A stretch of DNA of 64,000 nt, from NCBI RefSeq assembly GCF_005771635.1, contig NZ_VBWP01000004.1:1-64000 (forward strand). Direction: 5' to 3'. The position numbers and the translations under genes are program-made. Positions 1-64,000 of this stretch are shown piece after piece. The notes beneath the pieces are model-generated. The model did no database searches. It worked only from the letters and a program-made list of their open reading frames with translations, and had not been told where the DNA came from. The DNA is from Culicoidibacter larvae (GTDB taxonomy: Bacteria > Bacillota_I > Bacilli_A > Culicoidibacterales > Culicoidibacteraceae). The first letter of the stretch is position 1; each line of letters starts with the position of its first letter.

Positions 1-363
1 AGTTACAATCACAACTGCATCAAGTCTCAATGTTGATTATTTGAATGGTATTTATGAAAATGATCAATTGAAAATTCAAGCGAAGACAACTGTAGGATTT
101 GAAAATCAATCAGTTGATGTGTCAGCTTCAAATATAACTGCTAAGTATATTAATCTAACAACTGGCAAACAAATGACTGCAGTTGTTGGTGCGACAACAA
201 AGTCAGGAATAATCAATTATGGTATATATCTTTCAGATTTAAATGTAGGTGAGTATGAAATCGCAACTCAATTTTCATCAACACTTACTTCAAGAATTAT
301 GACTAGTTCAACGGAACAAACAAGAATCGTTTTGGGTACTAGTGGTAAGATTGCGACAGTATA
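1..363 (+). repeat. Direct repeat, copy 1 of a 363-bp identical pair
   Basis: Bases 1-363 are identical to 748-1110; the first mismatch is at 364/1111. The period is 747 bp (249 codons), two protein modules. Copy 1 reaches the left edge, so the repeat may be longer. Confidence 0.95.
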
Positions 364-1972
364 TCAAATTGATGGTAAGATGCGTATTACAGTGAGTAAT
401 ATGAGTGTGGATTTTATTGATGGAATAATTCAAACTGGAACCTTAATAATTCAAGGTAACTCAAAAATCGGTACTAGTAATTTAACAGCAGCACAGGTGA
501 GCGCTAAACTTGTTAATACAAAAACCGAACAGGAAACACCACTTGTTGTAGGAGCGACCACAGTAGCAGGAAAAATTAATTATGGATTAGACATAAACAA
601 ATGGACAGCTGGAGAGTATGAAATCCTGCTAACTAGTGGTAGTGACCAAACCTGGATGTCGAATACTACAAACACTCAGAAGACAGTTTTACTTGACGCA
701 AGTACAAATAAAATTGCGGTTATTGGGCAAAACAATAATCGTTTGCGAGTTACAATCACAACTGCATCAAGTCTCAATGTTGATTATTTGAATGGTATTT
801 ATGAAAATGATCAATTGAAAATTCAAGCGAAGACAACTGTAGGATTTGAAAATCAATCAGTTGATGTGTCAGCTTCAAATATAACTGCTAAGTATATTAA
901 TCTAACAACTGGCAAACAAATGACTGCAGTTGTTGGTGCGACAACAAAGTCAGGAATAATCAATTATGGTATATATCTTTCAGATTTAAATGTAGGTGAG
1001 TATGAAATCGCAACTCAATTTTCATCAACACTTACTTCAAGAATTATGACTAGTTCAACGGAACAAACAAGAATCGTTTTGGGTACTAGTGGTAAGATTG
1101 CGACAGTATACCAAGTTGATGGTAAAGTGAAGGTAAAAATATCAACAATTTCCTCGGACTATTATACTGTATTTGAAGAGGGGGGACTTTTGAAAGTACA
1201 GGCAGTAGATACTAAAATATTTACTGATAGTGGTTCAAGCTTATTAAGTGCATCGCAAATATCAACAAAGTTAATTAATATTTCTAACAATAGTCAATTA
1301 ACGATGAAGGTTGGAGCAACAACAAAACCAGACTTCATTAACTACGGAGTGTATTTAAATGATGTGAAGCCTGGGACGTACGAAGTTTTGGTTACTTATG
1401 GTGACCACAAACTAACGATGACTAACTATAATAATAGACAAAATAAAATAACTTTAAGTTCTGGAAAAGTAGTTACGACAAGTACGGTTAATGGGAATTT
1501 AAGAATTACAATCACAGACACTCAAACTATACTTCATAAACCTGCTTCATCAGGAATTATTTATTGCTTATTAGAGACGTGCTATGGTGAGGACTATGGT
1601 GGAAGACATAATGGTAATGATATATCAAATAATGGTGGCGCTACTGTGTATAGTATTTCTAATGGAGTGGTCGATATGGTTGGCTACGTTGGTTCCTTGG
1701 GGAATATGGTAGGAGTAAAGTATAGAATTAATGGTGTCGATTACTATGTTATATATGCACATCTAAGAGATTATACTGTTTCAGCTGGTCAGAATGTGTC
1801 AGCAGGACAAATTCTTGGATATGTTGGAAAAAGTGGTGGACAAAGCAACGAGCATTTACATATTGAAATAATAAGAGCTACATATTATATTGGAAATCCA
1901 GATGAACGCAGAATATATGCAAGACCGCTTACAGAGTTGTTTCCAAATTATAAATTAGGATTATGGATTTGA
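1..1972 (+). CDS. Secreted repeat protein with C-terminal M23 peptidase (5' partial)
   Basis: The frame is open to the left edge (first codon at base 2), so the N-terminus and any signal peptide lie outside the window. The visible part has four modules of about 120-125 residues, each carrying a GATT or GATTxxxxINYG-like core and ending in a strand such as LRITIT. A C-terminal M23 (LytM/lysostaphin-type) domain follows, encoded by about 1540-1930. Its zinc and catalytic motifs are intact: HNGND (His codon 1607, Asp codon 1619), YAHL (His codon 1760) and HLH (His codons 1853 and 1859). M23 enzymes cut peptidoglycan peptide bridges, so a cell-wall or competitor-wall hydrolase with repeat-mediated binding is likely. 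Modules 1 and 3 are identical in DNA. The gene is visibly more A+T-rich than its neighbours, which suggests transfer. Confidence 0.85.
   Translation, partial: VTITTASSLNVDYLNGIYENDQLKIQAKTTVGFENQSVDVSASNITAKYINLTTGKQMTAVVGATTKSGIINYGIYLSDLNVGEYEIATQFSSTLTSRIMTSSTEQTRIVLGTSGKIATVYQIDGKMRITVSNMSVDFIDGIIQTGTLIIQGNSKIGTSNLTAAQVSAKLVNTKTEQETPLVVGATTVAGKINYGLDINKWTAGEYEILLTSGSDQTWMSNTTNTQKTVLLDASTNKIAVIGQNNNRLRVTITTASSLNVDYLNGIYENDQLKIQAKTTVGFENQSVDVSASNITAKYINLTTGKQMTAVVGATTKSGIINYGIYLSDLNVGEYEIATQFSSTLTSRIMTSSTEQTRIVLGTSGKIATVYQVDGKVKVKISTISSDYYTVFEEGGLLKVQAVDTKIFTDSGSSLLSASQISTKLINISNNSQLTMKVGATTKPDFINYGVYLNDVKPGTYEVLVTYGDHKLTMTNYNNRQNKITLSSGKVVTTSTVNGNLRITITDTQTILHKPASSGIIYCLLETCYGEDYGGRHNGNDISNNGGATVYSISNGVVDMVGYVGSLGNMVGVKYRINGVDYYVIYAHLRDYTVSAGQNVSAGQILGYVGKSGGQSNEHLHIEIIRATYYIGNPDERRIYARPLTELFPNYKLGLWI
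748..1110 (+). repeat. Direct repeat, copy 2 of a 363-bp identical pair
   Basis: Identical to 1-363. Perfect identity at silent positions points to recent duplication or gene conversion within the M23 repeat gene. Confidence 0.95.
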
Positions 1973-1990
1973 CTCTAAATCTTATTGAGA

Positions 1991-2029
1991 CTAAAACCCC
2001 GGGATGCCTTGAGTATCCCGGGGTTTTAG
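1991..2029 (+). terminator. Intrinsic terminator after the M23 gene
   Basis: A perfect 15-bp inverted repeat (ctaaaaccccgggat / atcccggggttttag) with a 9-nt loop, flanked by A and T tracts so it can act in both directions. Confidence 0.9.
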
Positions 2030-2121
2030 TTTGCTTAAGGAAATTGTAAGAATATCGTATGTTGGTATTAAAGTATTACGTTGTCTGGTGTGGTTTAATT
2101 AGGACACAGGAGTGAAATGTA

Positions 2122-3063
2122 ATGCAAAGAAGAGACAGAAGAAGAGTGAAGCGGCGGTTGAAAGGTCCGGTAAAATGGGGAATCGCGATTGTGGTTACTG
2201 CGGTTGCCATTGCCAGTGGTTATAGTTGGGTGGTGCTAAGCAAGACGGTGAGTCTGGAGGCACCGCAGGTGGTGAGCGAAGTGAAGAGTAGCAAGCCGCT
2301 GCCGAATGTATATAGTCAGGCTTTTGTGTTGCTTGATGCGCGTAATAATAGTGTGGTTGCCCAGAAGGGTGGCGAGGATAAGATTTATCCGGCGTCATTG
2401 GTGAAGATGATGACGGTGATTTTAGCGATTGAAGAGAGCCGCGATTTGCAAGAACGAGTGACGCTCTCGGCAGATATCTTTTCTTATTTGTTTACTAATG
2501 ATGCTTCGGTTGCTGGATTTTCCAGTGGTGAGGTTGTGCCAGTTATTGACTTGTTGTATGGCGCGATTTTGCCTTCCGGTGGTGATGCGGCGCTGGGATT
2601 GGCGGAGCATGTCAGCGGGTCGGAGACCGCGTTTGTTGGGTTGATGAATCGTAAAGCGGAAGCGCTGGGGATGAAGTATACCCACTTTACTAATGCTAGC
2701 GGATTGCATGATGCGAATCAGTATAGCACGGTTAGCGATTTGGTGATATTGATGCAATATGCTTTGCAGAATAATACTTTCAAGCAAGTAATCAGTACGC
2801 CGGAATATACCACCTATGAAGCTGATGCGCACGAGGAAGGTTTATCTTTTAGCAGCACATTCTTCAATATGGCAGATAACCGCTTAGCAAAAGGCAAGTT
2901 TATCGGCGGAAAAACCGGGACGACTGATGAGGCTGGGCTGAATCTGGCGTCGGCAGTTGAAGTAAATGGTACTACTTATATCTTGGTGAGTGCCGGTGCT
3001 AAGGATGATGGTAATAAAAATCAATATGAGGATGCAATTACTATTTATAATGCTTATCTTTAA
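2122..3063 (+). CDS. D-alanyl-D-alanine carboxypeptidase (S11, PBP5-type)
   Basis: Removes the terminal D-Ala from peptidoglycan pentapeptides outside the membrane. One N-terminal transmembrane segment (about residues 19-41) follows a very basic start, consistent with an uncleaved anchor. The serine-penicillin-recognising motifs are in order: SLVK (Ser92, Lys95), SGGD (Ser152, in the SxN position) and KTGT (Lys264-Gly266). At 313 aa it is shorter than DacA/DacF proteins (about 380-440 aa) and ends soon after the catalytic domain, so the usual C-terminal beta domain and amphipathic anchor are missing; the N-terminal segment probably replaces the anchor. An AGGAGTG ribosome site precedes ATG. 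It is a single-gene unit between two terminators. Confidence 0.88.
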   Translation: MQRRDRRRVKRRLKGPVKWGIAIVVTAVAIASGYSWVVLSKTVSLEAPQVVSEVKSSKPLPNVYSQAFVLLDARNNSVVAQKGGEDKIYPASLVKMMTVILAIEESRDLQERVTLSADIFSYLFTNDASVAGFSSGEVVPVIDLLYGAILPSGGDAALGLAEHVSGSETAFVGLMNRKAEALGMKYTHFTNASGLHDANQYSTVSDLVILMQYALQNNTFKQVISTPEYTTYEADAHEEGLSFSSTFFNMADNRLAKGKFIGGKTGTTDEAGLNLASAVEVNGTTYILVSAGAKDDGNKNQYEDAITIYNAYL

Positions 3064-3077
3064 GTGGAAGAATTGTT

Positions 3078-3120
3078 GAAGAGGGTGCTGCCGGTGGCAG
3101 CACCCTCTTCTTTCTTTTTT
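3078..3120 (+). terminator. Intrinsic terminator after carboxypeptidase gene
   Basis: A 15-bp perfect stem (gaagagggtgctgcc / ggcagcaccctcttc) with a 3-nt loop, followed by a T-rich run. Confidence 0.93.
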
Positions 3121-3154
3121 CGAAACATAATTGCTTTCTTTTGAGTGGTGTTTT

Positions 3155-3163
3155 TGGTATAAT
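3155..3163 (+). promoter_or_regulatory. Extended -10 promoter of thyA
   Basis: TGGTATAAT (TG at 3155, TATAAT 3158-3163) lies 24 bp before the thyA ATG; the -35 region is weak, as expected for an extended -10 promoter. Confidence 0.75.
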
Positions 3164-3186
3164 AAGCGACAGGAGAAGTGATAAGT

Positions 3187-3984
3187 ATGGAGCAGTATAA
3201 AGCATTATGTCGCTATGTTTTGGCGCATGGTAAAGAGAAGAAAGACCGCACTGGTACCGGTACAATCAGTACTTTTGGTTATCAAATGCGTTTTGATTTA
3301 AATGAAGGATTTCCAATGGTTACAACTAAGAAGTTACATTTGAAATCAATTGTTCATGAGTTGCTTTGGTTTATTCAAGGGAATACAAATGTTCAGTATT
3401 TACAAGATAATGGAGTCCGTATTTGGAACGAGTGGGCTGATGAGAATGGTGATTTAGGTCCGGTTTACGGGCATCAGTGGCGGCATTGGACTGGCAGTGA
3501 TGGTGTTGAACATGATCAGTTAGCAACTATTGTTGATGATTTAAAAAATAATCCCTTTTCACGTCGGCACATTTTGAGTGCTTGGAATGTTGGTGATTTG
3601 GATAAAATGGCATTACCGCCTTGTCATGCTTTTATTCAGTTTTATGTTGATCCTGATATGAAGCTTTCTTGTCAGTTATATCAACGTTCTGCTGATATTT
3701 TCTTAGGTGTGCCATTCAATATTGCATCATATGCGTTGCTGACAATGATGTTAGCACAAGTATGCGGTTTAGGATTAGGAGATTTCGTTCATACTTTGGG
3801 TGATGCTCATATTTATTTAAATCATCTTGAGCAGGTGAATGAGCAATTGAGTCGTGAACCGTATCCATTGCCAAAAATGCTTTTGAATCCGGATATTACT
3901 GATATTGACGGATTTACGTTTGATGACTTTGAGTTGGTTGATTATCAATCACATCCGCATATTCCCGGAAAGGTGAGTGTTTAG
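3187..3984 (+). CDS. thyA: Thymidylate synthase
   Basis: Methylates dUMP to dTMP using methylenetetrahydrofolate, yielding dihydrofolate. The 265-aa protein has the length and order of classical ThyA, with RTGTGT near the N-terminus and the catalytic cysteine in LPPCH at Cys146, the same number as in E. coli. ATG 3187 is chosen over the in-frame GTG at 3178 because AGGAG (3171-3175) is 11 nt before the ATG and only 2 nt before the GTG. The stop abuts the dihydrofolate reductase start, so the dihydrofolate made here is recycled by the next gene product. Confidence 0.97.
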
Positions 3985-4455
3985 ATGATAGCTTTAATTG
4001 TTGCTGTAGATCGAAATCTGGGTATTGGCTGCAAAAACCGTTTACCTTGGCACTATCCAGAAGATTTGCAATATTTTAAGAGAATGACGTTAGATTCTAC
4101 TGTAGTTATGGGTTATAATACCTATTTATCAATCGGTAAGCCATTACCAAATCGCCATAATGTAGTGGTTACTAATGATACTTCATTACAAATTGATGGC
4201 GTTGAAATGGCTTATGATTTAGTTGACTATCTCAATGATTATAAAGATAGTGATGAGCGCATTTTTATTATTGGCGGAGCAAGTATTTATGAACAAAGTT
4301 TTGCGTACGCTGATGAATTATTTATCACTGAAATTGATGATGAATTCGCTGTTGATACGTATTTCCCAAATTATAAAACTGATGCTTTTGCACTTGAGAG
4401 CGAAGAAGTCTCAGGAATTTTACATTTTAAAAAATTTAACCGAGTTTCAAAATAG
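3985..4455 (+). CDS. dfrA: Dihydrofolate reductase
   Basis: Reduces dihydrofolate to tetrahydrofolate with NADPH. The 156-aa protein has the DHFR pattern: GIGCKNRLPWH, then PEDL with the active-site acid at Glu26, then VVMGYNTY and IIGGASIYEQ. It starts directly after the thyA stop, with its ribosome site inside the thyA end, so the two are translationally linked. The thyA-dfr order is common in Bacillota. Nothing in it suggests a mobile trimethoprim-resistance variant. Confidence 0.96.
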   Translation: MIALIVAVDRNLGIGCKNRLPWHYPEDLQYFKRMTLDSTVVMGYNTYLSIGKPLPNRHNVVVTNDTSLQIDGVEMAYDLVDYLNDYKDSDERIFIIGGASIYEQSFAYADELFITEIDDEFAVDTYFPNYKTDAFALESEEVSGILHFKKFNRVSK

Positions 4456-4467
4456 GAGGAACTAAGG

Positions 4468-5193
4468 GTGCTCTATTCAATATTAATGTTCCTGGCTTGG
4501 TTTCTGGGAATTATAGTTGCTTTATTTTTATTTTTCTGGGCATTAGCTTTTGTTTTACGATTACCTGTTTTTTCGATAAAAGCACAAAATTTTATTGCTA
4601 AAATTGGGTTTCCGTTTTTAATCTTTTTTATGCGGATTAAAACTGTGGTTGTTGGCCGTGAAAATATACCAAAAATTTATCCGGAAGGGTATTGCATTGT
4701 TTCCAATCACCAAAGTGCCTATGATATTGGTGCCTTAGTTGCTCAATTTCCTGATCCGGTTGCATTTATTGCAAAGAAGGAGTTGCGACAAGTACCTTTT
4801 TTAGGTTCATGGATGATTACAATTGGGTGTTTATTTATTGATCGAAATAATATGCGCCAATCATTGGATACAATAACGCGTTTGGGTAGCCAGAAAGTAC
4901 GTGATGGTCAACCGATGATTATCTTTCCGGAAGGAACCCGGAATCGACAAAATAAATTAGGGAAATTTCGTCCCGGAAGTCTACGGATGGCGACTGAGGC
5001 GAAAGCACCGATTGTTCCGGTGACAATGGTGAATAGTTTTATGGCATGGCGGGGCTATCCGTTTAAAAGTCAGACAGTTACGATGCATGTTCATCCAATT
5101 ATTCCCTACGAAACATATAAAGATATGAAAATAACTGAACTGTGTGATATGATTGAGGACATTATCGCCAGTAGTTTACCAAATGAGGAATAA
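4468..5193 (+). CDS. plsC: 1-acyl-sn-glycerol-3-phosphate acyltransferase
   Basis: Adds the second acyl chain to lysophosphatidic acid at the membrane, giving phosphatidic acid. It starts with GTG 7 nt after a strong TAGGAGGA. An N-terminal hydrophobic segment is followed by the acyltransferase motifs NHQSAYD (His81, Asp86), a FIDRNN block, FPEGTR (153-158) and VPVTMVN. At 241 aa it has normal family length. It is the third gene of the thyA-dfrA-plsC unit, 12 bp after dfrA. Acyl-donor preference cannot be judged from sequence. Confidence 0.92.
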   Translation: MLYSILMFLAWFLGIIVALFLFFWALAFVLRLPVFSIKAQNFIAKIGFPFLIFFMRIKTVVVGRENIPKIYPEGYCIVSNHQSAYDIGALVAQFPDPVAFIAKKELRQVPFLGSWMITIGCLFIDRNNMRQSLDTITRLGSQKVRDGQPMIIFPEGTRNRQNKLGKFRPGSLRMATEAKAPIVPVTMVNSFMAWRGYPFKSQTVTMHVHPIIPYETYKDMKITELCDMIEDIIASSLPNEE

Positions 5194-5196
5194 AAA

Positions 5197-5229
5197 ATGC
5201 TCCGAAATCGGTTTTCGATTTTGGAGCAT
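5197..5229. terminator. Bidirectional terminator between plsC and a minus-strand regulator
   Basis: A 14-bp stem (atgctccgaaatcg against cgattttggagcat, one G-U pair). The better T-run (TTTTTTA) follows on the minus strand; the plus-strand tail is weak. Confidence 0.75.
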
Positions 5230-5257
5230 CAAAATTATATAAGAAGCATAAATAATA

Positions 5258-5458
5258 TTAGTTGAATATTTCTTCAGGGGATACCATTAAAAGATTGGCG
5301 ATTTTATTAGCCATCTCATAACTTAATGTGCGCTTCTGGTTTTCAATCTGCCAGTAATAACTGGTACTGATTTTTAGCTTTTCTGCCATATCTGCACAAG
5401 AAAGACTGCGTTTTTTTCTAAGTTGAATTAAGTTCATATACATATTTGCACCATCCAT
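5258..5458 (-). CDS. Small XRE-family HTH protein
   Basis: A 66-aa protein that is essentially one helix-turn-helix: LRKKRSLSCADMAEKLKIS, then YYWQIENQKRTLS, then MANKIANLLMVSPEEIF. It resembles the DNA-binding part of Cro/CI-type regulators with no effector domain. The start is uncertain; ATG 5443 (after GGATGG) or ATG 5437 are alternatives that would remove 5-7 residues before the HTH. It is transcribed divergently from a second XRE gene. Targets are unknown. Confidence 0.75.
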   Translation of the reverse strand: MDGANMYMNLIQLRKKRSLSCADMAEKLKISTSYYWQIENQKRTLSYEMANKIANLLMVSPEEIFN

Positions 5459-5489
5459 CTTTTCGTCTATTTGACTATTTATTGCTTTA

Positions 5490-5519
5490 ATTATAGCTTA
5501 TAAGGCTAAAAGTATTCAA
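5490..5519 (-). promoter_or_regulatory. Promoter of the small minus-strand XRE gene
   Basis: On the minus strand TTGAAT (5514-5519) and TATAAT (5490-5495) are separated by 18 bp. Confidence 0.7.
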
Positions 5520-5588
5520 TGCTTTTTGTTAAAAGTTTAGAATATTATATTGGGGAAGATGAGAGAGTATGGGATTAGGTGAATAGGT

Positions 5589-5939
5589 ATGAAAAATAAT
5601 TTGCGTTTTTTGCGACGGCAGAAGGGTTGGACTCAAGATAAGTTGGCAAAGAGCCTTGGAACAAGCAATCATAGTATTTCTTCATATGAAATTGGCAAGC
5701 GTGATATTCCCAATGATTTATTGGTGAAGTTAGCAGATATATTTGATGTCTCAGTCGACTATTTGCTTAATCGTGGTATGGAGTTACATGAGGTTGGCGG
5801 AGAATACAAGACCAATCGGGATATTATTTTTGAGCGGTTAATGGAGTATCCGCAAATTTATATGTATTTATTAGATAGTAAGCCGGAAGATATTCGGCGC
5901 TTGGCGCAATTTTTATCTTCGGTGCAAAATAAAGGATAA
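5589..5939 (+). CDS. XRE-family transcriptional regulator
   Basis: A 116-aa protein with an N-terminal HTH_3 domain (residues 3-60: LRFLRRQKGWTQDKLAKSLG, SISSYEIGKRDIP, LADIFDVSVDYLL) and a C-terminal helical tail of about 50 residues with no recognisable effector domain. AGGTGAATAGGT precedes ATG. This is the layout of many small phage-type or housekeeping repressors in Bacillota. No phage genes lie nearby. It may control itself and the divergent small XRE gene; this is inference from position only. Confidence 0.85.
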   Translation: MKNNLRFLRRQKGWTQDKLAKSLGTSNHSISSYEIGKRDIPNDLLVKLADIFDVSVDYLLNRGMELHEVGGEYKTNRDIIFERLMEYPQIYMYLLDSKPEDIRRLAQFLSSVQNKG

Positions 5940-5942
5940 GGG

Positions 5943-5965
5943 CCAATCGTAAGATTGGTTTTTTT
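5943..5965 (+). terminator. Intrinsic terminator after XRE gene
   Basis: CCAATC-GTAA-GATTGG followed directly by seven T residues. Confidence 0.85.
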
Positions 5966-5979
5966 ATTTGAAATAGTTG

Positions 5980-6018
5980 AAAAGCGGCGGTCGGTTGGAC
6001 CGCTGCTTTTCTTTTTTT
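5980..6018 (+). terminator. Second hairpin terminator in tandem
   Basis: aaaagcggcggtc / gaccgctgctttt (one G-U pair) with a 5-nt loop, then ctttttttc. It follows the XRE terminator at once and insulates the next gene. Confidence 0.8.
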
Positions 6019-6096
6019 CTCCCTTGGAAGAAACACTTTAAGCTTTGTTTAAGTTTCGCTTAGTATACTTAGGCGGAAGCGAGGAGTGTGGGTGTT

Positions 6097-7452
6097 GTGA
6101 GTCGATATAAATGGTTGAATGTCATTGGTTTTATTTTAGTGAGTTTGTCTATAGCTTTGGTTACCGTTTTAAGTGTACAAGCTTTGTTTAACAGTCCTGA
6201 GAGTGAGGTTTTGGCGCAAAGCAGCAGTGTGGCTGATTTGCTGGATGATAATGAGGATGCAGAGCCGGTTGAAAGTTTGCTGGTTAATGGCGGTCTCTTG
6301 TATGTTGGGGACGCATATTTACAGACGCCTTATGTTGATGTTGCTGCTAATAGCACCAATGGTAAGTATTATGTGCTGATTTCTCAGGAAGAGGTGTATT
6401 ATTATACACGTTTGGATGCCGGTGATGCGGGAATTAGTTTTGCTGATGTTGCCGATGGACTGTATACGCTAAAAACTGAAACCGATGATGCTTTGTCACA
6501 GATTTTATACGTTGGGGAAACAAAAACATTGAGTTTCTATACTGTTCGGGTTAATGGCTATGCTAAGAAGATAATTATTGAGGCGACAAAGGATAGTGTG
6601 TTAAAGATTGTTGTATCGACTGTTGCTGCTGATAGCTTTGATGATGCTGATATAGTTTTAGACCCGGGACATGGAAATATTGTTGGCAGTGAACAGCCAG
6701 GGGCGTGTTCTGACTATATTGATGCGGCATATTTTGGTGGTAGTTGTGAACGGGAAGTAATGCTGGTGGTGAGTCAGTATATTGGTGAACGGCTTGAGGA
6801 CCACGGTTTGGTTGTTGATTATACCCGAACCAGTGATGATACTGCCTACGAACCGACTAGCGGATATACCAATGCTGAGTATGATCGTGATGATTGGGAA
6901 TTTACTAAGGCAGATGAGGTGGCTAAGACAACGACAGTACTGGCTAGTAATGCTAAGTTGTCGCTTTCACTGCATTTTAATGAGAGTGACGCCGGTAATC
7001 AGGATTTGGATGTTTACCAGTCAATATTTAAGTTAGACACGGCGGTTAGTAGCGCAAAGGCTGGGGTACAGGATAATATTGGTGAAGACTTGCAAAACGC
7101 GCTCAAGACGTCAAATAGCGGCGATATTTACTTGCTTGAACGTGATTATTGTTTAGCTTATGATGCGACTGAGGAAGAGGAAGATTGTACATGGGGCGAG
7201 TATGATTATTATTATCCGATTCGTGAGTATGGCGGTGCATTTACTAATGCTATGTACATGGACAATAATATCGCGTATAATACCTATGAAGTGAGTCCGG
7301 AAGCGCTACTGATTGAATTATTTAATGGTGCTAATAGTGAGGAAGTTAAGCAAATTGAATATAACTTGCAATATCCGAACGCTAACTCTAGGTTGGAGGC
7401 AATTGTGAAGGCAATTGTTGAACATTATGGTGTTGATTATGTTGGGGTATAA
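6097..7452 (+). CDS. N-acetylmuramoyl-L-alanine amidase (Amidase_3)
   Basis: Zinc amidase that releases stem peptides from glycan strands at the cell surface. GTG 6097 is chosen because GCGAGGAG ends 10 nt upstream; an in-frame GTG at 6088 touches it. A membrane or signal segment spans residues 6-31. About 155 unassigned extracellular residues follow, then the Amidase_3 domain from about residue 185: DPGHG (His192), CERE (Glu218, in the place of the usual EK/ER ligand), SLHFN (His293), and a late PEALLIELFN carrying the catalytic Glu. It has acidic insertions compared with CwlD/LytC-type enzymes. No wall-binding repeats are present. Single-gene unit. Confidence 0.87.
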   Translation: MSRYKWLNVIGFILVSLSIALVTVLSVQALFNSPESEVLAQSSSVADLLDDNEDAEPVESLLVNGGLLYVGDAYLQTPYVDVAANSTNGKYYVLISQEEVYYYTRLDAGDAGISFADVADGLYTLKTETDDALSQILYVGETKTLSFYTVRVNGYAKKIIIEATKDSVLKIVVSTVAADSFDDADIVLDPGHGNIVGSEQPGACSDYIDAAYFGGSCEREVMLVVSQYIGERLEDHGLVVDYTRTSDDTAYEPTSGYTNAEYDRDDWEFTKADEVAKTTTVLASNAKLSLSLHFNESDAGNQDLDVYQSIFKLDTAVSSAKAGVQDNIGEDLQNALKTSNSGDIYLLERDYCLAYDATEEEEDCTWGEYDYYYPIREYGGAFTNAMYMDNNIAYNTYEVSPEALLIELFNGANSEEVKQIEYNLQYPNANSRLEAIVKAIVEHYGVDYVGV

Positions 7453-7460
7453 AGCTAGGA

Positions 7461-7487
7461 AAAAAGCTGACTAAAGTCAGTTTTTTT
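7461..7487 (+). terminator. Intrinsic terminator after amidase
   Basis: aaaaagctgact / agtcag with a 2-nt loop and a seven-T run. Confidence 0.8.
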
Positions 7488-7525
7488 CTAATTTTGACTG
7501 CCTTTTTCAGAAAGTGAAAAAACTG

Positions 7526-7553
7526 TTGATTCTAAAAAATTCAGTGGTATGAT
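7526..7553 (+). promoter_or_regulatory. Promoter of the 6-phospho-beta-glucosidase gene
   Basis: TTGATT (7526-7531), 16-bp spacer, TATGAT (7548-7553) preceded by TGG. No catabolite-response palindrome is visible near it. Confidence 0.75.
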
Positions 7554-7574
7554 GAGGGTATCTTGCACAGTTAG

Positions 7575-9059
<1,485 letters not shown>

Positions 9060-9064
9060 AGTTG

Positions 9065-9096
9065 AAAAGCCCGCGGCCTTTGTGCCGCGGGCTTTT
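9065..9096 (+). terminator. Intrinsic terminator after the glucosidase gene
   Basis: A 13-bp perfect stem (aaaagcccgcggc / gccgcgggctttt) with a 6-nt loop. Confidence 0.9.
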
Positions 9097-9097
9097 G

Positions 9098-9122
9098 AAT
9101 CCGGTCATAACCGGATTTTTTT
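9098..9122 (+). terminator. Second tandem terminator
   Basis: AATCCGGT-CATA-ACCGGATT followed by T residues. Its T-run leads straight into the TTGACA box of the next promoter. Confidence 0.85.
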
Positions 9123-9149
9123 GACATGGAAAAATGGAGAGGATATAAT
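9121..9149 (+). promoter_or_regulatory. Full-consensus housekeeping promoter
   Basis: TTGACA (9121-9126), 17-bp spacer, TATAAT (9144-9149): exact sigma-70/sigma-A consensus in both boxes and spacing. Confidence 0.9.
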
Positions 9150-9175
9150 TAGAAATAATTATGGAGTGTGATACT

Positions 9176-9436
9176 TTGAATATTTCTAAGGAAACGTATA
9201 ATCATGAATTAAATTATCTGGCTAAAATTGTTGAGAACTGGGATGCTCATGCTGATTCTAAACATATTTTTGATCGGTTTATTAAGAAACTAATTGCCAG
9301 TGGCTGGCATAATGATGCCATTTATGATTTGCTTATGGATATTGATAGCGAAGGTATTTTTACAGCTAGTGGCGATGCCAGTGATTATATAGATGATGCA
9401 GTTACGGTATTGAGAGGTAATTTATATCGTAAATAA
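9176..9436 (+). CDS. Small conserved-looking protein of unknown function
   Basis: I do not recognise this 86-aa acidic, helical protein. The start is a TTG 9 nt after GGAG (9163-9166). The in-frame ATG at 9161 has no ribosome site and would lie only about 5 nt from the predicted transcription start. It has no signal peptide, membrane segment or cysteine cluster; the C-terminus carries a Ser/Ala/Asp-rich stretch (residues about 61-74). The full-consensus promoter and its own terminator suggest high constitutive expression of a single-gene transcript. Confidence 0.7.
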   Translation: MNISKETYNHELNYLAKIVENWDAHADSKHIFDRFIKKLIASGWHNDAIYDLLMDIDSEGIFTASGDASDYIDDAVTVLRGNLYRK

Positions 9437-9465
9437 AAAAGCGGCAACCTTGGTTGCCGCTTTTT
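9435..9465. terminator. Bidirectional terminator
   Basis: aaaaagcggcaacc / ggttgccgcttttt with a 2-nt loop, shared by the small plus-strand gene and the converging ABC permease gene. Confidence 0.92.
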
Positions 9466-9466
9466 C

Positions 9467-12400
9467 CTATTCTACAGATTTAAGAGCTTCTATCATATCA
9501 ACTTTGCGTAATTTGCGGTGGATTAAGACCATAACTACGAGTGAGAAGAAAAAAGTAATCAGTGCTGAAATAATATAGTTAGTCATTAAAATCGGGGGGC
9601 TGAACATGATTGCTTCCGGCGGTAACATGGTGATAATAAAGTAATGCATAAGCCAACCAAGTCCATAACCGATAAGAATACCAAATCCGGTTAGGAATAG
9701 TGTTTCACGGTAGACGTACATGGTTACCTCTTTTGGGTAGAAGCCAAGTACTTTAATTGTTGAAAGTTCGCGAATTCGTTCAGAAACATTGATATTGGTT
9801 AAGTTGTAAAGGACTACCAGTGCTAAGAGCGAGGCACAGACAATTAATACAACGATAACGGTATTAAGACTGCCAAGAACCGCGTCCATAGCTGTACTCA
9901 AGTAATTTGATTGAATGACCGTAAGAATGGTCTTGTCTTGCATCAGTTCACTAGAGAATTCGGCTTCATGTGATTTGCCATCAGCAGTTAATTCTATGAA
10001 TGAGGCGTTGACTTTTGGTGTCTCGCCAAAGACGGTTTCATAGTATGCCGGTGAAAGATAGATTGAGTGACCAATATACATTTCGGCTATTTCGCTAATC
10101 TGTACTTGGAATTTTTCGCCACTATCATTATCAATGATTTCAACTGCATCACCTGGGCCAATACTAAGTTCAGTGGCAATTTTCTCGCTGATGATTGCAC
10201 CGGTATCAGAAAGTGTATATTCTTCATGAGAATTTCGATCACGCAAGGTAATGAATTCTGGAAGGTCGCTACTCTCTTGTGGCGTTACCAAAGTGATTGT
10301 TTGAGTCGTATTGTCAACTTTGATATTGTAGTTTTGATAAGTGATTGGCTTACTTGCCGTTACGTCAGAATTTTGTGCAATCGCGCGAGTTTCCTCAGCA
10401 ATTGCACTGTCCGTTGCATCATCTTTGTAGACGGCAGTTAAATCGTAGTGATATATTTCACCGTATTGTTTATCTACAATACCAGTTAAGGAGTCTTTGA
10501 TACCAAAGCCAGTAATCAGCAGGGCAGTACAGCCGGCAACACCGAAAATGGTCATAAACATTCGTTTCTTGTAACGGAATAAATTGCGGGCAGTTACTTT
10601 ATAGTTAAATGACATCCGCTTCCAAATGAAGGTCATTCGTTCAAGGAAAATGCGGTTGCCGCTTTTTGGTGGTTTTGGTCGCATTAACTCGGTAGCATTG
10701 TCTTTCAAATCGCTGCGGGCCGAGAAGATTGCTGCTCCAGTTGTACAAAGGATTGCGATGGCAATACCGATAAAACTGTAGAGCCATGAAATCGTGATGC
10801 TGAAGGAACCGAAATTATAATTGGTGGAGTAGGCGGTAAAGATAATGTTTGGCAAGATAGTATGACCTAAAATAATACCAATCAATGCGCCAACAATTGC
10901 TGCAACAGTACCATAAATAACAAATTTCTTCATAATCGAACGTCGTTCATAACCAAGCGCTTTTAAAGTACCCATTTGACTTCTTTGCTCATCAACCATT
11001 CTAGTCATTGTTGTCAATGAAACTAAAGCCGCAATAGCGAAGAAGAATACCGGAAAGACATTAGATAAAACGTCAATTCGGGTTGAATTTTCATAATATT
11101 GAGTATAGCCAGTATTATCATCACGGGTACGAGCCGTGTAGACCGGTAGTTTTAATGTAGCTAAGTCTTTTTTAGCATCAAGCAGTTTGATTTCGGCATC
11201 AGCCAATTTACTTGCTGCTTCCGGACGCGCATCGGCCCAGGTTGTTGCTTTTTCATTAAATGCTGCTTCACTGCTTGCTAAGGTGGCAAGACCGCTATTG
11301 ATTTGTGCCTGAGCAGAATTAATTTGTTCATAGTAAAGTTGTGAGTTGGCTTCGTAGACTTGATAGCCACTTTGATAGGCAGCGAGTCCTTGGTTATATA
11401 ATTGTTTCGCTGCTTTAAGCTCAGCTGATTTAGCATCAAGGGTTGCTTTTACTTGTTGCAATTGTTGCGCCTGAATATCGAGTTGGGCTTGAGTAGCATT
11501 TAATACTTGCCATTCACCATTTAATGTTGCTTCTTGATTTTGCCAAGCAACCAAGTCTTGGTCATATTGACTTTGATCAGCTTGTAATTGACTTTGCTCG
11601 GTAGCAAGTTCCTGATCTCGGTTTTGTAAATCAATTTTACGTGCATCTAATAATGCTTGTAAAGCTTGAATTTCTGGGGTATCGCCTTCTTGTTGGCGGC
11701 GATCATTTAAAGCGTCTTGATCAGTTTGCCAAGTATTCCATGCAACAGTTTGTGATGCTAAATCATTACTTAAGCTAGTTGTGCGATTTTGTAAATCAGT
11801 TTCAGTTGCAGCTAAGGTAAGAGCATCAGCATCAAGCTGTGACTGACGTGCAGTCAGATCAGCACGGGTTTGATCAGCTTGTGCCTGTGCGGCAGCAAGT
11901 AATGACGCTGCGGCATTGTATTGTTCAGTTGCTTGATTCAGTTGCACTTCACCGGCAGTGATTGCCGCTAAACTTTCATCAAGAACAATTTTCGCGTCGC
12001 TCAACTTCTTGCTGCCGGCTTGCAGTTCGGCAAGCCCGGCAGCCGCTTTTTCATCCAAAATAGTTTGTGATGATGATAGCTGAGCTTTGGCAGCATCTAG
12101 TTCTGCGGCACCATCATTAATAAGTGCATCAGTGTCAGTAATTTGCTGGCGGCCATCACGAATTTTTTTCTCAGCATCAGCAATTTCGGTTTGGGCTTCA
12201 CGTTTGATTGATTGTAGCCGTAATTCCGGACGCGGTTTCAATGCGACTTCAACATCAGTTGTGTGCTGGGCAATTAAATCAGTGTATTGATCGCTGTATG
12301 CGGGGATGTTAGCTGTATCAGTAAAGGCGAGGCGGGCAATGGTGTAGACCGGTAAATCAAAGTCAACTTCAGGAACAACGCCAAAAGTATTCAAAGTACC

Positions 12401-12970
12401 GCTGCCAACCGATGTTTGACCTAAACGAGTAGTTTCGACGAATTCTGGTGAGCGAACAAAGCCGACAATAGTAAATTGATTACGAGTTAAAGTCTCCTTA
12501 ATTGGTTCTTGCTCGTTATCATAAAGCGTTATTGTTTCACCTAATTGGTAATTATTTTTCCCGGCGAAGTTACTATCAAGAGCAATTTCACCGCTTTTTG
12601 CCGGCATTCGACCATCAGTAACTTGGTATTGCGAAAGTTCATCAGTTTGTGAAAAGATACGGGCAGAATGACCATCTGTATCAATTAACGCATCAGTAAA
12701 ATAACCATACTCGGCAGTTTTAAGTCCGGGTACAGCATCGATAGCTTTCTGATCATCTTCATCCAAACCATAAGTTGAAATAACTGACATATCGGCCAGT
12801 TGATATTGCTGATAATAGGCATCGGCAACATTACGCATACTAGGGCCGGTCACTTTTAACCCGATAAACACAAAAACGCCAAGCGCAATAAGTGCTAATA
12901 TTGAAAGAAATCGGGTCTTGGAACGCATGATTTCGCGGACGATATCTTTATTTAATGCAGATTTTCTCAT
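9467..12970 (-). CDS. ABC exporter permease, FtsX-like, with long extracytoplasmic coiled coil
   Basis: A 1167-aa permease of the MacB/FtsX type. An N-terminal membrane helix is followed by an outside domain of about 220 residues, a long Ala/Gln/Leu-rich coiled coil (about residues 260-630), a three-helix FtsX domain (about 655-800), a second outside domain, and a C-terminal FtsX domain ending in RKLRKVDMIEALKSVE. The ATG is at 12970, with GGTAGG overlapping the ATPase stop region; an upstream in-frame TTG at 12994 is less likely. The ATPase gene is 13 bp upstream. The duplicated FtsX halves suggest one chain supplies the whole channel. Substrate unknown; peptide, lipid or antibiotic export or sensing are possible. 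The divergent TetR gene probably controls it. Confidence 0.88.
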   Translation of the reverse strand: MRKSALNKDIVREIMRSKTRFLSILALIALGVFVFIGLKVTGPSMRNVADAYYQQYQLADMSVISTYGLDEDDQKAIDAVPGLKTAEYGYFTDALIDTDGHSARIFSQTDELSQYQVTDGRMPAKSGEIALDSNFAGKNNYQLGETITLYDNEQEPIKETLTRNQFTIVGFVRSPEFVETTRLGQTSVGSGTLNTFGVVPEVDFDLPVYTIARLAFTDTANIPAYSDQYTDLIAQHTTDVEVALKPRPELRLQSIKREAQTEIADAEKKIRDGRQQITDTDALINDGAAELDAAKAQLSSSQTILDEKAAAGLAELQAGSKKLSDAKIVLDESLAAITAGEVQLNQATEQYNAAASLLAAAQAQADQTRADLTARQSQLDADALTLAATETDLQNRTTSLSNDLASQTVAWNTWQTDQDALNDRRQQEGDTPEIQALQALLDARKIDLQNRDQELATEQSQLQADQSQYDQDLVAWQNQEATLNGEWQVLNATQAQLDIQAQQLQQVKATLDAKSAELKAAKQLYNQGLAAYQSGYQVYEANSQLYYEQINSAQAQINSGLATLASSEAAFNEKATTWADARPEAASKLADAEIKLLDAKKDLATLKLPVYTARTRDDNTGYTQYYENSTRIDVLSNVFPVFFFAIAALVSLTTMTRMVDEQRSQMGTLKALGYERRSIMKKFVIYGTVAAIVGALIGIILGHTILPNIIFTAYSTNYNFGSFSITISWLYSFIGIAIAILCTTGAAIFSARSDLKDNATELMRPKPPKSGNRIFLERMTFIWKRMSFNYKVTARNLFRYKKRMFMTIFGVAGCTALLITGFGIKDSLTGIVDKQYGEIYHYDLTAVYKDDATDSAIAEETRAIAQNSDVTASKPITYQNYNIKVDNTTQTITLVTPQESSDLPEFITLRDRNSHEEYTLSDTGAIISEKIATELSIGPGDAVEIIDNDSGEKFQVQISEIAEMYIGHSIYLSPAYYETVFGETPKVNASFIELTADGKSHEAEFSSELMQDKTILTVIQSNYLSTAMDAVLGSLNTVIVVLIVCASLLALVVLYNLTNINVSERIRELSTIKVLGFYPKEVTMYVYRETLFLTGFGILIGYGLGWLMHYFIITMLPPEAIMFSPPILMTNYIISALITFFFSLVVMVLIHRKLRKVDMIEALKSVE

Positions 12971-12983
12971 AGTAATTTGATAC

Positions 12984-13685
12984 CTACCATTCAATTGTGT
13001 CTATTGAAACCGGATGTGGGTTAAGGTGTTCGCGATACACGTGGGCATCGCGAATCTCAATAACACGATCAGCAATCGGGGCAATTGCGCTGTTATGAGT
13101 AATAACGATGACGGTCGTCCCGGTTTTCTTACACGTATCTTGCAGTAATTTTAAAATTGTTTTACCGGTTTTATAGTCAAGCGCCCCGGTCGGCTCATCA
13201 CAAAGTAAAAGCTTTGGATTTTTTGCCAACGCTCGGGCAATCGCGACCCGTTGTTGCTCACCACCCGAAAGCTGCGCCGGGAAGTTGTTCAGGCGGTCGC
13301 CAAGACCAACTTCCTCCAAAACCGTTTTAGCATCGCTGGCGTCGCTGACAATCTGTGATGCCAGCTCAACATTTTCCAGGGTAGTCAGGTTAGGCACCAG
13401 GTTATAAAACTGGAACACAAAACCAATATCTTTTCGGCGATAGGTCGTTAACTCACGTTCATTGAACTGAGCGATATCAACACCGTCAACAATAACTTGA
13501 CCGGAATCATTAGTATCCATGCCACCTAAAATATTGAGTACTGTTGATTTTCCGGCACCGCTGGCACCGAGGATAATTGCAAACTCGCCTTTTTCTATTG
13601 AAAAGGTGATGTCATTATTAGCAACAATAACGCTATCGCCCATATGGTATTCTTTATGATTGTTTATGACTTCTACATATGCCAT
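12984..13685 (-). CDS. ABC transporter ATP-binding protein (MacB/LolD type)
   Basis: ATPase partner of the adjacent permease. At 233 aa it has the usual length, with Walker A GASGAGKS, signature LSGGEQQR, Walker [12 protein letters not shown] and the H-loop ITHN. The DEPTGALD form and the [12 protein letters not shown]-loop region are typical of the MacB/FtsE-like group. The start at 13685 (MAYVEV) has AAAGGA 9 nt upstream; the longer open frame upstream (to 13850) is AT-rich, crosses the promoter and is not believed. It precedes the permease gene in one operon. Confidence 0.93.
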
Positions 13686-13746
13686 TTGTAACAGTCCTTT
13701 CATATTATTCAAAAAATGAACAACGTGTTGAATTTTGTATAAATTT

Positions 13747-13775
13747 ATCATATAGTATATTTGTAGGATACTCAA
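13747..13775 (-). promoter_or_regulatory. Promoter of the ABC exporter operon
   Basis: On the minus strand TTGAGT (13770-13775), 17-bp spacer, TATGAT (13747-13752), about 60 bp before the ATPase start. Confidence 0.6.
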
Positions 13776-13801
13776 TAGGCAGAAAATGTAAAAGTGTTCA
13801 A

Positions 13802-13902
13802 AAATCAGACTTTTTGCAAATCGCCGCGTCCGTAGGAAGTGCTCCAACACGGAGTTAGTACCTTTTGGTGTTGGGGTGCAGTCTTTGGAAATAGCCTGAT
13901 TT
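13802..13902. promoter_or_regulatory. Nested inverted repeats between exporter operon and tetR (candidate operator)
   Basis: CCAACAC (13844-13850) is inverted as GTGTTGG (13868-13874), inside outer arms AAATCAG (13802-13808) and CTGATTT (13896-13902). A further CAACACG lies on the minus strand at 13724-13730, downstream of the exporter promoter. The position in a divergent tetR/exporter gap suggests an operator; the long spacing is unusual for TetR. Confidence 0.4.
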
Positions 13903-13924
13903 ATAAAATTACGGAGGTGAAAAA

Positions 13925-14533
13925 ATGCTAACTAAAAGCGAAAAAACGAAAGAGCAGATAAAACAGGTGTTTGTTGAATTGATGAAAGAGAAAGGCTTTG
14001 AGCATATCAAGGTTACTGATATTGCCCGCAAAGCTCATATTAATCGTGGCACCTTTTACTTGCATTACATTGATAAATTTGACTTGCTCAATCAATTGGA
14101 AATGGAAATAATTAATCAAATAAAAACTATTCTCGATAGTGGAATGAATGAATTATTTGCACCACATAATCATACTGAAGATAATCAGATGAACGACCCG
14201 GCTTACTTAGTAACTGAGAAAGTGCTTGAATACTTATACACTGAAGCTGATTTCATAACCGTAATTATTAGTGATAAAGGTGACCCGCATTTCCTCAACC
14301 AAGCCAAAGAACTATTCCGCGACATCGTCAATATGGAGTTACTTAAGCAAAAAGGAACGGACACTTATTTGGCAGGAATCCCTCAAGATTACGCCGAAGA
14401 AATATTCTTAGGCGGAATCATCAACATTATTGTGCACTGGTTGCGCAAAGGCACACCAGAATCGCCAAAAGCAATTGCAGAATTAATTACCTTGACCAGA
14501 CATATGACCCCGGTTGATATACTGGAGTTATAA
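13925..14533 (+). CDS. TetR/AcrR-family transcriptional regulator
   Basis: A 202-aa protein with an N-terminal TetR HTH (residues about 8-54: ikqvfvelm, VTDIARKAHINRGTFYLHYIDKFDLL) and a helical C-terminal ligand and dimer domain of the kind found in the DhaS-like group. ACGGAGGTG precedes ATG. It is divergent from the ABC exporter operon, the classical layout for a repressor that is released when the exported compound or a related stress signal binds. The ligand cannot be predicted. Confidence 0.9.
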   Translation: MLTKSEKTKEQIKQVFVELMKEKGFEHIKVTDIARKAHINRGTFYLHYIDKFDLLNQLEMEIINQIKTILDSGMNELFAPHNHTEDNQMNDPAYLVTEKVLEYLYTEADFITVIISDKGDPHFLNQAKELFRDIVNMELLKQKGTDTYLAGIPQDYAEEIFLGGIINIIVHWLRKGTPESPKAIAELITLTRHMTPVDILEL

Positions 14534-14540
14534 CATAATT

Positions 14541-14565
14541 AAAAAACCGGCTATATGCCGGTTTT
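14541..14565 (+). terminator. Intrinsic terminator after tetR
   Basis: aaaaccggc / gccggtttt with a 5-nt loop. Confidence 0.85.
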
Positions 14566-14591
14566 ATCACTTTAATGCAAATAGTGCTTTA

Positions 14592-14600
14592 TGTTATAAT
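14592..14600 (+). promoter_or_regulatory. Extended -10 promoter of cca-mutL
   Basis: TGTTATAAT, 28 bp before the chosen cca start. Confidence 0.7.
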
Positions 14601-14627
14601 AGTAAAGGAGCAAGTGAGGTGGGTAAC

Positions 14628-15833
14628 ATGCAATTAAAGATTCCTGAAAGTATTCAGTTAGTAATCGATAATTTCGAAGCCAATGACTTTGAAATTTATT
14701 TGGTTGGCGGTTGTGTCCGCGACCTGTTGCTTGGAACACAACCTCAGGATTTTGATATGACAACCAATGCCTTGCCGCAAGATGTTGTGCGGTTAGCCGA
14801 AAAGTTTGCTTGGCAAGCTACGGTAACCGGGGAGAAGTATGGCACGGTAACGGTTATTGTTGCCGATTTGGCGATTGAGATTACCACTTACCGGATTGAT
14901 AGTAAAAACGGGGATGGTCGAAGACCAGAAGAAGTTGTTTTTACTGCCGATATTGTAGATGATTTGGCTCGCCGTGATTTTACTATTAATGCTTGTGCGT
15001 ATACGCCGGCTAGAGGGTTAGTTGATCCTTTTGGCGGTCAGGAAGATTTAGCAGCTGGAATTATTCGTACTGTTGGTGAACCGGAGTTGCGATTTAACGA
15101 GGATTATTTACGTATGTTGCGGGCAGTGCGATTTGCAACCCGTCTGCATTTTATTATTGAGCCGGTGATGCTGATGGCGATTAAAAAATTGGCACCAAAG
15201 GTGGCAGTGTTGAGTTATGAGCGGTTGCGTAAAGAGCTGGGTGAAATTATTCAGGCTGAGCATTGTTTATATGGTCTGAAGTTGCTTGAAACAACTGGGC
15301 TATGGCAACAGATTTTTCCACAGACAATGATAACCGACATTGATTTGCAGCGGTTGCCGTTTTTCCCGAAGAATGAGGACTGGCGCTGGTTGGCACTGGC
15401 TTGGTTATTATGCCCGACAGCTAGTGACATTGATATATTTCTGGCGCCAATTGCATTATCTGAAAATCGTAAGCACTGGATAAAACGTATGTATAACAGT
15501 CTGCAGCAAGCAGATGTGGCAATGAATGTGGTTGCGTTGAAGCGGGCGTTAGCACCGCTGGCAATCAATGAACGTGAGGATTTTGTTCAGTTCATGCGGC
15601 TGGCAATTGAGCCGGTAGCATATTTTGCTGAGGTTGAACATATTTTTTCCAAGCGGGAACCATTGAGGATTGAAGAACTGGCAATTGGTGGCCATGATTT
15701 GCTGGCATTAGGTCTGCAAGGTGCGGCGATTGGTGAGACATTAAATCAGTTACTTGATTATGTGTATCAATTGCCGGAAAAGAATACCAGAGCAAGCTTA
15801 ATAAAATTTTGCCAAGAGGAGTTGAAGGTATGA
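14628..15833 (+). CDS. cca: CCA tRNA nucleotidyltransferase
   Basis: Adds or repairs the 3' CCA end of tRNAs. Motifs in order: VGGCVRDLLLG, the metal-binding DFD (Asp41, Asp43), RRDFTINA, and NEDYLRMLRAVRFATRL, followed by a helical tRNA-binding body; 401 aa, as in Bacillota class II enzymes. Two starts are possible: ATG 14628 after GAGGTG, or GTG 14619, 8 nt after AAAGGAG, which adds three residues. The longer frame upstream enters the tetR terminator and is rejected. The stop overlaps the mutL start (ATGA). Confidence 0.94.
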   Translation: MQLKIPESIQLVIDNFEANDFEIYLVGGCVRDLLLGTQPQDFDMTTNALPQDVVRLAEKFAWQATVTGEKYGTVTVIVADLAIEITTYRIDSKNGDGRRPEEVVFTADIVDDLARRDFTINACAYTPARGLVDPFGGQEDLAAGIIRTVGEPELRFNEDYLRMLRAVRFATRLHFIIEPVMLMAIKKLAPKVAVLSYERLRKELGEIIQAEHCLYGLKLLETTGLWQQIFPQTMITDIDLQRLPFFPKNEDWRWLALAWLLCPTASDIDIFLAPIALSENRKHWIKRMYNSLQQADVAMNVVALKRALAPLAINEREDFVQFMRLAIEPVAYFAEVEHIFSKREPLRIEELAIGGHDLLALGLQGAAIGETLNQLLDYVYQLPEKNTRASLIKFCQEELKV

Positions 15834-17800
15834 ATAATAAAATAATATTAATGAGTCAGCAACTCTCTAATAAAATTGCTGCCGGAGAAGTTGTTGAACG
15901 TCCGGCTTCGGTTGTTAAGGAGTTAGTTGAAAATGCAATAGATGCCAATAGTACTGAAATCGAGGTTATTCTTCTTGATTCAGGTATTCGTTCGATTACG
16001 GTTATTGATAATGGCGATGGCATGGAACGCGAGGATGCGGTTATGGCATTTGAGCGTCATGCAACCAGCAAGATTCATGATGAATATGAATTGTTTCATA
16101 TTCAGACATTAGGATTCCGAGGGGAAGCCTTGCCGTCGATTGCGTCAGTATCGCAAGTGACGATGGAAACTTCGACCGGAGATGTTGGTACCAAGGTTGT
16201 TATTCATGGCGGTAATGAAAAAGAGGTTATTGCTACAAGTGCCCGTAAGGGAACCAAGTTTGTTGTTGAAAACTTGTTTTATAATACCCCAGCGCGGTTA
16301 AAGTATTTGAAATCAGTACATACAGAACTCGCACATATTGTTGATTTTATTAATCGTATGGCTTTAGCCCATCCGGAAATTCGTTTTCGTTTGTTGAATA
16401 ATCAAAAAGAGATTATTAAGACTTTCGGCAGTAATGATTTTAAACAAGCGCTGGCGGTTGTTTATGGCTTAGATACAGCTAAAAAGATGATGCATATTGA
16501 AGCCGAGGATTATGACTTTAAGATTGATGGTTATATTTCAATTCCGCAGGTGCAGAAAAATACGCGTAATGCGATTACGTTGATTGTCAATGGTCGTTCA
16601 ATTAAGAATTATAGTTTAATTCGCGCGATTACTGATGGCTATCATACGATGATGCCTAAAAATTGTTTTCCGATTGCTTTGTTGTCGATTACAATGGATC
16701 CGCTATTAGTTGATGTTAATGTGCATCCTTCTAAGTTAGAAGTGCGTTTTAGTAAGGAACAGCAACTCAAGGAGCTGATTACTGAAACGATTCGCAAAGT
16801 CTTGTTGCAAAAACAATTTATTACTCAGATTGAACGGCAGAAAATGCCAAAAGATACAAGTGCTCAGCAGAAAATTAGTTTTAGTGCAACTGAGAAAGCT
16901 CCCGTGGTTGAACAGCGGGAGTTTAAGTATCCTAATGCTGCGGAAACGAGAAGTGATGCGACAACGCCGAAGCGGGAGCAGGTGGCGCAGTTTATTGAGG
17001 CGATTAAGCCGGATAAGGAAGCTACGATGACGCTTAGCGAAGGTGAGCCGGAGTGGCTGGTGGATAAAACTGATGTGAATCAAGGCATGGATCCGGTGTT
17101 TGATTTACCTGGTCGCGAAACTGATGCGGCGACGCTACCTGCGGTGGAGTTGCCTGAGGCTTTACCAGAAGCAGAAGATTTGGCAGAAAAAACTTATGTT
17201 CGTGAGGAAGCTAACGCGGCGAAAATTCCTGATTTGGAAGTCATTGGGCAATTTCGCGGTACTTATATTATGGCGCAGAATGAGGATGGCTTGTTTATCA
17301 TTGATCAGCATGCGGCTCAGGAACGGATTAAGTATGAGATGTACTTTGCTCAATTGGGGCAGCCGATTACTGCTTGGCAGGATTTACTGATTCCCCATAC
17401 TATTGAGTTGCCATATAATGAGTTTATTGTTATTGATGCTCATTTGGACTTGCTGGCAGGCATTGGTTTAGTGCTTGAAGCGTTTGGGCATCAGTCATAT
17501 ATTATCCGCACAATGCCGGTATGGATGACCGGATTGCGCGAAGATGAATATATTCAAGCGATTATTGACCAAATTGTTGAGAAACAAGATATTTCGGTTG
17601 CTGATTTGCGTGAGGCAGCGGCAATTATGATGAGCTGTCGTTATTCGATCAAGGCAAATCATAATTTGACTATCACTGAGATGGAAGATTTAATTAATGA
17701 GTTGCGCAAATGTGAGAGTCCGTATACTTGTCCGCATGGACGTCCGGTTATTATTAGCTATTCGGTGTATGATGTTGAGAAATGGTTCAAAAGAGTTTAA
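15830..17800 (+). CDS. mutL: DNA mismatch repair endonuclease MutL
   Basis: Links mismatch recognition by MutS to strand nicking. The N-terminal GHKL ATPase has ENAID, DNGDGM, GFRGEALPSI and GTKFVVENLFYNTPAR. An acidic, variable linker (about residues 345-460) precedes the C-terminal dimer domain, whose endonuclease motifs are intact: DQHA-x2-E-x4-E from Asp492, SCRYSIKA and CPHGRP. It starts at ATG 15830, overlapping the cca stop, with AGAGGAG 8 nt upstream. At 656 aa it is normal. mutS is not next to it in this window, unlike the mutS-mutL order of many Bacillota. Confidence 0.97.
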   Translation: MNNKIILMSQQLSNKIAAGEVVERPASVVKELVENAIDANSTEIEVILLDSGIRSITVIDNGDGMEREDAVMAFERHATSKIHDEYELFHIQTLGFRGEALPSIASVSQVTMETSTGDVGTKVVIHGGNEKEVIATSARKGTKFVVENLFYNTPARLKYLKSVHTELAHIVDFINRMALAHPEIRFRLLNNQKEIIKTFGSNDFKQALAVVYGLDTAKKMMHIEAEDYDFKIDGYISIPQVQKNTRNAITLIVNGRSIKNYSLIRAITDGYHTMMPKNCFPIALLSITMDPLLVDVNVHPSKLEVRFSKEQQLKELITETIRKVLLQKQFITQIERQKMPKDTSAQQKISFSATEKAPVVEQREFKYPNAAETRSDATTPKREQVAQFIEAIKPDKEATMTLSEGEPEWLVDKTDVNQGMDPVFDLPGRETDAATLPAVELPEALPEAEDLAEKTYVREEANAAKIPDLEVIGQFRGTYIMAQNEDGLFIIDQHAAQERIKYEMYFAQLGQPITAWQDLLIPHTIELPYNEFIVIDAHLDLLAGIGLVLEAFGHQSYIIRTMPVWMTGLREDEYIQAIIDQIVEKQDISVADLREAAAIMMSCRYSIKANHNLTITEMEDLINELRKCESPYTCPHGRPVIISYSVYDVEKWFKRV

Positions 17801-17801
17801 T

Positions 17802-17920
17802 CTGTTGAAAAGCGCTCGCAATCTTTGAAAACCAGTAAAAATTGCTCAGTTACGTATGTTTAGATACGCGCCTTCACAATTTTTACTGGTTTCCTTTGAT
17901 TTCAATCGCTTTCAATCAGC
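17802..17920 (+). repeat. Palindromic intergenic repeat element, copy 1
   Basis: A ~119-bp imperfect palindrome beginning right after the mutL stop. A 16-bp perfect stem (17829-17844 with 17877-17892) encloses an inner hairpin CGTAT-gtttag-ATACG (17853-17868); the outer arms pair imperfectly. There is no T-run. A homologous copy lies on the minus strand at 46281-46397. Confidence 0.8.
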
Positions 17921-17947
17921 TTAAACATAATGGCATAAATTTTAATT

Positions 17948-17982
17948 TTGAGACAATAGTTTCCATGGGACTATTGTCTCAA
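17948..17982 (+). promoter_or_regulatory. 13-bp perfect hairpin in the miaA leader
   Basis: TTGAGACAATAGT (17948-17960) and ACTATTGTCTCAA (17970-17982) with a 9-nt loop holding CCATGG. It ends about 16 nt before the ribosome site of miaA and lacks a clear T-run, so an operator or a leader RNA hairpin is likelier than a terminator. Confidence 0.6.
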
Positions 17983-18010
17983 CTTAAGTGTTTTGTAAAG
18001 GAGGGGTAAT

Positions 18011-18910
18011 ATGCAGAAAGTTCTAGTTATCGTCGGTCCTACGGCATCAGGAAAAACGGCGTTGTCAATTGAGTTGGCTAAGCAGTTTAATGGTGAAATT
18101 ATCAGCGGTGATTCGGTGCAGGTCTATCGCGGTTTGGATATTGGCAGTGCTAAAGTTCGTGTTGATGAGATGCAAGCGGTGCCGCATTTTGGTATTGATA
18201 TTTTAGATGCCGATGCAACCTATAGTGTCGCTGACTTTCAAGCTTTTGCCCGTCAAAAGATTGCTGAAATCAGTAGTCGTGGAAAGTTGCCGATTATTGC
18301 CGGTGGTACTGGTTTATATGTGCAGGCGGTGCTTTATGATTATCAGTTTGATGATAGTATCGGTGCTATTGATGAGCGCCAATATGATGAGTGTAGCAAT
18401 GAGGAGTTATATGCACGTTTACAGGCAGTAGATGCTGTGAGTGCAGCTGCGACTCATGCTAATAATCGCCGACGAGTGATGCGTAGCTTGGCAATTGCTG
18501 AGTCGGGAACGAAGAAGTCGGAGCTGGAGGCGCAGCAACAGCAGGAGCTTTTGTATGATGCCTTAGTGATTGGTCTTGATGTACCACGACCTACATTGCA
18601 TGAACGCATTAATATGCGAGTTGATCAGATGGTTGCTGATGGTTTGTTTGATGAAGTGCAAGGACTTTATCAGCGACAAGCTTTTGGTCGCCAGAGTGCG
18701 GCTGCAATCGGGTATAAGGAAGTTATTACTTATTTAGAGAATGAATGCAGTGAGGATGAAGCAGTAGAGCAGATAAAGATTCATACTCGGCGTTTTGCTA
18801 AGCGGCAGATGACTTGGTTTCATAATCAGCGTTTGGCAATTGAATGGGTTCCTTATGATGAGTCAGATTTAGCAATGCCAAAAGTCGATGCTTGGCTGAA
18901 AGATAAATAA
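18011..18910 (+). CDS. miaA: tRNA dimethylallyltransferase
   Basis: Transfers a dimethylallyl group to A37 of tRNAs reading UNN codons. The P-loop GPTASGKT is at residues 9-16, followed by ISGDSVQVYRGLDIGSAK, GGTGLYVQAVLYDYQF and the C-terminal TRRFAKRQMTWF. Length 299 aa, normal. AAAGGAGGGG precedes ATG. It follows mutL in the same direction, as often in bacteria, but is separated by a palindromic repeat and a hairpin and is probably expressed on its own. Confidence 0.96.
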   Translation: MQKVLVIVGPTASGKTALSIELAKQFNGEIISGDSVQVYRGLDIGSAKVRVDEMQAVPHFGIDILDADATYSVADFQAFARQKIAEISSRGKLPIIAGGTGLYVQAVLYDYQFDDSIGAIDERQYDECSNEELYARLQAVDAVSAAATHANNRRRVMRSLAIAESGTKKSELEAQQQQELLYDALVIGLDVPRPTLHERINMRVDQMVADGLFDEVQGLYQRQAFGRQSAAAIGYKEVITYLENECSEDEAVEQIKIHTRRFAKRQMTWFHNQRLAIEWVPYDESDLAMPKVDAWLKDK

Positions 18911-18926
18911 TGAAATGAGGATTAAT

Positions 18927-19361
18927 ATGAGTCAAAAATTAGTTGAAAATATTCGCGATTTTTATGTGAATGCCGGATTTAAGGTAGCTCCTTACAGCGA
19001 AGTTGAAGTGAAAACTGCCGAGGAACGTTTAGGTGGCTTACCGGAACTGCTGAAAAGTTATTTGCTGACAATTGGTAGAATTGATGGTGAAAGTCAGTTG
19101 CCGATGGATTTTAGCCAACTAAAGGATTGGCTTGTTGAAGATGATATGTTGATTTTTGCTGATGATTTTGCAGTGAGTCTCGCTGATATTGAGCAAGAAG
19201 ACCCGCCGGTTTATAGCCGAGGAACTTATTATCAGGAGCATGTCGAAGACTATAATGGCGAATGGATGGAATGGGGCCTCGTTGATGACGAGGGCGAAAT
19301 GAGCCAGTTGATTGATTTTTTAGTCGTTGTTTTAAAGGATAATATTGATTCGAGAAAATGA
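18927..19361 (+). CDS. SUKH/SMI1-KNR4-like protein
   Basis: A 144-aa acidic soluble protein. The N-terminal pattern TAEERLGGLPELLKSYLL and the later EWMEWGLVDDEGEMSQLIDF resemble SUKH-superfamily proteins, many of which are immunity proteins for polymorphic toxins and others housekeeping. ATG 18927 follows TGAGGA by 6 nt; an ATG at 18915 lies before the ribosome site. No toxin gene is adjacent. It probably shares the miaA transcript. The family call rests on pattern only. Confidence 0.55.
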   Translation: MSQKLVENIRDFYVNAGFKVAPYSEVEVKTAEERLGGLPELLKSYLLTIGRIDGESQLPMDFSQLKDWLVEDDMLIFADDFAVSLADIEQEDPPVYSRGTYYQEHVEDYNGEWMEWGLVDDEGEMSQLIDFLVVVLKDNIDSRK

Positions 19362-19393
19362 AAAACCGCGCCGGAGTGACCGGCGCGGTTTTT
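19361..19393. terminator. Bidirectional terminator
   Basis: aaaaaccgcgccgg / ccggcgcggttttt with a 5-nt loop, shared by converging genes. Confidence 0.92.
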
Positions 19394-20758
19394 TTATAAT
19401 GTATTTGGGTTTCTTCGATCAAGAATAAGGAAGATGATGAAACCAATGATAGTAATTGTCATTGTCAGCAGGAAGTAGGGGATGTTGGAGATGACAGCGT
19501 TGCAGACTACGAAGATTCCGGTAAGTATTGCTATAATTGGCAGGAGCGGATAAAGTGGCACCTTGTAAGTAAGGCGAACTTCCGGCTCGCGGCGACGCAG
19601 AATGATGACGCCAGCAAAAATCAGTGTGTATAGAATCCATACTGTGGCTACGGGAATATCGGTAAATAAGTTAGCGTTTATTGAGAAGTCACCGCTATTC
19701 GGCAAAATAAAGATAAGTGCCAGATAGATGCTGGTAATACCGAGCATAGTCAGAGCAGAATTCACTGGCAGGTCTAGCTTTTTATTGACTTTACCGAGAA
19801 ACTTATTACCGATAAACAGGTCATTTAATGCTAATGAATAGAGCATCCGTTGTGAATAAATAGTATAGCCATTTAAACCGCCATAAGCAGAAATGACAAT
19901 TGCTAAGGTTACAAATTTGCTGCCCATTGCGCCAAACAGCACTTCTGAGAGTCCAAATATGCCGGTGCCGACAATTTGCTCAGGAGTGAAAGCACTCAGT
20001 AAACTCGTGTTGAGCAGAGCATAAATCAAGGCAATAATTCCTAGACCGCCAACGATTGCTAAAGGCAGTACTTTGGCGGCGTTTTTAATTTCCTTAGCAA
20101 TGGTACCGACGAACATCCAACCATCAAAGGTGAAGAGGACCGGTAAGAGCGCTGCGCCGATTGCTAGGTACCATGGAATATCGCTAACAACTACAGGGAC
20201 AGTGGTTATTGCCACGCTAGGTTCTGGTTGATAGAGGAAGCCAGCAAAGATAATGACTACTAAGGGAATTAGCTTAATATAAGTAGCTGCTTGTTGAATC
20301 CAGCCACCTAAACGGGCTGCAAATATATTGATGCCGGTTGTAAATAACAGGCTTGTGGCAGCAATTGCTAATAGCGGTAATAAAGTTGGTTCGATGCCGA
20401 GAAACTGGCAAGTAAATAAGGCGAAATAGAATGCTAAAGAAGCATTGATGGCCGGACCATATAATATTGATTGAACAAAACCAAATATAAAGCCGACTTT
20501 GCGGCCATAGATATGTTCGCCATATGCAACTAAGCCTCCTGTTTCAGTAAAACGGGCGCCAAGTTCGGCGGCAGTTAATCCGGCAATAATCGAAACGATA
20601 CCGCCAATAACCCAGGCAGCAATAGCGATGCTCGGGTTCATTCCCGATTTTTCCAAAACCGGAGTAGCTTTAAAAAATATACCAATGCCGATTACGACAC
20701 CGACAACCAAAGAAAGAGTGGTTGCAAAGCCATATTTCTGATGTAATGTATCCTTCAT
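19394..20758 (-). CDS. APC-family amino acid permease (SteT/LAT-like)
   Basis: A 454-aa membrane protein with about 12 transmembrane helices and the APC helix-1 motif (VVGVVIGIGIFFK), matching the L-amino-acid transporter branch that includes the Ser/Thr exchanger SteT. ATG 20758 follows ATGGAGGA; ten upstream in-frame residues are not needed. It is divergent from glnA, which hints at a link with nitrogen or amino acid supply, but the substrate cannot be read from sequence. Confidence 0.88.
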   Translation of the reverse strand: MKDTLHQKYGFATTLSLVVGVVIGIGIFFKATPVLEKSGMNPSIAIAAWVIGGIVSIIAGLTAAELGARFTETGGLVAYGEHIYGRKVGFIFGFVQSILYGPAINASLAFYFALFTCQFLGIEPTLLPLLAIAATSLLFTTGINIFAARLGGWIQQAATYIKLIPLVVIIFAGFLYQPEPSVAITTVPVVVSDIPWYLAIGAALLPVLFTFDGWMFVGTIAKEIKNAAKVLPLAIVGGLGIIALIYALLNTSLLSAFTPEQIVGTGIFGLSEVLFGAMGSKFVTLAIVISAYGGLNGYTIYSQRMLYSLALNDLFIGNKFLGKVNKKLDLPVNSALTMLGITSIYLALIFILPNSGDFSINANLFTDIPVATVWILYTLIFAGVIILRRREPEVRLTYKVPLYPLLPIIAILTGIFVVCNAVISNIPYFLLTMTITIIGFIIFLILDRRNPNTL

Positions 20759-20876
20759 ATATGTTCCTCCATCTATGTTACATTGCAAACTATAGCGGAA
20801 ATAGCTGGTTTGGTCAACAACTAATGCTTAAAAAGCGAAATTTATTAATAATTTTATTTATTTATGGGGGAAGCGC

Positions 20877-20925
20877 GTATATTCTAGGTGAAATGTAGGT
20901 GGATAATCTGTATATACTAGTGAAA
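20877..20925 (+). promoter_or_regulatory. Pair of near-identical direct repeats upstream of glnA
   Basis: GTATATTCTAGGTGAAA (20877-20893) and GTATATACTAGTGAAA (20910-20925) start 33 bp apart, about three helical turns. They could be tandem regulator sites. No canonical GlnR box (TGTNA-N7-TNACA) is visible. Confidence 0.4.
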
Positions 20926-20942
20926 CTTTGCTGAAAAAAGCA

Positions 20943-20971
20943 TTGCCAAGGCTTTTTTCTTACGGTATAAT
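20943..20971 (+). promoter_or_regulatory. Promoter of glnA
   Basis: TTGCCA (20943-20948), 17-bp spacer, TATAAT (20966-20971). The -35 box sits in the loop of a 9-bp hairpin (GAAAAAAGC 20933-20941 / GCTTTTTTC 20951-20959). Confidence 0.8.
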
Positions 20972-21002
20972 AACAAGAAAAAATATGAAAGGGTTTGATT
21001 CT

Positions 21003-22346
21003 ATGCACGAGATTACCAGAGAAATGATTAAGGCACAAGCTGAAAAAGAACATGTCCACTATATTCGTTTGCAATTTACTGATATGCTGGGAATTATTAA
21101 GAACGTTGAGGTTCCAAAGAGTCAGTTGGACAAAGTGCTTGATAACAAAATGATGTTTGATGGTTCGTCAATTGAAGGTTTTGTCCGCATTCACGAGTCG
21201 GATATGTATTTATATCCGGATTTAAATACTTGGAAAATTTTAACTTGGGAACACCCCGAAGATGGCAGCCGCGTTGCGCGACTTATCTGCGATGTTTATA
21301 CAACCGAAGGAAAACCGTTTGCCGGTGACCCCCGCGGGAATTTACGTCGTGTCTTAGCAACTATGGAAGCTGCAGGCTTTAGTGCCTTTAATATCGGGCT
21401 TGAACCTGAGTTTTATTTATTTAAGCGTGATGAGAAAGGACGGCCAACTTTAGACTTTAGCGATGCCGGTGGCTATTTCGATTTATCGCCAGTTGATGGT
21501 GCTGAAGATTGTCGTCGTGAGATTGTGCTTGAGTTAGAACGTTTGGGGTTTGAAGTTGAAGCGAGTCACCATGAAGTTGGGCCAAGTCAGAACGAAATTA
21601 ATTTCAAGTATGCTAATGCCTTAGAAGCTTGCGATAATTTGCAAACCTTTAAATTGGTTGTTCGTAATGTTGCTCATAAGCATGGGTTAAAAGCGACATT
21701 CATGGCAAAACCAATTGCTGGCATTGCCGGCAGTGGTATGCATACCAATTCTTCTTTGTTTGATTTGGATGGCAATAATGCGTTTTTTGATGAAAACGGG
21801 CGCCACCAATTAAGCGACAACGCTTATCATTTTATTGGCGGTGTCTTGGAACATGCTAACGCAATCACTGCTATTACCAATCCAACCCTGAATTCATATA
21901 AGCGTTTGGTTGCCGGATTTGAGGCACCATGCTATATTTCTTATTCAACCAGTAATCGTAGTGCATTAATTCGGATTCCAGCGAGCAGAGGTATTTCAAC
22001 CCGTGTTGAAGTGCGTAGTCCCGATCCAATGGCAAACCCTTATTTAGCTTTGGCAGTTATTTTGGCAGCCGGTCTCGATGGTATTAAAAAGCAAGTTGAT
22101 CCAGGAGCGCCAATTGCAGAAGATATTTTTGAGATGAGTTATGATGAGCGTAAAGCTTTGAATATTGAAAATTTACCAAGTACGATTACCGAGGCTTTAC
22201 AGCATTTGCGTAAAGATCCGGTTATCCGTGAAGCGCTTGGTGACCATATCTATCGCAAATATATGGAAGCAAAATACCTTGAAGCCCGTGATTTCCGTTT
22301 GGAAGTACATCAATGGGAAATTGATAGATACCTATCTATGTATTAA
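21003..22346 (+). CDS. glnA: Glutamine synthetase, type I
   Basis: Makes glutamine from glutamate, ammonia and ATP. At 447 aa it matches the Gram-positive GSI-alpha length. Family motifs: [34 protein letters not shown], and the Glu-flap and substrate region [22 protein letters not shown]. The Arg of EGFVRI, the residue that shapes feedback inhibition in GSI-alpha enzymes, is present. ATG 21003 follows GAAAGGG by 9 nt; the longer frame upstream runs through the promoter. No glnR gene is adjacent, unlike the glnRA operon of bacilli. Confidence 0.97.
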
Positions 22347-22350
22347 TATG

Positions 22351-22386
22351 AAAATAAGGCAGCCGGCGAGGGCTGCCTTATTTTTT
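22351..22386 (+). terminator. Intrinsic terminator after glnA
   Basis: aaaataaggcagcc / ggctgccttatttt, 6-nt loop, T-run. Confidence 0.92.
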
Positions 22387-22416
22387 AAATTTACCATAAA
22401 AAAAGTTAGCGTTTTA

Positions 22417-22425
22417 TGGTATAAT
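22417..22425 (+). promoter_or_regulatory. Extended -10 promoter of the murT operon
   Basis: TGGTATAAT, about 66 bp before the murT start. Confidence 0.75.
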
Positions 22426-22490
22426 AGTTATTTGAAAAGTAGCCTAGACAGGGCTTGATATTTGATGATATAAAAGGAATGGATGAATCA

Positions 22491-23846
22491 ATGCGACATA
22501 TACGCTTATTCTTCGCGATTGCGATTGCAAAAATGACTCGTTTTGCCGGAAAAATTTTAAAACGCGGCTCAAGTTTGCCGGGACTTTTAGCTTTACGGAT
22601 ATATCCGGGAATCATGCATGATTTGCAGATTGATTGTCCGGTTATTGCGATTACCGGTGCAAATGGGAAATCATCAACAACGAAGTTGATTGCTGATATT
22701 TTAACAGCTAATGGATACCGCGTGGCGGCAAACCTGGAGGGCTCAAATATGCGTCCGGGAATACTGACCGGTATTCTCGAGAAGAGCAAACTTTCTGGGA
22801 AAGTTGATGCTGATTTTGTATTGATGGAAGTGGATGAATTTTCATCACCGAAAATTTATAGTGCAATTAAACCAGATTATTTGTTGGTTACTAATGTATT
22901 GCGTGATCATGTTGAACGCCAAAGTGATGCCAGCAATGTTATTGCTAAGATTGAGCAGGAACTTGATGAGCGGACAACATTATTTTTGAATGCTGATGAT
23001 CCTTTAGTAAATTCAATTTTATATAATAAGCCAAATAAGCGCTTATATTATGGAATCAATGATGAGAAGTATGGACATGGAGCCCCAAGCACGCCACTCG
23101 CAGCGAAATTTTGTTTGCAATGCGGAGCAAAATTAGATTATAGTGTTTACTACTTTGAGCACATGGGTAAGTATGTTTGTCCAAACTGTGATTTCCATCG
23201 TCATGAACCTGATTATGCAATTGAGTATTTAGATTTAGAAACCGGGCAGATGGTTATGAATAACGAAGTTTATCATGTGAACTATGATGCTTTTTATATG
23301 TTTTATAATATTTTAGCGGCGGTAAGTGTTTGCCGCGAACTTGGACTTAGCTATGAGCAAGTCCAAAGTGTTACTGATACTTTTGTTTTTGGTAATGCGC
23401 GTTTACAAGAGTTTTATCTCTATGAACGAAAAGGGGTTATGAACTTCTTGAAAAATGCGACTTCATTATCGGCGACGATTGATTTGATGAAACAAGACAA
23501 AGAGGAAAAATCAATATTGTTTGTTATGGATAATACTTATGACCGCCGCTATTTGATTACTCAGTGGTACTGGGATTCAAAAGTTGAGGAATTAGTGGCA
23601 GATCCAAATATTGATAAAATTGTTTGTACTTGGTATCGGGCTTATGATATGGCGATCCGTTTAAAAGCAGCTGGGTTCCCGGCTGATAAGATTATTGTTG
23701 AACGTGATTTGGAGAAAGCCGTAAGCATATTCCGCGAGGATACCCGCGGAAATGCTTATGTGGGTTATGATACTGATTCATATAGTATTGGCAAAGTCGT
23801 TGAGGCTTTGGCCAAATATCCGGAAAACACGCATTTGCGAAAATAA
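22491..23846 (+). CDS. murT: MurT-family Mur ligase (divergent)
   Basis: MurT with GatD normally amidates the D-Glu of lipid II. This 451-aa protein has the Mur ligase P-loop ITGANGKSST (Lys60, Ser61), the MurT zinc ribbon (CLQC at Cys208/Cys211, then CPNC) and the DUF1727 C-terminal domain. Two deviations: the P-loop reads GANGKSS instead of GTNGKTT, and the NDNxADGRDxSWxxD region, thought to supply an Asp to the GatD triad, reads FVMDNTYDRRYLITQWYWD, so the DGRD signature is lost. ATG 22491 is preferred; an in-frame ATG at 22479 overlaps the AAAAGGA ribosome site. A gatD homologue and murJ follow. Confidence 0.88.
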   Translation: MRHIRLFFAIAIAKMTRFAGKILKRGSSLPGLLALRIYPGIMHDLQIDCPVIAITGANGKSSTTKLIADILTANGYRVAANLEGSNMRPGILTGILEKSKLSGKVDADFVLMEVDEFSSPKIYSAIKPDYLLVTNVLRDHVERQSDASNVIAKIEQELDERTTLFLNADDPLVNSILYNKPNKRLYYGINDEKYGHGAPSTPLAAKFCLQCGAKLDYSVYYFEHMGKYVCPNCDFHRHEPDYAIEYLDLETGQMVMNNEVYHVNYDAFYMFYNILAAVSVCRELGLSYEQVQSVTDTFVFGNARLQEFYLYERKGVMNFLKNATSLSATIDLMKQDKEEKSILFVMDNTYDRRYLITQWYWDSKVEELVADPNIDKIVCTWYRAYDMAIRLKAAGFPADKIIVERDLEKAVSIFREDTRGNAYVGYDTDSYSIGKVVEALAKYPENTHLRK

Positions 23847-23873
23847 TGCGTAAATGTTAATGGAGGAAAAGGC

Positions 23874-24632
23874 ATGAAGAAAATATTATATCTATGCTAT
23901 GATTTGCTTGATTTTGATGGCAGTCGTGGCGATATTATGTATTTAGCACATCGTTTGGATCAATATGGTTTTGAATATGAAATTACTTATCACCAGACAA
24001 ATACCGCGATTGATGTTCGTGATTTTGATTTTGTTTACATTGGTGTAGCACCGATTAAATACTATCCATTGTTTTTACGTCAATTACAGGAGTATGTCAG
24101 CGGCTTAAAAGAATTTATCGAAGCTGATGGTATGGTGCTTGCAATTGAGCAAGGGTATAAGTATTTAGGCAAAGAATTGGTGAAAAAGGACGGCGAGGTC
24201 GTTCCTTTGGCTGGCATTTTCGATTTTAATGTTGTACAGATGCCGGAGTATACGATTGGCAATGCTTTGTTGAAGGTTACTATTGACGGTTTTACATCAC
24301 GGATTAATGGCTTTGTTAATTATGATATTGATGCTGTTTTCGATTTAGAGAATACGCCGTTTGGCGATATTGAATTGGGGATTGGCCGTTTTAACGGTGT
24401 TGAAGGCATGATTTATAAGAATTTTATCGGCACGCAGTTGCGCGGGCCGATATTAGCACGGAATTATGATTTTACTGATTTCCTGATAGCGAAGTTACAA
24501 GGTATTGAGATGAGTGATTTACCCATCGTTGATAGCAGACTGGAAATTGATGATAAACGGGTTTTAACCGAAGACTGTGAAGCTATTATTAAGAGTGGAG
24601 CACAGGCGAAGGAGTATAACTATGTCTCGTAA
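23874..24632 (+). CDS. GatD-like protein without glutaminase catalytic residues
   Basis: A 252-aa homologue of GatD, the glutamine amidotransferase subunit that feeds ammonia to MurT. The fold-level match is clear: the stretch ending GYKYLGKE aligns with GatD's ICGGYQFLGKK, and YKNFIGTQLRGPILARNY aligns with YKNLLGTYLHGPILPKNY. The nucleophile Cys94 is Glu92 here, the catalytic His189 is Arg190, and the GGG-x-DREQ loop is GVAPIKYY. It should not hydrolyse glutamine. It sits 27 bp after murT with its own TGGAGGA site and overlaps murJ by 11 bp, so it is co-expressed and not decaying: the frame is intact. It could be a structural or regulatory subunit. Confidence 0.87.
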   Translation: MKKILYLCYDLLDFDGSRGDIMYLAHRLDQYGFEYEITYHQTNTAIDVRDFDFVYIGVAPIKYYPLFLRQLQEYVSGLKEFIEADGMVLAIEQGYKYLGKELVKKDGEVVPLAGIFDFNVVQMPEYTIGNALLKVTIDGFTSRINGFVNYDIDAVFDLENTPFGDIELGIGRFNGVEGMIYKNFIGTQLRGPILARNYDFTDFLIAKLQGIEMSDLPIVDSRLEIDDKRVLTEDCEAIIKSGAQAKEYNYVS

Positions 24633-26310
24633 GAGCTTTATTAATGCGGCAGCTATATCAATGGTCGGGCTATTTTTAGTCCGCTTTTTGAGTATTATTT
24701 ATGCGCCGTTAATAAGCATGATAATTGGCGGTGATTCAACTCCAGCCGGAGCTTTAAATGCTGCGACTAATGCAATTTTTAATCCCTTTTACGAGTTGTC
24801 ACTTGCTGGTTTGCCAATGGCGGTAGCTAAGCTGATTTCCACTTATAATGCCCGCGAGGATTTTGATAATTCTTGGCGAGTTTACAGCTTAACTTCAAAA
24901 GTTATGATGCTTTTAGGAATTACTGCTTTTGCAGCGTTATTTATTTTTGCTGAACCACTAGCAGCGATGGCACTTTCCTCAAATCAAGAGGGTGGTGTAG
25001 ATATCAGTTATGCGGTTGCATCCGTCAGACTTATGTCAGTTGCGTTGTTATTTATTCCATTGTTAAGTGGATTGCGCGGTTACTTGCAAGGATTTAAAAC
25101 ATTGCTTGGAGTTTCGGTTTCGCAAGTAATTGAACAGTTAGTGCGGATTGTTGTTATTCTAGTTATTGCTTTTGGGATAACAGCGTTAATGACTGGGACT
25201 GTTGGTCACGATACTGCTACAACCAATGGGATTATGTATTCCTTTATTGGAATTGCAATTTCGGTGGTTGCCGGAATGGTGGCAATATATCCATTTTATC
25301 GTAAATTGCGAAAGGGGCATCGTCGTTCGCGAACATTACAACGGCGTGCTGGAATGCTTGAAACGCGTTCAAATGGTGAATTGCTGAGAGAAGTTCTTTC
25401 AATTGCAATTCCCTTTACTTTAGCAAATTTAGCAGCTCAAGGGTATACGTTGATTACTACATATACATTTAATAGCTCAATGATTGCGGCTGGTTATAGT
25501 GTGGATGCAGCCCAAAGTTTTTATCAAATATATACATTCTGGACTGAAAAATTAGTTACTATTCCGTTAACTTTTGCAATGGCATTCTCAATGGTACTGA
25601 TTACTTTTATTTCTTCTTCGCTTGAACAAGGTAAGTTAAAAGAAGTTAATCGTTATATTTTAAAGTGTCTGCAAACAGTTGCATTTCTTACGATTGCAGC
25701 CACTATTGGTATTAATTTACTGGCTGGCCCAATGTATATGATGTTTTATGGTTTTGGTGATTCAGTAGCAATTCCAATATTGGTAGCAAACAGTTTGCGG
25801 GGATTGATGTTTGCTTTTGAAGTAATCATTATTTCTATTTTGCAAGGTATTAACCGGAAGTGGCATGCATTGGTACTTTCTGTTGGTGGTCCGCTTATTA
25901 AGTTAGCATTGAATCATTTGCTTATTAGTTTGTTTGGTGTTTATGGAGATATTTTAGCCACCTCAATTGGTCTAGCGTTTGTTGTCATTGTTGGATTTAT
26001 CGTAATTGTTCGGACAACCAAGTTTCCTATCTGGCAGTTTATTAAGAGTTTGCTTCTAGTCATTGTCAATGTTGCAGTAATGGCAGTAGTTATTATTGCT
26101 GGCGAATGGCTGTTTAATTTGGTAGCTCCGGGATTTGGTACAGCAAATAGATTAAATGCGTTTATTTATGTAGTTCTATTTGTCATCGTCGGTGGCGGTG
26201 CATATATATTATTTGCAGACTGGACGGGGATATTACAAATATTCTTTGGTCCGGAAATGAGTATAAAACAAATTATAGGAAAGATTGTTCGACGATTACG
26301 TCGGAGTTAA
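24622..26310 (+). CDS. murJ: Lipid II flippase, MurJ/YtgP type (MOP superfamily)
   Basis: A polytopic membrane protein of 562 aa with about 14 helices. The N-terminus (SRKSFINAAAISMVGLF), the GLPMAVAKLIS segment and LQGINRKWHALVLSVGG with following LIKLALN resemble YtgP, the MurJ of Bacillus, which moves lipid II across the membrane. A close alternative is a SpoVB or teichoic/polysaccharide flippase. ATG 24622 has GAAGGAG upstream and lies inside the gatD-like gene, giving translational coupling. Its position after murT links lipid II modification and export. Confidence 0.85.
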   Translation: MSRKSFINAAAISMVGLFLVRFLSIIYAPLISMIIGGDSTPAGALNAATNAIFNPFYELSLAGLPMAVAKLISTYNAREDFDNSWRVYSLTSKVMMLLGITAFAALFIFAEPLAAMALSSNQEGGVDISYAVASVRLMSVALLFIPLLSGLRGYLQGFKTLLGVSVSQVIEQLVRIVVILVIAFGITALMTGTVGHDTATTNGIMYSFIGIAISVVAGMVAIYPFYRKLRKGHRRSRTLQRRAGMLETRSNGELLREVLSIAIPFTLANLAAQGYTLITTYTFNSSMIAAGYSVDAAQSFYQIYTFWTEKLVTIPLTFAMAFSMVLITFISSSLEQGKLKEVNRYILKCLQTVAFLTIAATIGINLLAGPMYMMFYGFGDSVAIPILVANSLRGLMFAFEVIIISILQGINRKWHALVLSVGGPLIKLALNHLLISLFGVYGDILATSIGLAFVVIVGFIVIVRTTKFPIWQFIKSLLLVIVNVAVMAVVIIAGEWLFNLVAPGFGTANRLNAFIYVVLFVIVGGGAYILFADWTGILQIFFGPEMSIKQIIGKIVRRLRRS

Positions 26311-26321
26311 GGAGTGAAAAT

Positions 26322-26555
26322 ATGTTATCAGAAAAACAATTAGCAAGATTAAGTGAGCTCTCAGCAATTGCTAAGGAGCGTGAATTGACTGCTGAGGAAG
26401 CAGCAGAGCGTGAGGAATTGCGTAATGAGTACCGGGCAAAATTCCGCACTCATTTTGACAATCATTTGCATAATGTAACGATTGTTGATCCCGAAGGTAA
26501 TGACGTTACCCCGGACAAGTTAAAGCAATCAAAGATAAATCGTAAACGAAATTAA
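26322..26555 (+). CDS. DUF896 (YnzC-like) small protein
   Basis: A 77-aa charged protein with the DUF896 pattern: LSELSAIAKERELTAEE, a helical EEAAEREELRNEYRAKFR stretch, and the tail IVDPEGNDVTPDKLK. In Bacillus, YnzC is an SOS-operon protein of unclear role. The gene is 11 bp after murJ and 14 bp before glpX, so it is inside a longer operon. Confidence 0.9.
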   Translation: MLSEKQLARLSELSAIAKERELTAEEAAEREELRNEYRAKFRTHFDNHLHNVTIVDPEGNDVTPDKLKQSKINRKRN

Positions 26556-26569
26556 AAAGGAGAGTATGC

Positions 26570-27586
26570 ATGAGACGTGAGTTAGCAATAGAGTTTTCCC
26601 GAGTTACTGAAGCAGCAGCGCTTGCTTCAAGCAGTTGGATTGGTCGCGGCGATAAGCTGGCAGCAGATGAGGCCGCAGTTGAAGCAATGCGATTGAGCTT
26701 AAATGAAACTGATATCGATGGTACCATTGTTATTGGTGAAGGTGAAATTGATGAGGCACCAATGTTATATATTGGTGAGCGTTTAGGGACCGGTAATGGT
26801 GAAGCAGTGGAAATTGCTGTCGATCCAATTGACGGAACCAGAATGGTGGCTATGGGGCAACCAAATGCGGTTGCGGTTATGGCTGTAGCCGATCCGGGCG
26901 TGCTCTTGAAAGCTCCGGACATGTATATGGAGAAATTAGTTGTTGCACCGGGTGCCAAAGGAAAAATTGATTTGAATGATACTTTGGAAGAAAATATTAT
27001 TCGCTGTGCAGAAGCAATTGGTAAACCGTTATCTGAATTTGTAGTGATGACTTTGGCTAAACCGCGTCATGAAGCGATTATTGCCAGATTGCATGATTTA
27101 GGTGTACGTGTTCATGCAATTCCTGATGGTGATGTTGCCGCTTCGGTTTTTGTATGTATGCCTGAACGTGAAGCAGATATGTTCTATGGTATCGGCGGGG
27201 CGCCGGAAGGGGTTATTTCTGCTGCTGTGGTAAGAGCTTTGGATGGTGATATGCAGGGGCGTTTATTGCCGCGCTACGAAGTGAAGGGTGACACGAAGGA
27301 GCATCGAATTATCGGTGCTGATGAAACTCGTCGCTGTCATGAAATGGGACTTGCGACCCATGCAATCCTAAAACTAGAAGATATGGTTAGCAACGATAAT
27401 ATCATCTTTTCTGCGACTGGAATTACAGATGGTGATCTTTTGCATGGCGTTCGCCGGGCGAAAGATGATATACTATATACAGAGACATTAGTTATCCGTG
27501 GTAAGTCAAGAACAGTTCGCCGTATTGAATCAGCGCACTATCTGCGACGTAAAGCGGATAATTTATTGGCAATTATTAATAAGTAG
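26570..27586 (+). CDS. glpX: Fructose-1,6-bisphosphatase, class II
   Basis: Dephosphorylates fructose-1,6-bisphosphate in gluconeogenesis. The 338-aa protein has the GlpX features WIGRGDKLAADEAAV near the N-terminus, GEGEIDEAPMLYIGE, the metal-binding DPIDGT and GGAPEGVISAA. AAAAGGAGAG precedes ATG. It is followed by tkt, so this part of the window serves carbon flow between gluconeogenesis and the pentose phosphate pathway. Confidence 0.96.
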   Translation: MRRELAIEFSRVTEAAALASSSWIGRGDKLAADEAAVEAMRLSLNETDIDGTIVIGEGEIDEAPMLYIGERLGTGNGEAVEIAVDPIDGTRMVAMGQPNAVAVMAVADPGVLLKAPDMYMEKLVVAPGAKGKIDLNDTLEENIIRCAEAIGKPLSEFVVMTLAKPRHEAIIARLHDLGVRVHAIPDGDVAASVFVCMPEREADMFYGIGGAPEGVISAAVVRALDGDMQGRLLPRYEVKGDTKEHRIIGADETRRCHEMGLATHAILKLEDMVSNDNIIFSATGITDGDLLHGVRRAKDDILYTETLVIRGKSRTVRRIESAHYLRRKADNLLAIINK

Positions 27587-27681
27587 ATTGTCGTGCAGCA
27601 TCATAGTGGTGCTAAAGTAGCTACATCAAGAGTAAGGCAATTTATAAGAAATTAGTAAAAATAAATGGAGGTATTCTTTTT

Positions 27682-29643
27682 ATGAACAAAATTGAACAAC
27701 AATCAGTTAATGCACTTCGTGTCCTTGGTATTGATGCGATTGAGAAATCAAACTCAGGACATCCAGGTATCGTTATGGGTGCAGCACCAATGGCGTATAC
27801 GCTTTGGAGCCGTCACTTACGGGTAAATCCAAATCAAACTGACTGGATGAACCGTGACCGCTTTGTATTATCAGCAGGCCATGGATCAATGCTGTTATAT
27901 GGATTATTGCATTTAAGCGGATTTGATGTAACGCTTGATGATATTCAACAATTCCGTCAATGGGATTCAAAAACCCCAGGGCATCCGGAATTTGGTCATA
28001 CTGCCGGAATTGATGCGACAACCGGTCCGTTAGGACAAGGGATTGCTATGGCAGTCGGAATGGCTACTGCTGAAAAGCATTTAGCAGCGTTGTGCAATAA
28101 ACCTGATTATGCTGTTATCGATCACTTCACTTATGTTATCTGTGGTGATGGTGACTTAATGGAAGGTATCAGCAGTGAGGCAAGCAGTTTTGCCGGATTG
28201 CAAAAATTAGGGAAACTTGTTGTTCTTTATGATTCAAATGATATTTGTTTAGATGGAACAACCAGTGATTCATTTACTGAAAATGTTCGTGCTCGTTATG
28301 ATGCGTACGGTTGGCAAACGATTTTAGTTGAAGACGGTAATGATATTGAAGCAATTGATAAAGCAATTATTGAAGCGAAAAAAGATACCAGCCGGCCTAC
28401 TTTGATTGAAGTCAAGACGGTCATTGGTTTTGGCGCAGATAAAAAAGCCGGAAGTAATAGTTCGCATGGGGCTCCTCTAGGCGCGGAAGAGGCGACCCAT
28501 GCCAAAGCGGTTTACGGATGGACTCATGCACCATTTGTCATTCCAGAAGAAGTTTACGCTGATTACCGCTCTAAAGTTGCTGAACGTGGAACAGCTGCGT
28601 TTAATGAGTGGCAGACTGCATTTGCTGCTTATACTAAAGCGCACCCTGAAGCAGCTGAGTTATTAACTGATTCAGAAGTGGAAATTGATTTCCCTGATTA
28701 CGAAGATGGTTTCAGTCAGGCAACACGTAATAGTTCTCAAGATTGTATTAATCAAATTGCTGCCGGTTTACCAACCTTCTTTGGCGGTTCAGCCGATTTA
28801 GCGCATTCAAATATGACTTATATTAATGGTGAAGGTTTGTTTAATGATGAGCATCCGGAAAACCGTAACATTCAATTTGGTGTGCGTGAATTTGCTATGG
28901 GAGCAATCTTAAACGGTATGTCATTACATGGCGGATTAAAAGTATATGGTGGAACATTCTTTGTCTTTAGTGATTATTTAAAAGCAGCAATGCGTTTGTC
29001 ATCATTAATGCATCAACCAGTTACTTATGTATTAACTCATGATAGTGTTGCAGTTGGCGAAGATGGGGCGACCCATGAGCCAATCGAGCAATTAGCAATG
29101 TTACGCAGCATTCCTAATATGAACGTGATTCGCCCGGCGGATGCGCGTGAAACATTAGGTGCATGGCGGATTGCGATTGAATCAGAGCAGCGACCAACAT
29201 CATTGATTTTGACACGTCAAAATTTAACTGTTGATGCGACTGATGCTGATGAAGTTGCCAAAGGTGCTTATATTGTTCATAAAGAAGCGAAACAAATCGA
29301 CGCGATTTTAATTGCCAGCGGTTCAGAAGTGAATTTAGCTTTGGCAGCAGCGCGTAGCTTAGCTGAAGAAAATATTGATGTTCGGGTTGTCAGTATGCCG
29401 TCAATGAATTTATTTGATGAGCAAAGTGATGCTTATAAAGAACAAATTTTACCGAGTGCGGTTCGGGCACGGGTAGCGATTGAGATGGCAAGCTCATTCG
29501 GTTGGCATAAATATGTTGGCCTTGATGGCGCAGTTGTTGGTATTGATCGTTTTGGTGCCAGTGCACCGGCAGCTAAGATCATTGAAGCTTACGGCTTCAC
29601 GGTTGAAAATGTTGCTGCAACAGTAAAAAACGTTCTTAAATAG
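27682..29643 (+). CDS. tkt: Transketolase
   Basis: Thiamine-diphosphate enzyme that moves two-carbon units between sugar phosphates. Typical blocks: [18 protein letters not shown], the ThDP/metal site [13 protein letters not shown], the catalytic-domain [15 protein letters not shown], and [20 protein letters not shown]. Length 653 aa, full. TGGAGGT is upstream, and a 95-bp gap after glpX holds no clear terminator, so read-through is possible. Confidence 0.97.
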
Positions 29644-29651
29644 ATATTTTT

Positions 29652-29684
29652 AAACAGGCAATAACTTAGTTATTGCCTGTTTTT
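29652..29684 (+). terminator. Intrinsic terminator after tkt
   Basis: aaacaggcaataac / gttattgcctgttt with a 3-nt loop, then TT. Confidence 0.9.
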
Positions 29685-29724
29685 AAGTTTTTCAATCAAT
29701 TGAAGAAACCATTTTCATTATTTG

Positions 29725-29733
29725 TGATATAAT
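29725..29733 (+). promoter_or_regulatory. Extended -10 promoter of aldo/keto reductase gene
   Basis: TGATATAAT, 30 bp before the ATG. Confidence 0.65.
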
Positions 29734-29763
29734 GACATTGAACTATTAAAGGAGATGGAGCAT

Positions 29764-30588
29764 ATGATTCCGAAAATTAAATTGAATAATGGCGTTGAGA
29801 TTCCACAACTTGGTTTTGGCACCTTTAAAATCGAGGATGGTAAGCCGGTTATTGATGCAGTGACAACAGCTCTTGAAACTGGATATCGTCATATTGACAC
29901 TGCTGCTGTCTACAAAAATGAGGATGGCGTAGGAACAGCTTTACATGAGTCTGGGATTCGCCGTGATGAATTATTTGTAACAACTAAGTTATGGAACCGT
30001 GACCAAGGTTACGATTCTGCCTTACGTGCATTTGATGAATCAATGAAGAAATTAAAACTTGATTTTGTTGACCTTTATTTAATTCATTGGCCAACGGACA
30101 TGGAATTGATTAGTGAGAGCTGGCGAGCATTAGAAAGACTTTACAAAGATGGTGTAGTTCGGGCAATTGGTGTTAGTAATTTTAAGGAGCATCATTTAAA
30201 ACCAATTCTTGAAAACTGCGAAGTTCGTCCGGCAGCAAATCAGGTTGAGTTCCATTTAACCTTGCAACAAGATCAATTACTGCAATATTGCAACCAACAA
30301 GACATTGCAATTGAAGCATGGAGTCCGTTAATGCAAGGAACATTTGGTGATATTGAGCTTGTCAACCAATTAGCTGACAAGTATGGGAAAACACCGGCAC
30401 AAATTATTTTACGCTGGGATATTCAAAAACAAGTTATTACCATTCCTAAATCAGTAACTCCATCACGAATTAAAGAAAACTTCGATATCTTTGATTTTGT
30501 TTTGAGCAACGAAGACATGGCCTTGCTGGGTCAATTAAATACTGAAACCCGCATTGGTCCGGATCCGGATGATTATAAGAAGAAATGA
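29764..30588 (+). CDS. Aldo/keto reductase
   Basis: NADPH-dependent carbonyl reductase of the 2,5-diketo-gluconate-reductase-like group. The catalytic tetrad is complete: Asp45 and Tyr50 in HIDTAAVY, Lys75 in TTKLW, His108 in LIHWP. The C-terminal cofactor motif TIPKSVTPSRIKEN is present. ATG 29764 is 9 nt after AAAGGAG; the upstream ATG 29755 directly touches that site. Length 274 aa, normal. Single-gene unit; physiological substrate unknown. Confidence 0.93.
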   Translation: MIPKIKLNNGVEIPQLGFGTFKIEDGKPVIDAVTTALETGYRHIDTAAVYKNEDGVGTALHESGIRRDELFVTTKLWNRDQGYDSALRAFDESMKKLKLDFVDLYLIHWPTDMELISESWRALERLYKDGVVRAIGVSNFKEHHLKPILENCEVRPAANQVEFHLTLQQDQLLQYCNQQDIAIEAWSPLMQGTFGDIELVNQLADKYGKTPAQIILRWDIQKQVITIPKSVTPSRIKENFDIFDFVLSNEDMALLGQLNTETRIGPDPDDYKKK

Positions 30589-30589
30589 G

Positions 30590-30622
30590 AAAAACCGAGC
30601 GCTTTATGCGCTCGGTTTTTTT
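30590..30622. terminator. Bidirectional terminator
   Basis: aaaaaccgagcgc / gcgctcggttttt with a 5-nt loop between converging genes. Confidence 0.92.
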
Positions 30623-31004
30623 ATTTGTATACAACAGTGTCAATCTCGACTTTGAGAGCAGGGTTTGCCAAAGCTTGAATCTGCAAATAGGTCATACATG
30701 GGGTGTGGCTGCCAAAAAAATCATTTAGGATTGTACTGCGGATTGAAGCATCGATTGGTTCGGTTACATAGATGGTGACTTTGGTAATATCAGCTACATC
30801 TAAATTGGCAGCATCGAGATTTGCTTTAATATTTAGCAAAGCTTGCTCCAACTGGGCTGACGCTTCAGTTGGAATCTCTTTTTCCAGAGTCATGCCAACT
30901 TGACCGGAAAGCATCAATATCTTTGTTGGTTGGTTAATTTCGATTTGATGCACATAATGAGCAAGCGGTGGGTGCACCGTTTGCGGATTTCTAGACTGTT
31001 TCAT
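30621..31004 (-). CDS. Rid-family (YjgF/YER057c) protein lacking the RidA arginine
   Basis: A 127-aa trimeric-fold Rid protein, recognised from LSGQVGMT, the helical middle and ITKVTIYVT. RidA enamine/imine deaminases need an Arg in a P-A-R motif near residue 105; here this region reads HTPCMTYL with no Arg, while the Glu near position 120 (KVEID) remains. It therefore belongs to a non-archetypal Rid subgroup whose activity cannot be assumed. ATG 31004 follows AGGAG by 8 nt, 5 bp after the folT-like gene. Confidence 0.82.
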   Translation of the reverse strand: MKQSRNPQTVHPPLAHYVHQIEINQPTKILMLSGQVGMTLEKEIPTEASAQLEQALLNIKANLDAANLDVADITKVTIYVTEPIDASIRSTILNDFFGSHTPCMTYLQIQALANPALKVEIDTVVYK

Positions 31005-31009
31005 AAATA

Positions 31010-31558
31010 TCACTCCTGAGTAATAGTTTTTTCTGCCGGGTCACTGCCGTTAATCCGGATGCGCCACTTATTAAAGAAAGGCACTAATAGAATTAAGATA
31101 ATACCAACAAGCAAAAATTGAGTAGTGAATGCATTAATAGTTCGACTGATAAATACTGGTAAAACCATACCATTCATAATATAGATAATAAATGATCCAT
31201 AAAGCAAGTTCAGTACAAAAGCACGAACTGCATTAATGATGGTGATGTTAAACCAGGTAAGTTTTTTACGGTAAAGGAGTCCGCCGCATAAACCAATTAA
31301 CATTGCCTGGATAGTATACATCGGATTGAAGGTGGCAAATTGACCACTAAATAATAAGTTTAAAAGGTCGGTAATGGCACCAATAATAATACCATAAAAT
31401 GGTCCTAAGAAGATACCGCCAACAAGGATAGGGACTTGTTTAAAAGAAATGACAACAGTTCCCGGGATAATCACAATGGAAATATAACCCAATACCACTG
31501 AGAGCGCAATCATCAGTCCGGCAACAGCAATTTTTCTGATACGAATAGAGTCTTTCAT
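31010..31558 (-). CDS. folT: ECF transporter S component, folate (FolT) family
   Basis: Membrane substrate-binding subunit of an energy-coupling-factor importer; it works with EcfA/A'/T encoded elsewhere. The 182-aa protein has about six helices and the S-component features: IRIRKIAVAGLMIAL at the N-terminus, ISFKQVPILVGGIFLGP and IGAITDLLNLLF. These fit the FolT subfamily; a related vitamin is possible. No tetrahydrofolate riboswitch precedes it, as the leader is only about 30 nt. It is upstream of the Rid gene in one operon. Confidence 0.8.
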   Translation of the reverse strand: MKDSIRIRKIAVAGLMIALSVVLGYISIVIIPGTVVISFKQVPILVGGIFLGPFYGIIIGAITDLLNLLFSGQFATFNPMYTIQAMLIGLCGGLLYRKKLTWFNITIINAVRAFVLNLLYGSFIIYIMNGMVLPVFISRTINAFTTQFLLVGIILILLVPFFNKWRIRINGSDPAEKTITQE

Positions 31559-31592
31559 ATATGCACATCCTCTTTTTAAAATTCTAAGTTAA

Positions 31593-31621
31593 ATAATACC
31601 GAAAACCAGCGATAATGTCCA
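31593..31621 (-). promoter_or_regulatory. Promoter of folT-rid operon
   Basis: On the minus strand TGGACA (31616-31621), 17-bp spacer, TATTAT (31593-31598). Confidence 0.65.
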
Positions 31622-31637
31622 GTGTTAAAGTTAGGGG

Positions 31638-31668
31638 TTGACATATATATTCAAATATGCGAATATAT
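31638..31668 (+). promoter_or_regulatory. -35 box and ArsR-type operator before the metal operon
   Basis: TTGACA (31638-31643) is followed by a perfect inverted repeat ATATATTC-N8-GAATATAT (31645-31668) that covers the spacer and -10 region. Size and AT-rich arms fit ArsR/SmtB operators, implying autoregulation. Confidence 0.7.
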
Positions 31669-31697
31669 GTATGTAAAGGAAAAACGGAGGGATTACT

Positions 31698-32069
31698 ATG
31701 GAATTAGTAAATGTAATGAAAGCACTAGGTGAACCAACCAGATTGCGTATCACCATGCTGCTATTAGATAAAACATTATGTGGTTACAATATTGAGCATG
31801 TACTTGATTTGAGTCAAACTAATGTTTCGCGCCATATTGCTAAGTTAAAACAAGCCGGTATTGTTGCGGAAGAAAAGTCAGGACAACGATGTCATTTCTC
31901 AATTTCACCGGAATTTAGAAATGGTTATGCGCCAGTTTATCAATTTTTAATGGAACAGCGCGCAACTGATGAGGGGCAATATAAACTTGATGAGATTTGC
32001 TATCAAAGTTACGACGAGTGTGGTTGTGAAGATCCAAATTGTACTTGTCATGTCAATAAGGAGGCATAA
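31698..32069 (+). CDS. ArsR/SmtB-family metal-sensing repressor
   Basis: A 123-aa winged-helix regulator: MKALGEPTRLRITMLLL, then the recognition helix region LSQTNVSRHIAKLKQAGIV. The C-terminus is cysteine-rich (CYQSYDECGCEDPNCTCH), a likely metal-binding tail. It overlaps the copA start (stop TAA shares its last base with ATG 32069), so it probably represses its own operon and is released by metal. Copper ATPases in Bacillota are more often under CsoR or CopY, so an ArsR here is less usual. Confidence 0.9.
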   Translation: MELVNVMKALGEPTRLRITMLLLDKTLCGYNIEHVLDLSQTNVSRHIAKLKQAGIVAEEKSGQRCHFSISPEFRNGYAPVYQFLMEQRATDEGQYKLDEICYQSYDECGCEDPNCTCHVNKEA

Positions 32070-32071
32070 TG

Positions 32072-34243
32072 ATGAAAAATTTGAAAATGCGGGTTAATGG
32101 GATGACTTGTACTAATTGCTCGGCAACAATTGAGCGGGTACTGGCGAAACAAGAGGGTGTTGAAGCGGTTGTGAATTTCAGTACCGGATATGTTGTTGGT
32201 AAATATGATGATTCTAAATATAGTTTGGAAGATATTGCAGCAATGATTGAACGTGCTGGTTATGATCCGGTTTTACCCGAAAAAGAAGCGGCAACGGATA
32301 CTCACAAGCATGGTACTAAAGAAATGAAACGTGATCTTTGGATTGGGATTATTACTTCATTGATTTTAAATATTCCAATGATTGAGCATTTGGGTATTGC
32401 TCATGTACCGGAAATCTTTAATAATCCATTACTGCAATTTATTCTTGCAACGATTGCCATGTATTTTGTTGGGCGTAATTTCTTTATTAGTGCGATAAAA
32501 GGAATTCGTCATGGTAACTTGAATATGGATGTATTAGTAACAATTGGGGCGATAAGTGCTTATGGGTATAGTATCTTCCAATGGGTTTACTATGCAATGA
32601 ATCCAGGTGCCGGAATGCCGTTTTATTATTTTGAAACTGCGGCAGTTATTTTAACGCTGATATTTATTGGTCATTATATTGAAGGCCGGGCTACTGAGAA
32701 AACAACAACGGCATTGAAAGACTTGGAAAAATTGGCAGCTACCGAAGCGCATGTTTTGGTTGATGGTGCGGAAGTAACTATTCCTATTGACCAAATCCGG
32801 GTGAATACTGAGATGCGGGTTTATAAAGGAGAAAAGATTCCGGTAGATGGAATTGTTGTTACCGGCGATAGCTTTATTGATGAAGCCGTTATTACCGGTG
32901 AGTCAGTGCCGGTGATGAAAGAAAAAGGCAGCGATGTTATTGGTGGCACTATTAATATGGGTGATACCCTGGTTATTCGTGCTACTAAAGTTGGTGGCGA
33001 CACGATGCTTTCGGCCATCATTCAAGTAGTTGAAGAGGCGCAGATGAAGAAGCCAAGTATTCAGCGGATTGCTGATAAAATTTCAACTATTTTTGTGCCG
33101 ACGATATTGGTGATTGCATTAGTTACCTTTATTGGCTGGATGGTATTCAGTGGTGACTTCATTCAAGCCTTTAATGCGGCAATGAGCGTAGTCGTTATTT
33201 CTTGTCCATGTGCTTTAGGACTGGCAACACCGTTATCAGTTTTAGTCGGAACTTCGAATGCTGCGAAGATGGGAATCTTATATAAAGCCGGAGATGTATT
33301 TGAGCGAATTCAAAAAGTTGATGCTATTTGTTTTGATAAAACCGGAACACTTACGGTTGGGAAACCGCAAGTGTTAACATGGCTTGGCGATACTGATGTC
33401 TTTGATATTGTTTGGACTTTGGAAAGAGAAGTCGTTCACCCAATTGCATATGCTATGGTAGAATATACTGCGGCACAAGATGCAAAAGCAATTACATTTG
33501 ATAACTTTAAAGAAGTTGCCGGATATGGTATTGAAGGCAGCATTGGCGATGAACAGTATTTAATTGGTTCATTAAAATACATGAATAAAGAAAACAAAAC
33601 CATTGCACCTAAGTTTGTTGAACTTCAAGAAGCATCACTTGAAAAAGGGCATACACTTGTATATATTGCTAAAAATGATGCTGTAGTGGCAATGGCTGCG
33701 GTTAGTGATGAAATTAAACCAAATGCAAAAGCAACAATTGAAAAAATGAAAAAACGCGGTATTACAACTTATATGATTACCGGTGATAATGAGAAAGCAG
33801 CACATACCGTAGCAATTGAACTAGGTATTGATCATGTGTATGCCGGAGTATTACCGACTGAAAAAGCTGACTACATTAAGAAGATTCAAGCTGAGGGCAA
33901 ACAAGTGGCCTTTGTTGGTGACGGTGTCAACGATGCGCCAGCATTAGTTGTTGCTGACTTAGGAATTGCTTTAGGAAGCGGGACTGATGTTGCAATCAGC
34001 GCAGCTGATGTCACTTTAGTGAACAGTGATTTGGATTCAGTTGATAAGGCCCTACAATTATCACAAGCAACGTTACGTAATATTTATGAGAACTTTGCCT
34101 GGGCTTTCAGCTACAACCTTATTGCCATCCCGATGGCAGCCTTTGGATTATTGAATCCGATGTGGGCAGCAGCGTTCATGGCGTTCAGTGATATTGTAGT
34201 TGTGTTGAATGCTTGGCGTTTACGTTTTTTCAAAACCAAGTAG
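32072..34243 (+). CDS. copA: Copper-type P1B ATPase
   Basis: Pumps Cu(I) (or Ag) out of the cytoplasm. One N-terminal HMA domain with the metal-binding MTCTNC, then transmembrane helices, the phosphatase TGES loop, the CPC channel motif (Cys378, Cys380), the phosphorylated Asp422 in DKTGTLT, an HP motif (VVHPIA) and GDGVNDAPAL. Length about 723 aa. ATG 32072 is spaced better from AAGGAGG than ATG 32069. CPC with a neighbouring copper chaperone gene supports copper rather than zinc or cadmium. Confidence 0.94.
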   Translation: MKNLKMRVNGMTCTNCSATIERVLAKQEGVEAVVNFSTGYVVGKYDDSKYSLEDIAAMIERAGYDPVLPEKEAATDTHKHGTKEMKRDLWIGIITSLILNIPMIEHLGIAHVPEIFNNPLLQFILATIAMYFVGRNFFISAIKGIRHGNLNMDVLVTIGAISAYGYSIFQWVYYAMNPGAGMPFYYFETAAVILTLIFIGHYIEGRATEKTTTALKDLEKLAATEAHVLVDGAEVTIPIDQIRVNTEMRVYKGEKIPVDGIVVTGDSFIDEAVITGESVPVMKEKGSDVIGGTINMGDTLVIRATKVGGDTMLSAIIQVVEEAQMKKPSIQRIADKISTIFVPTILVIALVTFIGWMVFSGDFIQAFNAAMSVVVISCPCALGLATPLSVLVGTSNAAKMGILYKAGDVFERIQKVDAICFDKTGTLTVGKPQVLTWLGDTDVFDIVWTLEREVVHPIAYAMVEYTAAQDAKAITFDNFKEVAGYGIEGSIGDEQYLIGSLKYMNKENKTIAPKFVELQEASLEKGHTLVYIAKNDAVVAMAAVSDEIKPNAKATIEKMKKRGITTYMITGDNEKAAHTVAIELGIDHVYAGVLPTEKADYIKKIQAEGKQVAFVGDGVNDAPALVVADLGIALGSGTDVAISAADVTLVNSDLDSVDKALQLSQATLRNIYENFAWAFSYNLIAIPMAAFGLLNPMWAAAFMAFSDIVVVLNAWRLRFFKTK

Positions 34244-34289
34244 TTATAAAAGCACACAGAAAAAACACATAATCTAACGATACAGTACA

Positions 34290-34318
34290 TTTACTTTTTA
34301 GCAAAAAAAGAGTATGAT
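34290..34318 (+). promoter_or_regulatory. Probable promoter of copZ
   Basis: TTTACT (34290-34295), 17-bp spacer, TATGAT (34313-34318). It lets copZ and the following acpS-alr genes be transcribed without the ArsR promoter. Confidence 0.5.
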
Positions 34319-34349
34319 ATAAAAGATATGAGATTTGGAGGCAAGAGTT

Positions 34350-34556
34350 ATGGAGACATTTAATTTAGTTGTTCCATCAATGGAATGTGATGGCTGCGAA
34401 CGCGCAGTTACTAAGGCGTTGCAACATGTAAAAGGTGTTATGGTTGTTGATGTCGACTTAGCAGAAAAATCAGTGAGTGTTGTCACTGACGGATCAATTG
34501 AATTGCAACAACTTGTTGATGCAATCAGCGATGCCGGACACACCGTGGCGGCTTAA
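34350..34556 (+). CDS. copZ: Copper chaperone, HMA domain
   Basis: A 68-aa single heavy-metal-associated domain with the Cu(I)-binding MECDGC motif and the alpha/beta pattern of CopZ. It would carry copper to CopA. ATG 34350 follows TTGGAGG by about 8 nt; an upstream in-frame ATG is inside that site. It is 2 bp from acpS, an unexpected partner. Confidence 0.92.
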   Translation: METFNLVVPSMECDGCERAVTKALQHVKGVMVVDVDLAEKSVSVVTDGSIELQQLVDAISDAGHTVAA

Positions 34557-34558
34557 TT

Positions 34559-34903
34559 ATGATTATCGGCATAGGTGTTGATACTACCGAAATCGAGCGA
34601 GTTGTGCCAACAATGGCAGATAAGATTTTGACGCCTGCTGAGCTGACTCAGTATCAGACACGTCTTGGTATTCGCAAAAGCGAATACCTTGCCGGTCGCT
34701 GGGCAGCGAAGGAAGCGGCGAGCAAAGCGCTCGGCTGTGGTTTCGGCGAACAATTGGTATTTACCGATATTGAAATATTGAATGCGCAGAACGGCCAGCC
34801 TGCACTTACAGTGAAGGGCTATGAGTCGCTGCGTTTTCATGTTTCAATTACCCATACAAAGACGGTTGCGACAGCATTTGTTGTTGCTGAAGAAATTGAG
34901 TGA
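34559..34903 (+). CDS. acpS: Holo-[acyl-carrier-protein] synthase
   Basis: Transfers 4'-phosphopantetheine from CoA to acyl carrier protein. Motifs are the metal-binding Asp8 in GVDTTEIER and WAAKEAASKALG (Lys51, Glu52). Length 114 aa, normal. The ribosome site is weak and overlaps the copZ end, so it may depend on copZ translation. It overlaps or closely precedes alr, a frequent pair in Bacillota. Confidence 0.95.
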   Translation: MIIGIGVDTTEIERVVPTMADKILTPAELTQYQTRLGIRKSEYLAGRWAAKEAASKALGCGFGEQLVFTDIEILNAQNGQPALTVKGYESLRFHVSITHTKTVATAFVVAEEIE

Positions 34904-34914
34904 GGAGTACGCAA

Positions 34915-36012
34915 ATGGCAGAAGCAATTCATCGGCCGACATGGCTGGAAATAGATTTACAGGCATTACTGAATAATGTTAATACGGTGCAAAGTTTTCA
35001 TCGTGAGCGGACGATTTGGCCGGTACTGAAAGCAAATGCTTATCATCATGGCGTTGGTCCGATTGCGCAGACGTTAATTGATGCCGGTATTAGTCATTTC
35101 AGTGTTTCTAATTTAGATGAAGCTATTGAATTGCAGCAAATTTTTGATACTCACAAGATTGATGCAACGATACTTATTTTTGGCGATGTTTTATACGAAA
35201 ATATTGCTTTGGTGCGTTCGAACTGGTGTCTGACCATGAGTCAGCTTGAGTGGATTAAAGGTGCTAAAGAATATGATTTTTCCAATCAGTTGCATGTACA
35301 TCTTGAAGTTGATTCTGGGATGCATCGCCGTGGTTTGCAAACACTTGAAGAAACCAAAGTAGCACTTGCTGAATTATTGAGTGATGAGCGGTTTGTTGTT
35401 GATGGTATTTATACCCATTTTGCGGTGGCGGACACAGATGTAGCCGGTACCGAGCAACAAGCGGCTTATTTCCGTGATATTTTACATCATTTAGACTATG
35501 AGTTTACACATGTTCATTGTGCGAATTCAAATGGTGCATTATTGGATGTAAGTAAAGAGTGCAATGGTTTGCGCCCGGGAGCTATTATTTATGGTATTGG
35601 TATTCATCCAGAAGATTATCAGCAATATGGCATTCGTCAGATTGCTAGTCTGTATAGTTCACTGGTTGAAGTCAAGCAGATTAAAAAAGGTGAACATGTT
35701 GGTTATGGCTGGAGTTATCAAGCTGGACAGGATGAATGGATTGGAATTATTCCGATAGGGTATGCTGATGGCTGGGTGCTTGGGAACCAAGGACGCAGCG
35801 TCTATATTGACGGCCATTATTGTGAAATAATCGGCCGGGTTTGCATGGACCAGATGATGGTTCGCCTGCCGGGGTTAATGCCGGCTGGCGTTACTGTAGA
35901 GCTTTTCGGAAGTCATATTCCGCTATACCAAGTAGCTCAAGAACTAGGGACAATTGATTATGAAGTTGTTTGTCTGCTGGATGAAAGAATTATGCGCACT
36001 TATATAAAATAA
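34915..36012 (+). CDS. alr: Alanine racemase
   Basis: PLP enzyme that makes D-alanine for peptidoglycan. The PLP lysine is Lys39 in PVLKANAYHHG, at the canonical number; the second catalytic Tyr is in VGYGWSY; VCMDQMMVRL is conserved. ATG 34915 is preceded by GAGGAGT. Length 365 aa, normal. It follows acpS by 11 bp. Confidence 0.96.
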   Translation: MAEAIHRPTWLEIDLQALLNNVNTVQSFHRERTIWPVLKANAYHHGVGPIAQTLIDAGISHFSVSNLDEAIELQQIFDTHKIDATILIFGDVLYENIALVRSNWCLTMSQLEWIKGAKEYDFSNQLHVHLEVDSGMHRRGLQTLEETKVALAELLSDERFVVDGIYTHFAVADTDVAGTEQQAAYFRDILHHLDYEFTHVHCANSNGALLDVSKECNGLRPGAIIYGIGIHPEDYQQYGIRQIASLYSSLVEVKQIKKGEHVGYGWSYQAGQDEWIGIIPIGYADGWVLGNQGRSVYIDGHYCEIIGRVCMDQMMVRLPGLMPAGVTVELFGSHIPLYQVAQELGTIDYEVVCLLDERIMRTYIK

Positions 36013-36026
36013 GAAGGTGAACAAAA

Positions 36027-36344
36027 ATGAATTATAGATCATATGGCAGCGGTACAGGGGGCTGTTTACTGATTGGATTGGTAGCAACGATTATTTTTAT
36101 AGTTTTAGCTGTTGTTGCATGGCAATTGATTTTCTTGCTGTGGCCGGTATTTCTGGTATTGCTGATTGTTGGTATTATTTACCGCATTTATGTTGGACAT
36201 AAAATGAAAAAACGCTATCAGGAAGAAATGAAAAATTATACAGAAACCCATCAACAATTTACTAATATCCATCAATCAAACGGTGAAGTTTTTGAAGCAG
36301 AGTATACTGTGGTTGATGAAGAAAAAGAAGATAAGCAAGACTAG
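36027..36344 (+). CDS. Small two-helix membrane protein, unknown function
   Basis: I do not recognise this 105-aa protein. A Gly-rich start (GSGTGG) is followed by two close hydrophobic helices (about residues 14-34 and 36-52), then a basic, glutamine-rich and finally acidic cytoplasmic tail ending in EEKEDKQD. It resembles small membrane proteins with a single hairpin. AGAAGGTG precedes ATG. It follows alr by 14 bp. Its stop codon lies inside a perfect hairpin. Confidence 0.75.
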   Translation: MNYRSYGSGTGGCLLIGLVATIIFIVLAVVAWQLIFLLWPVFLVLLIVGIIYRIYVGHKMKKRYQEEMKNYTETHQQFTNIHQSNGEVFEAEYTVVDEEKEDKQD

Positions 36345-36358
36345 TCTTGCTTATCTTC
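36327..36358 (+). terminator. 15-bp perfect hairpin spanning a stop codon
   Basis: gaagataagcaagac and gtcttgcttatcttc separated by 2 nt. The TAG stop of the preceding gene is in the loop. It is followed by caaaaatttt, so the T-run is imperfect; terminator likely but not certain. Confidence 0.6.
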
Positions 36359-36404
36359 AAAAATTTTCACATAAAATATATCATAAATATCAAAGGAGTA
36401 ACAA

Positions 36405-38549
36405 ATGGAATCAATTGCATTAATCGCTAAGGAGTTACATCTGAAGCAATCTCAAATTGAACATGTGTTATCGCTGTTAGGGGACGGGAATACCGTTCCT
36501 TTTATTGCGCGGTACCGAAAAGAAGCAACCGGTGGCTTGGATGAGGAACAGATCCGGGAAATCGCCAAAATTCATGAATACCGTGAACAACTGAATAAAC
36601 GAAAAGCGGATGTTATTCGGTTAATTGATGAAAAGGGTATGCTAACCGATGAGCTACGGGCGCAAATTGAAAAATGCGAGCGTCTGGTAGATGTTGAAGA
36701 CCTTTATTTGCCTTACAAAGAGAAGCGCAAAACCAAAGCAACCGAAGCAATTGCGATGGGCTTGCAGCCGCTGGCAGAGTGGTTGTTGGCGCAGCCAAAA
36801 ACCGATATCTCAGCTGAAGCCAGCAAGTATGTTGGCGACAACGTTGTTGATGTTGAAGCTGCCTTGCAAGGCGCACGGTATATTATTGCTGAAACCATCA
36901 GCGACACTGCTGCATTCCGTCAGTTTATCCGTAACTATACATTCAAACATGGGGTTTTGCATACTAAGCTTAAAAAGGGCGGCAATGAAAAAGATGAAAA
37001 AATGGTCTATCAGCAATATTATGATTACCAGGAACCAATCCGCAGTGCCGCCAATCACCGGATTTTGGCAATCAACCGTGCTGAAAACGAAAATATTATT
37101 CGTGTAAGTTTAGTTGTTGATACGATTCGTATTTTTGATTATCTTGAGGAAAAGCTGGAGGTTAATCGCTCTTTAGCCAAAGAGCAATTAACCCAATCAA
37201 TTCAGGATAGTTATAAACGTTTGTTGGCCCCATCAATTGAGCGTGAATTACGCAATGAGGCAACTGCTATAGCCCATGAGGAAGCAATTCAATTATTTGG
37301 TGCTAACTTGCGCCAGCTTTTATTGCAACCGCCGTTACGCAATCAAATCGTTTTGGCACTCGATCCGGCATTTCGTACCGGATGTAAGTTGGCGGTTATT
37401 GATGCAACCGGAAAACTTTTGGAAAAGACGGTTATTTATCCGCATCAGCCGAAAAATGATAAGGTTGGTAGCGCCAAGAAAATTGCTGAGTTGGTAAAAA
37501 AGCATGGTTGTACCATCATTGCTATTGGCAATGGGACTGCCAGCCGTGAGAGTGAAGAATTTATCGCTGCAACCATCAGCGAATATAATTTGAATATTCC
37601 GTTTATTATTGTTAGTGAAGCCGGGGCCAGCGTTTACTCGGCGAGTAAACTGGCGATATCTGAGTTTCCTGATTTAGCAGTAGAAGAACGCAGTGCAATT
37701 TCAATTGGCCGACGGATTCAAGATCCATTGGCAGAGCTGGTAAAGATCGAACCGCAGGCTATTGGTGTTGGTCAATATCAACATGATGTTGCCGGTAATC
37801 GTTTGACTCAGGAACTTGGTGACGTGGTGGAAACTGCAGTTAACCAAGTTGGGGTAAATGTTAATACCGCCAGTGTTTCATTGTTGCAATATGTTTCCGG
37901 TCTATCAAAAACAATCGCTCAGAATATTGTGACTGCACGTGAAACCGATGGTGCTTTTGCATCGCGGAAGCAACTGGCAAAAATTCCACGATTTGGTGCT
38001 AAAACTTATGTGCAAGCGATTGGCTTCTTGCGCATTAGTGATGCTAAGAACCCATTTGATGCCACTGCGATTCACCCTGAGAGTTATAAGAAGGCAGAAG
38101 AATTATTAAAGTTGCTTAACTTACCGGTAGCTAGTATAGGAACTGCTGAGATGAAGGAAAAAGTTGATAGTCTTGAACGCCCGCAACTTTGTGAGCAACT
38201 GGCTATTGATAAATATACTTTAGATGATATCTTAGATGCTTTCTGTATGCCGAATCGCGATATTCGTGATACTTTTGCTCAGCCATTGCTGCGTAAAGAC
38301 GTATTGGGATTAGAAGACTTGTTTGTCGGCATGGAATTAGAAGGTACAGTTCGTAATATTGTAGATTTTGGTGCCTTTGTTGACATCGGACTTAAAAATG
38401 ATGGCTTGGTGCATATTTCTAAAATGGCAAAGCAATTCATTAAACATCCGCTTGATGTTGTAGCTGTTGGCGACATCGTCAAAGTGTATGTTGAAAATAT
38501 CGATCAGGCAAGAGGCAAAGTTGGTTTGTCGATGCTTGATCCTGAGTAA
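36405..38549 (+). CDS. tex: Tex-family RNA-binding protein
   Basis: A 714-aa Tex/YdcI-type nucleic-acid-binding protein, homologous to eukaryotic Spt6. Domains in order: N-terminal helical region with VPFIARYRKEATGGLDEEQ, the YqgF-like RNase-H fold (from about 315: LALDPAFRTGCKLAVID), helix-hairpin-helix repeats (about 490-560: VNVNTASVSLLQYVSGL, LAKIPRFGAKTYVQAIGFLRI), and a C-terminal S1 domain (about 640-710: GMELEGTVRNIVDFGAFVDIG). AAAGGAG precedes ATG. It probably acts in transcription; its role in this organism is unknown. Confidence 0.96.
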   Translation: MESIALIAKELHLKQSQIEHVLSLLGDGNTVPFIARYRKEATGGLDEEQIREIAKIHEYREQLNKRKADVIRLIDEKGMLTDELRAQIEKCERLVDVEDLYLPYKEKRKTKATEAIAMGLQPLAEWLLAQPKTDISAEASKYVGDNVVDVEAALQGARYIIAETISDTAAFRQFIRNYTFKHGVLHTKLKKGGNEKDEKMVYQQYYDYQEPIRSAANHRILAINRAENENIIRVSLVVDTIRIFDYLEEKLEVNRSLAKEQLTQSIQDSYKRLLAPSIERELRNEATAIAHEEAIQLFGANLRQLLLQPPLRNQIVLALDPAFRTGCKLAVIDATGKLLEKTVIYPHQPKNDKVGSAKKIAELVKKHGCTIIAIGNGTASRESEEFIAATISEYNLNIPFIIVSEAGASVYSASKLAISEFPDLAVEERSAISIGRRIQDPLAELVKIEPQAIGVGQYQHDVAGNRLTQELGDVVETAVNQVGVNVNTASVSLLQYVSGLSKTIAQNIVTARETDGAFASRKQLAKIPRFGAKTYVQAIGFLRISDAKNPFDATAIHPESYKKAEELLKLLNLPVASIGTAEMKEKVDSLERPQLCEQLAIDKYTLDDILDAFCMPNRDIRDTFAQPLLRKDVLGLEDLFVGMELEGTVRNIVDFGAFVDIGLKNDGLVHISKMAKQFIKHPLDVVAVGDIVKVYVENIDQARGKVGLSMLDPE

Positions 38550-38555
38550 ACCCGG

Positions 38556-38590
38556 AAAAGCCGGTGTCTTCTTCGGGGACACCGGCTTTT
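38556..38590 (+). terminator. Intrinsic terminator after tex
   Basis: aaaagccggtgtc / gacaccggctttt with a 9-nt loop. Confidence 0.88.
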
Positions 38591-38616
38591 CATACTTTTA
38601 ATAAAGGGGTGAGACA

Positions 38617-39417
38617 ATGAACATACTTCATATCTATCATTCAGGAGTGGGGAACACCCGATTAGTTGCTGAGCAATTGCATCATTATATTAATCAAGTG
38701 TGTCCATCGCAGTTGTTTACGGTTGAAAATGCTTCAGCTGAAGCAGTAACAAATAGTCAGTATTTAATTCTGGGGTTTCCAACTTATCATTGTCAGCCTT
38801 CGGATTCAATTATGAAATTCATTGAGGCATTACCGGAGTATCCGGAACCTAAGTATGCTTTCATTTACACGAGTTGCGGTTTATATCCGGCAAATACGCT
38901 GCGCATTTTTGCTCAACTTTGCGCCCGCAAAAATATCCGTGTTGTTTATGATAGCTGGTATCGCGCGCCGGCAACTGACGGCGTGCTACTCACTCCGGGA
39001 GTTAAGTTATTTAAACAGTTTCCTAAGGATATGACAGTGCGTCTGCAAATCGATGCAAAACAATTTATTACTCGGATTCAGAATACTGAGCTGTTAAGTT
39101 ATATTCCGCGGTTTAAGTTGTATGGCATCCTCAATTATCCTAATCGTTATTTTGCTTTAAAGCATAAACATACGATTTATATAGATGATAGTAGTTGTAT
39201 TGCCTGCGGGAAGTGTATTTGTAACTGTCCTCAACATGCTTTGTCCTTCGATGAGGAAAAGCATGTCCAATTTTCACCAAAACCGTGTGAATCTTGTTTG
39301 CGGTGTGTTCATCATTGTCCGGTTGCGGCGATGTCGATTCGCAAGAACCATAAACCTAAGCAGTTGTTTGATACGCATTTTTATGATGTTATTCAGGCGT
39401 CGTGGTTGAATAAGTAA
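38617..39417 (+). CDS. Flavodoxin-2[4Fe-4S] ferredoxin fusion (EFR1-type)
   Basis: An electron carrier of 266 aa. The N-terminal flavodoxin-like half begins ILHIYHSGVGNTRLVAEQL (FMN phosphate loop) and contains GFPTYHCQPSD. The C-terminal half (from about residue 190) has two complete cluster motifs, CIACGKCICNCP and CESCLRCVHHCP. This layout matches the EFR1 group common in anaerobes and suggests low-potential electron transfer. AAAGGGGTGAGA precedes ATG. No partner oxidoreductase is adjacent. Confidence 0.9.
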   Translation: MNILHIYHSGVGNTRLVAEQLHHYINQVCPSQLFTVENASAEAVTNSQYLILGFPTYHCQPSDSIMKFIEALPEYPEPKYAFIYTSCGLYPANTLRIFAQLCARKNIRVVYDSWYRAPATDGVLLTPGVKLFKQFPKDMTVRLQIDAKQFITRIQNTELLSYIPRFKLYGILNYPNRYFALKHKHTIYIDDSSCIACGKCICNCPQHALSFDEEKHVQFSPKPCESCLRCVHHCPVAAMSIRKNHKPKQLFDTHFYDVIQASWLNK

Positions 39418-39439
39418 TATGGTGAGTAAATGATATTTG

Positions 39440-39448
39440 TGGTACAAT
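39440..39448 (+). promoter_or_regulatory. Extended -10 promoter of HAD gene
   Basis: TGGTACAAT, 33 bp before ATG 39482. Confidence 0.65.
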
Positions 39449-39481
39449 GAAAGCAATATATCTTAAGGGAGTTTTACAGTA

Positions 39482-40276
39482 ATGATTAAGCATTTTTTTT
39501 GTGACTTAGACGGAACAATTTTTTTTGATGGGGTAACCAAGGAAGCTGATTTGGAAGCGGTACGCAAGTTTGTTGCTGATGGCGGTCAATTTCACGTCGC
39601 AACCGGGCGTAGTGATCAGGAGATTATTACTTTTAGCAAACAATTTGATATTCCGGTAACTCATCGCGTGAGTGGTAACGGTTCAACTGTATATAGCGTA
39701 AGCGGTGAAAATCTAGCTATGCATAATTTAGATGATGAGATTCTGACATTTCTTGGTGAGCATTTAATTGAACACCAACATCGCATTACTAATTTTGAGT
39801 TACAAGTTGATGACAAGGTACATTTTCATGATGAGCCAAGTCCCTTTGCCCGCGAATTGAAAGATGGTATTTTGGTAATTGATCCGGATTTGTTCAGTAA
39901 AATCGGAACTGAATTACATGGTGCAAAGTTTTATATTGATGGTGAAACTGAGATGATGGTCGAACTGGCAGCAGAATTGCGTGCTCGTTTTGCCAACAAG
40001 GTTGAAATTTTTGATGATGGTCATTTCCTGAATGTGAATCCTAAAGATATTCATAAAGGTGTCGGTATTACTGCTTTGTTAGATGCTTATGATATTGCTG
40101 CCGATGAGATTGCCGTAATCGGTGATGGCGCAAACGATATTGATATGTTTGCAATTACACCAAATAGTTTCAGTTTTAATCATGCGAGTGAAAATGTGAA
40201 GGCACATGCAAGTTATTTGGTAGACACAGTTGCTGAGGCGTTAGCTAAAGTTGAGGAATTGAATACGCGTAAATAA
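39482..40276 (+). CDS. HAD-superfamily phosphatase (Cof type)
   Basis: A 264-aa Cof/IIB HAD hydrolase that removes phosphate from sugar phosphates or cofactors. The nucleophile motif CDLDGTIF, FHVATGRSDQE and motif IV GDGANDIDMF are intact. It is a close paralogue of the HAD protein encoded at 51972-52781: FVADGGQFHVATGR matches FIASGGEFHVATGR. Substrate unknown. Single gene between its own promoter and terminator. Confidence 0.9.
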   Translation: MIKHFFCDLDGTIFFDGVTKEADLEAVRKFVADGGQFHVATGRSDQEIITFSKQFDIPVTHRVSGNGSTVYSVSGENLAMHNLDDEILTFLGEHLIEHQHRITNFELQVDDKVHFHDEPSPFARELKDGILVIDPDLFSKIGTELHGAKFYIDGETEMMVELAAELRARFANKVEIFDDGHFLNVNPKDIHKGVGITALLDAYDIAADEIAVIGDGANDIDMFAITPNSFSFNHASENVKAHASYLVDTVAEALAKVEELNTRK

Positions 40277-40302
40277 AAACCGGGCTCGTCCCGGTTTTTA
40301 TT
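40275..40302 (+). terminator. Intrinsic terminator after HAD gene
   Basis: aaaaaccggg / cccggttttt with a 5-nt loop. Confidence 0.9.
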
Positions 40303-40331
40303 ATGATGTTAGTTGCCGTATTCTTAGAAGA

Positions 40332-40340
40332 TGTTATACT
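40332..40340 (+). promoter_or_regulatory. Extended -10 promoter of CDGSH gene
   Basis: TGTTATACT, 32 bp before the ATG. Confidence 0.65.
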
Positions 40341-40372
40341 TAAAGTAAGCAATGCAGAGAGGAATGATGAGT

Positions 40373-41041
40373 ATGGCTGGAAAAATTAAGATTGTGCCAA
40401 ATGGACCTTATTTGGTAAGTGGAGTCGACAATTTAATAGAGGAGACAAGTCGAGTTAAAGATCAGGTTTTGCAAGCAGTGGAGACGGGGACTTATGAACA
40501 TGATGAAAATTATGCTTTGTGTCGTTGCGGAGAATCAGCGAACAAGCCATTTTGTGATGGTACCCATCGTAAGGTTGGTTTTGATGGAACCGAAACTGCA
40601 TCGCGAAAGGCATATCTTGATCGCGCCTATGTTCAAGAGGGGCCGGGAATGGATTTACTGGATGATGACCGATGTGCTTATGCACGGTTTTGTCACCGCC
40701 AAAAAGGTGATGTTTGGGAACTGACCGATGATTCACAGGATGCTGAAAGCAAACGTGAAGCAATTGAAGGCGCTTGTGCCTGTCCAACTGGTCGTTTAAC
40801 AGCAGTTGACCATGGTGAGCAAGTTGAGCAAGAGTATGAGCCAACGATTGCGATTGCCCAGGACCCAATGGAGCGTGTGAGTGCGGGTATTTATGTTCGT
40901 GGTGATATTGAACTTGAAGCTGCCGATGGTACGATTTATGAGCGCCGCAATAGAGTGTCACTTTGCCGTTGCGGTGCATCAATGAATAAGCCGTTTTGTG
41001 ATGCAAGTCATGTAGAGATTGATTTTAATGATAAGGAATAA
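40373..41041 (+). CDS. Two-domain CDGSH iron-sulfur protein
   Basis: A 222-aa protein with two mitoNEET-like 2Fe-2S sites: CxC...CDGTH (Cys50, Cys52, Cys61, His65) and CxC...CDASH (Cys198, Cys200, Cys209, His213). Between them is a region with RCAYARFCHR and ACACPTGRL that resembles the divergent Fer4_19-type domain. ATG 40373 is 9 nt after AGAGAGGA; three upstream in-frame ATGs have no spacing. Such bacterial proteins are thought to act in redox or iron-sulfur metabolism; the exact role is unknown. Confidence 0.88.
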   Translation: MAGKIKIVPNGPYLVSGVDNLIEETSRVKDQVLQAVETGTYEHDENYALCRCGESANKPFCDGTHRKVGFDGTETASRKAYLDRAYVQEGPGMDLLDDDRCAYARFCHRQKGDVWELTDDSQDAESKREAIEGACACPTGRLTAVDHGEQVEQEYEPTIAIAQDPMERVSAGIYVRGDIELEAADGTIYERRNRVSLCRCGASMNKPFCDASHVEIDFNDKE

Positions 41042-41066
41042 ATATACATACAAAGTGTAGGTTTAA

Positions 41067-41075
41067 TGGTATAAT
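41067..41075 (+). promoter_or_regulatory. Extended -10 promoter
   Basis: TGGTATAAT, 23 bp before ATG 41099. Confidence 0.75.
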
Positions 41076-41098
41076 GGAAGTGATAAAGGAGTGATTTG

Positions 41099-41653
41099 AT
41101 GAGTGAATCGTCATCATTATTTGTACATGTCCATATTACTAAGGAGAACCTTAATAACTTCATGAATTCAGCTGCTAAAAATGTTGGTGAGTATCTTGAC
41201 TGGCTTCCGTGGTTTGAATTGAAGCAACGTGTATATGGAGATGTGCCGGAACTATTGAAAAATAGTGATGGTCGTAACCAAGGGTTGAGCGGTCATGCTA
41301 TTGGTGCGGAGCATATGCGTTACGATCCGGAAACGCAAGTTTTTACTCTTGATAATTTATTTTTGTCTGAAAGTTTTGAAGTGTTTTTACCAATTGTTGC
41401 AGCTTTACGTGGATTAGAGCAATATATTGAACCGGATACGGATAACAACTTTGTGTTGATTTATCCGTATTGGTGGGGCGAGACATCACAGATGGACGAG
41501 CCGCCATTTAATATGTATGTGAGTTTTGAAGCCGGTAAAAGTTATTTGCCGGATAAGATTGATTTAAAGCATGCCCAACTTGCCAATCAGTTTTTTGATG
41601 CAAATGGTGAAGCTTTGGCAAATGAAATTATTGAGAAATACGGCAGAATATAA
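41099..41653 (+). CDS. Hypothetical soluble protein
   Basis: I do not recognise this 184-aa acidic protein. It has no signal peptide, membrane helix or cysteine. Aromatic clusters (LDWLPWFELK near residue 33 and IYPYWWGETS near 123) and a C-terminal amphipathic helix are the main marks. ATG 41099 lies 6 nt after AAGGAG; an in-frame TTG just upstream is not needed. It has its own promoter and terminator, so it is a stand-alone gene. Confidence 0.75.
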   Translation: MSESSSLFVHVHITKENLNNFMNSAAKNVGEYLDWLPWFELKQRVYGDVPELLKNSDGRNQGLSGHAIGAEHMRYDPETQVFTLDNLFLSESFEVFLPIVAALRGLEQYIEPDTDNNFVLIYPYWWGETSQMDEPPFNMYVSFEAGKSYLPDKIDLKHAQLANQFFDANGEALANEIIEKYGRI

Positions 41654-41659
41654 AGTTGA

Positions 41660-41696
41660 GGAGTAAGTTTCACCTTGGTGAGGCTTGCTCCTTTTT
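41660..41696 (+). terminator. Intrinsic terminator
   Basis: A 15-bp stem with four G-U pairs (41660-41674 with 41677-41691), 2-nt loop and TTTTT. Confidence 0.8.
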
Positions 41697-41714
41697 GAGT
41701 TTTTGGGGTTAAAC

Positions 41715-41723
41715 TGGTATAAT
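41715..41723 (+). promoter_or_regulatory. Extended -10 promoter of ABC exporter genes
   Basis: TGGTATAAT, 29 bp before the ATG. Confidence 0.75.
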
Positions 41724-41752
41724 GGAAAAAAACATGACAGCAGAGGTTTTTT

Positions 41753-43486
41753 ATGAAGACGATAGTTGGTTATTTGCGTGGATTTAAGAAGGAGACGATT
41801 CTGGGGCCGTTTTTCAAATGGCTTGAGGCTGTTTTTGAGTTGCTGCAACCGCTCTTGATGGCGCAGATTATTGATGTTGGGATTGCTAATAATGATACTG
41901 CGTTTATTTTACGTTATGGACTTTATATGGCAATTTTGGCAGTGGTTGGTTATATTTGTTCGGTGATTTGTCAGTATTTCGCCGCGCGGGCATCGCAAGG
42001 TTATGGTACGGTGGTGCGTAATAGTCTATTTGCTCATATTAATCGTTTGTCAGTTGGTCAGGTGCGTCAGTTTGGCGCGAGTTCGCTGACAACGCGGATG
42101 ACTAATGATGTGAACCAGTTGCAGTTGGCAGTGGCGATGTTGATTCGCTTAGTTGTCAGAGCACCGTTTATTATTATCGGTGCAACGGTGCTGGCATTTT
42201 TTATTGATGCAACGACGGCAATTATTTTTGTAGTGATTATTCCGTTGATTGTGGTTGTTCTTTATGTGGTGATGTCACGGTCAGTGCCTTTTTATACCGT
42301 GATCCAGCAAAAAGTTGATGGCTTGTCACGGATTACGCGTGAGAATCTTTCGGGAATCCGGGTGATTCGTGCTTTTGCTAAACAGCGTGAAGCTGCGGAT
42401 AAGTTTATCGAAGCGTCAAGCGATGTAAGGGATACTTCGATTCGGGTTGGTAAGATTTCGGCATGGTTGAATCCACTGACATATTTAATTTTGAATTTTG
42501 GGATTATTGCCGTGCTTTGGTATGGCGGAATGCAGGTGAATATTGGTAACTTGGCTCAAGGTGAAGTCATTGCTTTGGTCAGTTATATGACGCAGATTTT
42601 GCTGGCCTTGATTGTTGTTGCCAACTTGGTGATTATTTTTACTAGAAGTTACGCTTCGAGTTTGCGGGTTGCAGAAGTTTTAAATACGCCACCGAGCATA
42701 ACTGAAGCCGGGGGTGTCCCAGATTCAGTTATCAAAAATTCTCCTGAAAAGGTTCGCTTTGAACAAGTGAGTTTTGGGTTTGATGATGCGCGCGAGCCGG
42801 TTTTGCGCGATGTGAATTTTAGTCTTGATGCCGGTAAGACGCTTGGTATTATTGGCGGAACCGGTGCCGGAAAGTCGACGTTGGTACAGTTGCTGCCAAG
42901 ATTTTTTGATGTGACTCAAGGCGCGGTTTTGATTAATGGTATTGATGTGCGCGAATATCAGTTTGCAGCTTTACGTGGTTTAGTGAATGTGATACCGCAA
43001 CGTGCAGTTGTTTTTACCGGTACTATTGCTGAGAATTTACGTTTTGGTAATGCGGCGGCAACTGATGAAGAGTTGTGGCAGGCATTGGAAATTGCTCAGG
43101 CACGTGATTTTGTTGAGCGTATGGAGGCCGGGCTTGATACGATGATTTACCAAGGCGGAAAGAACTTGTCGGGCGGACAACGGCAGCGGTTGACAATTGC
43201 CCGGGCGCTGGTGAGTGAGCCGGATATTTTGGTATTTGATGATAGTAGCAGCGCGCTTGATGTGGCGACTGATAAGGCGCTGCGCTCGGCAATCGCCGAG
43301 CAGCTTGGCGGCACCACGGTGATCGTGGTATCGCAGCGAATCAATGCAATTCGCCATGCGGATTCGATTTTGGTACTGGAGAAGGGTCAGGTTGTTGCTC
43401 AGGGTGACCATGAGCAATTATTGGCAACCTCAAAAGTATATCGCGAGATTGCTGCCTCACAATTACCAGAAACGGAGGCGGTTTAA
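41753..43486 (+). CDS. Heterodimeric ABC exporter subunit with degenerate catalytic site
   Basis: A 577-aa half-transporter: six membrane helices then an ATPase domain. Walker A GGTGAGKS and signature NLSGGQRQR are canonical, but the catalytic Glu after Walker B is Asp497 (VFDDSSSALD) and the switch His is Gln528 (VVSQR). This is the degenerate-site partner pattern known from heterodimers such as TM287/288 and BmrCD. The second subunit is encoded 1 bp downstream. Likely drug or lipid export; substrate not predictable. Confidence 0.93.
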   Translation: MKTIVGYLRGFKKETILGPFFKWLEAVFELLQPLLMAQIIDVGIANNDTAFILRYGLYMAILAVVGYICSVICQYFAARASQGYGTVVRNSLFAHINRLSVGQVRQFGASSLTTRMTNDVNQLQLAVAMLIRLVVRAPFIIIGATVLAFFIDATTAIIFVVIIPLIVVVLYVVMSRSVPFYTVIQQKVDGLSRITRENLSGIRVIRAFAKQREAADKFIEASSDVRDTSIRVGKISAWLNPLTYLILNFGIIAVLWYGGMQVNIGNLAQGEVIALVSYMTQILLALIVVANLVIIFTRSYASSLRVAEVLNTPPSITEAGGVPDSVIKNSPEKVRFEQVSFGFDDAREPVLRDVNFSLDAGKTLGIIGGTGAGKSTLVQLLPRFFDVTQGAVLINGIDVREYQFAALRGLVNVIPQRAVVFTGTIAENLRFGNAAATDEELWQALEIAQARDFVERMEAGLDTMIYQGGKNLSGGQRQRLTIARALVSEPDILVFDDSSSALDVATDKALRSAIAEQLGGTTVIVVSQRINAIRHADSILVLEKGQVVAQGDHEQLLATSKVYREIAASQLPETEAV

Positions 43487-43487
43487 G

Positions 43488-45215
43488 ATGAAGATGAAAA
43501 CGGTAAGTAAGTTACTGCGTTTTGCTGCTCCGTATCGACTGTTATTAGTATTGGTGGTTGTCATGGCAGTTATTCAGGTTGGGGCTACTTTACTGGCACC
43601 GATTTTGATTGGTCAAGCTATTGATCATATTATTGGGGTTAATAATGTCCAATTTGATCAAATTTTGATAATCGCATTGCAATTAGTTGTTGTTATTTTA
43701 GTCGCGGTTGTCGCGCAATTATTGTTGGCAAGAAGTACGAACAAATTAGCCTATAACATGGTGCATGACTTACGTCGGGATGCAACTTTAACAATCGGAA
43801 AAATGCCACTCCGCGCTATTGATGAGCGCGCTCATGGCGAAATCATTAGTCGCGTGATTACTGATATTGATATAATCAGCGATGGACTTTTGCAGGGGTT
43901 TTCGCAATTATTCACCGGCATATTAACCATTTTCGGAACCTTGTTGTTTATGTTTTTGATTAATGTTTGGGTGACTTTGATTGTCTTGATTTTAACCCCG
44001 GTATCACTTTTTGTAGCAACGATTATTGCTAAGAAGTCATATACGCGATTTAATGAACAATCACGGTTACGCGGCGAAATGACCGGATATATTGAAGAGA
44101 TGATTAATAATCAGAATGTGGTGCAGACTTTTTCTTATGAATCGCGTTCGCAGGAAAATTTTGAGGAAATTAACGAACGATTATATCAAAGTGGTGTGCG
44201 GGCCCAATTCTATTCATCACTGACAAATCCATCAACCCGTTTTATCAATGCTTTGGTCTACGTAGTTGTGGGGATTGCTGGGGCGTTGTTGGTACTTGGA
44301 GGCAGCTTTAGTATCGGGGCGCTTAGTGCGTTCTTGACTTACGCCAACCAATATATGAAGCCGTTCAATGAGATTACGGGAGTAATTACCGAGTTGCAAT
44401 CGGCGTTGGCCTCAGCAACTCGCGTTTTGGAAATAATTGATGCTCCTAGTGAAGTTGCTGATAGTAAGGATGCGTTCGTGCTTGAAGCAGTAACTGGCGC
44501 AGTTGAACTTGATAATGTAGCTTTCTCATATACCAATAAACCATTTATTACTGACTTCTCGTTGCAAGTGGAGCCAGGTGAAATTATTGCTATTGTCGGA
44601 CCGACTGGTTGCGGTAAGACGACGCTGATTAATTTACTTATGCGCTTCTTTGAAATTGATGATGGTATTATTTCAGTAGATGGTAAGAATATTAAGATGC
44701 TGACTAAAGATAGTTTGCGGACCCAATATGGGATGGTACTGCAAGAATCATGGCTTTTCCACGGCACTATTCGTGAGAATATTGCCTACGGCAAGCCTGA
44801 TGCCAGCGAGAATGAAATTATTGCTGCAAGTAAACTGGCAAATGCTCACTTCTTTATTGAGCAACTGCCAGATGGCTATGATACCTATATTACTGATGGT
44901 AATGGCAGCATCTCAGAAGGGCAACGGCAACTGCTTTGCATTGCCCGTATCTTCTTGATTGATCCGCCAATGCTGATTCTAGATGAAGCAACCAGCAGCA
45001 TTGATACACGAACCGAGATTCAAATCCAGCGAGCTATGGACGCAATGATGCAAGGCCGAACCAGTTTCATCATTGCCCACCGTTTATCAACAATTAAAAA
45101 TGCCCACCGCATTGTCGTAATGAAGGATGGCAAAATCATTGAAGTCGGTAACCACCAGCAGTTGCTTGATTTAAACGGTTTTTATGCTAATTTATATAAT
45201 ACTCAGTTTGAGTAA
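43488..45215 (+). CDS. Heterodimeric ABC exporter subunit with consensus catalytic Glu
   Basis: The partner half-transporter, 575 aa. Walker A GPTGCGKT, Walker B LDEATSSID with catalytic Glu500, and switch His531 (IIAHR) are canonical, while its signature is ISEGQRQ (Ser476-Gln479) in place of LSGGQ. Combined with the upstream subunit this gives one working and one degenerate ATP site. ATG 43488 is 9 nt after GGAGG; a long upstream extension in the same frame overlaps the first gene and is rejected. Confidence 0.93.
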   Translation: MKMKTVSKLLRFAAPYRLLLVLVVVMAVIQVGATLLAPILIGQAIDHIIGVNNVQFDQILIIALQLVVVILVAVVAQLLLARSTNKLAYNMVHDLRRDATLTIGKMPLRAIDERAHGEIISRVITDIDIISDGLLQGFSQLFTGILTIFGTLLFMFLINVWVTLIVLILTPVSLFVATIIAKKSYTRFNEQSRLRGEMTGYIEEMINNQNVVQTFSYESRSQENFEEINERLYQSGVRAQFYSSLTNPSTRFINALVYVVVGIAGALLVLGGSFSIGALSAFLTYANQYMKPFNEITGVITELQSALASATRVLEIIDAPSEVADSKDAFVLEAVTGAVELDNVAFSYTNKPFITDFSLQVEPGEIIAIVGPTGCGKTTLINLLMRFFEIDDGIISVDGKNIKMLTKDSLRTQYGMVLQESWLFHGTIRENIAYGKPDASENEIIAASKLANAHFFIEQLPDGYDTYITDGNGSISEGQRQLLCIARIFLIDPPMLILDEATSSIDTRTEIQIQRAMDAMMQGRTSFIIAHRLSTIKNAHRIVVMKDGKIIEVGNHQQLLDLNGFYANLYNTQFE

Positions 45216-45217
45216 AC

Positions 45218-45250
45218 AAAAAGCCCGCGAATTAATCGCGGGCTTTTTTC
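45218..45250. terminator. Bidirectional terminator
   Basis: aaaaagcccgcga / tcgcgggcttttt with a 5-nt loop between converging genes. Confidence 0.92.
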
Positions 45251-45254
45251 AATT

Positions 45255-46244
45255 TTATTCATCAGCCGGAAAAATGATTCCGGCGCTGATTCGTGCTTGA
45301 GTTAGAATTTGCATCACATTGCGGCTGTGTTCCAGTCGCTGCTGCATCTGTTGAACATCATTTGCCGCCAGCATTTTAGTAAATGCTACAAATTCGTCAT
45401 ACATGCGATGTTTATCGGCTTCGTAGTTGTAATTAGTTATTGTACCGCTTTTGCGGTCGTAGTGGGTGAATTCCGGCAAGACATTTGCCGCGCCATCTAC
45501 ATGGATAGTACCGTTCTCACCTTGAATCGTTACAAAGGAAGTAGCGGCGCAATCCTTAGCACCGATGCAAACGGCTTTGGTGCTGCCGTAATCAAACATC
45601 AAAATTCCTGAAGTATCAATTGCTTGTTCAATGTTGGCAGCATATTGCACCGCATTTGGCGCGCCAAGCAAGCCGGCAACGAAGTGAACATTGTAGCTAT
45701 TTAAATCCATCAGTGCGCCACCGGATTTGCTACGGTCAAAGGCGGGGAGAATAGTGCCGTTTTTGAAGGCATCATAACGCGATGAGTATTGCGAATAGTT
45801 AGCTTCAATCAGTTTGATAGCACCAAGCTCTGGCATGAGTTCGCGAATCGCTTGATAGTTTGGTGAATACTGGTTAGTAATTGCTTCAAGCAGAAAAACC
45901 GGTTTTTGGTTTGCAATATCAATTAATTGCTCAAGTTCGTTGAGATTGCTGGTAAATGGTTTTTCGCAAATAACATGTTTGCCGGCTTCTAATGCTTGTT
46001 TTGAAAAAGCAAAATGTAAGTTATTGGGCAGGGCAATGTAGACAGTATCAAACTCTGTGCTTGCCAAGAAGTCTTCATACTCGATGAAGACTTCTTGGAT
46101 TTTATACTCATCCTGCAACTGCTCAAGAACAGTTATATCACTTGCAAGACCAAATATTGCCTGTAACTGTATCTCAGGGATTCTTTTTAACACTGGCAGG
46201 ACGTCATGGACAATCATGCCGCTGCCAACAATTCCAAGTTTCAT
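45255..46244 (-). CDS. Gfo/Idh/MocA-family oxidoreductase
   Basis: A 329-aa NAD(P)-dependent sugar-type dehydrogenase. The Rossmann fingerprint is GIVGSGMIV at the N-terminus, and the family catalytic motif is CEKPFTSN (about residue 93), with the Lys of EKP. GGAGTGATTAATT precedes ATG. It is downstream of another Gfo/Idh gene on the same strand, separated by a palindromic repeat. Substrate unknown. Confidence 0.92.
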   Translation of the reverse strand: MKLGIVGSGMIVHDVLPVLKRIPEIQLQAIFGLASDITVLEQLQDEYKIQEVFIEYEDFLASTEFDTVYIALPNNLHFAFSKQALEAGKHVICEKPFTSNLNELEQLIDIANQKPVFLLEAITNQYSPNYQAIRELMPELGAIKLIEANYSQYSSRYDAFKNGTILPAFDRSKSGGALMDLNSYNVHFVAGLLGAPNAVQYAANIEQAIDTSGILMFDYGSTKAVCIGAKDCAATSFVTIQGENGTIHVDGAANVLPEFTHYDRKSGTITNYNYEADKHRMYDEFVAFTKMLAANDVQQMQQRLEHSRNVMQILTQARISAGIIFPADE

Positions 46245-46280
46245 AATTAATCACTCCATTATTATTTTATATAGTTAGAC

Positions 46281-46397
46281 TTAATTGAAAACGCTTGAAA
46301 TCGTAGGAAACTGAAAAAATTTTGATTGAGCGTATCCAAAAATACGTGATTGAGGAATTTTTTCAGTTTGCATAGATTGCGGGCGTTTTAAATCAGT
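46281..46397 (-). repeat. Palindromic intergenic repeat element, copy 2
   Basis: Read on the minus strand it starts at the stop codon of the upstream oxidoreductase gene and aligns along its whole length with 17802-17920, by eye about three quarters identical. Shared blocks include CGCAATCT, AAAAATT, CTCA, ACGTAT-n-GATACGC, GTTTCCT and GATTTCAA. Both arms and the inner CGTAT/ATACG hairpin are preserved. Confidence 0.8.
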
Positions 46398-47409
46398 CTA
46401 ATTGAGAAATTCCGGTTTCAAGCATCTCCATCACCAGCATTGTTTCTTCGTCCTTAACAATCTTTTCTGCGCCGTCACGAATCGAGCGATACATGCCGTC
46501 ATAGATGCGACCGTAATCACCATTCTCAGAAATAACTTTTTCCTCGTGATAAACACCAGCGTCATCAATATAGGTTAGAGTGCCATAATGTTCTGGTAAG
46601 TCGATACCAAAACCAGGCTCACCCGGCATGTAGAAGAGTTTCAAATGTTCTTCCTGGCGATCAATTGTGGTTTTTTCAAACATACCCTTTTTACCATAAA
46701 CAATAAAACTAGGACGCATTTTTAAACGGAAGAAGCTCGAGCGGATAGAAACTTTTAAACGGTCATAATATAAATCAATGTCGAAGTAGTCATTGAAGCG
46801 GCCTTTACCTAGAAGTTGACGAACATCATAATGCACATTATCCGGAGCTCCAAAGAAGCTCACTGCTTGATCAATAGTATGGCAGCCATGACCATATAAA
46901 AAGCTATTAAATGGATCAAATGCTTCAACACCAAGCGGCACTTCAGGACGGAAGTAATCATAGTTCATTTCAACTTCGATAATATCACCGAGCTTGCCGC
47001 TTTTAATGACTTTCTGCATGGTTAAGAAATCTGAATCAAAACGGCGGTTTTGGTAACATTGCACCAGCAATCCTTTTTCCTTAGCATAAGCAAAAATTTC
47101 CTTAGCTTCATTACTTGTCATCATAAATGGTTTTTCAACTAAAACATGTTTGCCGGCATCAAGCACCATTTTTGCATATTCATAATGTGAATCCTGCATC
47201 GTAGCAACTACAATCATTTCAATTTCCGAATCATTAAGTAATTCCTGCAAATCCGTAGTATAATGAACCTGAGGGATTTTTTCCCAGATATCATTTTCGG
47301 GATTACGAGAGTAAATGGTTTTCACCTTAATTGTCTCGCGTTGTAAAACGAAGGGCAGGTGGTAGCGATTAACACTCTTACCATTACCAATATAACCAAT
47401 AGTTAACAT
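46393..47409 (-). CDS. Gfo/Idh/MocA-family oxidoreductase
   Basis: A 338-aa paralogue of the next gene. The N-terminus (LTIGYIGNGKSVNRYHLP) holds the nucleotide-binding strand and turn, and the EKP motif is VEKPFMMT. It ends in a C-terminal Gfo/Idh domain with a conserved GHGCHTIDQ. ATG 47409 is 9 nt after AAGGAG, whereas an in-frame GTG at 47418 touches that site. It is divergent from an RpiR regulator, which suggests control by a sugar phosphate. Confidence 0.9.
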   Translation of the reverse strand: MLTIGYIGNGKSVNRYHLPFVLQRETIKVKTIYSRNPENDIWEKIPQVHYTTDLQELLNDSEIEMIVVATMQDSHYEYAKMVLDAGKHVLVEKPFMMTSNEAKEIFAYAKEKGLLVQCYQNRRFDSDFLTMQKVIKSGKLGDIIEVEMNYDYFRPEVPLGVEAFDPFNSFLYGHGCHTIDQAVSFFGAPDNVHYDVRQLLGKGRFNDYFDIDLYYDRLKVSIRSSFFRLKMRPSFIVYGKKGMFEKTTIDRQEEHLKLFYMPGEPGFGIDLPEHYGTLTYIDDAGVYHEEKVISENGDYGRIYDGMYRSIRDGAEKIVKDEETMLVMEMLETGISQLD

Positions 47410-47439
47410 AAACTTCACTCCTTAAAGTATCTTGCATTT

Positions 47440-47448
47440 ATTATAACA
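47440..47448 (-). promoter_or_regulatory. Extended -10 promoter of oxidoreductase genes
   Basis: On the minus strand TGTTATAAT, 31 bp before ATG 47409. Confidence 0.65.
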
Positions 47449-47517
47449 ATAAAATTGGGATTCTTACGGAATTAGGAAAAAAAGTTCATCATTTCAATAT
47501 TAATATGAATAAAACCC

Positions 47518-47530
47518 GAACCAAAGGTTC
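47518..47530 (+). promoter_or_regulatory. GAACC-AAA-GGTTC inverted repeat before rpiR-like gene
   Basis: A perfect 5+3+5 dyad directly upstream of the ATGGAGG ribosome site; candidate operator or small leader hairpin. Confidence 0.35.
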
Positions 47531-47547
47531 AAAATGGAGGAACAACT

Positions 47548-48390
47548 ATGAAATTTCAAGAGCAACTGTATAATGCTGAATTAACTGATTCTGAAATAAG
47601 GATTGCTGATTTTATTATCAGCAATCCGGCAAAACTTGAATCGCTAACGATTCAAGTTTTGGCTCGTTCCACCTATACCTCAAACGCTAGTATTATTCGC
47701 TTTGCCAACAAATTAGGCTGGCGCGGCTTTAGTGAGATGAAAATTGATTTGATTAAAGCAAGAGAAGTGCAGAAGTATACTTTAGCAGAAATTAATCCTA
47801 ATGTACCATTTGAAGATAATGCTTCTATTGATCAGATCGCCCAGGATATTATGCATCTCATGCAACGTGCAGTTGTTGAGAGCAATCAATTTATTGACGA
47901 GGCAGCAATCTTTCAAGCTACCAAACTGCTTTATGATGCTGAAAGAATATTTATATTTGCTTCTGGTGATTCGCAGGTGCGTGCCGAAAGCTTCCAAAAT
48001 AAATTATGGAAAATCAATAAGTATCCGATTATTGCTAATGAGCGCGGAGAGACCAGTGTAAATGGCGCAAACCTGACACCAAAAGATTGTGCTTTTTTCA
48101 TTAGCTATACAACTAAGTCAGCAAATAGTAATCGCATTGCCCGTCGTTTAAGAGCGAGCGGTGTGCCGACGATTTTATTAACGGCGCGCGCGGAAAGCAA
48201 TCTTGGCAAGAACGCTGATGTTATTCTGCAAGTGCCGCAAATGGAAGTGAGCGAATTGATGAAGATTGCCACTTTTGCCTCACAAACAGCTTTTGACTAC
48301 GTACTCAATGTATTGTTTTCAACTTTATATCAGATTGATTATCAAAAAAACAATGCCCGCCAGCATATTTTGGATCGGGAACAAAGATAA
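47548..48390 (+). CDS. MurR/RpiR-family transcriptional regulator
   Basis: A 280-aa regulator with an N-terminal HTH_6 (residues 1-75: LTDSEIRIADFIISNP, TSNASIIRFANKLGWRGFSEMKI) and a C-terminal SIS sugar-phosphate-binding domain (about 125-250: IFIFASGDSQV, FFISYTTKSANSNRIARRLRASGVPTILLTA). It is divergent from the two Gfo/Idh genes and likely senses a phosphosugar linked to them. Its ATGGAGG site is 7 nt before ATG. Confidence 0.92.
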   Translation: MKFQEQLYNAELTDSEIRIADFIISNPAKLESLTIQVLARSTYTSNASIIRFANKLGWRGFSEMKIDLIKAREVQKYTLAEINPNVPFEDNASIDQIAQDIMHLMQRAVVESNQFIDEAAIFQATKLLYDAERIFIFASGDSQVRAESFQNKLWKINKYPIIANERGETSVNGANLTPKDCAFFISYTTKSANSNRIARRLRASGVPTILLTARAESNLGKNADVILQVPQMEVSELMKIATFASQTAFDYVLNVLFSTLYQIDYQKNNARQHILDREQR

Positions 48391-48420
48391 AAACCGGGAG
48401 CTTACGGCTCCCGGTTTTTT
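48390..48420. terminator. Bidirectional terminator
   Basis: aaaaccgggagc / gctcccggtttt with a 5-nt loop between converging genes. Confidence 0.92.
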
Positions 48421-48424
48421 GCGT

Positions 48425-49516
48425 TTAAATATGAGATTGTAATTGCGTATTGAGTTCATTAAATAGTTGAGTTAATTCTGCTTCTGGGATTGCTGCAACG
48501 GCATCGCCGACTGAAAGCTCAAAACCGCAACCGGTTTTGGTAGATACTAAGTAACCGCTGATGCCAATATTGCTCTTTTCTTGTAGCTCCTTTAATAGCG
48601 GAGCGACAGTTTCCGCCGGCAATGCGAAGTGAACATGGAACATGTTAGAAACCGGCGTTTCCGGCAATGTGGTTATTCCGGCACAATTATTAAACGCAAC
48701 TGCCAATTTTCTAGCGGTTTGATAATATGTTGTCATGTTGTTAATTCGCTTGTCGAAGTAGTAATCAGCAGCGAGAATGTATGGGTAGAGGCTGATTAGG
48801 TCACCACCATAACGACGCTTCCAGATTTTAGCCGCTTCACAGAATGCGGAATCGCCGAGCAGGATGGCTCCGGCAATTCCGCCTAAGCCTTTATAGAATG
48901 AAGCATAGACGCTATCAAATAAACTGGCAATTTCTTTTACACTTTTCTGATAGTATGGTGTGATTTCCCAAATGCGGGCACCATCAAGATGCAAAGCAAT
49001 GTTGCGCTCATGGCAATAAGCAGAGATAGCCTCTAATTCAGTAAAGCTGGGTAATTGGCCGCCGATTTCGCGTTGTGGTAATTCCAGTAATACACAAGCA
49101 ACAGTTTCCGGTAGGTTTTGGATATCTGCTAATGTAGTGACCCGGCTTGCTTCGCCAAGTAAAATTGGTTTGATTGGCTGTAATACTTTCAAGCCGTCTT
49201 GTTCATGGATTTCTAAGTGCGACAATGGGTGATAGGCGACATTATTATTGTTGTGCCGATCACACCAGATGCGTAAGGCGATTTGTTGGGCCATAGTGCC
49301 GCTCGGAAAGAATACCGCAGCTTCATAGCCAAAGAAATCAGCCATTTTATTTTGGAAATCAGTGATGATGGTTCCTTGACCATACATGTCACTTTCAAGG
49401 CTGACATCAATGTTTTCTAAAGCTGTTTTTAAGATGCCAACGTTGCGGGGACCATGTTGCGCTAATTTATAGCTGGTTTTTTGGTAGCTGCTTTTTAGTT
49501 CAGAAAGGTTATCCAT
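48425..49516 (-). CDS. Threonine-aldolase-like PLP lyase (Beta_elim_lyase family)
   Basis: A 363-aa fold-type I PLP enzyme. FFPSGTMAQQIALRIW, HLEIHEQDG and the Asp-bearing ALHLDGARIWE are typical of L-threonine/allo-threonine aldolases, and the PLP lysine is in SFYKGLGG. Such enzymes split threonine to glycine and acetaldehyde. The N-terminus has about 25 extra residues before the usual core. Single-gene unit; related beta-eliminating lyases remain possible. Confidence 0.85.
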   Translation of the reverse strand: MDNLSELKSSYQKTSYKLAQHGPRNVGILKTALENIDVSLESDMYGQGTIITDFQNKMADFFGYEAAVFFPSGTMAQQIALRIWCDRHNNNNVAYHPLSHLEIHEQDGLKVLQPIKPILLGEASRVTTLADIQNLPETVACVLLELPQREIGGQLPSFTELEAISAYCHERNIALHLDGARIWEITPYYQKSVKEIASLFDSVYASFYKGLGGIAGAILLGDSAFCEAAKIWKRRYGGDLISLYPYILAADYYFDKRINNMTTYYQTARKLAVAFNNCAGITTLPETPVSNMFHVHFALPAETVAPLLKELQEKSNIGISGYLVSTKTGCGFELSVGDAVAAIPEAELTQLFNELNTQLQSHI

Positions 49517-49641
49517 TTAAATCGCTCCCTTTAGTAATATTATTGACTATTGTACCACAGGCAATTGGCAAACGCTACGCCCGTGGAAGTATCCGAAGGG
49601 TGCAATTCCATGAAAATTGGCAAAAGTTTGAATATAAATGC

Positions 49642-49672
49642 TTGACAGTTACGTAACGTAACACGCTATAAT
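49642..49672 (+). promoter_or_regulatory. MerR-type promoter with 19-bp spacer and 15-bp dyad
   Basis: TTGACA (49642-49647) and TATAAT (49667-49672) are 19 bp apart. The spacer contains GTTACGTAACGTAAC (49648-49662), a perfect odd palindrome. Overlong spacers with a central dyad are the hallmark of MerR-regulated promoters. Confidence 0.88.
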
Positions 49673-49724
49673 ACAATTAATCTTAAGATAATATTTTAGT
49701 TTATATATAAACGAGGTGGCAAGA

Positions 49725-50900
49725 ATGGCTTATTCGGTATCTGAACTGGCAAAAATTGTTGGTGTTAGTAAACGACAAATCCGTTTCTATGAAGAAAAAG
49801 AATTACTACAATCAGAGTTTAGTGTAGAACGAGGCTTGAAAGTTTTTTCGGAAACAATGAAAGAGCAGTTGTACTTGATTCTTTTTTTACAGACTGCTGA
49901 TTTCAGTTTACAGGAAATTGCCGGAATTATCCAAAGTGGTATGCCAACAGCAGCATTATTATCACGTAAGGATGCTTTAAAAGAAAAGCAACTGCATGTT
50001 GAGGCAATTTTAGCAATTATTGCGCAGTTGGAACAAAGTGAATTAGTTTTCACGGATACTGCGGATATGTATACTTTGCTGATGCAAGAACAACGGCGCC
50101 GTTCAGTTGAAGAACAGTATTCTGATAGTGAGAACTTTCAGTCGCGGCTTCAACTGCATGAACTGTACAGCCAAAATACTCAAGGCTGGCAGAACTGGGT
50201 TATTGAGCAGATGGATATTGGTGATGATGCCAATATTCTGGAAATTGGTTGTGGTACTGGTGAACTCTGGGATGACGGCCGGTATGCGTCACTACCAGAA
50301 TCAGTAAAAATACTACTAACCGATAAGGAACAGACAATGTTGGAAATATGCCGCTATAAATTTAAAGGTATATCTCAGTTTCGTCCGGTGCGGCAGTTTG
50401 ATATTACTGCGGACACTTTGATTGATGAGCAATTTGATGTGATTATCGTCAACCATGTACTGCAACTTTTTGATAATAGCAGTGAACTTTTGGCGCGAAT
50501 TGCTAAGATGTTAAAGCCGGACGGCAAGATATATGCTTCAACTGTTGGTGAACAGCACATGTACGAACTGGAAATGCTATTGCAGAAACTTGATAAACGG
50601 ATGACTTTGCGAATTGATTCTCAAGTACTGAATTTTAGCCTTGAAAAAGGACAAGAGAAGATTCCCAAAGGACTTACTTTGCTAGAAACACTTTACTATC
50701 AGGATCAATTAGCAGTAAATGAAATCCAACCGTTAATGCAGTACATTTACTCAACTAAATTTATCGGTAATGTCCAACAATTTGATAGTCCCGAATTTAA
50801 AGCCAAACTTGCAAAAATCCTTGCCACCGAACTTGAAAAGCAGAACGGTCAAATCAACATTCAAAAACACACGGGAATGTTTGTAATGCAAAAGGAGTAG
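49725..50900 (+). CDS. MerR-family regulator fused to a SAM-dependent methyltransferase
   Basis: A 391-aa two-domain protein. Residues 1-75 are a MerR DNA-binding domain (YSVSELAKIVGVSKRQIRFYEEKELL), followed by the coiled dimer helix to about residue 125. Residues about 165-300 form a class I methyltransferase, with the SAM loop ILEIGCGTGELW near residue 171 and VIIVNHVLQLF as motif post-II. ATG 49725 follows GAGGTGG. Its MerR-type promoter implies autoregulation, with SAM or a methyl acceptor as possible effector. It shares an operon with a sugar epimerase gene (7-bp gap). Confidence 0.88.
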   Translation: MAYSVSELAKIVGVSKRQIRFYEEKELLQSEFSVERGLKVFSETMKEQLYLILFLQTADFSLQEIAGIIQSGMPTAALLSRKDALKEKQLHVEAILAIIAQLEQSELVFTDTADMYTLLMQEQRRRSVEEQYSDSENFQSRLQLHELYSQNTQGWQNWVIEQMDIGDDANILEIGCGTGELWDDGRYASLPESVKILLTDKEQTMLEICRYKFKGISQFRPVRQFDITADTLIDEQFDVIIVNHVLQLFDNSSELLARIAKMLKPDGKIYASTVGEQHMYELEMLLQKLDKRMTLRIDSQVLNFSLEKGQEKIPKGLTLLETLYYQDQLAVNEIQPLMQYIYSTKFIGNVQQFDSPEFKAKLAKILATELEKQNGQINIQKHTGMFVMQKE

Positions 50901-50907
50901 AGAAAAT

Positions 50908-51870
50908 ATGGACAAAACAGTACTATTAACCGGTGGTGCCGGCTTTATTGGCTCGCACATTGCCGAAAATTATATTGCTATGGGCTTGAAAGTAGTGATT
51001 CTTGACGATTTATCATCCGGAACCCTCAATAATTTGCAAACGATTATTAATCATGAGAATTTGGATTTCTATCAAGGCAGTATCCTTGATAGAAATCTGC
51101 TGCAAACAATATTCAACAAGCACAAGATCTCAATCATCAATAATCATGCGGCACAAAAATCAGTGCCAGCATCAGTTGCCGATCCTATAAAAGATAACGA
51201 GCTGAATGTTGTTGGCTTATTATACTTGTTGGAAATGGTTAAGGAACATCCGGTTGAGCGCTTTATTCAGGCTTCAACCGGCGGCGCTTTAGCTAAAGAA
51301 ATTATTGGCGATGAGCGTTCTAAAGAAACTGATACGCCAATGATTACTTCACCATATGCTTTGACTAAGTTTGCCGTTGAGCACTATTTAAGCATTTATG
51401 GCGAGCTCTATGGTTTTGACTACGCATTGCTTCGCTACGCCAATGTTTACGGACCGCGGCAAATCGCCGATGGCGAGTGCGGTGTTGTGCCAATCTTCGC
51501 CGACAACATTCTTGCCGGCCGGACATCAAAATTGATGACCTATGCCGACATGCCTCGCGGGTGCACCCGCGACTATATCTATGTCGGCGATGCTGCTGAG
51601 CTCAATCAACTGTTGATTGAGCAACCGCAGCTGCAATCCGGCATCTACAATGTCGGCAGCGGTATTGAGCTCGCGATGATGGATATATATGAAGCGCTGG
51701 AAAAAGCCTTTGATAAAGAGGTGGCGATTGAAATTGCGCCACCGCGAGCCGGTGATTTGCGACGCTCAATTCTAGACTCAAGCCATTTACTGGCCACATT
51801 CAATTGGCAACCGCATACTTCTTTGGAAGATGGACTAATGCAGTTGAAACAATACTATGATGAAAACTAA
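50908..51870 (+). CDS. NAD-dependent sugar-nucleotide epimerase/dehydratase
   Basis: A 320-aa extended SDR protein like UDP-glucose 4-epimerase. NAD-binding GGAGFIGSHIAE is at residues 9-20, the catalytic YxxxK is in SPYALTKFAVEHY, and RYANVYGPRQ is conserved. The usual SSS/SST serine motif reads ASTGGAL. AAAGGAG precedes ATG. It is co-transcribed with the MerR-methyltransferase fusion, so its expression probably responds to that regulator. Confidence 0.9.
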   Translation: MDKTVLLTGGAGFIGSHIAENYIAMGLKVVILDDLSSGTLNNLQTIINHENLDFYQGSILDRNLLQTIFNKHKISIINNHAAQKSVPASVADPIKDNELNVVGLLYLLEMVKEHPVERFIQASTGGALAKEIIGDERSKETDTPMITSPYALTKFAVEHYLSIYGELYGFDYALLRYANVYGPRQIADGECGVVPIFADNILAGRTSKLMTYADMPRGCTRDYIYVGDAAELNQLLIEQPQLQSGIYNVGSGIELAMMDIYEALEKAFDKEVAIEIAPPRAGDLRRSILDSSHLLATFNWQPHTSLEDGLMQLKQYYDEN

Positions 51871-51902
51871 AAAACTGCCGGGCTCGCCCCGGCGGTTTTT
51901 AT
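51871..51902 (+). terminator. Intrinsic terminator after epimerase
   Basis: aaaactgccggg / cccggcggtttt (one G-U pair), 5-nt loop, T-run. Confidence 0.85.
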
Positions 51903-51935
51903 AAATTCTTCTCATTTGGTCAAAATTAGCACCTG

Positions 51936-51944
51936 TGTTATAAT
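51936..51944 (+). promoter_or_regulatory. Extended -10 promoter of HAD-mpg operon
   Basis: TGTTATAAT, 27 bp before ATG 51972. Confidence 0.7.
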
Positions 51945-51971
51945 AAATTGGTGATAATTAGGAGGGAAAGA

Positions 51972-52781
51972 ATGAAGAAAATTACTCACTTATTCAGCGA
52001 TTTGGATGGAACCTTATTCGTTGATGAACAAGTATATAGAAAAGATGTTGAAGCAATTCACGCCTTTATTGCCAGTGGCGGCGAGTTTCATGTGGCAACC
52101 GGGCGAACCGATATAGAGATATTAAATTTAAGCATTGAAGAACATGTACCGGTACATTTCCGGGTTAGCAATAATGGTGCGACGGTAGTGACTCCGGAGG
52201 ATGGGAAAATTTTTGAACGTTTGCTGCCGAAACCGGCAACAAAGTTCATTGCTGACTTTATTAGCGAAAACTATGGATTATTCGGTGATATTGAATGTAC
52301 AACTCCGGACCTGACATATTTTTTGTATGAACCAGAGGACTGGGTGCTTTCATATAAAGCTGATTCGTATAAAATTGATCCTGAAGTAATTCACAAACTT
52401 GGTCATTCAATTGATTCAATTAAGTTTTTTATTGCTGGCCAAGAAGATGTCATTGAACGGATGGTGCATCACTTCGATACTGATTTCAAAGATACAATTG
52501 CTTACTTTAATGATATTAATGCGGTTAATATTGTACCGGCAAATGTTTCTAAAGGGACTGGTATTAACCGCATCCTTCATGACTATAAAATCAATCGTAA
52601 TCAAATTGCCGTTATTGGTGATGCCGCTAATGACATTCCTATGTTTGGCGTGACGCCGCATAGCTTTACTTTTACACGCTCAAAACAGTTTGTAAAAGAT
52701 ACAGCGCAATATCATGTTAATAGTGTTGCTGATGCAATTGAGCGCATTATGGCTTATAATGAGCGAGTTGATAAACGATGA
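51972..52781 (+). CDS. HAD-superfamily phosphatase (Cof type), paralogue
   Basis: A 269-aa Cof-type HAD hydrolase with SDLDGTLF, FHVATGRTD and GDAANDIPMF, where GDG is GDA. It is a paralogue of the protein encoded at 39482-40276. ATG 51972 directly follows AGGAGGGAAAGA. The stop overlaps the glycosylase start (ATGA). Confidence 0.9.
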   Translation: MKKITHLFSDLDGTLFVDEQVYRKDVEAIHAFIASGGEFHVATGRTDIEILNLSIEEHVPVHFRVSNNGATVVTPEDGKIFERLLPKPATKFIADFISENYGLFGDIECTTPDLTYFLYEPEDWVLSYKADSYKIDPEVIHKLGHSIDSIKFFIAGQEDVIERMVHHFDTDFKDTIAYFNDINAVNIVPANVSKGTGINRILHDYKINRNQIAVIGDAANDIPMFGVTPHSFTFTRSKQFVKDTAQYHVNSVADAIERIMAYNERVDKR

Positions 52782-53371
52782 AAATAATTACTGAACCGCA
52801 ATTTTTTACTCAGCCGGCGTTGGAACTAGCGCCGGCTTTGCTTGGCAAATATTTGGTCCGCCATGTAGATGGCGAGGAATTAGTTGTCAAAATTGTTGAA
52901 GTTGAGGCATATGTTGGACCGGATGATAAGGGTGCACATACTTATGGCGGCAAGCGCACCAACCGCACCGAAACGATGTTTTGGCGCGGTGGGCATATAT
53001 ATGTATATTTGATTTATGGCATGTATTACTGTATGAATATTGTTGCCGGGCTTGAGGGCGCTCCCGAGGCATGCTTGATTCGCGCCGTGGAACCGGTGAG
53101 CGGTATTGAAAAGATGCGCGCACTGCGACCGCTAAAGAGCAAGAAGCCGGAGTTGCTCAGCAACGGTCCAGGAAAACTGACGCTGGCCCTGAATATTGAT
53201 AAAGATATGAATGGCTACGATTTGCTGGAGCAAAGTCAAATGTATTTAGCAGAAGGTGAAGTACCGCATAAAATTATTGCCGGCCCGCGAATTAATATTG
53301 ATTACGCCGAAGAATACGTAGATGTCCCTTGGCGTTTCTACATTGCTGATAATAAATTTGTATCTAAATAA
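52778..53371 (+). CDS. 3-methyladenine DNA glycosylase (AAG/MPG family)
   Basis: Removes alkylated and deaminated purines from DNA. The 197-aa protein carries the AAG signature: VEVEAYVGPDDKGAHTYGGK with the catalytic Glu, RTETMFWRGGHIYVYLIYGM and LSNGPGKLTLAL. It starts inside the preceding HAD gene's stop (ATGA overlap), so translation is coupled. Length is normal for bacterial members such as YxlJ. Confidence 0.94.
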   Translation: MKIITEPQFFTQPALELAPALLGKYLVRHVDGEELVVKIVEVEAYVGPDDKGAHTYGGKRTNRTETMFWRGGHIYVYLIYGMYYCMNIVAGLEGAPEACLIRAVEPVSGIEKMRALRPLKSKKPELLSNGPGKLTLALNIDKDMNGYDLLEQSQMYLAEGEVPHKIIAGPRINIDYAEEYVDVPWRFYIADNKFVSK

Positions 53372-53394
53372 ACTATGAACTGAGGAATATATTT

Positions 53395-53949
53395 ATGCCA
53401 GTAAATCGAGTAGCAGCCTTTAGTGATGGCGTTTTTGCCATCATTATTACTATCATTATTTTAGGAATGTCATTTCCAAATAGCTATGATGTCGCAAGTA
53501 TATTAAATTTTTCATGGGACATATTTGTCTTTTTTGAAGCAGGGTTGATGATTGGTGCCTATTGGTATGTGCAAAGTCGTCTGCTGGACGGACTTGAACG
53601 TATCTCAGTAAAGGGTGGATTGATAACAGTCATCTACTTGTTGGAACTTGCGTTAATTCCGCTGTTTACTAAAGGAATAATGGAAAATCCCGATGCAACT
53701 TTTCCAGCTTTAGGATTCGCGATAGTTATCCTGCTCTCAAATATTATCTACCATTTCATGCAACGTGAAATACAAAATCAACAGGCAATAACTTTTAATC
53801 GCAATTTAGCAATATTTGTAACTATCAGCACCATTATCATCGGTATAATCAGTATTTTTGCACCACGATTGGCTGTAATAACATTAATTATATTTCCGAT
53901 TGTTCGCTGGAATGTGCTGCTTAAAATACCAAAGGAGCTGAAACAATGA
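53395..53949 (+). CDS. TMEM175/DUF1211-family membrane protein
   Basis: A 184-aa protein with about six helices and the family motif RVAAFSDGVFAI (Phe9-Ser10-Asp11) on the first helix. Bacterial TMEM175 proteins are potassium-selective channels made of one such unit per subunit. CTGAGGA precedes ATG. Its stop overlaps the fosB start (ATGA). Confidence 0.88.
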   Translation: MPVNRVAAFSDGVFAIIITIIILGMSFPNSYDVASILNFSWDIFVFFEAGLMIGAYWYVQSRLLDGLERISVKGGLITVIYLLELALIPLFTKGIMENPDATFPALGFAIVILLSNIIYHFMQREIQNQQAITFNRNLAIFVTISTIIIGIISIFAPRLAVITLIIFPIVRWNVLLKIPKELKQ

Positions 53950-54362
53950 TTAAAGGAATCAACCATATTACTTTTTCGGTGGCAAATTTAGAGCGCTCAA
54001 TTGACTTTTATCAGAAAACTCTGGGGGCAAGTCTTGTCGCCCAAGGCGAAAGACTTGCCTACTTTGATTTGGCAGGAGTTTGGCTGGCGCTAAACTTAGA
54101 AACTGAAGTAACGCGGAGTAACAGCAGTTATTCTCATATAGCGTTTAGTATTACTCAAGAAGATATTCCTGAGTTTTTGTCACGATTGCAACAAGCAGAG
54201 GTTACTATTGAGCCAGGCAGAAGTCGCAATATTGCTGAAGCTGATTCCATATACTTTCGTGATCCTGATGGTCACTTGCTTGAGGTGCATTGCGGCAGTT
54301 TGCAGCAACGTCTGGAGTTTTATTTGCAAAATCGTTCGGATATTGTAGTTTTTACCAAATAA
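53946..54362 (+). CDS. fosB: FosB-like metallothiol transferase (fosfomycin resistance)
   Basis: A 138-aa vicinal-oxygen-chelate enzyme matching FosB in length and layout: INHITFSVANLERSIDFY, AYFDLAGVWLALN, SYSHIAF, SIYFRDPDGHLLEVH. The metal ligands are His7, His64 and Glu113, near FosB's 7/66/115. FosB adds a low-molecular-weight thiol such as bacillithiol to fosfomycin. Other glyoxalase-fold enzymes are possible, but the C-terminal LEVHCGSLQQRLEFY also fits FosB. Translation is coupled to the TMEM175 gene. Confidence 0.85.
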   Translation: MIKGINHITFSVANLERSIDFYQKTLGASLVAQGERLAYFDLAGVWLALNLETEVTRSNSSYSHIAFSITQEDIPEFLSRLQQAEVTIEPGRSRNIAEADSIYFRDPDGHLLEVHCGSLQQRLEFYLQNRSDIVVFTK

Positions 54363-54376
54363 TTGCTTGGCGTATC

Positions 54377-54405
54377 TTGAACCGATATAGTGATTATGAT
54401 ATTAT
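54377..54405 (+). promoter_or_regulatory. Promoter upstream of the folD leader
   Basis: TTGAAC (54377-54382), 17-bp spacer, TATTAT (54400-54405). Initiation would fall near 54412, just before the leader hairpins. Confidence 0.6.
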
Positions 54406-54420
54406 TAGTATAGAAAAAGA

Positions 54421-54456
54421 CGATAGCCGCGCGCGCCATTTTGCGCGTGGCTATCG
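54421..54456 (+). promoter_or_regulatory. folD leader hairpin 1
   Basis: cgatagccgcgcgc pairs with gcgcgtggctatcg (14 bp, one G-U). Its right arm contains GTGGCT (54447-54452), which can instead pair with AGCCAC (54460-54465) of the following terminator. Confidence 0.7.
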
Positions 54457-54459
54457 TGC

Positions 54460-54495
54460 AGCCACTCTGAGAACACAGACTCGAGTGGCTTTTTT
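54460..54495 (+). terminator. folD leader terminator (attenuator) or fosB terminator
   Basis: AGCCACTC (54460-54467) and GAGTGGCT (54483-54490) with a 15-nt loop, then a T-run, 31 nt before the folD start. Confidence 0.75.
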
Positions 54496-54525
54496 AAAAA
54501 AGAAAGTGTGGGATTACATTAGTTT

Positions 54526-55398
54526 ATGAGTGCTGAAATTATTGATGGATTTATGATTGCTAAAGGATACCGCGAACGTTTAGCGTTGGAAGTTGAAAAA
54601 TTTGTCGCTGAACATGGGGTTCGTCCGGTTATTCGGGTGTTGCTGGTTGGCGATAATCCCGCAAGTCTTTCTTATATTAAGGGTAAGGTGAAAGCTGCAG
54701 CAGAGATTGGTATTGATTCTGAGGTTTTGCGTTATGAACCAAGTATCACTGAGGCAGAATTGTTGGCTGAGATTGAACGGATTAATCAGAATCCGGCGAT
54801 TCATGGTATATTAGTGCAGTTACCATTACCTAAACATATTGATGAGCATAAGGTTGGTTTGGCAGTCGATCCGATGAAGGATATTGATGGTTTTCATCCG
54901 GTGAATCAAGGAAATAGTTTGGCGGGCAATTGGTGTTTGGAATCATGTACGCCAAAAGGAGTCATTGCTTTGCTTGATACGATTGGCTGCGATTTGAATG
55001 GTAAGAAAGTTGTCGTTATCGGTCGCAGTAATATTGTTGGTAAACCAGTATCGGTGCTGGCATTAAATCGTAATGCGACGGTGACGATTTGCCATTCACG
55101 GACTCAAAATTTAGCTGAAGAGGCGCGGCAGGCAGATGTTTTAATTGTAGCGATCGGTCAGCCGAAGTTTGTTGGTGCTGATTTTGTGAAGCCGGGTGCG
55201 GTAGTTATTGATGTTGGTATAAGCAGAACTGCGGAAAATAAATTAGTTGGTGATGTTGATTTTGATTCGGTGAAAGAAGTTGCCGGATGGATTACTCCGG
55301 TGCCTCGTGGTGTCGGACCGATGACAATTGCAATGTTAATGCAAAATGCTTTTGAAGCAATGACAAAACAAATTTCGGAAGGAGCGGTATCAGTATGA
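54526..55398 (+). CDS. folD: Methylenetetrahydrofolate dehydrogenase/cyclohydrolase
   Basis: Bifunctional enzyme interconverting methylene-, methenyl- and 10-formyl-tetrahydrofolate. Motifs: [15 protein letters not shown] with the catalytic Lys, [29 protein letters not shown] and [11 protein letters not shown]. Length 290 aa. The stop overlaps the purB start (ATGA), linking one-carbon supply to purine synthesis. A hairpin leader and terminator precede it. The ribosome site is not strong. Confidence 0.96.
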
Positions 55399-56690
55399 TT
55401 GAACGGTATAGCAGAGCGGAGATGCGTGAAATTTGGAGCGACCAAAATCGATTCCAGGCATGGTTAGAGGTTGAAATTTTGGCAGCAGAAGCTTGGAGCA
55501 AGCTTGGTGAGATTCCAGAGAGCGATGTTACGGCAATACGTAAAAGTGCAACCTTTGATATTGCACGAATTTTGGAAATCGAAAAAGAGACACGCCATGA
55601 TGTGGTAGCTTTTACTCGTGCAGTCAGTGAAAGCTTAGGCGAGGAACGTAAGTGGGTTCACTACGGTTTGACTTCTACTGATGTTGTTGATACAGCCTAT
55701 GGTTATGTTTACAAGCAGGTGAATGAACTGCTTGAGCATGATTTAGAGCACATGCTTGAAGTGTTGAAGAAGCAAGCTTTAACTTACAAGGATACAATTA
55801 TGATGGGACGTACTCATGGCGTGCATGCTGAGCCAACTACTTTTGGTTTAAAGTTTGCGCTTTGGTATGATGAAATGCGTCGAAATATTGAACGTTTTCA
55901 GTTAGCCCGCAAGCAAATTGAAGTTGGTAAGATTAGTGGTGCGGTTGGCACCTTTGCCAATACTCCGCCATTTGTTGAGGAATACGTTTGTGAACATCTT
56001 GGTATCGGTCATGCGCTGATTTCAACTCAAACGTTACAACGTGACCGCCATGCATTTTATATGGCAACTTTGGCTTCAATTGCCAGCACGATTGATAAGA
56101 TGGCGACTGAAGTGCGCCATCTGCAACGTTCAGAAGTGCGTGAGGCAGAGGAATATTTTGCCAAAGGCCAAAAAGGTTCAAGTGCGATGCCGCATAAGCG
56201 TAATCCGATTGGTTCAGAAAATATGAGTGGTTGCGCGCGGGTGATTCGCGGTTATATGGTGACCGCTTATGAAGATGTCGCTTTGTGGCATGAACGGGAT
56301 ATTTCTCATTCATCAGTTGAGCGAATCATTATGCCGGATGCAACAATGTTGCTGGATTATATGTTGAATCGTTTTAGCAATATTCTGGAAAACTTATTTG
56401 TATATCCGGAAAATATGCGCCGTAATATGGATAGAACTTTGGGGCTCATTTTCTCACAGCGAGTGTTACTTGCTTTGATCGATAAGGGCTGGTCTCGAGA
56501 AAAAGCTTATGATACGGTACAACCTTTAGCGATGCAGGCTTGGGAAGAACAAGTGCCATATCGTAGTTTGATTGAATCAAACCACGATATCGTTGCGACT
56601 TTGAGCCCAGAAGAAATTGCAGACTGTTTCGATCCAAGTTATCATGTGAAGCACGTTGATGAGATTTTTGCCCGGGTTGGTTTGCTGTAG
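55395..56690 (+). CDS. purB: Adenylosuccinate lyase
   Basis: Splits SAICAR and adenylosuccinate in purine synthesis. The fumarase/aspartase-superfamily signature [18 protein letters not shown] is present, with the general-base His in [11 protein letters not shown] and [13 protein letters not shown]. Length 431 aa, as in Bacillus. GGAAGGAG lies about 10 nt before ATG. Confidence 0.97.
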
Positions 56691-56702
56691 GAGAGTGGTG
56701 GC

Positions 56703-57134
56703 ATGAAAATTTTTGTCATAAACGGACCTAATATTAATATGACGGGTATTCGTAATCATGCGGTATATGGCTACCAGACTTTTGATGATTTGCAACTGGA
56801 AATTTATGATTTTGCTAAGCGTAACAATCTGGATATCACAATCAAACAGAGCAATCATGAGGGTTTACTGATTGATTGGCTGCAACAAGCATTTTTTGAG
56901 GAATACGATGGCATAATATTAAATGCCGGCGCCTTTACGCATTATAGTTATGCATTGCGTGACGCGGTGGAGTCAATAAGACCAATTCCAGTCATTGAAG
57001 TACATATGAGTGATATTTATGCACGTGAAGATTTTCGTAAAAATTCGGTGCTGAGTGATGTTTGTGATGCTTCAGTCGTCGGTAAGGGATTTGGCAGTTA
57101 TATTGAGGCTTTAGAGCTTTTATTAGATAAATAA
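56703..57134 (+). CDS. aroQ: 3-dehydroquinate dehydratase, type II
   Basis: Converts 3-dehydroquinate to 3-dehydroshikimate in the shikimate pathway. The 143-aa protein has INGPNINMTGIR, Tyr22 in AVYGYQT, NAGAFTHYSYALRDAV, His101 in EVHMSD and Arg108 in AREDFR. It is 12 bp after purB and probably in the same transcript. The fold and catalytic residues are complete. Confidence 0.95.
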   Translation: MKIFVINGPNINMTGIRNHAVYGYQTFDDLQLEIYDFAKRNNLDITIKQSNHEGLLIDWLQQAFFEEYDGIILNAGAFTHYSYALRDAVESIRPIPVIEVHMSDIYAREDFRKNSVLSDVCDASVVGKGFGSYIEALELLLDK

Positions 57135-57152
57135 TTTTGGAGAAAAAGAGGA

Positions 57153-57187
57153 AACCAAGGCGGTTCGTGGGACCGCCTTGGTTTTTA
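57153..57187 (+). terminator. Intrinsic terminator after aroQ
   Basis: aaaccaaggcggt / accgccttggttt with a 7-nt loop and T-run. Confidence 0.92.
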
Positions 57188-57205
57188 TTTATGATAAAAA
57201 AGTGG

Positions 57206-57234
57206 TTGCAATGAATTTTTAGTTGTGATAAAAT
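57206..57234 (+). promoter_or_regulatory. Promoter of the wall-anchored protease
   Basis: TTGCAA (57206-57211), 17-bp spacer, TAAAAT (57229-57234), with TGA in front of the -10. Confidence 0.7.
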
Positions 57235-57266
57235 TAACCCAATATTTTTTTTGAGGAGAGGATTAT

Positions 57267-60200
57267 ATGATAGAAAATTTATTAATTAACCAAAAATGTA
57301 AGCGCTTCCTAAAAATGGCTTCAAGTGTTGTTTTAGCAATTGCTTTGGTGTTCTCATTTGGTTCTTCAGTATTTGCGGTTGAGCCAAGCAGTGATGTTAG
57401 CGGTGAGAAGATTGATCCTGCAGTTTTGCAGTATGAGGGCAAAAACGTATCGATTATTGTTGAGTTGAGTGAAACGCCAACCGCGTTTAGTGAACAGCCG
57501 GCAGCAGAGGCAACCGTTGATGCAGAACATCGGGAATTTGTTGAAGAAGTTGAAGCTGTTGTTGCGGATAGTGTTAGTGATAATGGCAATTATCGGTCTA
57601 ACAGTGTTCCCGAGAAGCTAGAGGTTGTTACTCTAAGCGAAACTAAGGCAGTCTTCAACAGTGTGGCAATGATTGTGCCTAAAAGTGAAGTGCCAGCAAT
57701 TGCTGAGAACAGTTCAGTGAAGTATGTGTGGCTGAATAACAGCTATCATATTGAGCCTAACGATGTTGAGAGTTTTGCCAATGAAACCTTATATCCAAAT
57801 CTTTCGACATTGAATGTAGCTGGTTTACATCAAGAAGGTTTGACCGGTTCGGGAATTAAGGTAGCGGTTTTAGATACCGGAATTGACTATAACCATCCGG
57901 ATTTAGCGTCTGTTTACAAAGGTGGCTGGGATTTCATTGATGATGATAATGATCCTATGGAAACAACATACGTGGATTGGCAAGCAAGTGGCAGACCGGA
58001 GTATAGTGCCAGTGGCAATAGCTACTACACAAGCCATGGAACACATGTAGCTGGGACGATTGCGGCGACAGAATCAGCAAGTGTGGATTATGCAGCATTA
58101 GGTGTTGCGCCAGATGTAGATTTATATGCTTATCGTGTGCTTGGACCTTATGGCAGCGGCGAGGATGCGGGTATTGTAGCGGCAATTGAGGAGTCTTACA
58201 CTCAAGGCATGGATGTTATCAATTTATCACTTGGTGATGAAAATCCGGTTGAAAAATCAGCTTCAAGTGTCGCAATTAACAACATAGCACGTTTAGGTGT
58301 TGTTCCGGTTGTATCTGCTGGCAATAGTGGTCCGAATTATAATACTATTGGTTCACCGGCAGTTGCACCATTAGCAATTACTGTTGGCGCTAGTTCAAGT
58401 GAATTTGAGTTACCGGAATATGAATTGTTTGATAATAATAATCAAGATTATTCAATTCGTTTGTTCGGACAACCATTTGCCGGTGTTGATACACTTTTGG
58501 GAACATCACAGCAAATCGTATATGCTGGATTAGGAAAAAGTGAAGATTTTACCGGAATAGATGTTAATGGTAAGGTAGCTCTGATTAAGCGAGGTGAAAT
58601 TGCCTTTGTTGATAAGGCAGCGAATGCTAAGGCAAATGGCGCGATTGCGGTAATATTTTATAATAACGGCAGTGGCAAGATCGACAACTATCTTGGTGAA
58701 GCCAGTGATTTTTTGCCAATGTTTGATATGAGCGGTGAAGAAGGTACCGCATTAACATCAGTAATTGCTGACAATCAGCAAATAACTTTTGGTAATCAGG
58801 TGAATACACATGTAATGCCTGGTGACACTCTAGCAAGCTTTTCATCACGTGGCGGCTCAAATCCATCATATTTTGTAAAACCAGAAATTACTGCTCCTGG
58901 AGTGAGTGTTCTATCGACGGTTCCAGATTATGATGGCTCTAGTTATGACACAGCGTACGGTCGCAAAAGTGGAACTTCAATGGCGGCACCTCATGTAGCT
59001 GGTGTAGTTGCATTGATGCTACAATACGCAAACACTCAAGGCGTGAATTTGAGTGTTGATGATATACGCGTGCAACTTATGAATAGTGCGGTACCGCTTG
59101 ATCAAGAGTATGGAGTTTATGCTACCGGAGCAGGAAGGATTGATCCGTATAAGGCAATTCATGCCGAAACGCAGATCTATTCATCGGCAACATATAGTTA
59201 CTATACAGGCAGCGATTTAAGTTCAGCAACTGATACTTATCGCTCGGCAGCGTTGCAGTATGGCTATACATTAAGTAATGAGACTAAAACTGCAAGTCTG
59301 GTTTTTGATAATGATACTAGTACAAGTAAGACCTATAGTTTAAGTCTTCAGTCAACAACTGATGCTGCACTAGATAGTAGTTGGCAATTATCATACGATA
59401 CAACTATTACCGTACCGGCAAATGGCAGTGAAAGTATGGATGTAACCATTGAATTGAATAATGATGCACCATTCGGCATTTATGAAGGAATTCTTGAGGT
59501 TACTGACAGTGAAACTAATCAAGTAACCAGAATTCCGGTTGCCTATGTGAAAAAGGACGATGGTGTGAAACTGGAACGGCTGCAACCAGTCGCATCAGTA
59601 TTACGTAAGAACAATCCGTTTGTTCAGCGTGTTCCAGTAGCCAGTGTAACTTTCTTCGCTGAAGTTGATGAAATTACTCTGCATGTCTATCAAAACAATG
59701 TAAGTGCCAATGCCGGAGAAACATACTTAGGATCAATGCCATTAATTACCCAAGAAGATGAATTACTTGCAGCTGATAAGGCATATGCCTTTACTTGGGA
59801 TGGTAGCTATTATGATAGTAGCAATCAGTTACAGGTAGCACCTGAGGGAAGTATACGCCTTGAAGCGCGTGCTCATGCAACTGATAATCGTCAGTTCAGT
59901 GAATCAATAGCAATGTTTATTGATAATTCAGCACCGGAACTAACTTTGAATAACATTTCACTATCAAGTGCGCATACAATTGAAATTGGTGAGCAGACAC
60001 CGGTGACAACGGTGGATGGTAAAACGTACTATCAGTTAAGCGGAAAAGTTAGTGACAGCAGTTACGACCAACTGAATGCACTAGGTGAAACCAATGAAAG
60101 CGGTGATGCGTTTTCACAAGGAGATAATACCGTAGTGCTTTTAGATGAAGGTTTATCAACCATTGTCGATGTGCCAACGGTTGATAATCAAGGAAACTTT

Positions 60201-60485
60201 AGTTTGCTCATCGATAAAGCCGAATTTGATGCTAGCAATGGTATGAATTATCGCTTAACTGCTTTTGACTATTTTGGTTCTATGAATAGTCTAAATAGTG
60301 CGGCATCATTGCAATTAGTAAAAGGACAGAGCGGTGGCTCATCAAGTGGAACTAATAACAACAGCGGAAGTGAGGACATCACGGTATTGCCGCAAACCGG
60401 TCAAAGTTATTTTGAAGCGGGAGTGCTGGGAATGATTTTAGTCATTGGCGGCGCAGTATATATTTTACGCAAAAAAGATAATTAA
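57267..60485 (+). CDS. Cell-wall-anchored subtilisin-like serine protease (Vpr/lactocepin-like)
   Basis: A 1072-aa secreted S8 protease. Order: signal peptide (about residues 1-38, ending SSVFA), propeptide, catalytic domain with Asp203 (VLDTGID), His257 (SHGTHVAG) and Ser571 (GTSMAAPHVAG), a PA domain inserted before the Ser (VALIKRGEIAFVDKAANA), a Fn3-like C-terminal region, then a Ser/Gly/Asn linker and the sortase signal LPQTG (1041-1045) with hydrophobic helix and RKKDN tail. It should be linked to peptidoglycan by a class A sortase encoded elsewhere and digest external proteins. GAGGAGAGG precedes ATG. Single-gene unit. Confidence 0.95.
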   Translation: MIENLLINQKCKRFLKMASSVVLAIALVFSFGSSVFAVEPSSDVSGEKIDPAVLQYEGKNVSIIVELSETPTAFSEQPAAEATVDAEHREFVEEVEAVVADSVSDNGNYRSNSVPEKLEVVTLSETKAVFNSVAMIVPKSEVPAIAENSSVKYVWLNNSYHIEPNDVESFANETLYPNLSTLNVAGLHQEGLTGSGIKVAVLDTGIDYNHPDLASVYKGGWDFIDDDNDPMETTYVDWQASGRPEYSASGNSYYTSHGTHVAGTIAATESASVDYAALGVAPDVDLYAYRVLGPYGSGEDAGIVAAIEESYTQGMDVINLSLGDENPVEKSASSVAINNIARLGVVPVVSAGNSGPNYNTIGSPAVAPLAITVGASSSEFELPEYELFDNNNQDYSIRLFGQPFAGVDTLLGTSQQIVYAGLGKSEDFTGIDVNGKVALIKRGEIAFVDKAANAKANGAIAVIFYNNGSGKIDNYLGEASDFLPMFDMSGEEGTALTSVIADNQQITFGNQVNTHVMPGDTLASFSSRGGSNPSYFVKPEITAPGVSVLSTVPDYDGSSYDTAYGRKSGTSMAAPHVAGVVALMLQYANTQGVNLSVDDIRVQLMNSAVPLDQEYGVYATGAGRIDPYKAIHAETQIYSSATYSYYTGSDLSSATDTYRSAALQYGYTLSNETKTASLVFDNDTSTSKTYSLSLQSTTDAALDSSWQLSYDTTITVPANGSESMDVTIELNNDAPFGIYEGILEVTDSETNQVTRIPVAYVKKDDGVKLERLQPVASVLRKNNPFVQRVPVASVTFFAEVDEITLHVYQNNVSANAGETYLGSMPLITQEDELLAADKAYAFTWDGSYYDSSNQLQVAPEGSIRLEARAHATDNRQFSESIAMFIDNSAPELTLNNISLSSAHTIEIGEQTPVTTVDGKTYYQLSGKVSDSSYDQLNALGETNESGDAFSQGDNTVVLLDEGLSTIVDVPTVDNQGNFSLLIDKAEFDASNGMNYRLTAFDYFGSMNSLNSAASLQLVKGQSGGSSSGTNNNSGSEDITVLPQTGQSYFEAGVLGMILVIGGAVYILRKKDN

Positions 60486-60491
60486 GAGGAT

Positions 60492-60520
60492 AAAGGCGGG
60501 AGTTTAGCTCCCGCCTTTAT
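60492..60520 (+). terminator. Intrinsic terminator after protease
   Basis: aaaggcgggag / ctcccgccttt with a 5-nt loop. Confidence 0.85.
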
Positions 60521-60549
60521 TAACTTTCTCACCAAAAGCAAAAAAGATG

Positions 60550-60558
60550 TGCTATAAT
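60550..60558 (+). promoter_or_regulatory. Extended -10 promoter of pepP-like gene
   Basis: TGCTATAAT, 39 bp before ATG 60598. Confidence 0.7.
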
Positions 60559-60597
60559 AGATACAATAAATTTTGCAATATTAAGGAGTGTACAGTT

Positions 60598-61668
60598 ATG
60601 AGAATTAAAACAATTCAAGAGATTTTAGCAGAAAAAAATTTGGACGCTTTACTTGTGGCAAGTGATAGCAATCGTCAGTATTTAAGTGGTTTTAGCGGTT
60701 CGTCTGGGGCTTTAGTGGTTACCCGTACAGATAGTTATTTAATTACTGATTCACGCTATACAACGCAAGCAACAAGTCAAACGGCACCATTCGGTGTAGA
60801 AGTTGTTCAACATAATGGACCGATGGCCTTGGATATTGAGTTAGTATTACAAAAACATGGTGTTAAGACTTTAGGTTTTGAAGCAGAACATGTTGATTAT
60901 GCGACTTATCTTAATTGGGATAAACAATTTAGTGCTGAGTTGATTGCGACTACAGAATTAGTTGAACGCGTGCGCATGATTAAAGATGCTGAAGAATTAA
61001 AATTGATGGATAAAGCAGTTGAAATTATTGAAGATACTTATTTACATGTATTGGATTTTGCAAAAGCCGGAATGCGTGAGCTTGATGTGGCTTTAGAAGC
61101 TGAATTCTATATGCGTAAACTTGGTGCTTCTGGAACTTCGTTTGATACGATTGTTGCCAGCGGATGGCGCGGAAGTTTGCCGCATGGTGCTGCCAGCGAC
61201 AAAGTAATTGAAGATGGTGATTTGGTTACCCTTGATTTTGGGGCGGTATACCAAAGTTATTGTTCAGATATGACGCGTACTTTTGCGGTTGGAACACCAC
61301 GCAGTGAAAAATTAGTTGATATTTATAATATTGTTTTAAAATCACAGCTTGCCGGTTGCGATGCAGTTGCTCAAGGGTTGAGTGGTGCGGCCGTGGATAA
61401 AGTTGTTCGTGATATTATTACTGATGCCGGATATGGTGAATACTTTGGTCATGGAACCGGACATGCTGTTGGCATGGATGTTCATGAGAATCCACGGGTA
61501 AGCCCAGCCGGAGAGACTATTTTGGAACCAGGAATGGTAGTTACCATTGAACCGGGGATTTATATTCCGGAATTAGGCGGTATTCGTATCGAGGATATGA
61601 TTTTAGTAACTGCTGATGGAAACCGCAATATGATGAAAAAAGCACCTAAAGAACTTCGCATTATCTAA
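60598..61668 (+). CDS. M24B Xaa-Pro dipeptidase/aminopeptidase
   Basis: A 356-aa metallopeptidase cleaving at proline. The N-terminal creatinase-like domain (YLSGFSGSSGALVV) is followed by the pita-bread domain with metal ligands in LDFGAVYQSYCSDMTRTF (two Asp), HGTGHAVG (His), TIEPGIYIPE (Glu) and GGIRIEDM (Glu). ATG 60598 is 9 nt after AAGGAG; earlier in-frame codons lie over the promoter. It is upstream of efp, the usual Bacillota order, with a phosphatase gene between them. PepP and PepQ cannot be separated here. Confidence 0.93.
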   Translation: MRIKTIQEILAEKNLDALLVASDSNRQYLSGFSGSSGALVVTRTDSYLITDSRYTTQATSQTAPFGVEVVQHNGPMALDIELVLQKHGVKTLGFEAEHVDYATYLNWDKQFSAELIATTELVERVRMIKDAEELKLMDKAVEIIEDTYLHVLDFAKAGMRELDVALEAEFYMRKLGASGTSFDTIVASGWRGSLPHGAASDKVIEDGDLVTLDFGAVYQSYCSDMTRTFAVGTPRSEKLVDIYNIVLKSQLAGCDAVAQGLSGAAVDKVVRDIITDAGYGEYFGHGTGHAVGMDVHENPRVSPAGETILEPGMVVTIEPGIYIPELGGIRIEDMILVTADGNRNMMKKAPKELRII

Positions 61669-61686
61669 TTGAAGGGAAGTCTTAAA

Positions 61687-62409
61687 ATGGCTTATAAAGA
61701 TAGAATTAACCTTGATGGCACTCATAATGCCCGTGATATTGGCGGTTATCCCACTGCGGATAACAAGACCACCAAGTTAAAGCGCTTTGTTCGTACTGAC
61801 GGACTGCATGATTTAACTGATGATGATGTGAAGAAATTGTTGGAATACGGTGTGAGTGTGGATATTGATTTACGCGGCACTGATGAGGTGGCACGAACTT
61901 CAGATCGGCTTCAGTCCGTGCCGGCAATCAAATACGTCAACATTAACTTGCTAGGGCATATTATGGATGTCATCGCCAGCGGCAATGGTGACGTGCCCAA
62001 ATCACTTGGTGATATGTATATTGCGACTTTAAAATCAGGACAAGAATATTTTAAACAGATTTTTAAACTGATGCTTGAAGATAAAAATGCAACAGTATTA
62101 TTTCATTGCTCAGCCGGAAAAGACCGTACCGGTATGGTTGCGGCAATGTTATTGATGTTAGCCGGTGTTGAGGAACAAACGATTATTGAAGATTATGCTA
62201 TCAGCGCCCGTTATTTATCTCCGATTATGGATCAATTTTCGGTTGAAAATGACGCCAGTTTGAGCCACTTTTTGAATTCAGATGCAGAAAATATCAAGAT
62301 GTTTATTGATGCTATTAATAAAGATTATGGCGGAATTGAAGCATACCTGAAACTTTGTGGGCTTCGTGATGAAGAAATCACGAACTTACGCGCCAGTTTT
62401 GTTGAGTAA
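61687..62409 (+). CDS. Tyrosine-protein phosphatase (Y_phosphatase3 family)
   Basis: A 240-aa dual-specificity-type phosphatase. The N-terminus NARDIGGYPT and VDIDLRGTDE are typical of the family, and the P-loop is HCSAGKDRTG with Cys141. Members act on phosphotyrosine or phosphoinositides; this one lacks a signal peptide and is likely cytoplasmic. ATG 61687 follows AAGGGAAG; an in-frame TTG at 61669 touches the previous stop. It is co-transcribed with the peptidase gene. Confidence 0.9.
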   Translation: MAYKDRINLDGTHNARDIGGYPTADNKTTKLKRFVRTDGLHDLTDDDVKKLLEYGVSVDIDLRGTDEVARTSDRLQSVPAIKYVNINLLGHIMDVIASGNGDVPKSLGDMYIATLKSGQEYFKQIFKLMLEDKNATVLFHCSAGKDRTGMVAAMLLMLAGVEEQTIIEDYAISARYLSPIMDQFSVENDASLSHFLNSDAENIKMFIDAINKDYGGIEAYLKLCGLRDEEITNLRASFVE

Positions 62410-62436
62410 ATCCATATAGTAAAATAGATGATGTTA

Positions 62437-62445
62437 TGGTATAAT
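62437..62445 (+). promoter_or_regulatory. Extended -10 promoter of efp
   Basis: TGGTATAAT, 41 bp before the efp ATG. Confidence 0.75.
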
Positions 62446-62485
62446 GGCTGAGTAGTAAATATCAAAATAACTAGGAGGAACCAAG

Positions 62486-63043
62486 ATGATTTCAGTTAAT
62501 GATTTCAAAACCGGAGTAACAATTGAACTTGATGGAAATATTTTTAAAGTTCTTGAATTCCAACACGTAAAACCAGGTAAAGGAGCTGCCTTCGTTCGTT
62601 CGAAATTACGTAACTTACGTAGTGGTGCAGTTATTGATCATACATTTAATGCCGGAATCAAAGTTGCCAAAGCGCATATTGATTACATTACCATGCAATA
62701 TTCTTATGCAAGCGGCAGTGATTATGTTTTCATGAATATGGATTCATATGAAATGGTTGAAATTCCAGCTAAAGCACTTGAATGGGAGAAAAACTTCTTG
62801 CTTGAAGGCATGGAAGTATCGGTAGAATCATATAATGGTGAAATTATCGGGGTTACTTTACCAGATAAAGTAACAATGGAAATTGTTGAATGCGATCCTG
62901 CAGTTGCCGGAAATACAGCAACGAATGCAAATAAGAATGCAGTAGTTTCAACTGGATTGCAAGTAAAAGTGCCACTGTTTATTGAAAACGGTGAGCATAT
63001 TATTGTCAGCACTCAAGACGGACGCTACGTATCACGCAGCTAG
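62486..63043 (+). CDS. efp: Elongation factor P
   Basis: Rescues ribosomes stalled at polyproline. The 185-aa protein has all three domains, with the modifiable Lys32 in the KPGKGAAF loop, the Bacillus type rather than the Arg type. C-terminal signature VPLFIENGEHIIVSTQDGRY is present. CTAGGAGGA precedes ATG. The Asp23-like gene follows by 15 bp. Confidence 0.98.
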   Translation: MISVNDFKTGVTIELDGNIFKVLEFQHVKPGKGAAFVRSKLRNLRSGAVIDHTFNAGIKVAKAHIDYITMQYSYASGSDYVFMNMDSYEMVEIPAKALEWEKNFLLEGMEVSVESYNGEIIGVTLPDKVTMEIVECDPAVAGNTATNANKNAVVSTGLQVKVPLFIENGEHIIVSTQDGRYVSRS

Positions 63044-63058
63044 AAAAGAGGAGCAATT

Positions 63059-63397
63059 ATGAAAAAAAGCGATTATTTTTATTTTGAAAATGATGAGGGT
63101 ATCGGTGCAGTTAATCGTGATGCCTTGATTTATGTTGCTTACCAAACTTCTTTGGAAATGCTTGATATGTATCAATTACTTCCTGAAGAGCAAGTGAAAA
63201 AACTGGCTCGTAAGAAAGTGATTTTATCGGAAGAAGACGGTAAAGTAAACTTACATATGTATATTCCGATGAAACGCAATGTCAATGCTCGCGAAGTGTG
63301 TGAGTTTATCCAGCATGAAGTACGCCGCGTTTTCTTACATATGTGGAATATTAAAATTCATCGTATTGATTTAACCATTGATATGATTGAGATTTAA
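63059..63397 (+). CDS. Asp23/Gls24-family-like small protein
   Basis: A 112-aa protein. The C-terminal half (VCEFIQHEVRRVFLHMWNIK, then RIDLTIDMIEI) follows the Asp23/Gls24 (DUF322) pattern, and the position after efp is where Bacillota carry the Asp23-like gene yqhY. The N-terminal core is divergent, so the family call is tentative. Such proteins are linked to envelope or lipid homeostasis. AGAGGAG precedes ATG. Confidence 0.6.
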   Translation: MKKSDYFYFENDEGIGAVNRDALIYVAYQTSLEMLDMYQLLPEEQVKKLARKKVILSEEDGKVNLHMYIPMKRNVNAREVCEFIQHEVRRVFLHMWNIKIHRIDLTIDMIEI

Positions 63398-63408
63398 ATG
63401 AAGGTTAA

Positions 63409-63437
63409 AAAAAGCAGAGCCCGAAGCTCTGCTTTTT
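63409..63437. terminator. Bidirectional terminator
   Basis: aaaaagcagagc / gctctgcttttt with a 5-nt loop between converging genes. Confidence 0.9.
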
Positions 63438-64000
63438 TATTTTATTTCTTTAACCATATGATAGTACTCATTGCCATACAATTGACGTTTATCAGCATCA
63501 CTGAATCCTTTGTTCAGGTATATTTGATGAGCTTTATTTTTGTTAATATCAACAATCAGGCTAAGTATTTTAAGATCACTGTTTCGAACTAAGTTTTCAA
63601 CTGATTCAAAGAGTAAACTGGCAATACCACGTCCTTGCGCGGCAGCATCTACGGCAATTGAGTCAAGGTAGAATTCATCGGCATTTGCTTCACTGGTACT
63701 GAAAACCTGAGTCTTGGCATAATTATGTTCTGCCAGCCAGGCTTCGATGTTTTTGTCGAAAAGCTTGATTCTGTTGTAGGGGTATGCAATTGCTATACCA
63801 AGGATAGTGTTGTTTTCTTCAAATACCAGAGTGTATTGATAGCTAATGAAAACATCCTCAAGGGTAAAAAGTTGTTCAATAATGGCAATAGCACGTTCTA
63901 TTGTAAAATCTGCTCCGAGAAATAATCGAATTGTTTCTCCGCTTGCTGAGTAGATAAGCGGAGCCACTTTTTTAGCGTCTTGCGGCGTCGCTTTTCTTAT
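63437..64000 (-). CDS. GNAT-family N-acetyltransferase (5' partial)
   Basis: The acetyl-CoA loop is present as DSIAVDAAAQGRGIASLLF, followed by LSLIVDINKNKAHQIYLNKGF, which are motifs A and B of GNAT enzymes. The frame stays open to the right edge; the codons there read IRKATPQDAKKVAPLI, a typical GNAT N-terminus, so the real start is just beyond base 64000 and a GTG at 63967 is internal. The acceptor substrate is unknown. Confidence 0.85.
   Translation of the reverse strand: MRKATPQDAKKVAPLIYSASGETIRLFLGADFTIERAIAIIEQLFTLEDVFISYQYTLVFEENNTILGIAIAYPYNRIKLFDKNIEAWLAEHNYAKTQVFSTSEANADEFYLDSIAVDAAAQGRGIASLLFESVENLVRNSDLKILSLIVDINKNKAHQIYLNKGFSDADKRQLYGNEYYHMVKEIK

Follow-up and report, generated by a model that had tools for sequence, protein, structure and literature searches.

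A probable ERIC-like family of mobile palindromic elements in a Bacillota genome

Two long palindromes lie at the ends of genes in the window (the whole stretch of DNA analysed, 64,000 nucleotides), and the question they raise is what kind of element they represent. The initial annotation had described two copies aligning end to end; they do so, and both were recovered where it had put them, with slightly wider limits (Table 1). Their description as long imperfect palindromes was likewise borne out. In copy 1, an inverted-repeat scan detected 63-nt arms (17795-17857/17864-17926), and on the strands listed the folding of copies 1 and 2 was more stable than that of 200/200 dinucleotide shuffles (z -7.8 and -6.7, respectively). 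Both window copies contain the nested CGTAT-n6-ATACG hairpin, and neither is followed by a T-run, as had been noted. As had been proposed, each copy starts at the stop of the preceding gene, in the same relative orientation: the beginning of copy 1 overlaps the mutL stop codon TAA (17798-17800), and copy 2 has its 5' end over the stop codon of a Gfo/Idh-type gene lying upstream (46393-47418, minus strand; gene end 46393).

Table 1. Coordinates and forms of the palindromic features (positions are those of the window)
Feature	Position or size	Strand	Description
Family A copy 1	17797..17921	+	between mutL and miaA; covariance-model limits
Family A copy 2	46279..46401	-	between two Gfo/Idh/MocA-type genes read on the minus strand; covariance-model limits
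Apex module, copy 1	17844..17878	+	GCTCAGTTACGTAT-GTTTAG-ATACGCGCCTTCAC
Apex module, copy 2	46323..46357	-	CCTCAATCACGTAT-TTTTGG-ATACGCTCAATC
Insert type B1			TTTC^[CGAC-hairpin-TAGT(A/C)CCTTGYGK]^AA
Insert type B2	~50 bp		CGCTGYG-stem-GGCTCTATAACC-stem-GCAAGTACTCTTGGGGTG; placed at the apex or elsewhere
Insert type B3			short form GCGCCCGTAGGAAGTACCCTTGGGGTG
Loci with hairpins ending in AAGTACYCTTGGGGTG	L022, L030, L064, L068, L069, L075-L080, L008, L017

An intrinsic terminator was ruled out, since a T-run is missing and several copies have separate terminator-like hairpins before or after them. Two other repeats were observed in the window. A short inverted repeat (TTGAGACAATAG...CTATTGTCTCAA), without a long T-run, occupies 17948-17982 between copy 1 and miaA. 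The 300-nt stretches 1-300 and 748-1047 are 100% identical, reflecting either a tandem repeat inside the first gene or an assembly effect.

The two window palindromes belong to a dispersed family, designated family A here, of about 40 scattered hairpin repeats of ~125 bp, mostly located directly behind genes. Within its own genome (2,502,375 bases in 33 contigs, 99% complete and 1.5% contaminated), copy 1 matched ~30 places by BLAST, the best other copy at E 1.5e-35. Copies were collected from the searches and from the DNA stretches around the matches, and a covariance model (R1) built from 20 of them located the family at 36 separate places with E<1e-5, rising to 39 when hits with E<=0.025 are counted; these are spread over nine contigs of the 2.5-Mb genome. 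The objections raised in advance, that the genome might contain just two copies or that their alignment would be no better than that of shuffled AT-rich palindromes, have therefore failed. The host genome behaves as a member of Bacillota, because T-box leaders are present, contamination is low, and the nearest structures to MutL and MiaA are ones that we take to come from Bacillota species. R1 detected no family A copy in 59 further genomes belonging to the same family, order or class, and the apex pattern, with 15 matches in this genome, occurred once among 194 others from the phylum. In Rfam, the window element and related loci match no curated RNA family at the gathering score, and low-score matches to plant microRNAs were dismissed as merely mirroring the long hairpin. 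A BLAST search of the apex alone against phages and plasmids returned nothing informative.

The family A consensus begins with TNAGANTG-TTGARAA-CGCYCGCAATC-TTTGAAA-(5 variable)-AAAAATTG-, continues into the apex module (CTCRGTCAC-GTAT-n6-ATAC-GCTCCCTC) and ends with -ACAATTTTT-(5 variable)-TTCCTTTGATTTCAANCGTTTTCAATCANTCT. The apex stem and its flanking loops are nearly invariant. The stems, in contrast, co-vary: changes on both sides occur in 21 of 44 pairs, and 92 double-changed stem cells were observed, whereas shuffles gave 28 +/- 5 and slid partners no more than 15. The outermost arms are locus-specific, yet they pair within each locus (7.9/12 versus 5.9 with permuted arms). TA is found at symmetrical places near both ends in 17/29 copies, a weak signal against the 11.9 +/- 1.9 obtained for permuted arms (p 0.008).

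The genomic context was assessed with a simple ORF caller, on which all of the following counts depend. In 23/40 copies, whatever the orientation, the distance to a facing stop codon is -9..+15 nt, and facing start codons occur within the same distance in just 3/41; inverted copies abut the stop codon with their 3' end. Thus, the start at an upstream stop holds for both window copies but is a strong tendency rather than a rule across the family. Codirectional genes flank 32 of 40 places, where 23 elements follow the gene orientation and 9 are inverted (one-sided p 0.010), and 5 copies are situated between divergent genes.

In at least 13 copies, smaller secondary hairpins (28-55 bp) are inserted at recurrent internal sites, and three loci (L079, L091, and L094) are reduced elements comprised of the outer arms plus B-type hairpins. 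A B2 hairpin of 51 bp at positions 1501-1551 of L076 (contig C14, ~29.5 kb) is placed in frame and fuses two reading frames, judged by eye to be amidohydrolase-like and SelA-like, into one of 763 codons. Searches of plasmids and IMG/VR with the sequence of the secondary inserts gave no match. Hairpins of ~28-55 bp ending in AAGTACYCTTGGGGTG form a separate family, whose members occur inside family A, inside other palindromes, between tRNA genes, or alone. A second type of palindrome, with the outer arm CCAAGCACATATATTGG, has the family A apex module amid unrelated stems (L067, L029, L082, and C2:58457). In addition, a very stable palindrome at ~180-360 of L031, on a contig labelled Chloroflexi, lies directly before a truB-like start and joins the apex module with GTAAGTACCTTGGTG, resembling the end of the B hairpins.

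ERIC elements (also named IRU or RU-1) have been known since 1990-91, serve as the basis of ERIC-PCR typing, and are regarded as a gammaproteobacterial peculiarity; to our knowledge, neither their way of spreading nor their mobilising enzyme is known. Their relevance here came from IMG/VR, which was scanned for the apex with variant stems on the premise that the apex stem may differ elsewhere. The scan yielded long nested palindromes with the family A apex, one of which (L138) matches 315 plasmid records, mostly from Enterobacterales, as well as 5375/5426 E. coli genomes, and is therefore ERIC. The apex pattern was also detected in contigs labelled Chloroflexi and Bacillota (L031 and L032).

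The E. coli consensus of ERIC is 127 nt long (PMC2759123), compared with 125 for family A, and each is a dispersed, multi-copy, intergenic imperfect palindrome. The GTCAC and GCTCC apex flanks are central in both, the centre reading AGTCAC-TTAC-TTAT-GTAA-GCTCC in ERIC and AGTCAC-GTAT-GTTTAG-ATAC-GCTCC in family A, and when the two consensus sequences are folded, the apex helix falls at 57-61 in each and a 3x3 loop at 28-30. The TCA/CTC loop of the apex (3x3) forms in 9/11 ERIC copies and in about one third of the predicted folds of family A; in most of the other family A copies, RNAfold keeps the TCA/CTC bases within a larger 8x8 loop. The few ERIC copies fetched begin at or beside stop codons, as family A does, and one Klebsiella ERIC holds a cluster of inserted hairpins, comparable to the inserts in family A copies. 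It was reported that ERIC has TA termini and duplicates a TA target (PMC2759123, PMC2229807); in family A, TA near the ends of part of the copies is a weak signal of the same kind. On the other hand, the stem sequence of family A is unrelated to that of ERIC, and its compact apex (CTC-RG-TCA) and 16-bp AT-rich inner helix differ from the GGGG stem and open loop of ERIC.

Sequence models link the two families weakly. The family A model retrieves no full-length ERIC, and the ERIC covariance model finds three family A copies end to end on the right strand (L050, L013, and L006), with weak E values of 0.12-0.7; over the full length, family A shows no similarity to the ERIC consensus beyond such weak end-to-end matches. 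With the ERIC model, two ERIC-like intermediates obtain E 1e-5 (L141) and 4e-4 (L137), and L134, L032, and L031 match it more weakly. A mixed superfamily model (R3), with 11 base pairs from RNAalifold, was discarded as it did not improve detection, and a 24-nt exact match in Photobacterium was judged to be due to chance, there being no such palindrome at its site. Because the stem sequence is not common to ERIC, family A is treated here as an ERIC-like variant in Bacillota rather than as proven ERIC. No report of such a family in Bacillota was found, and the main papers on ERIC (Hulton 1991; De Gregorio 2005; Wilson and Sharp 2006) may hold an earlier mention.

Taken as a whole, family A is probably a set of non-autonomous, ERIC-like mobile palindromes residing in a Bacillota genome, most likely TA-targeting and transcribed in 3' UTRs; their mobility and effect on mRNA we infer. 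By analogy with ERIC, a transposase acting in trans, as the initial annotation had suggested, would spread the copies by inserting them at TA. Insertion at TA would make TAA and TAG stop codons accepted targets, and insertions right after a reading frame would survive. The feature recognised is probably the folded arm, i.e., the stem plus the 3x3 internal loops, which would allow the structure to be retained while the stem sequence drifts. Once inserted, the element would form part of the upstream gene's transcript, as a long hairpin in the 3' UTR, and would probably alter the processing or decay of that RNA. Such a role at the 3' end of mRNA is plausible from the position of the copies and from reports on Yersinia ERIC, which changes mRNA stability depending on orientation (PMC2229807; see also PMC10969869).

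The same positions might instead mark a host-domesticated RNA element, a hairpin kept after stops to protect or tune upstream mRNA 3' ends as a stabiliser or endonuclease site, with selection on the RNA generating the covariation. The stop-codon adjacency of 23/40 copies, the 32/40 places between codirectional genes with their 23:9 orientation bias, the compensatory stem changes, and the orientation-dependent effect of Yersinia ERIC on mRNA stability (PMC2229807) all agree with this, but it is unlikely in view of the 9 inverted codirectional copies, the 5 copies between divergent genes (simple ORF calls), the inserts that break up 13 copies, and the absence of any copy from the 59 related genomes. 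Covariation could also arise through quasi-palindrome correction, in which template switching during replication copies one arm onto the other and complementarity appears without structural selection. This would account for the outer arms that are complementary within a copy and for the many pairs with compensatory changes; however, it should remove internal loops that are asymmetric, GTCAC/GCTCC for example, whereas conservation there is among the highest in the element, and it leaves the dispersal unexplained. As the origin of the family it appears quite improbable, and it may add to the covariation alongside other causes.

Convergence would make family A an independent palindrome family whose apex came to resemble that of ERIC since a protein or nuclease of one kind binds the 3x3 TCA/CTC loop in both. 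The unrelated stems and the weak cross-model scores are what such an origin predicts, but the loop bases, the apex position, and the outer loop position all coincide with ERIC, and members with other stems exist (L141 and L137, and more weakly L134, L032, and L031 by the ERIC model), which renders it very improbable. An extension of the preferred reading, that of ERIC-like mobile elements, is that ERIC itself might represent, in enterobacteria, one branch of a superfamily of mobile palindromes that spans phyla and is recognised by structure. In it, the series of internal loops would be fixed, stems would be exchanged, and elements would grow as smaller mobile hairpins insert, one after another, into loops of larger ones through an enzyme that reads folded single-stranded DNA or RNA; we hold this broader view to be possible and rather doubtful.

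Several known systems share part of these properties with the mobile palindromes of family A. The initial annotation had proposed a REP/BOX/MITE-like family; a dispersed MITE-like intergenic palindrome it is, but the REP part fell. GTAG- and CGTC-tagged REPs and REPINs with RAYT are, like family A, extragenic palindromes often behind genes. However, REPs measure 20-40 bp and bear a tetranucleotide tag (PMC3733652), against ~125 bp for the family A units, and the suggested check for a REP-associated transposase found no Y1_Tnp gene in the genome; a RAYT/REP system was therefore rejected. RUP of S. pneumoniae, a 107-bp IS630-linked MITE with a TA target (PMC2229807), resembles family A by description in its Bacillota host, its size of ~100 bp, and its TA target; in contrast to what an IS630/RUP route would suggest, the genome contains no IS630-type DDE_3 transposase, which leaves that route unsupported. 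Rickettsia palindromic elements, small palindromes able to enter reading frames, are comparable by description to the 51-bp insert of L076, whereas family A lies between genes. Closest of all known kinds is ERIC (IRU/RU-1), which a review places in the Enterobacteriaceae and Vibrionaceae (PMC10969869); the Bacillota host of family A falls outside these. The distant ERIC-like family in Bacillota, together with the MAG contigs (labelled Chloroflexi and Bacillota) that bear its apex, shows that constraint lies on the loops rather than on the stems and offers a comparative route to the mobilising factor.
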